35,775 nucleotides of DNA from an archaeon (lineage in GTDB: Archaea; Nanobdellota; Nanobdellia; Woesearchaeales; GW2011-AR15), in contig JABHXU010000006.1 in the NCBI GenBank assembly GCA_018657065.1, positions 1 to 35,775 of the forward strand. The letters run 5' to 3'. Within the stretch, counting starts at the first letter, position 1; each line of letters begins with the position of its first letter. Both the position numbers and the translations under genes were made by a program. The notes under the pieces were generated by a model. It made no database searches and was not told where the DNA came from. It saw only the letters and a program-made list of their open reading frames with translations. Shown piece by piece: positions 1 through 35,775 of the stretch.

Positions 1-726
1 ATTGTAATTAACACAGAAAAAGATTATGTAAATATAAAAGGAATGAATAACTATGCTGCAGTGGATTTTAATTTAGATGGAAAAACAGTATTAAATGATA
101 TTGATGATTTTGAAATATATAATGTTCCTTTACTTGCAGGAAAATTAGATCCTTTAAGTGAAGAACATGATACTTATTTATCTACATATCTTTGTTATGA
201 ATATAAAGGATTAGCATATGCAGATGTATGTGTTGATACTGATCCATATGAAGTAAGTAATGCAGATAAAGCATGTAAAGCACAAAGTTCAATTAGTTTA
301 TCAGGAGGGCAAGGAGGTCCAGTAATTATTGAATCTGTTGAACCTAAAATGTTAATTAATGGAGACACTATTCGACCTCAATTTAAAATTTATATCCAAA
401 ATGTTGGACAAGGTACAGTTATTCAAAGTGGATCAATATATCAAGTTTGTAGTAAAGATTCTCTTAATTTGAACACATATAATACTGTGTCATTATCTGA
501 AGTTGAAATTTCAGGAAAAAAATTATCAGGAGGACAAATACAATGTGTGCCAAGTGTTCTTCAGCTTAGAAATGAAAAAGATTTTGTAACTTGTACTGTT
601 GCTCCGGGAAGTGCAATTCCTCGAAATACCTTATCATATAAATCACCATTAAAAATTGAAATTAATTATGGATATATGCAAGCACTATCAAAAGAAATAA
701 GTATTAGAAAAATATTAACATACTAA
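1..726 (+). CDS. Secreted beta-rich protein, paralogue 1 of 3 (5' end outside window)
   Basis: The reading frame is open from base 1, so the ATG at 43 is probably internal and the gene is cut at its 5' end; 241 residues are visible. No catalytic motif is recognised. The protein shares its architecture with the next two genes: a CYEYKG...C stretch with Cys about 12 residues apart, a third Cys shortly after (KACKA), a Gly-rich joint (SGGQGGP), a second beta-rich half with a QNVGQGT segment, further Cys residues, and a terminal SPLKIEINYGY strand. Alternating polar and hydrophobic strands suggest two immunoglobulin- or CARDB-like beta sandwiches, stabilised by disulfides outside the cell. It ends one base before the next ATG, so the pair is probably cotranscribed. 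The beta-sandwich fold is inference; the paralogy is visible directly. Confidence 0.8.
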   Translation: MVINTEKDYVNIKGMNNYAAVDFNLDGKTVLNDIDDFEIYNVPLLAGKLDPLSEEHDTYLSTYLCYEYKGLAYADVCVDTDPYEVSNADKACKAQSSISLSGGQGGPVIIESVEPKMLINGDTIRPQFKIYIQNVGQGTVIQSGSIYQVCSKDSLNLNTYNTVSLSEVEISGKKLSGGQIQCVPSVLQLRNEKDFVTCTVAPGSAIPRNTLSYKSPLKIEINYGYMQALSKEISIRKILTY

Positions 727-727
727 A

Positions 728-1621
728 ATGAAAAAATATATACTTTTCTTAACCTTAATGTTTTTAGTTACTTCTTGTGTTGATGATTCCTCAGGTGGAA
801 ATTCTGGCACAAATAATTGGAGAACAGGAATAGAGGGAATAACAATGAGTTTAGTACCAGATAATCCTCCTTCTGAAGTTCTTAGTAGTGGAAAGGTTCA
901 TGTGATTTTAAAATATGCAAATAAAGGAGCATCTTCGGCAGCACCATTTTTTTATTTAACAGGATATGATCCAAATATTTTAAGTTTTTCAAATCCTTAT
1001 GTTCAAGCTCCTGCAATAGGAGGAAAAGATCAATATAATTCAGTAGGAAGTCAAGAAGCATTTGTGCAATGGGAAGCACCAATAAACATGAATTCATTAT
1101 TTGAAGTAGATAATTTTAAACAAGCACTGAGTGTAACAACTTGTTATGCTTATGAAACAATAGCATATCCAATGATTTGTATAGATCCTCAAAAATATAA
1201 TTATGTGGAAGCTTCAAGTTGTGATTATAGTATAAAAGATTTAGGAAGTAGCCAAGGTGGACCTATAGGAGTTACGCAAGTTAAACAAAAGTCAACTGGT
1301 GACGAAGTATTTTTAGAAATTCATTTTCAAAATAAAGGCAAAGGAACTCCGTATATATCTAATGGAAATTGCTTAAATCTAAGACATGATGAAGTTGATA
1401 TGATTTATTTATCAAGTGTTTCAATGTCTTCAGGAAGCAATTTTGTTTGTGAACCTCAAGCAATTAGATTAATTAATAACGAAGGATATGCAGTTTGTAG
1501 AAAAGGACTTGATAATAAAAATTCATATTATGAAAGTCCATTAAAAATTCAAGTTAGATATAATTATAGAGATACACTTCCAAAAAAAGAAATAACAATT
1601 GTTAATGTTAACCGGAAGTAG
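728..1621 (+). CDS. Putative lipoprotein, beta-rich, paralogue 2 of 3
   Basis: A 297-residue protein with a lipoprotein-type signal: MKK, a hydrophobic stretch, then LVTSC with the candidate lipidated Cys at residue 17, followed by a Ser/Gly/Asn-rich linker. The mature part repeats the plan of its neighbours: a CYAYET...C pair, a third Cys (SSCDYS), the joint GSSQGGP, a second half with QNKGKGT, two later Cys, and a closing SPLKIQVRYNY strand. No enzyme motif is visible, so a structural or binding role at the cell surface is likely. It begins one base after the previous stop, which implies translational coupling. The cleavage and lipidation call rests only on the lipobox. Confidence 0.85.
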   Translation: MKKYILFLTLMFLVTSCVDDSSGGNSGTNNWRTGIEGITMSLVPDNPPSEVLSSGKVHVILKYANKGASSAAPFFYLTGYDPNILSFSNPYVQAPAIGGKDQYNSVGSQEAFVQWEAPINMNSLFEVDNFKQALSVTTCYAYETIAYPMICIDPQKYNYVEASSCDYSIKDLGSSQGGPIGVTQVKQKSTGDEVFLEIHFQNKGKGTPYISNGNCLNLRHDEVDMIYLSSVSMSSGSNFVCEPQAIRLINNEGYAVCRKGLDNKNSYYESPLKIQVRYNYRDTLPKKEITIVNVNRK

Positions 1622-1667
1622 AAAAATTTATATTGTAAATTAATAAAAAAAATAATAAGGTGATATC

Positions 1668-2624
1668 ATGAAAAAAATCAAGTTGTTGTTATTCTTAGTA
1701 GTTGTTTCATTTTTATTAATGGGACAAGAAGGTTGTCAATCAGGAGGAAATGGTGGAGGAGAATCTAAAAATAAAATAGATCCTTATATTGGTGGAACAA
1801 GAGGTCTTTCTATTCAATATGCAGAAGGTGCACCACCTAGTGAAGTATTTGATAATAAGCAATGGACTTTTGATGTTGAAGTCAAATTGAATAATGTTGG
1901 AGAAGCAGATGTAGATAAAGACGATGTATTAGTCAAATTATCTGGACTTAATCCTGCAGATTTTGGAAAAACAGAAAGTTCATTTATTAAAAGAGGAATA
2001 AATGAAGATATCTATTCAACAAGAAAAGATTTTGAAGGAAATGTAATTGAAGCACCAGAAGTTTATGTAACTTTTACAGGTTTAACTTTTCAAGACGAAT
2101 TATCTGGAAATCAAGAATTTCCAGTTCGAGCAGATGTTTGTTACACATATGAAACAGAAGCACAAGCAGATGGCTGTATAAGAGAAGATGTATTATCAGT
2201 AGATGCAGACGCTGTTTGTCAAGTGAATGAAGAAAAAACTGTTTATAATTCCGGAGCACCAATTCAAGTTACAGCATTTCAAGAACAGTCTTCAGGATCA
2301 GATAAAGTCAGATATTTGTTCACAATTGAACACCAAGGAACTGGAAGAGTGTTTTTACCTAGATCTGAGTGTCCATCAGGAAGATCTTCTGAAAACAAGA
2401 TTCATTTTAAAATTGAATCTAATGTAGCAGATTTAAACTGTAATGGATTAATTGATGGTAGTGGGAAAGAAGGAAACATACTACTTAATAATGGACAAAG
2501 AGTACTTCAATGTGTCCAACAAACAAAAAGCAATTTAGATTATATTGATAAAGTTCAAATAACCTTATCTTATGATTATAAAGAGTTTTTTGAACAACCA
2601 TTATTAATTAAGAAAAGCTCTTAA
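1668..2624 (+). CDS. Putative lipoprotein, beta-rich, paralogue 3 of 3
   Basis: A 318-residue secreted protein. The N-terminus is MKKIK, a hydrophobic core, then MGQEGC followed by a Gly/Ser linker. The Cys sits where a lipidated residue would be, but QEG is not a classical lipobox. The core repeats the family plan: VCYTYETE...C, AVCQV, a shortened joint NSGAP, and a second half with EHQGTGR and later Cys. It is the most diverged of the three. A good ribosome site (aggtga, 1658-1663) lies before the ATG, and a TATA-like tttatatt at 1627-1634 may give it its own promoter. Its stop overlaps the stop of the convergent coiled-coil gene in the bases TTAA. Confidence 0.85.
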   Translation: MKKIKLLLFLVVVSFLLMGQEGCQSGGNGGGESKNKIDPYIGGTRGLSIQYAEGAPPSEVFDNKQWTFDVEVKLNNVGEADVDKDDVLVKLSGLNPADFGKTESSFIKRGINEDIYSTRKDFEGNVIEAPEVYVTFTGLTFQDELSGNQEFPVRADVCYTYETEAQADGCIREDVLSVDADAVCQVNEEKTVYNSGAPIQVTAFQEQSSGSDKVRYLFTIEHQGTGRVFLPRSECPSGRSSENKIHFKIESNVADLNCNGLIDGSGKEGNILLNNGQRVLQCVQQTKSNLDYIDKVQITLSYDYKEFFEQPLLIKKSS

Positions 2625-3532
2625 TTTAAGAGATTTGAAATTTTTTCTTTTAATTCTTTTTCTCTTTTAACATATTTTAGTTTAACAGATTTTAGTTCAG
2701 AATAATATCTACTAAGATCTTTTTGTAACGAGTCAATTTTAGATTTATATTCAATTTCTTTTGAAATATGTTGTTTTGTTATTTCTCTTAATTTATTTTC
2801 AAGTTCACTTCTTAAAACCTGCACTTTTTTTTCAAGAACATGTTTGTTTCCTAAAGATCTACTATTTAATTCATTTATTTTAAACACTAGTTTATTATTT
2901 AGAGCTTTTAGTTTTTGATTATCTTTAATAGAATCGACATTAGTTACTCTTAGATCATTATTTTTTCTTGCTAAAAACATAACTTTATCTTTTAGAATCT
3001 CAGTTTGTTTGTTTTTATCTAACTTAAAAGTTTCAACTTCTTTTAAAATATTTTTATGAGATCTTTGTTTTAATTTATGTTCATCAAGGAGTTTATTTAC
3101 TCTTTTTTCAAAATCTTTTTTTAAACCATATTTAATTCGAATGTGTTGTTCTTTTATATTTTTATTTTCATCTTTAATTTTTTTTGTAAAAATTAGAAGT
3201 TCTGTATGTTTTGATTCAAGTTTTTTGTATTTTTGTTTTTCAAGAATTAAGAGATGATTTATGCCTTGTTTAAATGTATTATAATCAAGAATGATTTTTT
3301 TATGAAACTCTTGAAATTTTTTTTCCTTATGATTTAAAATATTAATTAAATCTTGAAATTTTTTTTCGTTTAAATTCGTTTTATGCTCTATTAAATGTTT
3401 TTTGAGATCTAAGTTTTCCTGCTCAATTCGTTTTATGCTTTTTATATTTTTATATATTTTAGAAAGAAGAGCTTGATTATTATTAGGATTTGAAGTAATA
3501 AATTCTAATTTATCATATTCAGGTAGTTTCAT
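2621..3532 (-). CDS. Long coiled-coil protein downstream of RFC small subunit
   Basis: About 303 residues, almost entirely heptad-patterned Lys/Glu/Leu/Ile sequence, predicted as one long alpha-helical coiled coil with no membrane segment and no enzyme motif. I chose the ATG at 3532 (MKLPEYDK) over the TTG four codons upstream because gaggt sits about six bases before it. With this start the gene begins eight bases after the rfcS stop, and the ribosome site follows that stop directly, so the two are almost certainly one operon. SMC-, Rad50- or tropomyosin-like similarity would come from composition alone, so no family is assigned. A structural or scaffolding role tied to replication is inferred only from position. 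Confidence 0.8.
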   Translation of the reverse strand: MKLPEYDKLEFITSNPNNNQALLSKIYKNIKSIKRIEQENLDLKKHLIEHKTNLNEKKFQDLINILNHKEKKFQEFHKKIILDYNTFKQGINHLLILEKQKYKKLESKHTELLIFTKKIKDENKNIKEQHIRIKYGLKKDFEKRVNKLLDEHKLKQRSHKNILKEVETFKLDKNKQTEILKDKVMFLARKNNDLRVTNVDSIKDNQKLKALNNKLVFKINELNSRSLGNKHVLEKKVQVLRSELENKLREITKQHISKEIEYKSKIDSLQKDLSRYYSELKSVKLKYVKREKELKEKISNLLN

Positions 3533-3540
3533 TGAAAACC

Positions 3541-4500
3541 TCAAGGATTACTAATTAAAGAGATTCCAGCTAGAAGAGCTTGTAGTTGAATAAATTCATC
3601 ACTTCCTTCTACTAATCTAAATTCAATCTCTCCACATAATTTAATCATTGCAAGTTTTTTAAGGTTTTCTATATCTAATTTCCAAATTGATGATGATATT
3701 TGTTTAATAATATCAAGGCCAGAAAGACCATTTTCATACATAATATTTAACATTTCTTTTCTTGATTCAAGTATTTTACCATCAATTGATAAGGTTAGAA
3801 TTTGAGTAATTTCTTTAGGTAAAGCTTGCGATGCTATTGAGTAGACTGTTTTTTCTGTAATTTCTTTAGATATAGCAGCACAACTTTGAAGAATATTTTC
3901 AACTTTTCTACAATCTCCTTGGCTTACTTCAAATAATGCAAGTTTTCCATCTTCACTGATTGTAAATCCTTCTATTTTTGCAATTTTATCAATTATTAAA
4001 TAAATTTCATCTTTAGGAAGAGGTTTAAATTTGAATACAACGCATCTACTTTGAATAGGATCTAGGATTTTTGAAGAATAATTACAAGATAAAATAAATC
4101 TACAAGTTTTAGTATAGTTTTCCATTGTTCTTCTTAATGCTTGTTGTGCTTCTCTTGTTAAAGCGTCACATTCATCTAAGAATATTATTTTAAAAGGAAC
4201 ATCACCAATAGCTTTTGTTCTTGCAAAATCTTTGACTTTAATTCTAACAACATCAATTCCTCTTTCATCAGAAGCATTAAGTTCTAAAAAATTATTTCTC
4301 CAAGTGTCTCCAAATAATTCTTTTGCAGTAACTAAAGCAAGAGTTGATTTACCTATTCCAGCAGAACCAGCAAATAATAAATGTGGCATATTTTTTTGTT
4401 TTACAAATGCCTCTACTCTTTTTACAATGTCTTTTTGTCCACGAACTTCTAAGAATGTTTGAGGTCTATACTTTTCAGTCCAAATAGTAACATCAACCAT
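3541..4500 (-). CDS. rfcS: Replication factor C small subunit
   Basis: Clamp-loader ATPase subunit that, with the large subunit, opens PCNA and loads it on primed DNA. At 319 residues it has the usual archaeal length and no intein. Visible motifs are the RFC N-terminal WTEKYRP (7-13), Walker A GSAGIGKS (45-52), Walker B DECD (109-112), sensor 1 (FILSCN, about 135-140) and the clamp-loader SRC arginine-finger motif (151-153). The C-terminal collar domain follows. The gene is first of a two-gene unit with the coiled-coil gene. The usual neighbour, the large subunit, is not in the window. Confidence 0.97.
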   Translation of the reverse strand: MVDVTIWTEKYRPQTFLEVRGQKDIVKRVEAFVKQKNMPHLLFAGSAGIGKSTLALVTAKELFGDTWRNNFLELNASDERGIDVVRIKVKDFARTKAIGDVPFKIIFLDECDALTREAQQALRRTMENYTKTCRFILSCNYSSKILDPIQSRCVVFKFKPLPKDEIYLIIDKIAKIEGFTISEDGKLALFEVSQGDCRKVENILQSCAAISKEITEKTVYSIASQALPKEITQILTLSIDGKILESRKEMLNIMYENGLSGLDIIKQISSSIWKLDIENLKKLAMIKLCGEIEFRLVEGSDEFIQLQALLAGISLISNP

Positions 4501-4625
4501 AGAATCATAGAATAGTATTTAATTTAAAAAACTATAGTAATAAAATAAAAAGAAATAATTATATTATGTCTTCTTCTGCAATTAATAAAAATTTAAGAAT
4601 TTTTAAAATTGCGTTCAGCGAATAT

Positions 4626-4904
4626 TTAAATAATATCCTCTTCAGCAATTACCATGAAATCTCCCATGGCAATAACTGCACTAAAAGGAATTAATAATCT
4701 ATTTTGTTTATCTTTTTCTAATTCTAATTTTTCAGTATACGTGCTTGGATTATTCACCACCATATGAATTAGTTCACCAGACTTTGTTTCAAATATTAAA
4801 TCCCCAACTTCTCCAAATCTTTTTCCAGTTTTACTAACAATAGTTTTACCTAATAATTGTTTTGAGAACTTTCTTGTTTCATCTTCAATTCCTTTTTTAA
4901 CCAT
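4626..4904 (-). CDS. PRC-barrel domain protein
   Basis: A 92-residue protein that is essentially one PRC barrel. GKTIVSKTGKRFGEVGDL is the typical first two strands with the conserved Gly, and the LIPFSAV...GDFMVI part is the closing strands. Small stand-alone PRC-barrel proteins are common in archaea. Relatives of the fold act in RNA processing (RimM) and as adaptors in photosynthesis, but the role here is unknown. The ATG is preceded by gaggga at good spacing, and a TATA-like ttataaat lies around 4949-4956 on the minus strand, predicting a leader of about 20 bases. It appears to be a single-gene unit. Confidence 0.85.
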   Translation of the reverse strand: MVKKGIEDETRKFSKQLLGKTIVSKTGKRFGEVGDLIFETKSGELIHMVVNNPSTYTEKLELEKDKQNRLLIPFSAVIAMGDFMVIAEEDII

Positions 4905-4990
4905 GAATATCCCTCGCTTGATTGATGGTATTATTAAATTAAATTAGTTATAAATAGTTTTCGGTTAAATCTTATTGAGGTAAATAAATA

Positions 4991-5764
4991 CTATTTCATC
5001 ATAGAGTGCCACGGTTGGGCAAGAACAGCATCTTTTTTATTGAAATGCCAGTTAATCATATATGCACCAACAACAAATCCTAAGATTAGAGATACAACTG
5101 GAGGTAAAAAATATACTGTTGCAGCAGTACCAGCAACAAATGCCACAGTAAATGTCCAAAAATGAACATGAGGATAAAATAAATATAAACCCAGATTTTG
5201 AGGAAGTGGGATAATTGCAAAGATTGCAAATAATATGCTCATAAACATTAATTGACTAACAAAAGGATTGCTTTTAAATGGAGATAAAGCTATAGCTAAA
5301 ACCATGTTCATAAAAGGTCCCATAAATCCAACTTTTGCCCATTCCCAATCATTTGTGTAATATCTAAATTCTCCAAGCCTAGATGCTGTTAAATGTCTAA
5401 CATTTATTCCTCCTGGTAAAAAGAATATTAAAAGACCTCTAGATGCAAAAGTAATAACAATAGCAAGCATTAAACCCATCATTCCATATTCATAAACAGG
5501 ATCATAACCATAGTAAACAGAAACAAAACGTTGACCTATTTGATTGAATAAAATACAAATTAATGCAAATAATGCCGAAGAAGCAAAATTAAACAAACCA
5601 GTAAAAAGACTGAATTTTTCACCACCCCAATCATCAAAAGACCATACAAAAGCAATCATGAAAACAGTTATTGCTACTTGTTTAATTTCTTCTTTAGATA
5701 AAGATAAACCATACCGTTTCATATTATACCAAAATGTTCGGTATTCTTTTGCATATGATCCCAT
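4991..5764 (-). CDS. Site-2-protease-like (M50) membrane protein without catalytic residues
   Basis: A 257-residue polytopic membrane protein with about six hydrophobic segments. The layout matches M50 intramembrane metalloproteases: a first core helix where HExxH is expected, a GPxxN turn (GPFMN, 149-153), and an IPLP segment (185-188) where the second metal-ligand motif (PxxDG) is expected. In this copy HExxH reads NQIGQ (74-78) and the PxxDG region reads PQNLG, so the two His, the Glu and the Asp are all replaced. It is probably a non-peptidase homologue, such as a binding or regulatory pseudo-protease. It starts five bases after the TraB gene stop and is likely cotranscribed with it. The family call depends on the GPxxN and IPLP landmarks and is moderately sure. 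Confidence 0.65.
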   Translation of the reverse strand: MGSYAKEYRTFWYNMKRYGLSLSKEEIKQVAITVFMIAFVWSFDDWGGEKFSLFTGLFNFASSALFALICILFNQIGQRFVSVYYGYDPVYEYGMMGLMLAIVITFASRGLLIFFLPGGINVRHLTASRLGEFRYYTNDWEWAKVGFMGPFMNMVLAIALSPFKSNPFVSQLMFMSILFAIFAIIPLPQNLGLYLFYPHVHFWTFTVAFVAGTAATVYFLPPVVSLILGFVVGAYMINWHFNKKDAVLAQPWHSMMK

Positions 5765-5769
5765 ACAGG

Positions 5770-6450
5770 TTATACAGCTTCGTTACTATTTAAAATTTTC
5801 TTAAGATATTTAGTTATTCCATTAACGTGTCCAGCACCTACAACAGCTAATATTTTATCATTAGGAAAAACGAGTGAAAGTGCAACAAGTTTCTTACCCA
5901 TGTATATATCTCTTTCATAAACAAGAACTTTGTAGATTGTTGGATATTTATCTTTGACTTCAGATATGACAAACTCAATTAATTTATCAGATGGAACATT
6001 GTTTAAATCAATTGTTTCCTTTGTTTTAGTTCCTTTTAATATATCAAAAATAATTTTTACTAGCTCTTTAAATTTAAAAAATTTTGAAAATCTTCTAAGA
6101 GTTATTTGGATATCCCTATCAATTAAAGCAATTTTAGATTTGTTTTTTTTAGCAGTTTTATATGCTGTAAACATGTCTTCTCCTGGATTGATATCTAAAA
6201 TTTTCCCAATTTTCTTTTGAGCAAATTCTCCAAAAATATAAAATAAGAATCCGCCTAGGCCAAGATATTTGATCATTTCAAGATTTTTTGGTCTTTTTGT
6301 ATTATGTTGTAAACTATGAAGTCTATTTTTATCTAGTTCAATAGCAACAATTTCAGGATTTAATTCACGAATTTGTTTTTTAACTTGAGACACACTCTGC
6401 TTTGCTACATGTGAAGTTCCTAAAACATAAATATTGTTAATATTCTTCAT
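5770..6450 (-). CDS. TraB/PrgY-family domain protein
   Basis: A 226-residue protein with the TraB-domain landmarks: LGTSHVAKQS near the N-terminus, VAIELDKNR, the ALIDRD segment, an RxxY-like part near VYERD, and the closing GAGHVNGI. The family (bacterial TraB/PrgY, GumN/TiKI-like) has been linked to pheromone control and to a metal-dependent peptidase fold; archaeal function is unknown. Archaeal members often carry a hydrophobic C-terminal region. This one stops after the soluble domain, and the next gene downstream is a separate membrane protein five bases away, so the pair may work together. The domain call is confident; the biochemical role is open. Confidence 0.88.
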   Translation of the reverse strand: MKNINNIYVLGTSHVAKQSVSQVKKQIRELNPEIVAIELDKNRLHSLQHNTKRPKNLEMIKYLGLGGFLFYIFGEFAQKKIGKILDINPGEDMFTAYKTAKKNKSKIALIDRDIQITLRRFSKFFKFKELVKIIFDILKGTKTKETIDLNNVPSDKLIEFVISEVKDKYPTIYKVLVYERDIYMGKKLVALSLVFPNDKILAVVGAGHVNGITKYLKKILNSNEAV

Positions 6451-6471
6451 TTTTAGATTTAGTAAAAAGAA

Positions 6472-8406
6472 CTATTTCTTATTGTTTTTTAATTCATTAA
6501 CTAAAATATCTAATAGTTCTTGTTTTTTATTGGCTTTTGCTACTTTTTTAGCTAATTTAATGTTTTTGTTAATATATTTAATCCAATTTTTAAAAGCATC
6601 TTCATCAAGAAGATGTTGAAATCTTTTTTGTTCCATATTTTGAATAGAAACAATGAATTCTGGGAGTGTTTTTGCTTTTCTTTCACCAAAGTTAAATTTA
6701 TTTTCTAAAGTTTTTTTATTTATTTTTTCTCTTCTAATATTAATAGTACCTAATTTTTTTACAATAAAAACTAAGGCAATAACAAAAATTATTGAAATTA
6801 ATAAAATACCTAAAGGCTCTTTGACAGAGTCTAAGCCAGAAGTAAATAAAATAGATTTTCTAAATGCTTCGCTGCCTGAAACAACAGGATTATATTTTAT
6901 TTTTTCAATTATATATTTAGGCATACTTTCAATTGGAAATACAATTCCTGAAGTTAAAAGAAGTAAAGTAGCAACACTTACTGAAGCAAGCATTGACATT
7001 TCTTCAGTATTAAATATATCACCTATAAGCATTCCAATTAATATGAATAGGGACATTATAATGAATAAACTAAGAAGTAATATTCCAAAAGAATTTAGAA
7101 AACTGATTTTAAAATAAAATTGCGAAACAACTAAGATTATTAAAACTTGGACTAAAAGTAGAATTAAACTAGTCATATAAGTTGCGGTAGTATATAACCA
7201 AGGTTTAGTTGGAGTGGTGAAAATTCTAAAATGTGCTCTGGAATTTTTTTCCATAACTATTAAAGTTGAAGGAAGTAATAACCCAATAAACATAATTAAA
7301 ATAACAATTAAACTAGGAAATAAATATCCAAGATTTGAATCTGACTGAACAATAGGATTAATTTCTGTGGTGATAGGAGAAACAATATTCTCTGTGTTTG
7401 TTATTTGAATATTATTAATATTTGAAATTAATTCGTCAATTTTTTTGTTTAATTCTTCTGATTTTAAAGCAATCTCATCAGCGTTTGTTTTAGCAGTATT
7501 AATTTTGATTATAGCTTGAGAACTAACGTCTCCAGCATCTTCAAGTTTATCTGTAAGCTTACCTAATGAATCAGATATCTTAGCATTTAAAGCTGCTAGT
7601 TTTTTTGTGGTTGAATTATGAACATTATCTATTTCACCTTCAACATCAGTTACAGCGTCTTCAATATCTTCCAAATAATCAGATTGGTTTCCTGTTAAAC
7701 TCGTATCATCAAGGTCATTAATAGCATCTATTGCTTCTTCAATCATCTCATCTGTATCTTTTTTCAAATTATCTAATTCAGTATCAATATCTGTTACAGA
7801 AAAACTAGCTTCACTCCCACTAGTATCAAAATCTATTTCTCCAAGATTTGTTGAAGAATCTTTAGTATTTTTTATAATAAGTAAATTTTTGGATTCAATA
7901 TCTTTAATCATTGGATTTGAATCAATTAATCCTGCTTTTGTCATAAATAATGTAGTGATAATATCTTCTGTTAATCCTTTACTAATATCTGTAGAAACTT
8001 GTGCAAAGGATTCTTCTAAAGTGGACATGACTAAATAAACTAAATTAATTTTTGATTGATCTACATGAAATAAAATTATTTTTGATCCTTCATTGTCTAA
8101 GGTTAGATCTGGAGGAAAAACAACACAAGCATGAGTTTTTTGTTCTTTAACTGTATTTGTACATTCTAATTCAGAACCAACTTGAGTGATTGCAAAGCTT
8201 TCATTATCTAATTTAGCTATAAATTCTCTACTAAGATCAGAATAACTATCAGAATATACTGCAAGATTTAAATTAAAAGTATTAGAATTAAATGAAATTC
8301 CAACAAGTAAAATTATTAAAAGAGGACCTAAAACTAAAACTAAAGTTGATATCTTAGATCTTAAGAGCATCTTAATATTTTTTTTAATTGTTAATCCTAG
8401 TTTCAT
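6472..8406 (-). CDS. ABC-2 type transporter permease with long extracytoplasmic coiled-coil domain
   Basis: A 644-residue membrane subunit of an ABC exporter. One transmembrane helix lies near the N-terminus (about 18-36). About 330 residues follow outside the membrane, including a Thr/Asp-rich coiled-coil stretch. A bundle of about five helices comes next (from about residue 365, LGYLFPSLIVIL), then a Lys-rich cytoplasmic helical tail of roughly 100 residues. This plan resembles ABC2_membrane_3 proteins such as YhgE/Pip-like exporters. The substrate is unknown. Its ATG overlaps the stop of the ATPase gene as ATGA, so the two subunits are coupled. Confidence 0.88.
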   Translation of the reverse strand: MKLGLTIKKNIKMLLRSKISTLVLVLGPLLIILLVGISFNSNTFNLNLAVYSDSYSDLSREFIAKLDNESFAITQVGSELECTNTVKEQKTHACVVFPPDLTLDNEGSKIILFHVDQSKINLVYLVMSTLEESFAQVSTDISKGLTEDIITTLFMTKAGLIDSNPMIKDIESKNLLIIKNTKDSSTNLGEIDFDTSGSEASFSVTDIDTELDNLKKDTDEMIEEAIDAINDLDDTSLTGNQSDYLEDIEDAVTDVEGEIDNVHNSTTKKLAALNAKISDSLGKLTDKLEDAGDVSSQAIIKINTAKTNADEIALKSEELNKKIDELISNINNIQITNTENIVSPITTEINPIVQSDSNLGYLFPSLIVILIMFIGLLLPSTLIVMEKNSRAHFRIFTTPTKPWLYTTATYMTSLILLLVQVLIILVVSQFYFKISFLNSFGILLLSLFIIMSLFILIGMLIGDIFNTEEMSMLASVSVATLLLLTSGIVFPIESMPKYIIEKIKYNPVVSGSEAFRKSILFTSGLDSVKEPLGILLISIIFVIALVFIVKKLGTINIRREKINKKTLENKFNFGERKAKTLPEFIVSIQNMEQKRFQHLLDEDAFKNWIKYINKNIKLAKKVAKANKKQELLDILVNELKNNKK

Positions 8407-9353
8407 TTTTTTGTTAATTTTGTAAATACATCTTTTAAGCTTAATTTTGATATTTTTAAATCAAGTAAACTTTCATTATTTTTATTTACTTGTTGAAGTA
8501 TCTTTGACAAAATTTTGTCTGGTTTTTGCGTATGAATGATCAAAGAATTTCCTGTATTTTCAATCCTTAAAATAAGAGGATCGTTTAGATTTTTGGTAAT
8601 ATTATCATAATCTCCAGGATATGTTTCTAAATGAATTTCTTGTCCTTTTGTTACCATATTTTTTAATGAATCTAAAGTTCCAACTCTTTGCAGTTTCCCA
8701 TTAATTAAAATACCAATTCTTGAACAAACAGTTTCAACTTCTGAAAGATCATGAGACGCAACAATTATTGTTGTTCCTTTTTTGTTTATTTTTCTAATTA
8801 AATCCCAGATTTGTTTTGACAAAACTAAATCTAAATCTGAAGTTGGTTCATCTAATATCAATATATCAGGATTATGAATCAAAGAACAAGCAATATCTAA
8901 TCTTCTTTGCATTCCTCCAGACAAATTTTTTGCTAATATTTTACTAGCATGAGATAAATCAACTAATTCTAAAAGAGTTGAAATATTTGTTATTCTTGCT
9001 TCTTTTCCTAAATCATACAATGCACCAAAATAATCTAAATTTTCTTCAACAGTTAATTTTTCATAAAATGAAGGATGTTGCGCTGCAAAACCAAATAGTT
9101 TTTTTATCTTGTTTACATCTGATAATTTTGTGAATGAAGGAATGTCAGAATCTGAAGTATTAAAAAAAATATCGCCTGCATCATAATGTAAAAAACCAAT
9201 CATAGTTTTGAGAAAAGTAGTTTTACCTGAACCAGAAGAACCAATAATACCAAATACTTCTCCTTTTTCTATTTCTAAAGAAACACCATCAATGACTTTA
9301 TTATCGCCAAAATGTTTCTTAACCTTCTCTATTTTAAGTACAGTTCTGGTCAT
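8403..9353 (-). CDS. ABC transporter ATP-binding protein
   Basis: A 316-residue ATPase for the adjacent permease. Motifs in order: Walker A GSSGSGKTT (38-46), Q-loop region (FAAQHPSF), signature LSGGMQRR, Walker B ILILDEPTSDLD and switch His (VASHDLS). A C-terminal extension of about 90 residues follows, as in many export ATPases of the DrrA/CcmA class. aggggaaa precedes the ATG, and a weak TATA-like cctttatatt lies about 35 bases upstream. The membrane-anchored winged-helix gene upstream (59-base gap, same strand) is a candidate regulator of the pair. Confidence 0.95.
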   Translation of the reverse strand: MTRTVLKIEKVKKHFGDNKVIDGVSLEIEKGEVFGIIGSSGSGKTTFLKTMIGFLHYDAGDIFFNTSDSDIPSFTKLSDVNKIKKLFGFAAQHPSFYEKLTVEENLDYFGALYDLGKEARITNISTLLELVDLSHASKILAKNLSGGMQRRLDIACSLIHNPDILILDEPTSDLDLVLSKQIWDLIRKINKKGTTIIVASHDLSEVETVCSRIGILINGKLQRVGTLDSLKNMVTKGQEIHLETYPGDYDNITKNLNDPLILRIENTGNSLIIHTQKPDKILSKILQQVNKNNESLLDLKISKLSLKDVFTKLTKK

Positions 9354-9412
9354 TTTCCCCTTTTAACTGGATTAATGAGGTAGAGAATATAAAGGTTTCT
9401 GTTCTATATTTT

Positions 9413-10018
9413 TTATTTTTTCTTAATCCAAGTAGTATAAATAAAACTTAGTAAAATAGCGAACAAGCTTCCAGCTAAAAACCATAAAGCCAAATCATAA
9501 TTTGGAACAAAAGATAATGTTGGTTCAACTGATTTGGTTGCTACGTCTAAAGCCATACTTTCAGCAAATTCATTTTGAATTAGGTCTGTGCTTCTTCCAG
9601 CAGCTATATTGCTTATTTTTAAGTTGGCTTCTGAAAAATATTTAATAACTAAACTGGCTAGTCCTGAGATTAAAACAATAGGCAAAAAATCTTTTAATTT
9701 ATCAAATATTTTTGAAGATTTTTTTGGAGCAATAATAACATATTTGTTTGATAGAGAATAATGGTTAATTTTTTTCCCTTTTTTAGAGTACGTAAATTGG
9801 TCATCATTGACTAAATCAGATTTTACTAAAAGATTCAAATTATAATGAGCAGTTGATAAGGGAATATTAAGTTCTTTTGCAATTTGTGTTTCAGTCATTA
9901 AATCTTTTTTTGATAATAAATCAAGAATTTTTCTAGAAGTATCATTACTCAAAACTTGAGCTAATTTTTTAGATTTATCTTCATCTAAACTTACCATTAA
10001 AAAAGATTCGTCTGCCAT
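9413..10018 (-). CDS. Membrane-anchored winged-helix (ArsR-like) regulator
   Basis: A 201-residue protein. The N-terminal half is a winged helix-turn-helix (SNDTSRKILDLLSK, then TETQIAKELNIPLSTAHYNL as the recognition helix, then a wing around YSKKGKKINHYSL). Two hydrophobic segments follow: FLPIVLISGLASLVI near 113 and a C-terminal YDLALWFLAGSLFAILLSF before IKKK. The DNA-binding part therefore sits on the cytoplasmic side of a two-helix anchor with a roughly 50-residue external loop, which suggests one-component membrane sensing. A palindromic TATA box (10041-10050) is centred 27 bases from the ATG, so the transcript is probably leaderless. It lies directly upstream of the ABC exporter; regulation of that exporter is inferred. 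Confidence 0.85.
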   Translation of the reverse strand: MADESFLMVSLDEDKSKKLAQVLSNDTSRKILDLLSKKDLMTETQIAKELNIPLSTAHYNLNLLVKSDLVNDDQFTYSKKGKKINHYSLSNKYVIIAPKKSSKIFDKLKDFLPIVLISGLASLVIKYFSEANLKISNIAAGRSTDLIQNEFAESMALDVATKSVEPTLSFVPNYDLALWFLAGSLFAILLSFIYTTWIKKK

Positions 10019-10040
10019 AGGAAAAGTTAAACTGAGGATA

Positions 10041-10050
10041 TATTTAAATA
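10041..10050. promoter_or_regulatory. Palindromic TATA box between divergent genes
   Basis: tatttaaata is a perfect 10-base palindrome. Its centre lies 27 bases from the minus-strand ATG at 10018, the archaeal spacing for a leaderless start. It could also serve the + strand membrane-protein gene at 10117 with a leader of roughly 45 bases that carries a ribosome site. Confidence 0.6.
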
Positions 10051-10116
10051 ATTTGATGACTTCAACTCTATTTGAAACTATCTGTTTCCTTAACTAAATA
10101 ATAGGTGAAGATTAAT

Positions 10117-10374
10117 ATGAAAAAAGAAGATATCAGATTTGAAATTGATCAACTTAGAAAAGATAAGATGATTTATGCACTTGAATCAATAGCATTAACA
10201 TTTGTAATTGAACTAGGTTATGTCTTAGTCACACTTCTTATAGGAAAACCTTTAAGATGGTTGGCGATACTTGGAATTTTAATTTCTCTAGGTTATTTTG
10301 TATTTATGTGTGTAGGAAATTGTAAGAGATATTCAAAAATTAAAAAACTAGAACATGCATTAGACAAAAAATGA
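10117..10374 (+). CDS. Small two-helix membrane protein
   Basis: About 85 residues, not recognised. A charged N-terminal helix (KKEDIRFEIDQLRKDK) is followed by two hydrophobic segments (ALESIALTFVIELGYVLVTLLI and LRWLAILGILISLGYFVFM) and a basic C-terminus. I chose the ATG at 10117 because aggtga (10103-10108) sits eight bases before it; the GTG at 10105 lies inside that ribosome site. Its stop overlaps the next ATG (ATGA), so the two small membrane proteins are made together and may pair. Confidence 0.75.
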   Translation: MKKEDIRFEIDQLRKDKMIYALESIALTFVIELGYVLVTLLIGKPLRWLAILGILISLGYFVFMCVGNCKRYSKIKKLEHALDKK

Positions 10375-10700
10375 AAAAATTATTGATACGTTTTAGGAAT
10401 TTAATTATTAAACTTAAAGTTTATATGGCTAGAACAACTAGTTATATTTCACTTATTAATTCTGCAATGATTTTATTTTTATTTTTGTCAAATCTTGAAA
10501 AATATAATGTTGATATAGATATAAGAAGGTGGATAGTTCCACTTTTTTTTGTAGGAGTTATAGGAATGCTTACTTTTGGGTATTTGGAATATAAATTTGT
10601 ATATCATCAAGAACAAAAAACTACTCAAAAAAAGAATCCTTATCTTCAAGAAGTTATTGAAAGACTTGATAGGATTGAAGAACAACTAAAAAACAAATGA
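10371..10700 (+). CDS. Small membrane protein with C-terminal amphipathic helix
   Basis: A 109-residue protein, not recognised. It has a basic N-terminus, two hydrophobic segments (about 24-41 and 51-72), then a charged tail ending in a short amphipathic, coiled-coil-like helix (EVIERLDRIEEQLKNK). It overlaps the preceding gene by four bases (ATGA) and ends about 30 bases before RNase P RNA on the same strand, so readthrough into that RNA is possible. The pairing of two tiny membrane proteins suggests a heteromeric complex; this is inference. Confidence 0.75.
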   Translation: MKKLLIRFRNLIIKLKVYMARTTSYISLINSAMILFLFLSNLEKYNVDIDIRRWIVPLFFVGVIGMLTFGYLEYKFVYHQEQKTTQKKNPYLQEVIERLDRIEEQLKNK

Positions 10701-10730
10701 TTTTTAATTCTATTTTTAATTCTAATTTTT

Positions 10731-11090
10731 TGTAGGACAGTGCTCAACTATCTTGTAATAAAGAGGAAAGTCCACCCACTATCGTAATCACTCGCTAAAG
10801 CGAGCTTGAGAAATTGAGGGCAACCACTCAGAAACGAAACCACCTAAATTTAGGATGATGTGTTGAAAATGGTAACATTTTCAAAATGCTCAGAAATCTT
10901 TGATTTCTGACAGATGTGAAGATCTTGGCGACAAGATTGAGTTAACCCACAGACGTTTTTTTAGGAAAGGATGAAACGGTGAGACCTGATTTGTGCAACT
11001 CCTTTGAGAGGCTAAGTTGAATGTTGAGACAAACTTTTATCTAATTTATTAGATTAGTTTGACAAAAGGTGGCTTATAGCTGTTCTACAC
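10731..11090 (+). ncRNA. rnpB: RNase P RNA
   Basis: Catalytic RNA that matures tRNA 5' ends. Helix P1 pairs tgtaggacag (10731-10740) with ctgttctaca (11080-11089) with one G-U. The universal CR-I element gaggaaagtcc is at 10763-10773, and the 3' CR-V element with ggcttatag ends about 11079. The P4 pairing ccacc with ggtgg is present. Internal hairpins include ctcgct/agcgag, a long tcagaaatc/gatttctga stem and atcttg-gcga-caagat with a GNRA-type loop. A run of seven T (11091-11097) follows P1 and can serve as a terminator. The length of about 360 nt fits archaeal type A RNA. No strong TATA box is seen; tttttaat near 10701 is a weak candidate. Confidence 0.95.
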
Positions 11091-11097
11091 TTTTTTT
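11091..11097 (+). terminator. U-tract terminator of RNase P RNA
   Basis: Seven consecutive T directly after the closing P1 helix of RNase P RNA. Archaeal polymerase terminates at oligo-U tracts. More T-rich sequence follows before the convergent cdc48 gene. Confidence 0.6.
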
Positions 11098-11130
11098 AAT
11101 TTTAAAATATTAAGAAAAAAGAAAAAATTT

Positions 11131-13410
11131 CTATCCGTAATATGAAGGTTTTGTGTCTTTCATTTCTTTACCACGAGCAGCTCTAAATTGATTAAGTAAA
11201 TTTTTATATGCATCTGCAACATCCTTAGTGATACTTGGACTAACTTTTTTAAGAGCATCGTTGAAATGTTTTTTACTAACTTTTTTAGCTTTAATATCTT
11301 CTCTTAAAGCTAGTAAAGCAGCTTCTCTACATACGGCTTCTAAATCTGCTCCAACATATCCTTCTGTTTCTCTAGCTAATCCTTTTATGCTAATTCCTTT
11401 ATCAAGTGGCATATTTTTAGTATGAACTTTAAGAATTTCTTCTCTTGCTTTTAATGTAGGTGCAGGAGCTAAAATGATTCTATCAAATCTTCCAGGTCGA
11501 AGTAGTGCTGTGTCTAACATATCAGGTCGATTTGTAGCAGCTAAAATTACAATGCTGTCAAGTTCAATCATACCATCCATTTCAGTTAACAATTGATTTA
11601 CAACTCTTTCAGTTACGCTGGAGTCTTGACTCATACCACGTCTAGGAGCTAATGAATCAATCTCATCAAAGAAAATTATGGTTGGTGAAGTTTGTCTAGC
11701 TTTTTCAAATATTTTTCTAACCGCTTTTTCAGATTCTCCTACCCATTTACTAAGAAGTTCAGGTCCTTTAACTAATATGAAATTAGCTTTGCTTTCGTTT
11801 GCAACAGCTTTAGCCATAAGTGTTTTTCCAGTTCCTGGAGCTCCATAAATTAAAATTCCTTTTGGAGGTCTTACACCCATATTGCTAAATACTTCAGGAT
11901 GTTTAAGTGGCCATTCAATTGCTTCAGCTAATTCTTGTTTAAGATCTTCCATTCCTCCAACATCTTCCCAATTTACATTAGGAACTTCAATTAAAACTTC
12001 TCTTAAAGCAGAAGGTCTAACAACTTTTAATGCTTCATAGAAATCACTTTTTGCAACAATTAATTTTTCTAAAACTTCTCTAGGGATTGGTTGATCTTCT
12101 TCAAGTTTTAAGTCTGGATATACTCTTCGAAGAAGAGTCATGGCAGCTTCTTTTGCTAATGAAGATAAATCTGCTCCAACAAAACCATGAGTAATTTCAG
12201 CTAAATCTTTTAAATTAACATTTTTTGCAATAGGCATATTTCTTGTATGAATTTTAAGAACATTAAGTCTACCATTTTTATCTGGAACACCAATTTCAAG
12301 TTCTCTATCAAATCTTCCAGGTCTTCGTAGAGCAGGATCAAGTTCATTTGGAATATTTGTTGCACCAATAACTACAACTCGTCCTCTAGATTTTAGACCA
12401 TCCATTAAGGCGAGCATTTGTGCTACAACTCTTCTTTCAACTTCTCCTCTACTTTCTTCTCGTTTACTTGCAATAGCATCAATTTCATCAATAAATATAA
12501 TTGATGGTGAATTTTTTTCAGCTTCTTCAAATTTCTTTCTTAAATTTTCTTCTGACTGTCCATAATATTTAGACATAATTTCAGGCCCATTAATTAATAA
12601 AAAATTAGCATTTGTTTCATTTGCTACAGCTTTAGCTAAAAGAGTTTTACCTGTTCCTGGAGGACCATGAAGCAAGACACCTTTAGGAGGTTCAATTCCT
12701 AAAGCTTCAAAAATTTCAGGATGCTTAAGAGGTAATTCAACCATTTCTCTGATTTTTATAATTTCATCTCCTAGGCCACCAATATCTTCGTAAGTAACTT
12801 CTAACGCTCTTTCTTCAACAATATCTGTTGCTTCTGGATTAAATTTTACTTCTGTTTGTTCTGTAATTAAAACTGCAGTTTTAGGATCACTATCAATAAC
12901 AATGAATTTTAAATCACCTAAACCAAAACCCATTAAACTTTCGTCAAGCATGTTAAAAACATCTTCACCAAATTCTGGATTGGCAGAGAGAGTTGATCTT
13001 CTTCTTTTTGTTCCACCAAGTGAAACAATATCTCCTTTTACAGCAGCTCTTCCAAGTAATCCTTGTTTAAAAATAACAGGATTTGCTCTAATAACAATCC
13101 CTTTTCTTTGTGGTGCAATTGTAACCTTTTTGGCTTCAGTAACAGTAGCTTTTCGAACTTTTATAATTTCACCTATACCAGCTTTGGCGTTTCTTCTAAT
13201 TAAACCATCCATTCTAATTATATTTAAACCAATATCCCCTGGATAGGCTCTGTCAGTAATAGCTACAGTTTTTCGTTCTCCTTCAATTTCAATTATATCT
13301 CCAGGTCTAATACCTAGTTCATGCATAAAAGAACTATCAATTCTAACTATTCCTTTGTTAACATCATCTTGAATTGCTTCAGCAACTTTTAATTTTAATT
13401 CTTTGACCAT
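11131..13410 (-). CDS. cdc48: Cdc48/VAT double-AAA+ ATPase
   Basis: A 759-residue hexameric unfoldase that extracts and unfolds proteins, often for the proteasome. The N-terminal double-psi barrel/CDC48 domain 2 spans about 1-200. D1 has Walker A GPPGTGKT (249-256), Walker B IIFIDE (304-309) and pore loop KYYG (281-284, aromatic as in archaeal VAT). D2 has Walker A GAPGTGKT (523-530), Walker B IIFFDE (578-583) and pore loop KWVG. Arginine fingers are in the RRPGRFDR and LRPGRFDR segments. The C-terminus ends YYG, fitting the HbYX motif used to dock on the 20S proteasome. An aggtgat ribosome site precedes the ATG. The gene lies 87 bases downstream of a SecB-like small gene on the same strand. 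Confidence 0.97.
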
Positions 13411-13497
13411 AAAATCACCTATTCTTTTAAAATGACTATTGAATAAAAAGGTATCGGTATCTAAACTAAATTTAATAAAAAAAGAAAAAATAGGGAT

Positions 13498-13905
13498 TTA
13501 TTTCCCACTAACTCTAGGCAATTGAATATGTGCAGGTAATTGCATATCTCTTCCTAAAATTAATGATTGAACATTGCATTTATGTAAAATATGATTATAG
13601 ACTTGTTCAACGACATCAGGAGTTAATTTCTTTTCTTTTTGCCATTTATCAAGAATTTCTTTAACTTTGTCTTCAGGACCCATATAAACAACAGCACCTT
13701 CTAAAGTTATACTTCCTATATCTGGAGTATATTTTACAGTGAATTCAAAACTAAACTCAATGCCAGCTTGTTTACTAACACCCATATTTAATTTTGCTTC
13801 TTGTAGTTTACTAATTACAACATTATTATTTACACTAATTTTGCCAGTTGCTGGCTTTTTTTTCTCAGCTGTGATTTTTTTAAAATGAAATCCAACTAAT
13901 GCCAT
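13498..13905 (-). CDS. Conserved small protein with SecB-like layout (tentative)
   Basis: A 135-residue soluble protein. The sequence order is an N-terminal strand, a long antiparallel beta region (KISVNNNVVISKLQEAKL, then IEFSFEFTVKYTPDIGSITLEGAVVYMG), two helices (KVKEILDKWQKE and DVVEQVYNHILHKC), and a Pro-containing tail LPAHIQLPRV. That order resembles SecB chaperones, where a four-strand sheet precedes two helices and a FPxLxLxPVNF-like tail. Sequence identity is low by eye, so this is a fold hypothesis. The start has aggtgat upstream and a TATA-like tttataaa around 13945-13952, with a leader of about 16 bases. Its neighbour is cdc48 downstream, which would fit a protein-quality role. 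It may instead be an unrelated archaeal family. Confidence 0.75.
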   Translation of the reverse strand: MALVGFHFKKITAEKKKPATGKISVNNNVVISKLQEAKLNMGVSKQAGIEFSFEFTVKYTPDIGSITLEGAVVYMGPEDKVKEILDKWQKEKKLTPDVVEQVYNHILHKCNVQSLILGRDMQLPAHIQLPRVSGK

Positions 13906-13964
13906 GATAAATCACCTTTTGATATTTTATTATTATGTTCTTTTTTTATAAATATTTAAATCTA

Positions 13965-14018
13965 TTGTGAAGCTAAAAATAACTTCACAAAGAATTATTT
14001 TGAAAATCTCAAAATAAT
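13965..14018. repeat. Two adjacent perfect inverted repeats between talC and the SecB-like gene
   Basis: Repeat one is ttgtgaag (13965-13972) with cttcacaa (13983-13990). Repeat two is attattttga (13994-14003) with tcaaaataat (14009-14018), a ten-base stem that starts right after the talC stop codon. On the minus strand the second could fold at the end of the talC transcript, and the first lies just upstream of the TATA box of the next gene. Neither is followed by a long U tract on that strand. Confidence 0.6.
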
Positions 14019-14663
14019 CTATTTTTGCCAAGACTTAGCGTCTTCTAAAAACTTTGCAAGGCCTGAATCTGTTAAACTATGTTTAAATAATTTTAACATA
14101 GTACTTGGAGGAATTGTTGCAACATCTGCTCCTATCATTGCACTTTCTAAAACATGTGCTGGATGTCTTAATGAGGCAGCTAAAATTTTTGTTTCAAATT
14201 CATAATTATCATAAACCTCTCTAATTTGAGCAACAAGTTCCATACCACTATGTCCAATATCATCAAGTCTTCCAACAAAAGGACTAACATAAGTAGCACC
14301 TGCTTTAGCTGCAATAAGAGCTTGCATAGCACTAAAAACTAAAGTTACATTTGTTTTGATATTTTTTTTAGTCAATATTTTGACAGCTTTCATACCTTCA
14401 GGGGTCATAGGAATTTTAATAACAATATTTTTTCCCCATTTGACATATTTCTCTGCTTCATTTATCATACTATTAGAATCAATTGCAATTACTTCAACAC
14501 TAATTGGACCATTAATAAAAGAACTAATTTCTTTAATTGTTTCACAATGATCTCTTCCGATTTTTTTAATTAAAGAAGGATTTGTTGTAACACCATCAAC
14601 TAAACCCATGTCGTTTAGCTTTTTGATTTCATCTACATTTGCAGTATCAATAAAAAATTCCAT
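14019..14663 (-). CDS. tal: Transaldolase / fructose-6-phosphate aldolase (TalC type)
   Basis: A 214-residue TIM-barrel aldolase of the short TalC/FSA class, of typical length. Motifs are [10 protein letters not shown] at the start, GVTTNPSLI (24-32), the Schiff-base Lys in VIKIPMT (Lys83), and [14 protein letters not shown]-type enzymes cleave fructose 6-phosphate or act as transaldolase; sequence alone does not decide which. In an archaeon lacking a full pentose pathway it may link triose and pentose pools. The ATG is preceded by aggtgat. It is divergent from the Lon-like protease gene, with 97 bases between starts. Confidence 0.93.
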
Positions 14664-14730
14664 ATTATCACCTATTTATTTTGAAAACAAGTTAATTAAT
14701 AACTTTTACGATATGAGTTAAAACAAAAAC

Positions 14731-14738
14731 TTAAATAG
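14731..14738 (+). promoter_or_regulatory. TATA box for Lon-like protease gene
   Basis: ttaaatag is centred about 27 bases before the ATG at 14761, and there is no ribosome site between, consistent with a leaderless transcript. Confidence 0.5.
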
Positions 14739-14760
14739 TTTGGTTCTTCACACGTAGAGT

Positions 14761-16437
14761 ATGAAAAAGCTTTGTTTTATGATTTTTGTATTAATTTTGT
14801 TTCCTGTAGTATTAGCTAATTCAGGAAGTATGAAATTAATGGCAGTAACTAATCCAGATGATAATCCTCGAGGTAGTGTAGCAAATATGTTTTTAGAAAT
14901 TGAAGAAGGTACAGGTAGAATATTTATTGACTCTTATCCGTTATCAAAGCTTGATACACAAATAAGCACTAGATTTGCTAAAGAAGTAGCATGTAATTAT
15001 TTAGAAAAAGATTGTTCACGATATGATTTTTTTTACACAATTAGATCAGATTCGTCATTAATTGGAGGACCTAGTGCAGGTGCGGCTACAACAGTTCTTA
15101 CAATGTCGGTTTTAGAAAATATTCCTCTTGATGATAAAGCAACAATGACAGGAACAATTAATACAGGCGGGATAATTGGACCTGTAGGAAGTATAGTTGA
15201 AAAAACAAGAGCAGCAGCAAAATCAGGAATAAAAAAAGTATTAATTCCTAAATTTACAGATATTAATTCAACAAATCTAACTCGTTTAGAAGAAGAGCTT
15301 GGAATTGAAATTATTGAAGTGTCTCACATATCTGAAGCAGCTGAAGAATTTACAGGTAAAAAATTCTCAAATAATAATGAAGTTAATTTAAGTAATTCAT
15401 ATGTTGAAGTTATGAAAAGTATTTCTGATGATATGTGTAGTAGAGCAAAAGAGTTATATGAAGCATATGAAAAAAATAATCGGACTTCGCAATTAATTGA
15501 ACTTGGAGATAAAGCAATTAATTTATCACAGCATTATAGTGCTGCAAGTTATTGTTATGGGGCATTGCTTAGAATTAGACAAGAAAAACTTAAACAAGAA
15601 AATTTAGATAAGAAAAAACTTCAAGATTTAATTGAGAATACATTAAAAAGAGCACAAGAATTTGAGAATTCTACAAACAATAAAGAACTTAAAACGTTAA
15701 CAGATTTAGAAACTTTTATGGCAGTTTCTGAACGAATTGCAGAATCTAAAGAAAGATTAATTGATTCATTATATGAACTTTCTCAAAATAATACTGTTTC
15801 AAGTATTAATCACTTAGCATATGCAACAGAGAGATTAAATAGTGCAAGATCTTGGTCTGTATTTTTTGGAACACAAGGTAGAGAATTTAAATTAGATAAA
15901 GAAGCATTAGATGAGTCTTGTTTAAAAAAAGTTTCTGAAGTAGAAGAAAGAGTTCAATATTTAGATTTATATTTTCCCGAAGGAACAAAAGAAGCGAGGG
16001 GATCTATACAAAAAGCATATGGACTATATAACAAGGAAAATCCAGAACTTTGTTTGTATACTGCAAGTATTGCAAAAGCTAAAATTGATTTAATTTTGAA
16101 TAGTATTTCAATTGATCCAGATTTTACTGAGGAAGTTATTGAAGATAGATTAAGAATTGTAAAATCTTTAATAGCTAAACAAACAGAAAGAGGAATATTT
16201 CCTATTGTTGCATATAGTTACTATGAATACGCGGATTCATTAAAAGAAACAGATCAATATTCTGCACTTTTATATCTTGAATATGCTTTAGAATTAGGTA
16301 ATTTAGACATTTATTTTGAGAAAAAACAAATTAAATTACCTAAAATTAAACAAGAATATCTTCCTGTTTTTGCTAGTGGTATGCTTGTTGGAATTTTATT
16401 AACAATGGTTTTAAAGAGGAAAAAAACCAAAAAATAA
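14761..16437 (+). CDS. Membrane-anchored archaeal S16 (Lon-like) serine protease, COG1750 type
   Basis: A 558-residue protein with an N-terminal signal or anchor (4-20). A Lon proteolytic domain without any AAA+ domain follows: catalytic Ser105 in GGPSAGA and catalytic Lys148 in PVGSIVEKTR, the Ser-Lys dyad of family S16. From about 220 to 530 the protein is mostly helical, TPR-like in pattern (paired Tyr/Ala-rich helices such as YSYYEYADSLKE). It ends in a C-terminal membrane segment (about 532-551) before RKKTKK. The protease domain is predicted to face outside the cytoplasm, so it would act without ATP, probably on envelope proteins. It is a single-gene unit. The helical middle may select substrates; this is inference. 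Confidence 0.93.
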   Translation: MKKLCFMIFVLILFPVVLANSGSMKLMAVTNPDDNPRGSVANMFLEIEEGTGRIFIDSYPLSKLDTQISTRFAKEVACNYLEKDCSRYDFFYTIRSDSSLIGGPSAGAATTVLTMSVLENIPLDDKATMTGTINTGGIIGPVGSIVEKTRAAAKSGIKKVLIPKFTDINSTNLTRLEEELGIEIIEVSHISEAAEEFTGKKFSNNNEVNLSNSYVEVMKSISDDMCSRAKELYEAYEKNNRTSQLIELGDKAINLSQHYSAASYCYGALLRIRQEKLKQENLDKKKLQDLIENTLKRAQEFENSTNNKELKTLTDLETFMAVSERIAESKERLIDSLYELSQNNTVSSINHLAYATERLNSARSWSVFFGTQGREFKLDKEALDESCLKKVSEVEERVQYLDLYFPEGTKEARGSIQKAYGLYNKENPELCLYTASIAKAKIDLILNSISIDPDFTEEVIEDRLRIVKSLIAKQTERGIFPIVAYSYYEYADSLKETDQYSALLYLEYALELGNLDIYFEKKQIKLPKIKQEYLPVFASGMLVGILLTMVLKRKKTKK

Positions 16438-16444
16438 AGTTAAT

Positions 16445-16452
16445 TTTATAAA
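16445..16452 (+). promoter_or_regulatory. TATA box for rps2
   Basis: tttataaa is a near-consensus archaeal TATA box. A start about 27 bases downstream would be near 16475, which is the first base of the outer helix of the structured leader and leaves about 110 bases of 5' leader before rps2. Confidence 0.6.
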
Positions 16453-16474
16453 TATCTCTTTTCTCCATGACTAT

Positions 16475-16566
16475 ATTGCCAACTGTAGAAGGAAAGCTTA
16501 ATAGGACTTCTACAACACTGCTGAGGCGATAAAAAAGCAGTAAAGATGATTTCTTTACTGGATAAT
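16475..16566 (+). promoter_or_regulatory. Structured 5' leader of rps2 with alternative helices
   Basis: The 92 bases can fold as a branched domain. P1 pairs 16475-16481 with 16559-16566 (one bulge, one G-U). P2 pairs tgtagaag (16484-16491) with cttctaca (16507-16514), eight perfect pairs. P3 pairs actgct (16517-16522) with agcagt (16536-16541). P4 pairs aaaga (16542-16546) with tcttt (16552-16556). Alternatively cagtaaaga (16538-16546) pairs with tctttactg (16552-16560) as a nine-pair hairpin with a five-base loop, which uses bases of P1, P3 and P4 and so excludes P1 and P3. The ribosome site aggtga is at 16574-16579, just past the domain. The class is not recognised. An autoregulatory or switch role is inference; pairing was checked by eye. 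Confidence 0.5.
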
Positions 16567-16585
16567 TAACTAAAGGTGAAATAAT

Positions 16586-17185
16586 ATGGCTGATGAAGAA
16601 TTATTAGTTCCAAATGACACATACCTTAAAGCAGGTATACATATAGGAACAAAATTTAAAACAAAATTTATGGAAGAATTTATCTATAAAACTAGACCCG
16701 ATGGATTATCTGTTTTAAATGTACAAAAGATTGATGACAGAATTAAAACAATGGCTAATCTTTTAGCACAATATGAACCCGAACAAATTTTAGTTGTTTC
16801 AAGAAGAGAAAATGGATGGCTTCCTGTTAAAATGTTTGGAAAATTAACAGGTGCAAAAGTATTTGCTGGAAGATATCCTCCAGGTATTATGACAAATTCA
16901 ATGCTTAAAAATTTCATAGAACCTAAAATTATTGTTGTAACAGATGCATGGCCAGATAGAAATGCAGTTTTAGATGCAATTAAAATGGGAATTCCAGTTA
17001 TTGCTTTATGTGACACAAACAATCAAGCAAATAACATTGATTTGGTTGTTCCATGTAACAATAAAGGTAAAAAATCATTAGGATTGTTGTTTTATATTGT
17101 AACAAAAGAATTCTTGAAACTAAAAGGTATGATTAAAAGTGATAGTGAATTCAAATCAACAATAGAAGATTTTACACCTGAGTAA
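16586..17185 (+). CDS. rps2: Small ribosomal subunit protein uS2
   Basis: A 199-residue ribosomal protein of the archaeal/eukaryotic uS2 type. Diagnostic parts are AGIHIGTKFKTKFM at the N-terminus, YKTRPDGLSVLNVQKIDDRI, FAGRYPPGIMTNSM and VVTDAWPDRNAVLDAIKMGIPVIALCDTNN. It sits at the base of the 30S head-body junction. In many archaea rps2 lies in a cluster with rpl13, rps9, RNA polymerase subunit genes and enolase. Here it stands alone behind its own TATA box and a structured leader, and a hairpin terminator overlaps its stop codon, so it is a single-gene transcript with its own control. Confidence 0.97.
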   Translation: MADEELLVPNDTYLKAGIHIGTKFKTKFMEEFIYKTRPDGLSVLNVQKIDDRIKTMANLLAQYEPEQILVVSRRENGWLPVKMFGKLTGAKVFAGRYPPGIMTNSMLKNFIEPKIIVVTDAWPDRNAVLDAIKMGIPVIALCDTNNQANNIDLVVPCNNKGKKSLGLLFYIVTKEFLKLKGMIKSDSEFKSTIEDFTPE

Positions 17186-17220
17186 GGTTTTTATTCTTAC
17201 TTTATTTTATTATTTTTATT
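17181..17220 (+). terminator. Hairpin plus T-rich terminator of rps2
   Basis: agtaag (17181-17186) pairs with cttact (17196-17201) and is followed by an almost pure T/A tract rich in T runs up to 17220. The stem includes the rps2 stop codon. The next gene's ATG is at 17221, so its transcript must start within or right after this tract or arise by readthrough. Confidence 0.6.
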
Positions 17221-18039
17221 ATGATTATAAGTTATAAAGAGGCAAAAAGATTGCTTTTAGGTTCAAAAGAGATTTCTTTAGATTTAGGTTTAACTAGAAC
17301 GAGAGTGATATTTAAAGACGATAAATATTTTTTTCCTGAGAACCAAACACTAACAAAGCAAGACTTAAAAAAAGTAATTAAAAAAGATAAGATCTGCTTT
17401 TTTATTGAAGAAAATACAATTGTGCCTATTTCTATTTTCTCTGAAGAGACAAATAAATATTATAAATTGGTTCCAACAATAAATTGGCCAACTATAGAAT
17501 TATCTGGAATTAGAATGCATGTTACGTCTTCTATGGCACCTAAAGAAGATACAGAAAAAAAAATCTCCTTTGTTTTTCCTCTTCAAGGAAATATTTTAGA
17601 TACTTGTACAGGTCTAGGATATACTGCAATTATGGCTTCAAGAACAGCAGATATGGTTTACACATATGAAATAGACTCTAATGTTATAGAAATACAAAAA
17701 ATAAATCCTTATTCAAAAGAATTGTTTAACAATCCTAAAATTAAGAGACATAATGCGAATTGTTTTGAACGTATAAAGGATTTTAAAGGATGTTTTTTTG
17801 ATGCAATTATTCATGATCCACCTAGACTAACTTTAGCAACAACATTATATTCACAAGATTTCTATAATGATTTATTTAAAATCCTAAAATCAGAAGGAAA
17901 ATTATATCATTATACAGGAGATCCAGGAAGTAAAAATAGATCAATGGATATACGTTCAGGAATTTCAAAAAGACTTGAAAAATCAGGATTTGTAAATATT
18001 AAAAGAGTATTTAATGGCTTAACAGCTTTAAAACCATAA
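17221..18039 (+). CDS. Archaeal class I SAM-dependent methyltransferase (COG2521-like)
   Basis: A 272-residue protein. An N-terminal non-catalytic region (1-95) with several beta strands precedes a Rossmann methyltransferase. Motif I is ILDTCTGLGYTAI (about 123-135), an acidic residue ends the next strand (TYEID), and motif IV is DPPR (about 199-202), the type seen in enzymes methylating exocyclic or ring nitrogen of nucleic acid bases. This arrangement matches the archaeal COG2521 family of predicted methyltransferases. The substrate is unknown; RNA is plausible from DPPR and from the neighbouring ribosomal gene. It starts directly after the rps2 terminator tract. Confidence 0.87.
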   Translation: MIISYKEAKRLLLGSKEISLDLGLTRTRVIFKDDKYFFPENQTLTKQDLKKVIKKDKICFFIEENTIVPISIFSEETNKYYKLVPTINWPTIELSGIRMHVTSSMAPKEDTEKKISFVFPLQGNILDTCTGLGYTAIMASRTADMVYTYEIDSNVIEIQKINPYSKELFNNPKIKRHNANCFERIKDFKGCFFDAIIHDPPRLTLATTLYSQDFYNDLFKILKSEGKLYHYTGDPGSKNRSMDIRSGISKRLEKSGFVNIKRVFNGLTALKP

Positions 18040-18052
18040 ACAAAAGACCAAA

Positions 18053-18060
18053 TTTATATA
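18053..18060 (+). promoter_or_regulatory. TATA box for the radical SAM/epimerase operon
   Basis: tttatata is centred about 29 bases before the ATG at 18086 with no ribosome site between, consistent with a leaderless or near-leaderless start. Confidence 0.5.
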
Positions 18061-18085
18061 ACTGAATTTTTTATATATTATCTAT

Positions 18086-19171
18086 ATGATAAAGACAGTT
18101 AAATCTCATTTTCCTGCTGTTAATTATTTTAAAGATTTTTTTTCTTTACAAAAGATTGTAAAAACAAGTACCTTATTTTTAAAAAATTATTATTTTGGAA
18201 ATGGAACATCTTGTTTTCCAATAAATTTTGACTTAGTTATTACTTCAAGATGTAATTTAAAATGTTCTTTTTGCAATTATAAACCTTGTCTAAACAAAAT
18301 TAATCATGAACTTACAACAAAAGAGTGGATTAAATTTATTGATTCTGTTGCATACAACAAACCCTCTTTTTTTTTAACAGGAGGAGAGCCTTTTGTTAGA
18401 CCTGATATAATGAAAATTTTAGAGCATATGTATAAAAAAGATCTTAGTTTTGGAATTGTGACAAATGGAACATTACTCAATGAAGAAACAAACAAATTAT
18501 TAATTAAATACAAAACAGAAAATTTATTTTTTTCGTTACATGGTACAAAAAAGACACATGATGAATTAGTATGTCAAAAAAATGCATTTGAAAAAATTAC
18601 AACAAATATTAAATACTTTACTTCAAAAAAAAAGAGACCTAAAATTGTTATTAATTTTGTTGTGGACGAAAAAAACATTAATGAAATTCCTGAAGTACTT
18701 AAAATATGTGATGAATTAAAAATTGATTATTTTAGGTTTCAGCATAAAGCTTTTTTGTTACCTAGGGAAGTAAAAGAACATCAAGAATTGTTTAATAAAA
18801 AATTTCCAAATATAAATTACAAAATAATTAATAATTTTGTGAGCAAAGCTCCAAAATTAAGTGAACCACTTATGAATATTAATGAAACTAATTCTTTTCC
18901 AAAATATTTCCAACCTTATTTATCTAAGAAAGAAACAAAATCTTGGTATTCAAATAATCATAATTTGAAAAGAGTTTGTCCTATTGTTTGGTTAACTTCA
19001 ACAATACAATCAAATGGAGAAGTTATTCCTTGTTCATATTATGACTTGAGTTTTGGGAATATAAAAAATCAAAAATTTGAAAATATTTGGAATTCACAAA
19101 GATATAAACAATTTAGAATTGAATTAAAAAAAGGATTGTTTCCTGGATGTAAAAGATGTACAAGACTTTAA
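18086..19171 (+). CDS. Radical SAM enzyme with SPASM-like C-terminus
   Basis: A 361-residue protein. The radical SAM [4Fe-4S] motif CxxxCxxC is Cys56, Cys60, Cys63 (SRCNLKCSFC), followed by the SAM-contacting GGEP (TGGEPFV) and the usual half-barrel. The C-terminal part has a Cys before WLTSTIQSNGEVIPCSYY, then GCKRC near the very end, which is the spacing of a shortened SPASM/Twitch auxiliary cluster domain. Such enzymes modify peptides, sugars or lipids; nothing here fixes the substrate. An N-terminal extension of about 50 residues (basic/aromatic) precedes the barrel. It lies one base upstream of an epimerase gene, so an action on a sugar or cofactor is plausible but inferred. Confidence 0.9.
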   Translation: MIKTVKSHFPAVNYFKDFFSLQKIVKTSTLFLKNYYFGNGTSCFPINFDLVITSRCNLKCSFCNYKPCLNKINHELTTKEWIKFIDSVAYNKPSFFLTGGEPFVRPDIMKILEHMYKKDLSFGIVTNGTLLNEETNKLLIKYKTENLFFSLHGTKKTHDELVCQKNAFEKITTNIKYFTSKKKRPKIVINFVVDEKNINEIPEVLKICDELKIDYFRFQHKAFLLPREVKEHQELFNKKFPNINYKIINNFVSKAPKLSEPLMNINETNSFPKYFQPYLSKKETKSWYSNNHNLKRVCPIVWLTSTIQSNGEVIPCSYYDLSFGNIKNQKFENIWNSQRYKQFRIELKKGLFPGCKRCTRL

Positions 19172-19172
19172 A

Positions 19173-20132
19173 ATGAAAATACTAATAACAGGAGGAACTG
19201 GATTTATTGGTAGGTATTTAGTTAAAAATCTAAATAAAAAATATCCAAACTCTAATATTCTAATTTTAATAAGAAAAAGTTTTAAAGACAATATAAAAAA
19301 AGAATATGATGGTAATAAAAATATTGAGTTTGTTTATGATATGGATATATCAAAATATGATGAAATTGAACCTTATTTTGAAAATATAGACTATGTTTTT
19401 CATTTAGCAGCAACAAAAAAAACCTCTAAAAAGTTTAGTAAGGAAATATTTGAAACAAATGTTATAGGTACAAAAAACGTTATAGGGGCATCAATAAAAC
19501 ATAAAGTTAAAAGAATTATTTATACTAGTTCAACAAGAATTTTAGATGGAAAAAATAAGATCCTAAATGAAAAAAATATTGCATTGGAAGAAAATCTTAA
19601 AAATTATCCTTATGCTTTGTCAAAATTATATGCTCAAAGAATAATAGCAAAGTATTCAAAACAAATTATAATTAATACAGCAATACCAAGTTGGGTTTTA
19701 GGGGCAACAAATAAAGATACTCCTCTTTTGAAATTTTCTAAAAGTTTTCCATATATCTCTCCGCCAGGGAGTACAGCAATTATTGATGTTAGAGACTTAG
19801 CAGAAGGATTAGTTCTTTTAATGGAATCAAAAAAAATAGGCTCATTTATTTTTTCAGGATCATCCCTAAAATATACGAACTTAATATATAAGCTTTCCAA
19901 AAAAAGAAGTAGAGGTTTTGTTTTACCCATGTGTTCTAAAAAAGCTGCAACTTATTTTTCTCAAATATATAGTTCTGTGTTTAGAAATACTAACATAACT
20001 CCAGAAGTAATTTCAATATTATATGAAGAAAAGGAATATAGTTCTCAAAAAGCAAATAAAGAACTTAATTGGTATCCAAAATACTCATTAAATCAAACAA
20101 TTAAGAATTTACGTTTCAAAGTTAATCATTAG
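19173..20132 (+). CDS. NAD(P)-dependent epimerase/dehydratase (extended SDR)
   Basis: A 319-residue Rossmann-fold enzyme. The cofactor motif is GGTGFIG near the start. The Asp/Glu-type second-strand region is followed by VFHLAA, the catalytic Ser lies in TSSTRI, and Tyr and Lys are in YPYALSKLYAQ (YxxxK). A variable substrate-binding C-terminal region follows. It resembles nucleotide-sugar epimerases, dihydroflavonol-reductase-like and 3-beta-HSD-like SDRs; the sequence alone does not choose between sugar and terpenoid substrates. It starts one base after the radical SAM gene, so the two act in one pathway by inference. Its stop overlaps the convergent gene's stop. Confidence 0.9.
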   Translation: MKILITGGTGFIGRYLVKNLNKKYPNSNILILIRKSFKDNIKKEYDGNKNIEFVYDMDISKYDEIEPYFENIDYVFHLAATKKTSKKFSKEIFETNVIGTKNVIGASIKHKVKRIIYTSSTRILDGKNKILNEKNIALEENLKNYPYALSKLYAQRIIAKYSKQIIINTAIPSWVLGATNKDTPLLKFSKSFPYISPPGSTAIIDVRDLAEGLVLLMESKKIGSFIFSGSSLKYTNLIYKLSKKRSRGFVLPMCSKKAATYFSQIYSSVFRNTNITPEVISILYEEKEYSSQKANKELNWYPKYSLNQTIKNLRFKVNH

Positions 20133-21475
20133 ACTTTTTGCTCCCATTTTGATTTAACATTAAAACCTATTATGCAATGCTTGATTTGTTCTTCTGGAAC
20201 TAAGTTACATTTTTCTTCTTCTTCTTTGAAGTTTCTACCAAAAGACCACCAAGCAAGATTTCTACCTAAAGCATTATAACATGAGGATTTTTGATTTATT
20301 GGCATTTCGTTACATAAGTCAAGCATGCCTTGTAAATCATCCTTATAATAATTGACAAGTCTAAAAAACATACCAGTATAACAAGAATCCCTATATTCAT
20401 TTGGAAATATATTACAAACGTCATTAATTTTATCTGGGTCTTCTAGTTGTATAGAATTTTTATCTCCAAAAGAAGTTCCTAGTCCCGAAAAACAATCAAT
20501 TTTTGCATCTTCTTTTTGTTCTTTACATAAACTAATTGCAAATTCAACTTCATTAATTAAATTTGAATCATTTAAGTTTAAAAACAAACCAGCAAAACAC
20601 GAGTATCTTGAACAATTATTCAATAAATTTGAGCAGTTAATCATTCCATTATTAAAATTATTAGAGTTAGACATTCCTAATAAAAAACCATAAGTTTCTT
20701 GGCATAGGCATTGATGTTCTACACTAACTTGATTACAAAATTTAGGAATTGCTTGAATTGGAAGGTTATGAGCGACATGATCAAAACATTGGAAATCGTG
20801 TGAATTTGTTGATTCATTACAAGCATAATATATTTCATCAATAAATTCATCGTTGTTTTCTAAGAATGAAAATTCATCAGCAAATAAAAAATAACATTCA
20901 GATTTCCAAAAAAAGTTAGAAAAAGATTCGCAATAAGGTTTATAATTTTTGGAAATTTTGTTTGGTTCAAATTTAACTTCTTTTGCTAAATTAAATAAAC
21001 TAAAAAATTTACATTCATCAACAAAGTTTTCATTATTAAATTTATTGCATAAAAGAAAACTTTGAGTCAGATTACTCTTTCCTATTTTTGCAATTGAGCT
21101 GTATGTACAAAGCATATTATCTTTTTTTCTTAAATGATTACATTCTGGAATTATTGATGTTTCTTCGATTTTTTCAGAGATTCCTGTTGTTGTAAAAGCA
21201 AACATATGTGGCCTATATGGAAATCGATTACACATATATTTTAAATATGGGTCTTCTATAGAACTACAAGTTGGACACTCTTTAAAACTTCTACAATTAT
21301 CATAAATATTGTAAATGACAGCATCGTTGAAAAAACAAATATCTTGTTCTATTTGATTTTTTATACTATAGCAATCTCCTTTTTTTTTATCAGAAAAATT
21401 ATTAAATATTGAAATAGATAAAACTAGAATAATTAAGAAAAAAGTACAAATTAAAATTAATTCTCTTTTTTGCAT
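20129..21475 (-). CDS. Secreted or membrane-tethered protein with about twelve C-x10/11-C repeats
   Basis: A 448-residue protein, no family recognised. An N-terminal membrane segment (7-24) precedes an all-extracytoplasmic region with 28 Cys. Cys occur in pairs 11 or 12 residues apart: 35/47, 70/82, 112/123, 143/155, 182/194, 219/230, 247/258, 281/293, 317/328, 354/365, 388/399, 423/434. From 112 on the units follow every 28-39 residues, mean about 35. Common features are CN before a Pro or Phe and an aromatic residue after the second Cys (SCYTGMFFRL, SCYNALGRNL). The length and period suggest a helical-hairpin solenoid, like TPR or Sel1 repeats but closed by disulfides. Its start overlaps the upstream lipoprotein gene by 19 bases. 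Confidence 0.85.
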   Translation of the reverse strand: MQKRELILICTFFLIILVLSISIFNNFSDKKKGDCYSIKNQIEQDICFFNDAVIYNIYDNCRSFKECPTCSSIEDPYLKYMCNRFPYRPHMFAFTTTGISEKIEETSIIPECNHLRKKDNMLCTYSSIAKIGKSNLTQSFLLCNKFNNENFVDECKFFSLFNLAKEVKFEPNKISKNYKPYCESFSNFFWKSECYFLFADEFSFLENNDEFIDEIYYACNESTNSHDFQCFDHVAHNLPIQAIPKFCNQVSVEHQCLCQETYGFLLGMSNSNNFNNGMINCSNLLNNCSRYSCFAGLFLNLNDSNLINEVEFAISLCKEQKEDAKIDCFSGLGTSFGDKNSIQLEDPDKINDVCNIFPNEYRDSCYTGMFFRLVNYYKDDLQGMLDLCNEMPINQKSSCYNALGRNLAWWSFGRNFKEEEEKCNLVPEEQIKHCIIGFNVKSKWEQKV

Positions 21476-22026
21476 TTTATTTTATTTAATTTATCTTCAT
21501 ATTTATTTATTTGTTCACTTAGTGGAATAAATAAGTTAAATGTAAATAGTTTTTTATTACAATATATAGGATATATTATAGATTGGTAGTGAATTAAATC
21601 TTTAGAACATGCACCAAAAGTTAATCTTTCTGTAGCGTATACAATTAAATATTCTTTGGGATAATTTTCAATTTTTTTTGGTAAATAATTATTTTCACAA
21701 GAAACTTTGTTTGAGACAATCCCAGGGTATGGAGAATGAATCTCTCTGTACAAGGATTCAATTTCAAAGAATTTTTTTTCAATTGTTTGATTTACATTAT
21801 TAAAGGATATATTTTCAATTTGAATTTTTAGAATTTCATTTTTATTGTTACTTTTAATTATCAGATTATTACTTTCATTCATTATTAAATCAAAATTAAA
21901 ACTATTAACAAATTCACTTTCTAAATTTTGAAGAATATCAACATTATCTTGATTTTTACAAGAAGTAATTACTAAACAAAACAAAACAATAAAAATAATT
22001 TTTATTTTTTTCATTCTTGAAAGCAT
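21457..22026 (-). CDS. Small putative lipoprotein
   Basis: About 185-189 residues with a lipoprotein signal: MKKIKIIF, a hydrophobic run, and VITSC, then KNQDN. The mature part is mixed alpha/beta with two further Cys pairs (VSCENNY, FGACSK, PIYCNKK, and a Cys three residues from the end) and no enzyme motif. The start may be the ATG at 22026, three bases after the preceding stop, or the ATG at 22014, which puts MKK first as in the neighbouring lipoproteins; I keep the longer form. It sits between the phosphodiesterase lipoprotein and the Cys-repeat protein in one tight unit, so the three probably meet at the cell surface. Confidence 0.8.
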   Translation of the reverse strand: MLSRMKKIKIIFIVLFCLVITSCKNQDNVDILQNLESEFVNSFNFDLIMNESNNLIIKSNNKNEILKIQIENISFNNVNQTIEKKFFEIESLYREIHSPYPGIVSNKVSCENNYLPKKIENYPKEYLIVYATERLTFGACSKDLIHYQSIIYPIYCNKKLFTFNLFIPLSEQINKYEDKLNKIKCKKEN

Positions 22027-22029
22027 GAT

Positions 22030-24015
22030 CTATTTTATTATTGAATTAATTAATTCTCCTTCAACAGGATGTGATAATTCGTAGCCAGATAGACTCATAA
22101 TTGTTGTGTATTGATCTACATGTTGAATTGGATTTTCAATGAAATATCCCTTTTTAACTCCTGGTCCCATAATCATAAATGGGGTCCACATTCCTTTTGT
22201 TTCATTAGCAAAAATTGCTTGTTTGTAGCCTGTTTTTAATGGGATAGAAAAGATTTCTAAATTTTTTGTCATTTCTTCATTCCAACCATAGCCTGCAACA
22301 TTAGCAACAACTAAATCACCAACACGATCTTCAGGTAAATCGAGATATTCTTTAACTTCTTCCCATTTTACAACCGCTTTAATAGGTTTAATTTTAGTTT
22401 CTTCATCAACCAATTCTAAAAGAGCATTTGTAACTTCTTCTCGAAGTAATTCATATTTTTCTCCTGAGCCTCTAGTCCAGTTTCCAGCAAGACCTTTTGG
22501 ATTTACATAGATATTATCCATTTTTAGATAAATTACTGTTGAATTTTCCCAATCAATTATAGGTTCACCAGTTTCATTATTTATTTTGAATTTTAACCAT
22601 CCTTTTTCTGAGAATAAGTTATTTAATCTAACCCATTTATCTAAAGGAACTGCACCATGATCTGAACTAATAATAATTAGTGTGTTTTCATCATTATTCT
22701 TTAGAATTTCACCAATTATATTATCCAGTTCCTTATACATATTTTTTACTTCATTAAATAATAAATTTCTTTCTTCTTCTGAAATGTCATTATATCTTTG
22801 ACTAGATGGATCAATATATCCAAGCCACCACCTGCTTGTTAACATTTGATTTGGACTATAAATATCATGAATAACAACATCTACATCGTAATTATCTTTA
22901 ATGTATTTGACAGAATCTTTATGCCAATCAAAGCTCATATTCATTTCGTGTAAAAATGTTTCTTTATCTTCATCATAATATATTAATTGAGGTGGAAAAT
23001 TATCAACAAAATCAACCATTGGCCCAACATTTGAAACAAAACCTTGTGCAGCAGTAGAAGGTTTAGAATTAAATTCATTTAATGTATTAAATAGTACTCT
23101 TATTCTAAAAAAACCTTTTTCATCTAATTTAATTAAATTAATTTTTAAATCAGAAGTAACATCAAAATTATTCCATTTAAGACTTACATTATTCCAAGAA
23201 CTCCATTCACCTTGTTTTAATACTCCTAGCTTATTTTTTTTATCAAATGAAAATAAAATTCTGTCATAGTCTTCTAATCCATTGTTTTTACTGTCATATA
23301 TGTAACCATATAAAGAGGAACCAAAAAAATCAAGTTTAATTTCTTTACTAGGAGAATATGAAAGAGGATTTAATGACCAATTTGAAGGAACGGAAGCATC
23401 AAGATATTTTGTTAGTTCAGGTCCAAAAAAGAATAATCTATTTCCTCTTCCTTGTATTTTTCTTTGTGTTAAATCTAGTTTTTCTTCAAAATTTATTGCA
23501 TGAAAATCAGGTCCCCATCCACCCCACCTTCCTTTGATTGTTATTCCTTTTTCAAGTTCAGGAGGAGTTGAGCCAGGCATTGAAAGTAAAAGAACATTTG
23601 CACCTTGATTTTCTAAAGTGACCCAAATAGGTTCAACTTTTTTTGCAACAGATGAAAATCCACCTACAGCAACCTTATTTAATGGTCGTCCTTCAATATG
23701 CATAGGTCCATCTGCAACTCCGTGAGTTTTAGGATATGTACCTGTTAATAATGTTGCGAAATTTGTAGGTGTGTGACTTGGAAATGTTGGGATAGAATAA
23801 CCATAAGAACCTTGGTCCATTAATTTTTTAATGTTCGGAAGATCTCCTTGATTTGCCCATTCATAAATATTAAATAATTCAGGATCTGCTCTCATTCCAT
23901 CAGGAATAAACCAATGAATTTTTAATTTTTCATCACTATAAGATTTATTATCTATTGAACAAGAAGTAGTCAAGAATATCAAAGCAATTATTATTAAAAA
24001 TTTAATCTTTTTCAT
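22030..24015 (-). CDS. Lipoprotein of the type I phosphodiesterase / alkaline phosphatase superfamily
   Basis: About 661 residues. I chose the ATG at 24015 because aggtgat sits just upstream; a GTG seven codons earlier lies before that ribosome site. The lipobox LTTSC puts the lipidated Cys at residue 19. Catalytic landmarks are IPDGMRAD (first metal Asp), FPSHTPTNFATLLTGTYPKTHG (nucleophile Thr in the SHTPTN part), DVVIHDIYSPNQ and IISSDHGA (metal Asp and His), as in nucleotide pyrophosphatase/phosphodiesterases and GPI-type phosphoethanolamine transferases. An insertion of about 150 residues (about 200-350) is beta-rich and could bind glycan. It probably acts on a phosphodiester-containing envelope molecule. 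It is cotranscribed with the GT39-like gene (48-base gap) and the two genes after it. Confidence 0.9.
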   Translation of the reverse strand: MKKIKFLIIIALIFLTTSCSIDNKSYSDEKLKIHWFIPDGMRADPELFNIYEWANQGDLPNIKKLMDQGSYGYSIPTFPSHTPTNFATLLTGTYPKTHGVADGPMHIEGRPLNKVAVGGFSSVAKKVEPIWVTLENQGANVLLLSMPGSTPPELEKGITIKGRWGGWGPDFHAINFEEKLDLTQRKIQGRGNRLFFFGPELTKYLDASVPSNWSLNPLSYSPSKEIKLDFFGSSLYGYIYDSKNNGLEDYDRILFSFDKKNKLGVLKQGEWSSWNNVSLKWNNFDVTSDLKINLIKLDEKGFFRIRVLFNTLNEFNSKPSTAAQGFVSNVGPMVDFVDNFPPQLIYYDEDKETFLHEMNMSFDWHKDSVKYIKDNYDVDVVIHDIYSPNQMLTSRWWLGYIDPSSQRYNDISEEERNLLFNEVKNMYKELDNIIGEILKNNDENTLIIISSDHGAVPLDKWVRLNNLFSEKGWLKFKINNETGEPIIDWENSTVIYLKMDNIYVNPKGLAGNWTRGSGEKYELLREEVTNALLELVDEETKIKPIKAVVKWEEVKEYLDLPEDRVGDLVVANVAGYGWNEEMTKNLEIFSIPLKTGYKQAIFANETKGMWTPFMIMGPGVKKGYFIENPIQHVDQYTTIMSLSGYELSHPVEGELINSIIK

Positions 24016-24063
24016 TAAATCACCTACGAGAACCACAAAACAAAATCTTATTAAAAAAGGTTT

Positions 24064-25752
24064 CTAATTCTTTACATAAATTAAGATATTTGATGTTTCA
24101 TTATATTGTAAAGGTACATTTGAATAATTTGAAAATAATGAATAATTAGTTTTACAATTTTCAAAATTCACTAGAATTTGATTTAAGACTTCAAGTCTTT
24201 CTTTATACATTAATTTAATTTCATTAATTTGTTGTGTTCTCATATATTTGTTAGAATGAAGAATAATATCAAAAGAGCACAATTTATTTTCATTTAAATA
24301 TAAAGATGTATTGCATTCAATATCACTTTTTCTAGTCGCTGGATCAGATAAGCAAAAAAAGGGATGATGTACTATAAAATCATTATTTAGTCTATAGTTT
24401 AGTGCGTGCATTATTGGAGAATCTTGTAAAATTAATATTTCTGAATTATTTTTTGAAACTAACTTTATATCTTGAGTTATATTTTTTAGAGACTTAAATT
24501 CAGAACTAGGAGAAAGTATACCTTTAAAATAAACATCTTGAAAATGATTTTTCTTTTTTTCTTTAATTAATCCAATACTAAATAGTAAAATTATAAAAAC
24601 TAAAACCGTTAACACAAAATGGTTGAAATTAAATTTCTCTAATCTTTTCTTTTTTTTGAGATAATTATAGATCTCTACAAAGTTAATAGATAAAAGAATA
24701 ATTAAAAGAGGAACTAAAGGGAGTATAAATCTAGGAACCGGACCAATATAAATTACTAAAAAGAATGATAAACATACACACATAATTAGAGGTCTGAGTA
24801 TTTTATTTTTTAAAGTGGTATATAAAGAATAAATAAAAGATAAAATAATAAGAGGATAGATTCCTAGAAACAAAATATTTGATCTTTTAATAAACTCATA
24901 ACTAACTTTAAAAATATAAGTTATAATATTTCCAGAGCCAAAAGTTGTATGGGCAATTGATAAGTATCCTAAAACTGAAGGCCAAGCACTTTTTGAATTT
25001 ATGAAAGCAGAAGAGGAAGAAAAAGAGAGGTAACCAAGTATAGAGATTGTGAGAAAAGTGCATACAAAATAAAAAAAATTCTTTATTTGTATTTCTTCAA
25101 TTAATTTATTCTTTTTTTTAATATTAGTAATCAAATTTTCAAGAAGAAAAGAAAAAACAAATGGAAACAAATATAGTACAAAAGTATATTTTATTAAAAG
25201 TCCTAAAGCAGCAATAATGCCTAAACCAAAAGAATAATTTGTTTTTTTGAAATTCTTTGTTCTTAAAAAAATAAAAACACTCAACATAAAAATTGAAGTC
25301 AAAGGAAAAACAGGTAAATAAACCCTACTAAAAGATAGAATTCCTGAAATAAATAATAAAATTAAACATGCAATAAAACCTGCTTTTTTGTTTTTTAGTT
25401 CTTTTCCAATAAAATATGTTGAGAAAATTAAAATGAAAATATAAGGAATATTGGAAAATGCGGCAGAATCTTCAAAAACTCCAAACACATAAAAAAAAGG
25501 AAAGGGTTGAAGTATAAACAATATCGGATAATCTTTATCATAATCATTTGCAATTGAATAAAATAAACCAGAAACTCCAAAGGTTGTAAAAGAATTATAT
25601 AGTTTTTTACTTAGTAAATAACTGTCTAAAATATCATAGTGAAAAGGAGTATTATCTTTAGTTAATATTAGATAATTTGAAAAAGAAAAACAAATACACA
25701 ATAAAAACAAGAGAAGTAAAATTTTGTTTTCTTTTGTTTTCTTTTTTGTCAT
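24064..25752 (-). CDS. Polytopic GT39/ArnT-like glycosyltransferase (tentative)
   Basis: A 562-residue membrane protein. One N-terminal helix is followed by a loop containing HYDILDSY, which could supply the acidic residue expected in the first external loop of GT-C enzymes. About ten more hydrophobic segments follow to about residue 395, then a soluble extracytoplasmic C-terminal domain of about 165 residues with four Cys. The helix count and the large terminal domain fit dolichyl-phosphate-sugar-using GT-C enzymes (PMT, ArnT, AglB-related). The catalytic DD/DE motif is not clear, so a non-enzymatic role is possible. It heads a four-gene minus-strand unit and is divergent from the B12-type radical SAM gene with 88 bases between. 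Confidence 0.7.
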   Translation of the reverse strand: MTKKKTKENKILLLLFLLCICFSFSNYLILTKDNTPFHYDILDSYLLSKKLYNSFTTFGVSGLFYSIANDYDKDYPILFILQPFPFFYVFGVFEDSAAFSNIPYIFILIFSTYFIGKELKNKKAGFIACLILLFISGILSFSRVYLPVFPLTSIFMLSVFIFLRTKNFKKTNYSFGLGIIAALGLLIKYTFVLYLFPFVFSFLLENLITNIKKKNKLIEEIQIKNFFYFVCTFLTISILGYLSFSSSSAFINSKSAWPSVLGYLSIAHTTFGSGNIITYIFKVSYEFIKRSNILFLGIYPLIILSFIYSLYTTLKNKILRPLIMCVCLSFFLVIYIGPVPRFILPLVPLLIILLSINFVEIYNYLKKKKRLEKFNFNHFVLTVLVFIILLFSIGLIKEKKKNHFQDVYFKGILSPSSEFKSLKNITQDIKLVSKNNSEILILQDSPIMHALNYRLNNDFIVHHPFFCLSDPATRKSDIECNTSLYLNENKLCSFDIILHSNKYMRTQQINEIKLMYKERLEVLNQILVNFENCKTNYSLFSNYSNVPLQYNETSNILIYVKN

Positions 25753-25810
25753 TACTTATTAAATATCAAGTTTTTATTTTAATTGTTTTGTTTTTCTATT
25801 GTTAAATAAT

Positions 25811-25818
25811 TATATAAA
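25811..25818 (+). promoter_or_regulatory. TATA box for the B12-type radical SAM operon
   Basis: tatataaa is centred about 27 bases before the ATG at 25841, with no ribosome site between, so the transcript is predicted to be leaderless. Confidence 0.6.
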
Positions 25819-25840
25819 GTTTTGAGTATTATTTTTAATT

Positions 25841-27169
25841 ATGCAAGTACTGTTAATTTATGAAACACCTGTTCTCAAACATTTATATTTAAATCAAATT
25901 CAACCTTTGGGGATTTTATACATTGCGTCATATTTAGAATCAAAAGGTATTACTACAGAAGTTTTAGATTTAAATGTGGATAATAATAAAAAAATAAATT
26001 TCAAGAAATTTGATTATATAGGTTTCTCAGTTAATGCAGGAAATATTGAAAATACAATTGAATCTGTTAAAAAAGTTAAACAAAAGTCTCCCAAATCAAA
26101 AATAATTCTAGGAGGACCTCATATTAAAATAGTACATAAAAAATTATTGGAATTGCCTCAAATTGAGTGTTTGATAGCTGATGAAGCAGAAGACATTATG
26201 TATAAATATATTATTTCAAAAAATAAATTTAAAGTTAAAGGAATTTATATTAGAAAAAAGGGGAAATCTTTTTTTACAGGTAAAAGAAAACCAATTCAAG
26301 ATTTGGATTCGCTTCCTTATCCAGCAATTGATAAAATACCATATAAAAAATACGATATGGTAATAAAAAAAGAGTCACCGACTTGTGCCATTAATACTTC
26401 TAGAGGTTGTCCATATTCTTGTGTATTTTGTTATCATTCACTTGGACACAAGTATAGAGCAAGGAAACCAGAAAATGTTGTTAAAGAGATTAAATGGTTA
26501 AAAAACAAAGGAATAAATGAGTTATATATAACTGATGATAATTTTACTCAAAACATGAAACGAGTAGAAGAAATATGTGACTTAATTATTAGACAAAAAA
26601 TAAATATTTCTCTCTCATTAGCTAACGGAATTAGGGCAGATAAGATAAACAAAAAACTTTTGAGAAAACTTAAATCTGCAGGTGTTTGGAATATAACTTT
26701 TGCTCCTGAAGTGGGTAGTGAAAAATCCATGAAAAAAATTAGAAAAGGATTTACAAAAAAACAAGTTATTAAAGCTGTTGAAATGAGTAAAAGATTAGGT
26801 TTGTTTACAATGTCAAATTTTGTTATTGGTTTTCCCTGGGAAACTAAAAAAGATATTGAAGATACAATTAAATTTGCAAAGGAATTGGATACGGATTTAA
26901 TGAATGTAAATCGATTAATACCTTATCCAGGAACATTAATTTGGGAACAAACTCTTAAAGGACAATATAGTTTATATGATGAAAAAAAAGATTTCTCAGA
27001 TATTAGATTTAAACATAAAACATTAACAGAAGATCAGATCCAAAGATATATTAAAAAAATGAATAGAACGTTTTATACACCTAAAAAAGTGATTTCAATA
27101 ATGCATAAACTTGGAATTAAAACTGTTTTTAATCTTGCAAAATATACAATTTATTCTAAATTAATATGA
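25841..27169 (+). CDS. B12-binding-type radical SAM enzyme
   Basis: A 442-residue protein. Residues 1-125 form a cobalamin-binding-type Rossmann domain (QPLGILYIASYLESKG, a FDYIGFSV strand, IILGGPH at 88-94). The usual DxHxxG His is not present, as is common in this class. The radical SAM core follows with Cys190, Cys194 and Cys197 (SRGCPYSCVFC), ITDDNFT, and FVIGFPWET. The C-terminal 60 residues are basic and helical. Members methylate unreactive carbons or cyclise lipids, sugars and peptides; examples include phosphonate and bacteriochlorophyll methylases and archaeal GDGT ring enzymes. Which applies here cannot be read. The last codons overlap a 27-codon ORF (ATGA). Confidence 0.92.
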   Translation: MQVLLIYETPVLKHLYLNQIQPLGILYIASYLESKGITTEVLDLNVDNNKKINFKKFDYIGFSVNAGNIENTIESVKKVKQKSPKSKIILGGPHIKIVHKKLLELPQIECLIADEAEDIMYKYIISKNKFKVKGIYIRKKGKSFFTGKRKPIQDLDSLPYPAIDKIPYKKYDMVIKKESPTCAINTSRGCPYSCVFCYHSLGHKYRARKPENVVKEIKWLKNKGINELYITDDNFTQNMKRVEEICDLIIRQKINISLSLANGIRADKINKKLLRKLKSAGVWNITFAPEVGSEKSMKKIRKGFTKKQVIKAVEMSKRLGLFTMSNFVIGFPWETKKDIEDTIKFAKELDTDLMNVNRLIPYPGTLIWEQTLKGQYSLYDEKKDFSDIRFKHKTLTEDQIQRYIKKMNRTFYTPKKVISIMHKLGIKTVFNLAKYTIYSKLI

Positions 27170-27249
27170 GTTTTAAATATAATAAACTATTTAGTAGAGT
27201 TAATATTAAAATTAGTAAAAGAAGATTATTAAAATTTAAATATTGTTAG
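27166..27249 (+). CDS. Possible 27-residue basic peptide between two radical SAM genes
   Basis: The ATG overlaps the preceding stop as ATGA, and the frame runs 27 codons to TAG. The peptide starts MSFKYNKLFSR, is rich in Lys/Arg and aromatics, and ends KFKYC, with a single Cys at the last position. The next radical SAM gene starts nine bases after its stop, with ggaag between as ribosome site. A RiPP-like precursor is conceivable because both flanking genes are radical SAM enzymes, one with SPASM-like Cys. However, AT-rich DNA readily makes short Lys/Asn/Phe ORFs, and no leader or core motif is recognised. Coding status is uncertain. Confidence 0.3.
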   Translation: MSFKYNKLFSRVNIKISKRRLLKFKYC

Positions 27250-27258
27250 GAAGATAGA

Positions 27259-28296
27259 ATGATGTATAAAATAATTCAAGGATCAAAAACACTCACTTCT
27301 TTAATAAAGAACAAGTTAGGAATAATTACTCCAATATTAGTTCAATTAAAACCTACATTTCGATGTAATATGAAGTGTCCTTATTGTTCTGTTCATGTTC
27401 ATGGGACAAAAATTTATCCAGAAAAAAAAGAAGCTACTACGAGTGAATTTTATAATTTACTTGAAAAATATTCAAATAATGGTGCCACAATTTTAAATAT
27501 TACAGGTGGAGAACCATTACTAAGAAAAGATATTGTAGAACTTTTAAAATATTCAAAAAAAATTGGGTTTTATGTTATTTTAAATACAGATGGGATTTTA
27601 CTTAATAATTTTTTAGATAATAATGAATTTGTAAATTCAATTGATAAATTAAGAATATCTTTAGATTCTCCAACAATTCATGATAAAATTAGAGGAACAA
27701 AAAATACTTTTGATAAAATAACGAAAAACATAAAAAAAGCTAGAAAAAAGAAAGTTGATGTTACTATTAATTCAGTGATATTTAAAGATAATTTCCATGA
27801 AATGGAATCTCTTTGTAAATTGGCTAAAAAACTTGATAGTAAGATTACATTAACTCCTGCCAACTACTATGAATTTACAGTTTCTTCAAAAAAAGAGAAT
27901 CCAACCAAATTTAATAATATAAATAGAGAACTTTTTGTAAAAAAAGTTAAAAAGTTAAAAAAAGAATATAAAAATCTAGTAAACACAAATCAACATTTAG
28001 ATCATTTAATCAATAAAGAACAATCAAATAAAAAATGTGATGCACTTTCTTATGTCGCAACAATTTTACCCGATGGCAAATTAGCCCTACCTTGTGAAAT
28101 ATATGTAAAAGAAAGTATAGATATTAGAGAAAAATCAATTAAAGAAATAACCAAATCAGAAAAATTCATTCAATATAAAAAGAAAACAGGTAAAATATTG
28201 GTTTGTAAAGAATGTGAATCAAGATGTGTTTTGTTTCCACAAACATTATTGAATTTTAGAAACATTTTGGACTTAATTTTTAATTGGAATTTATGA
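27259..28296 (+). CDS. Radical SAM enzyme with SPASM-like C-terminus
   Basis: A 345-residue protein. The cluster motif is Cys36, Cys40, Cys43 (FRCNMKCPYC), then TGGEPLL. The half-barrel is followed by a C-terminal set of Cys: CDALSYVATILPDGKLALPC, then CKECESRC. This is the spacing of SPASM auxiliary clusters. It shares the general design of the enzyme at 18086 but not close sequence by eye. Start codons ATGATG follow ggaag, and the second ATG (27262) may be used. It is in the same operon as the B12-type enzyme. The stop overlaps the stop of the convergent asparagine-synthetase-like gene. The product is unknown; peptide, sugar or lipid modification are all open. Confidence 0.9.
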   Translation: MMYKIIQGSKTLTSLIKNKLGIITPILVQLKPTFRCNMKCPYCSVHVHGTKIYPEKKEATTSEFYNLLEKYSNNGATILNITGGEPLLRKDIVELLKYSKKIGFYVILNTDGILLNNFLDNNEFVNSIDKLRISLDSPTIHDKIRGTKNTFDKITKNIKKARKKKVDVTINSVIFKDNFHEMESLCKLAKKLDSKITLTPANYYEFTVSSKKENPTKFNNINRELFVKKVKKLKKEYKNLVNTNQHLDHLINKEQSNKKCDALSYVATILPDGKLALPCEIYVKESIDIREKSIKEITKSEKFIQYKKKTGKILVCKECESRCVLFPQTLLNFRNILDLIFNWNL

Positions 28297-30114
28297 TGCT
28301 AGGTATTTTTCTAAAGAACCATATTGTTTATAGTTTTTATCATCTATAAATTCCATACACCACAATTCTAATGAAAGTAAAGTCATGATTCTATATCCGT
28401 GATTTGAAAGTTGACAAATATGTTTTTTTGAGAGTTGTTGTTTTTTATGTTCTTTGTAAAGCTTATTTAAAAATTTGAGGTTATACCATCCTCTTTTTTT
28501 AAGCCTGTTAAATAATAAATAGACAATTTTTGGTCTATTTTCAAACCATCCATGAAATGGTTGATCAAAAGGAAGCCCTATTGATTCTACAAATTTTTCA
28601 GAAAAATGTTTTTTTAAAGCTAATTTATGAAAAAACATTTTATCTGCTTTATTAGTAAGTCTTTGGAAAGTATTTCCTTTATTCATTAATGAATAAGGTA
28701 AAGAACAAATAAAATCCATTAATTTTTTGTTTTGATAAGGTGGAAACAAATTTAGATTTAATTCTTTGGCAAAATGTTCATGAAATGTTGAAACATATTG
28801 CATGTTTCCATATACAAATCTTGCATTTATTAAATCATTATCAAATGAGGTTTTTTCAATTTTGATTTGGCCTAAATTATTGGTTTCATCAAAAGTTTCA
28901 AAATAATTTTTATTTAACAACCCTTTTCGTTGTTCAGGTGTAAAATGTCTATAACAAATTAATTTTTGATAATAATTTTTATATGGATTTTTAAAAGAAA
29001 AGGGATAAAAAGCATATTTTAATTCCCATAACCTTTCTGATCCAGTTACTTGAGCAAAAAGTTTAATAGATTTATACAAAATATTTCTTAAGAAATAAGG
29101 CATATTTTTCACATAATTATGTATTTCTGATACTGGGTATAAATGATGAAAAATATTATTTCCTCCGTCACCAGTAAGTATGGTATCAACTTTTTCTCCC
29201 CCAATTTTCATCATTTTATATAATGCTATTGATGAAGAAAGAACAGGTTCTTCACTAATCCTAATTAATTCTGGAAGTAAGTCAAGATCTGATTCATCAA
29301 CATAAATTTTATGGTGAATGCCCTTGACTTTTTTTGTTACATGATATGCTTTGTCTATTTCATTAAATAGTTTGTATTGGTAATAACAAGTGTAAGTGTG
29401 GATTGGTTTATTAAATGAATTAGCAGCAGACCATACAACATAACTAGTGTCTTTTCCTCCACTTAGAGCACTACCTACTGATTTTGTTTTGTTGAATTTA
29501 AAATATCTTGATAATGCATCATGCCATAGTAGTTCATATTTTTCTACCGCTTTTCTCAGATTTTTTATAGGTTTTCTATTAAAACTCATGTTTGAATATT
29601 TATGAAACGAAATCTTTTTTTTTTGAAATTTAAGATAAAAACCGGGAATTAATCTATTAATATTTTTTAAATAAGTTTTTTCCGAAAATGAATAACCTGA
29701 GTTTAAAAATAAATTAATAACATCCATATTTGGAGATTTAGTAAGTTTAGTTTTTTTGATTATAGGATTAATTTTATCGCTGAAAACAAAACCTTTTTTT
29801 GATTGATAATAGTAACAAGTAGTATTTGAATATCTATTGTTAAACAAAAATACTGAGTTGGTTTTTTTATCGATTAGAATTATGAAGAAATATCCATCAA
29901 GAAAATTTATGAATTTTTCTTTATAGTCTTTGTATAATTTTGAAATAATTTTTTCTTGGTTATGAATTGTTAATTTATAATTGTCTAGATATATGTCTGT
30001 TATTTTTCCATTGAGAAATATTTTTACATCTTTGAATTTTTTGAATTTGTGGGTTGATTTAAACTCTAGTTTAATATTTTTAGAATCATAATTTAATTCC
30101 CCAAAAAACTTCAT
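28291..30114 (-). CDS. Asparagine-synthetase-like protein lacking the glutaminase Cys
   Basis: A 607-residue protein. Residues 1-180 keep a recognisable amidotransferase-like fold (FLDGYFFIILIDKKTNSVFLF and GFVFSDKINPI match the AsnB GMFAICLYD...LFLF and FAFCSEIKAL parts). But the protein starts MKFFGE, so Cys2, the glutaminase nucleophile, is absent. The synthetase half is intact at the PP-loop SGGKDTS (218-224) for ATP, with a second ATP-site Gly/Asp segment (TGDGGNN). Like beta-lactam synthetase or carbapenam synthetase, it could adenylate a carboxylate for an internal or external amine, or accept free ammonia. It is convergent with the radical SAM gene and next to radB. The intact AsnB lies 3 kb away. 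Confidence 0.85.
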   Translation of the reverse strand: MKFFGELNYDSKNIKLEFKSTHKFKKFKDVKIFLNGKITDIYLDNYKLTIHNQEKIISKLYKDYKEKFINFLDGYFFIILIDKKTNSVFLFNNRYSNTTCYYYQSKKGFVFSDKINPIIKKTKLTKSPNMDVINLFLNSGYSFSEKTYLKNINRLIPGFYLKFQKKKISFHKYSNMSFNRKPIKNLRKAVEKYELLWHDALSRYFKFNKTKSVGSALSGGKDTSYVVWSAANSFNKPIHTYTCYYQYKLFNEIDKAYHVTKKVKGIHHKIYVDESDLDLLPELIRISEEPVLSSSIALYKMMKIGGEKVDTILTGDGGNNIFHHLYPVSEIHNYVKNMPYFLRNILYKSIKLFAQVTGSERLWELKYAFYPFSFKNPYKNYYQKLICYRHFTPEQRKGLLNKNYFETFDETNNLGQIKIEKTSFDNDLINARFVYGNMQYVSTFHEHFAKELNLNLFPPYQNKKLMDFICSLPYSLMNKGNTFQRLTNKADKMFFHKLALKKHFSEKFVESIGLPFDQPFHGWFENRPKIVYLLFNRLKKRGWYNLKFLNKLYKEHKKQQLSKKHICQLSNHGYRIMTLLSLELWCMEFIDDKNYKQYGSLEKYLAS

Positions 30115-30157
30115 AAAATATGTGAAAAGAAAAATAACTTATAAGATTTGTTCTCAA

Positions 30158-30844
30158 TTATATTCTAAATAGTCCTTTTTCTTTTATTTCAAAGCGAATT
30201 TCTTTATTTAATTTATAATATGAAGTATTTTTGCTTTCTAATTTTTTTTTCATAAGTTTCGCTGTTCTAATGTCATCATCAGATCTTTTTAGTTTAATTA
30301 TATCTTTACAAAGATTATAAACTGGTTTTCCACCAACTGTTGTAAAACTATTTTTATTCTCAAGATTAGCAACAACTTGATTTGAAACAATAACAATTTT
30401 ATCTAAATCTCTCGCGATTCTAACAAGTGTTGCCATTTGCTCAACGAGCATAGAATTTGCTTCTTTTAAATTATTTTTTTTAAAAGTCCTATAATGATTT
30501 CCAATTGTGTCCACAATAATTAATTTTATTTTATCATTCTCACAAAGTTTTTTTAGTTTTAGAATTGTTTCATGTTGTTCTTTAAATGATTTAGGTTGAA
30601 TTAAAAATATATTTTCCAATAATTTATTTATATCTCCATCATATAGTTGCTTGATTCTTTCAGAACTAAAACCTTTTTCAGTATCAACATAAACAACCTT
30701 GTGGTCTTTTGCACAAAGACTTGCTAAAAAACAACAGGTTGTTTTGCCAGATGATGAATTTCCATAATATAAAGTAATTCTCCCAGATTCATAATTTTCT
30801 ATAAGGTTTTCTATTACTTTGGTATTAGGAGGTAGAAAGTACAT
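30158..30844 (-). CDS. radB: RecA-family protein RadB
   Basis: A 228-residue RecA-type ATPase core without the N-terminal domain of RadA, the length of archaeal RadB. Walker A is GNSSSGKTT (28-36), Walker B is IKLIIVDTIG, and the L2-like region runs IVSNQVVANLENKNSFTTVGGKPV. The C-terminus is strand-rich (YYKLNKEIRFEIKEKGLFRI). RadB is a recombination mediator paralogue that helps RadA in repair. It is a stand-alone gene inside an envelope/glycan region, starting 138 bases from the divergent GT2 gene. No ribosome site is obvious before its ATG, so a leaderless start is possible. Confidence 0.92.
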   Translation of the reverse strand: MYFLPPNTKVIENLIENYESGRITLYYGNSSSGKTTCCFLASLCAKDHKVVYVDTEKGFSSERIKQLYDGDINKLLENIFLIQPKSFKEQHETILKLKKLCENDKIKLIIVDTIGNHYRTFKKNNLKEANSMLVEQMATLVRIARDLDKIVIVSNQVVANLENKNSFTTVGGKPVYNLCKDIIKLKRSDDDIRTAKLMKKKLESKNTSYYKLNKEIRFEIKEKGLFRI

Positions 30845-30893
30845 GATTATAAAATAAATAAAGGAAATTTAAAAAATATTCCATAATTAATTA

Positions 30894-30932
30894 TAAACTT
30901 CAGAGTTTAAAATTTTCAATTCTTTGAAAATT
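30894..30932. repeat. Two adjacent inverted repeats between divergent radB and the glycosyltransferase operon
   Basis: The first is taaact (30894-30899) with agttta (30904-30909), loop four. The second is aattttcaa (30911-30919) with ttgaaaatt (30924-30932), a perfect nine-pair stem with a four-base loop. The second lies about 20 bases upstream of the GT2 TATA box, where operators are expected; a terminator role is unlikely because no gene ends here. Confidence 0.5.
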
Positions 30933-30951
30933 CTTATAGAATTTCACAAAC

Positions 30952-30959
30952 TTTTAAAT
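30952..30959 (+). promoter_or_regulatory. TATA box for the glycan operon
   Basis: ttttaaat is centred about 27 bases before the ATG at 30983, with no ribosome site between, so the operon's first gene is predicted to be leaderless. Confidence 0.6.
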
Positions 30960-30982
30960 AAAGCCAGATTTTAACCAATTCT

Positions 30983-31912
30983 ATGGACTTATCTATTGTT
31001 ATTCCAGCATATAATGAGAAAGAAAACATAGTAGAATTATATAAAAGGCTTTCTGCAGTTTTAAAACAATTAAAAAAAACATATGAGATTATTTTTGTTG
31101 ATGATGGATCCTCAGATGGAACTTTTGTGGAACTAGATAAAATATCAAAAACAGATAAGAATGTTAAAGTAATAAAATTTAGGAAAAATTTTGGTCAAAC
31201 AGCAGCGTGGTCTGCAGGATTTGATAGTTCTAAAGGGGATTTAATTATTACAATGGATTCAGATTTACAAAATGATCCAAAAGATATCCCTAAATTACTT
31301 AAGAAAATAAGTGAAGGTTATGACGTAGTTTCTGGATGGCGTCATAAAAGAAAAGACAAATTTTTCAAGAAGTTTTTTTCATTATTTTCTAGATTTTTAA
31401 GAAAAAAATTAATCAAAGATCAAATTCATGATTCAGGATGTTCACTTAAAGTTTATAAAAAAGAAGCAATAAAAGAATTAGAACTTCATGGAGAGATGCA
31501 TAGATATATTGTTGAACTTTTAGCATTAAAAGGATACAAAATTGGAGAAGTAAAGGTTAAACATTATCCTAGATTAAAAGGCAAAACAAAATATAATTTA
31601 ATCAGACTTCCTAAAGGATTTTTAGATTTGATATTAGTAGCTTTTTGGCAAAGATATTCAGCTAGACCACTTCACTTATTTGGAGGAATAGGATTACTTT
31701 CAACTTTTTTTGGAGTATTAATTGGAATATATCTAGTTTATATTAAATTTAAATTTGGAGTTGCAATTGCTAACAGGCCTTTACTTCTATTATGTGTATT
31801 ATTTATTGTTTTAGGAGTTCAGTTTATAATTTTTGGAATAATAACTGATATTTTAACAAAAATATATTATTCAGATAAAAAAAATTATTCAATTGAGAAG
31901 ATTTTAAGATGA
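30983..31912 (+). CDS. GT2 glycosyltransferase (dolichyl-phosphate sugar synthase / ArnC-GtrB type)
   Basis: A 309-residue enzyme. The GT-A domain starts SIVIPAYNEKENI, has IIFVDDGSSDGTF and the metal-binding DSDLQ in ITMDSDLQNDP, then VVSGWRHKRKD. The last roughly 80 residues contain two membrane helices (about 232-250 and 264-285). This plan is that of polyprenyl-phosphate sugar transferases such as GtrB, ArnC and DPM1, which move a sugar from a nucleotide to a polyprenyl phosphate on the inner face. It could feed the GT39-like protein on the other side of the region. It heads an operon and overlaps the next gene by four bases (ATGA). Confidence 0.93.
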   Translation: MDLSIVIPAYNEKENIVELYKRLSAVLKQLKKTYEIIFVDDGSSDGTFVELDKISKTDKNVKVIKFRKNFGQTAAWSAGFDSSKGDLIITMDSDLQNDPKDIPKLLKKISEGYDVVSGWRHKRKDKFFKKFFSLFSRFLRKKLIKDQIHDSGCSLKVYKKEAIKELELHGEMHRYIVELLALKGYKIGEVKVKHYPRLKGKTKYNLIRLPKGFLDLILVAFWQRYSARPLHLFGGIGLLSTFFGVLIGIYLVYIKFKFGVAIANRPLLLLCVLFIVLGVQFIIFGIITDILTKIYYSDKKNYSIEKILR

Positions 31913-33000
31913 AAATTCTAATGCTTAATTATGAATTTCCACCTATTGGTGGGGGTTCCGCAAATGCTACAAATCAAGTTTTAAACGAACTGGCAAAATA
32001 CGATGATGTGGAAATTGATTTAGTGACGTCTTCGAAAGGTAAATATCAAGTAGAAAAATTTTCAAAAAATATAACAATTTATAAACTCAACATTAATAAA
32101 AAAAATCCTCATTTTTTTTCAACTAAAGAAATCTTTTTATGGTCTTTTAGAACCTTATTTTTTTTACCAAAATTATTTAAGAAAAAAAATTATGATGTGT
32201 GTCATTGCTGGTCAGGTTGGCCTCCAGGATTTTTTGGTTTTTTTTTTGAGAATAACCAAAATTTTTTAATTGGTCTTAGAGGAACAGATGTTCCAGGATT
32301 TAATCCAAGAATGGGAATTCTTGATAAAATTATATTTAAACCTTATTCTAAAATTGTTTGGGGTAGAGCTGTAAAAGTTATTGCAAATTCACAAGGATTA
32401 AAAGAATTAGCACAAAAAACATGGAAAGGAGATATTGAGATAATATATAATGGAATTGATACTACTGAATTTAAACCTGGAAAAAAAGTAATAAAAAAGA
32501 ATAAAATAATTACTGTTTGTCGTTTAATTGAAAGAAAGGGTTTAAAATATTTAATTTCTTCACTAAAAAATTTAGATGTTGAGTTAGATATTATTGGAGA
32601 AGGGCCTGAATTATCTAATTTGAAGAAACTTGCAAAAGATCTTAATGTGAAAGTAAATTTTTTAGGTTATGTTAATCATAAAGATCTTCCTAAACATTAT
32701 CAAAACGCAACTTTATTTGTTCTTCCATCTTTTTATGAAGGAATGTCCAACTCAATACTTGAAGCAATGGCATGTGGTCTTCCAATCATTACAACAGGTA
32801 CAGGAGGATCAAAAGAATTAATTAAAAGAAATGGAATTATTATTAAACAAAAATCTGAAAAATCAATTAGAAAAGCAATCACAACAATAATAAATAATAA
32901 CTTATCTAAAAAAATGAGTAAAGAATCTCGAGAAATTGCTTTGAGATTGTCTTGGTCAAATGTGGCCAAACAATATATCGAAATTTATAAACAAATTTAA
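31909..33000 (+). CDS. GT4 family glycosyltransferase
   Basis: A 363-residue GT-B enzyme. The N-terminus MKILMLNYEFPPIGGGSANAT is the typical acceptor-side Gly-rich loop. The C-terminal half has the GT4 landmarks ICR-like TVCRLIERKGLKYLI, LDIIGEGPEL, and the donor site FVLPSFYEGMSNSILEAMACGLPII with the E-x7-E pattern. It likely transfers a sugar from an NDP-sugar to a lipid-linked glycan. It is coupled to the GT2 gene by overlap and lies six bases before asnB. Confidence 0.95.
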   Translation: MKILMLNYEFPPIGGGSANATNQVLNELAKYDDVEIDLVTSSKGKYQVEKFSKNITIYKLNINKKNPHFFSTKEIFLWSFRTLFFLPKLFKKKNYDVCHCWSGWPPGFFGFFFENNQNFLIGLRGTDVPGFNPRMGILDKIIFKPYSKIVWGRAVKVIANSQGLKELAQKTWKGDIEIIYNGIDTTEFKPGKKVIKKNKIITVCRLIERKGLKYLISSLKNLDVELDIIGEGPELSNLKKLAKDLNVKVNFLGYVNHKDLPKHYQNATLFVLPSFYEGMSNSILEAMACGLPIITTGTGGSKELIKRNGIIIKQKSEKSIRKAITTIINNNLSKKMSKESREIALRLSWSNVAKQYIEIYKQI

Positions 33001-33006
33001 AGAAAA

Positions 33007-34800
33007 ATGTGTGGGGTTATTGGATTTAATTGGGATGATAAAACACTTCTCAAAAAACTGAGTAACATTATTGAACATAGAGGTCCTGATGATGTGGCTT
33101 TGTACACAGATAGACATTATTCTTTAGGAATGAGAAGACTAGCGATTCTTGATTTAAAAAAAGGATTGTATCCAATTTATAATGAATCGGAAACAATATT
33201 AACAGTTTTTAATGGAGAGCTTTATAATTATAAAAAAATAAGAGCTGAATTAATAAAATTAGGACATAAATTTAAGACTGATTGTGATGCAGAAATAATT
33301 CCTCATGCATATGAAGAATATGGTCCTTTATTTGTAAATAAAATAAATGGAATGTTTGCTATTTGTTTATATGATTTGGTTAAGAAAAAACTTTTTTTGT
33401 TTCGAGACAGATTAGGTATTAAACCATTATATTATTATTTTGAAGGTAAAAGATTTGCGTTTTGTTCTGAAATAAAAGCCTTGCTTGTTATTCCAAAATT
33501 TCAAAAAGAAATTAATGAATCTGCGTTGAATAATTACTTCACTTTTAGATATGTTCCTGGTGAGGATTCTATTTTTTCAAAAATTAAAAAAGTATTACCT
33601 GGACATTATTTAGAGTTTGATGGAAAAATAAAAATAAAGAAGTATTGGGATTTACATTTTTCAAAAAACAATAATTCATTAGAAAAAAATGCAATTTATG
33701 TTAAAAATTTATTAGAACATTCTGTAAAAAGAAGATTAATGAGTGATGTTCCTTTAGGGGCTTATTTGTCAGGTGGTCTTGATAGTAGTGCAATTGTAGC
33801 ATTAATGTCTAAACATTCTAATAATGTTAATACTTTTAATGTGTCATTTTCTGACTCAGAATTTGATGAATCAAAATATGCTCAGATTGTGGCAGATGAA
33901 TTTAACACTAATCATGAAGTTATTGATGTTGATGTTAATGCTATTGATACATTACCTAAAGTAGCGTATCATTTAGATGAACCACTTGCTGACGCCGCAA
34001 CAATTCCTACTTATTTAATGTCTCAACAAACAAAGAAGAAAGTTACAGTTGTATTAAGTGGAGAAGGATCTGATGAATTATTTGCAGGATATGAAAGATA
34101 TAGGCACATGAATGCAGCATTTAAATTTAAACAAATTCCTAAATTTATTCGAAATATTCCTTCAAAGATAAAATCAGATAATATAGTATTTAATAGAGGA
34201 AAAGAAGTATTGTCAAAATTAGATAAACCTAAAGATGCATTTTTAAGTTATTTCACCTTTTTTAATGATAAAGATAAAAAATTACTTTATTCAAAAAATA
34301 TTAATAAAAAAAATTATGATTTAAATGAGTATTTTGGTAAAAGTATTTTTAATTCTATGTTAAAATTAGATGTGAAAGAAAGACTGCCAGGAAACATGTT
34401 ATTAAAAAATGATAAAATGACTATGGCAGCTTCTTTAGAAGCTAGAGTTCCATTTTTAGATCATGAATTAGTTGAATTTTCTTCAAAAATTCCTTTTAAT
34501 CAAAAAATTACATTATTTAAAGATAAATTAGTTTATAGAGAATCAATAAAAAAAATAGTTCCAAAAATAATATATAAAAGAAAAAAAACAGGATTTACAG
34601 TTCCAACATCTGCTTGGGTAAAAGAAGGATTGAAAGATCATTTATTTGATTTAGTAGAACAAAATAAAGAACCTTATTTAAATAAAAATTATATTAAGAA
34701 GATAAGTGATAAAGTACATAAACATTTTTATTACAAAAGACAATTTTGGTCAATATTAATGTATGAACAATGGTATAATGAGTTTATGGTGAAAAGATGA
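33007..34800 (+). CDS. asnB: Asparagine synthase (glutamine-hydrolysing)
   Basis: A 597-residue AsnB. Cys2 in MCGVIGF is the glutaminase nucleophile after Met removal. The glutaminase domain keeps EHRGPDD, VFNGELYNYK and DAEIIPHAY, and is followed by the synthetase domain with PP-loop SGGLDSS near residue 255 and LSGEGSDELFAGY. All catalytic marks are intact. In surface-glycan operons AsnB paralogues are known to amidate sugar acids such as glucuronic acid, so its place between a GT4 and methyltransferases leaves glycan amidation as an alternative to making asparagine. It overlaps the next gene by ATGA. Confidence 0.95.
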   Translation: MCGVIGFNWDDKTLLKKLSNIIEHRGPDDVALYTDRHYSLGMRRLAILDLKKGLYPIYNESETILTVFNGELYNYKKIRAELIKLGHKFKTDCDAEIIPHAYEEYGPLFVNKINGMFAICLYDLVKKKLFLFRDRLGIKPLYYYFEGKRFAFCSEIKALLVIPKFQKEINESALNNYFTFRYVPGEDSIFSKIKKVLPGHYLEFDGKIKIKKYWDLHFSKNNNSLEKNAIYVKNLLEHSVKRRLMSDVPLGAYLSGGLDSSAIVALMSKHSNNVNTFNVSFSDSEFDESKYAQIVADEFNTNHEVIDVDVNAIDTLPKVAYHLDEPLADAATIPTYLMSQQTKKKVTVVLSGEGSDELFAGYERYRHMNAAFKFKQIPKFIRNIPSKIKSDNIVFNRGKEVLSKLDKPKDAFLSYFTFFNDKDKKLLYSKNINKKNYDLNEYFGKSIFNSMLKLDVKERLPGNMLLKNDKMTMAASLEARVPFLDHELVEFSSKIPFNQKITLFKDKLVYRESIKKIVPKIIYKRKKTGFTVPTSAWVKEGLKDHLFDLVEQNKEPYLNKNYIKKISDKVHKHFYYKRQFWSILMYEQWYNEFMVKR

Positions 34801-35540
34801 AGCAAGAAAAAATTACTGATGATGTATCAAAATTCTATGATGTTGTTTGGTCAAAATATATTCCCGAAGTGGAAGAGCAAAAAAAATTCTTAAAAAGATA
34901 TTTAGGACTTAAAAACATTAAAGGGAAAATTATTTTAGATGCAGGTTGTGGGACAGGTGTAGCTGCTGTATCATTAAAATTACTTGGAGCAAAAGAAGTA
35001 TATGCTATTGATATAAGTGAAGGGTCATTAAAAACAGCAAAAAAATTAGCAAAAGAACACAAAGTTAAAATTACATTTAAAAAAGAAAATTTACTTGATT
35101 TAAAATTAGACAAAAAATTCGATGTGATTCATTCTTTTGGTGTTTTACATCATACAGCAGACTGCAGACTTGCTTTTGATAATGTTTTAAATTTATTAAA
35201 ACCAAAAGGCAAATTTTATGTAGCACTTTACCTTAAAACTCCTTTAACATTTCTGCAACAATCAGCAAGGTATGTATTAAGAAAATTACCTAAACAATAT
35301 TGGATTCCAGTCTCTAAAGCTATTAGGGGACTTTTTGTTAGAGGTAGTAAAAGAACAAAGAGAGGATTTGATGATGAAGGTGATATGCTTGATTGGTTTT
35401 TTGTTCCTCAAAGAACACATCACACACCTAAAGAACTAGCAAAATGGTTTAGAGAACACAAAATGAAATCAAAACTTCTTATTGCTAAAACAGGAAGATT
35501 TGCAAGCACTTCAAATTTTATGATGGTCGGATGGAAGTAA
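34797..35540 (+). CDS. Class I SAM-dependent methyltransferase
   Basis: A 247-residue methyltransferase. Motif I is ILDAGCGTGVAAVSL, followed by VYAIDIS, then FDVIHSFGVLHHTAD (motif IV region) and LKPKGKFYVALYL. These are Methyltransf_11/25-type features, shared with small-molecule and sugar methylases. A basic C-terminal region with WFVP-like aromatics (DMLDWFFVPQRTHHTPKEL) may bind substrate. It is in the glycan operon and overlaps asnB by four bases. The substrate is not known; a sugar or a lipid-linked intermediate is the natural guess. Confidence 0.93.
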   Translation: MKQEKITDDVSKFYDVVWSKYIPEVEEQKKFLKRYLGLKNIKGKIILDAGCGTGVAAVSLKLLGAKEVYAIDISEGSLKTAKKLAKEHKVKITFKKENLLDLKLDKKFDVIHSFGVLHHTADCRLAFDNVLNLLKPKGKFYVALYLKTPLTFLQQSARYVLRKLPKQYWIPVSKAIRGLFVRGSKRTKRGFDDEGDMLDWFFVPQRTHHTPKELAKWFREHKMKSKLLIAKTGRFASTSNFMMVGWK

Positions 35541-35775
35541 AAGAATTATACAAAGATTATCTTACAACACATTTTTCTACAGGTCATAAAATTCGAATTG
35601 ATAAAAAAACATATGAAAGATATTTTAGATATTTTAAATTGAATTATGAAAACTATTTACCAAAAAATAAAAATGCTAGAATTGTAGATTTGGGTTGTGG
35701 TATAGGGCATTTTCTTTTTTATCTTAAAAAATCTAATTATACAAATTTTATTGGTGTAGATTTAGGAAAACAAGC
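35531..35775 (+). CDS. Second class I SAM-dependent methyltransferase (3' end outside window)
   Basis: The ATG at 35531 lies ten bases inside the end of the previous gene in another frame, and the frame stays open to the window end, giving 81 complete codons. The sequence begins MEVKELYKDYL and has motif I IVDLGCGIGHFL followed by FIGVDLG, the SAM-binding loop and the acidic end of the second strand. It is therefore a methyltransferase of the Methyltransf_11/25 class, fifth gene of the glycan operon. Confidence 0.88.
   Translation, partial: MEVKELYKDYLTTHFSTGHKIRIDKKTYERYFRYFKLNYENYLPKNKNARIVDLGCGIGHFLFYLKKSNYTNFIGVDLGKQ

Follow-up and report, generated by a model that had tools for sequence, protein, structure and literature searches.

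In bacteria, ribosomal protein S2 binds to the 5' UTR of its own mRNA and represses it, an autorepression shown in E. coli (PMC10931766). The bacterial rpsB leader (rpsB motif; RF00127 t44 in Escherichia coli) precedes the S2 gene, and in the motif as described (PMC2704228) a strand of the junction forms a pseudoknot with the 3' extension that follows P1. In E. coli and mycobacteria, initiation on the S15 (rpsO) mRNA is blocked when S15 binds to a pseudoknot in the leader of that mRNA (PMC10931766); these leaders serve a different gene and protein, and their likeness to the leader described here is one of function only. A survey of archaeal ribosomal leaders (Eckert and Weinberg, 2020; PMC7247131) covers S15 in Halobacteria and Methanomicrobia, eL15 and L4, which are also covarying RNAs of archaeal ribosomal genes, and contains none for S2. 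The ligand of each archaeal leader was inferred in that survey from the gene association, and the words pseudoknot, Woesearch- and DPANN are absent from its main text.

Archaea have few known cis-regulatory RNAs. In the open-licence papers searched, none was reported for DPANN archaea, and neither these papers, the survey (PMC7247131) included, nor Rfam 15 contained an S2 leader of such kind in archaea, in line with the sequence-only reading of this DNA, which knew of no described S2 leader class in archaea. In our study, an rps2 leader was found in a Woesearchaeales window (the whole stretch of 35,775 nucleotides that was analysed). It matched no transfer RNA and no Rfam 15 family at the gathering score, and a permissive scan gave only chance-level matches. 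The t44 model (RF00127) gave zero matches in the window and in 15 relatives, and none in the leader when it was scanned permissively.

The rps2 leader and its pseudoknot

The rps2 gene (16586..17185) encodes ribosomal protein S2 (uS2) of 199 amino acids (Pfam PF00318, Ribosomal_S2). A Lon-like protease gene lies upstream and a methyltransferase-like gene downstream, and rps2 is thus outside its usual cluster, as had been noted from the sequence. All features of the leader are on the + strand. The leader (16475-16585), a structured RNA common to the relatives, was found to be preceded by the TATA box TTTATAAA (16445..16452), assigned by its sequence and its spacing to the start in relatives. 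The predicted transcription start was A16475, an A after a pyrimidine, 30 nt past the first T of the TATA box. All the start sites are predictions from promoter spacing, and the corresponding distance was 28-30 nt in 67 of the 75 relatives measured. The start A was kept in 80 of 80 aligned leaders, a conservation on which the small bonus given to this A by the leader finder bears, and T or C stood before it in 72 of the 80. The TATA box and the start near 16475 proposed earlier agree with this spacing. The Shine-Dalgarno sequence AGGUGA was located at 16574..16579, and a similar site was present within 22 nt of the AUG in 72 of 81 relatives. The 92-nt leader fold had an energy of -23.8 kcal/mol, compared with -13.7 ± 2.6 kcal/mol for the shuffles (z = -3.9), and none of 200 shuffles was as good. 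The same window also contained an archaeal RNase P RNA gene (10732-11088, 124 bits).

The transcript was predicted to begin with A-U-U-R-C-C. The RCC (GCC in this leader, 16478..16480) forms the 5' arm of P1 and pairs with GGY (GGC, 16525..16527), which lies within the loop of the pseudoknot stem 2 formed by ACUGCU (16517..16522) and AGCAGU (16536..16541). P1 and stem 2 interleave because the GGY in the loop of stem 2 pairs with the RCC at the transcript start. From the aligned sequences, the core is therefore a pseudoknot in which the two helices can form together, unlike the earlier description of an outer helix and a competing stem. The GGY is followed by the conserved A-rich loop 3, NAUAAAAA (16528..16535), recognised from column counts and the alignment; the core word was GGYNAUAAAAA, with a strictly conserved A-rich loop. 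The competing stem had been described with 8 pairs, of which only the six contiguous ones of stem 2 could be counted. In the outer helix, the inner three pairs (16478-16480 with 16525-16527) were kept in relatives, whereas the six-pair form, although possible in this leader, was unsupported: the fourth pair was formed in 35 of 80 leaders against 42 in shuffles and was unpaired in 40 of the 74 aligned leaders, and the fifth and sixth were conserved without covariation.

The covariation score of the 74 aligned leaders was 0.514, compared with 0.172 ± 0.014 after shuffling and at most 0.134 when the partners were slid, the scoring being done without P2, which was only loosely aligned by MAFFT. 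The check for covariation in relatives that had been called for thus gave a clear positive result. Each of the six pairs of stem 2 used all four Watson-Crick pair types in the 74 leaders. The core pairs of stem 2 were formed in 79, 80, 81 and 75 of 81 species, shares that are somewhat inflated since the search rewarded stem length. The arms were symmetric about GG with a constant offset, which was 8 in 71 species and 9 in 10. The R-Y pair of P1 was G-C in 43 and A-U in 31 of the 74 leaders, with zero exceptions. As the structural search itself required the R-Y pair, the RCC was re-chosen from its distance to the TATA box alone, and R-Y was found paired in 42 of 42 species with a single candidate (23 G-C, 19 A-U). 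On the S2-protein tree, many branches of which are weakly supported, at least 21 changes of the R-Y pair were required, and 31-37 changes of every core pair in stem 2; a sign test on this tree was uninformative because of the few supported branches.

The competing hairpin P4

Downstream of the pseudoknot, a 9-pair hairpin, P4 (16538..16560; arms 16538-16546 and 16552-16560), was found to re-use the CAGU (16538-16541) of the 3' arm of stem 2. Both helices need these four nucleotides, so P4 and stem 2 are mutually exclusive, and the alternative hairpin with shared bases seen by the sequence-only reading was recovered with both folds conserved in relatives. Room for P4 after stem 2 was present in 66 of 81 species, and in nearly all of these P4 overlapped stem 2. 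The 15 remaining species fell under the length cut of the test, and L020, L023, L024 and L033 among them still showed a short P4. The mean z of P4 stability in the 66 relatives was -2.05 against dinucleotide shuffles, with 37 of them below -1.5. Swapping one arm between species made P4 less stable by a mean of 2.6 kcal/mol (Wilcoxon p = 1.5e-9); by this comparison of sequences, P4 coevolves with the re-used arm of stem 2. A conserved UUCU (16551..16554) near the tip of P4 was present in 61 of the 66 relatives, compared with 9.3 ± 2.6 in shuffles, and among the relatives (L001-L089) no other word downstream of the pseudoknot was as well conserved. The re-use of the stem 2 arm and the conserved apical UUCU indicate that two exclusive folds are conserved. 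The energies in this leader were near balance (-6.9 kcal/mol for stem 2 and -7.7 kcal/mol for P4).

The compact leaders L032, L045, L059 and L081 have no gap between the 3' arm of the pseudoknot and the Shine-Dalgarno sequence, which adjoin or overlap, and by this arrangement the pseudoknot is probably the off state. The distance from the stem 2 arm to the AUG was usually 27-60 nt, the ribosome site in leaders with P4 often being 30-60 nt away, and P4 and a spacer lie between the pseudoknot and the Shine-Dalgarno sequence in most species, so that direct occlusion is clear only in the compact forms. A role of the freed third strand as an anti-Shine-Dalgarno sequence was considered and rejected, as the native duplexes (-4.58 kcal/mol) were not stronger than species-swapped ones (-4.86 kcal/mol).

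Distribution and relation to bacterial leaders

The S2 protein was searched in 99 related genomes, and the upstream DNA of 92 rps2 loci was collected, including that of the window itself and one truncated locus. About 83 of the 91 Woesearchaeales loci with readable rps2 upstream DNA contained the leader. Of these, 81 came from the structural search (four of them hand-corrected), and L021 and L090 were added on reading; the leader was absent or degenerate in L016, L036, L051, L055, L075, L086, L091 and L092 of the 91 usable loci. The common plan contained a TATA box, about 28-30 nt, an invariant A, UURCC, the variable insert, a stem arm, UGA and GGYNAUAAAAA, followed by the second stem arm, a further hairpin in most species, the Shine-Dalgarno sequence and the AUG. 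In L021, the A-rich pseudoknot loop was extended by a long insertion of additional hairpins, with both stems retained. In L090, a tRNA-Ser gene (L090:1327-1411) was located directly upstream of the rps2 leader, and the 5' end of this leader may come from tRNA processing.

A model, R1, was built from the same leaders as those of the covariation analysis, and its genome scan served as a separate check of placement. In the 99 whole genomes, all the matches above 28.5 bits were found just upstream of rps2. Six weaker matches away from rps2 were opened, none of which resembled a plausible leader and several of which overlapped reading frames; nothing convincing was thus seen for other genes under the motif among the weak matches opened. 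At E <= 0.02, R1 matched 83 of 279 genomes of the phylum, all from the same order. In other orders of the same class, the leader was found in 3 of 30 rps2 upstream regions read (L149, L159 and L165). In the remaining 27, a TATA box was present in 25, nearly always 29-33 nt before the AUG, a spacing that implies leaderless rps2 transcripts. By promoter spacing, rps2 was almost always leaderless in these other-order loci (L145-L172, L182 and L183); in Woesearchaeales it has a leader of about 100 nt and a Shine-Dalgarno sequence. The A of the leaderless AUG holds the same distance to the TATA box as the start A of the leader, and the leader therefore looks, from this spacing, as if it had been inserted between the start site and the AUG.

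The bacterial rpsB leader and the archaeal leader share the strand order P1, P2, junction arm, P1' and extension, by the description in PMC2704228. The E. coli rpsB sequence GGAGGCAUAAC resembles the archaeal UGAGGCGAUAAA; GAGGC-AUAA occurs beside the 3' strand of the pseudoknot in both the E. coli rpsB leader (L231:161-247; GGAGGCAUAACCCC) and the archaeal UGAGGCGAUAAA, a likeness that may be due to chance. The differences were in P1, the junction and P4. P1 has 8 pairs in the E. coli leader and 3 supported pairs in the archaeal one. The bacterial leader has a long P1 and a three-stem junction, whereas the archaeal leader has no P3 and its fourth P1 pair does not form in 40 of the 74 aligned leaders. 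The archaeal leader contains a competitor of the P4 type, and none is described for the bacterial rpsB leader in the excerpts of PMC2704228 and PMC10931766. Homology to the E. coli rpsB leader was sought with R1, which gave zero matches on the + strand. Because there is no t44 match, P1 has three pairs and R1 gives no match on the strand of the E. coli leader, we hold the archaeal leader, by the tests available, to be an RNA class separate from the rpsB/t44 family.

Proposed autoregulation by S2

We propose that this RNA is an autoregulatory 5' leader of the rps2 mRNA that works like the bacterial S2 leader, and we give this reading a probability of roughly two in three. The evidence for function is comparative throughout and consists of the conserved pseudoknot, the conserved competition by P4, the location at the predicted transcript start and the association with rps2 only, in about 83 of 91 members of the order, as expected of a conserved 5' UTR partner of the gene. 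The covariation, the rps2-only association and the conservation of both exclusive folds agree with the structured, probably switching leader first suggested from the sequence. S2 is named as the ligand because the leader associates with one ribosomal gene only, which is the usual basis (PMC7247131). The transcript would start at about 16475, its AUURCC would pair with GGY, and the pseudoknot would form with the ACUGCU/AGCAGU stem. Free S2, when in excess over 16S rRNA, would bind and stabilise the pseudoknot and so lower the translation of rps2; without S2, P4 would take the 3' arm of the pseudoknot, which would then open and allow translation. The regulated step is probably translation, and we infer the S2 ligand, the step and the off fold alike. 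P2 may contain a second recognition site.

A 10-nt sequence, AGGCGAUAAA, was common to the leader and the 16S h26 region of the same genome, with a similar match in a sister species. Sequence mimicry of h26a was not supported, as the relatives change this stretch of 16S rRNA while the GG of the leader is invariant. Sequence mimicry of h36 (RCC-GNNA-GGU) was also unsupported, since the 16S rRNA of this genome reads CU/AG and the R-Y state of the leader does not track the 16S rRNA. No sequence mimicry of the S2 sites of 16S rRNA (h26, h35-37) was found that holds across species.

If the leader were instead a riboswitch or sensor, the A-rich pseudoknot would bind a small molecule or another growth-state factor, with rps2 as its sole target. 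The H-type pseudoknot, with its strictly conserved A-rich loop and GGYNAUAAAAA, does resemble small-molecule riboswitch architecture, and the two exclusive folds suit a sensor, but in the 99 genomes the motif preceded rps2 and no other gene, with none of its occurrences in front of a gene for biosynthesis or transport, and S2 would be the simplest common ligand; we consider a sensor of this kind unlikely. The restriction to a single gene, and with it the conserved competing hairpin and UUCU, would be left unexplained by a structured 5' end that shields the mRNA from decay or aids ribosome loading without sensing. A structured mRNA 5' end can stop 5' exonucleases, and a strand of the pseudoknot is the predicted 5' end of this transcript, which leaves such a protective role a small chance. 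Transcription attenuation, where the pseudoknot or P4 would govern early termination by the archaeal polymerase, could draw on the pyrimidine-rich UUUCUUU within P4 and on the 5' to 3' order of folding, which favours a kinetic choice. In this leader neither fold is followed by a U-run, however, and UUCU is outside long U-runs in most species, so attenuation appears very improbable.

Beyond autoregulation by S2, a wider reading is that the leader represents a class of RNA not described before, a pseudoknot/hairpin switch that senses S2 and originated in the Woesearchaeales lineage when about 100 nt were inserted between start and AUG of a leaderless rps2, so that the first nucleotides of the transcript became a strand of the pseudoknot and the topology of the bacterial S2 leader was reached independently. 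We put this forward tentatively, as falling just short of probable. If it is true, S2 would join the proteins with archaeal leaders, the ways in which bacteria and archaea deal with the same ribosomal protein could be compared, and a leaderless gene would apparently have gained a regulatory leader. The leader occurs across the order, always with a single essential gene, and the model of its structure, with two folds that exclude each other, is clear, which makes binding and switching directly testable in vitro.

The variable insert between the strands of the pseudoknot forms the hairpin P2 (16484..16514), assigned from the fold and from the variable region in relatives. In 10 of the 80 relatives only 3-6 nt of this insert are left. 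A common internal-loop pattern, GGNNRGC...GGAC, was found in the P2 of 18 species, namely in this leader (16484-16514) and in L002-L006, L008, L024, L027, L049, L056, L057, L060, L064, L068, L074, L076 and L085. The P2 of nine further species contained UGGCUA, UGACUAU or GAUACUUGAA.
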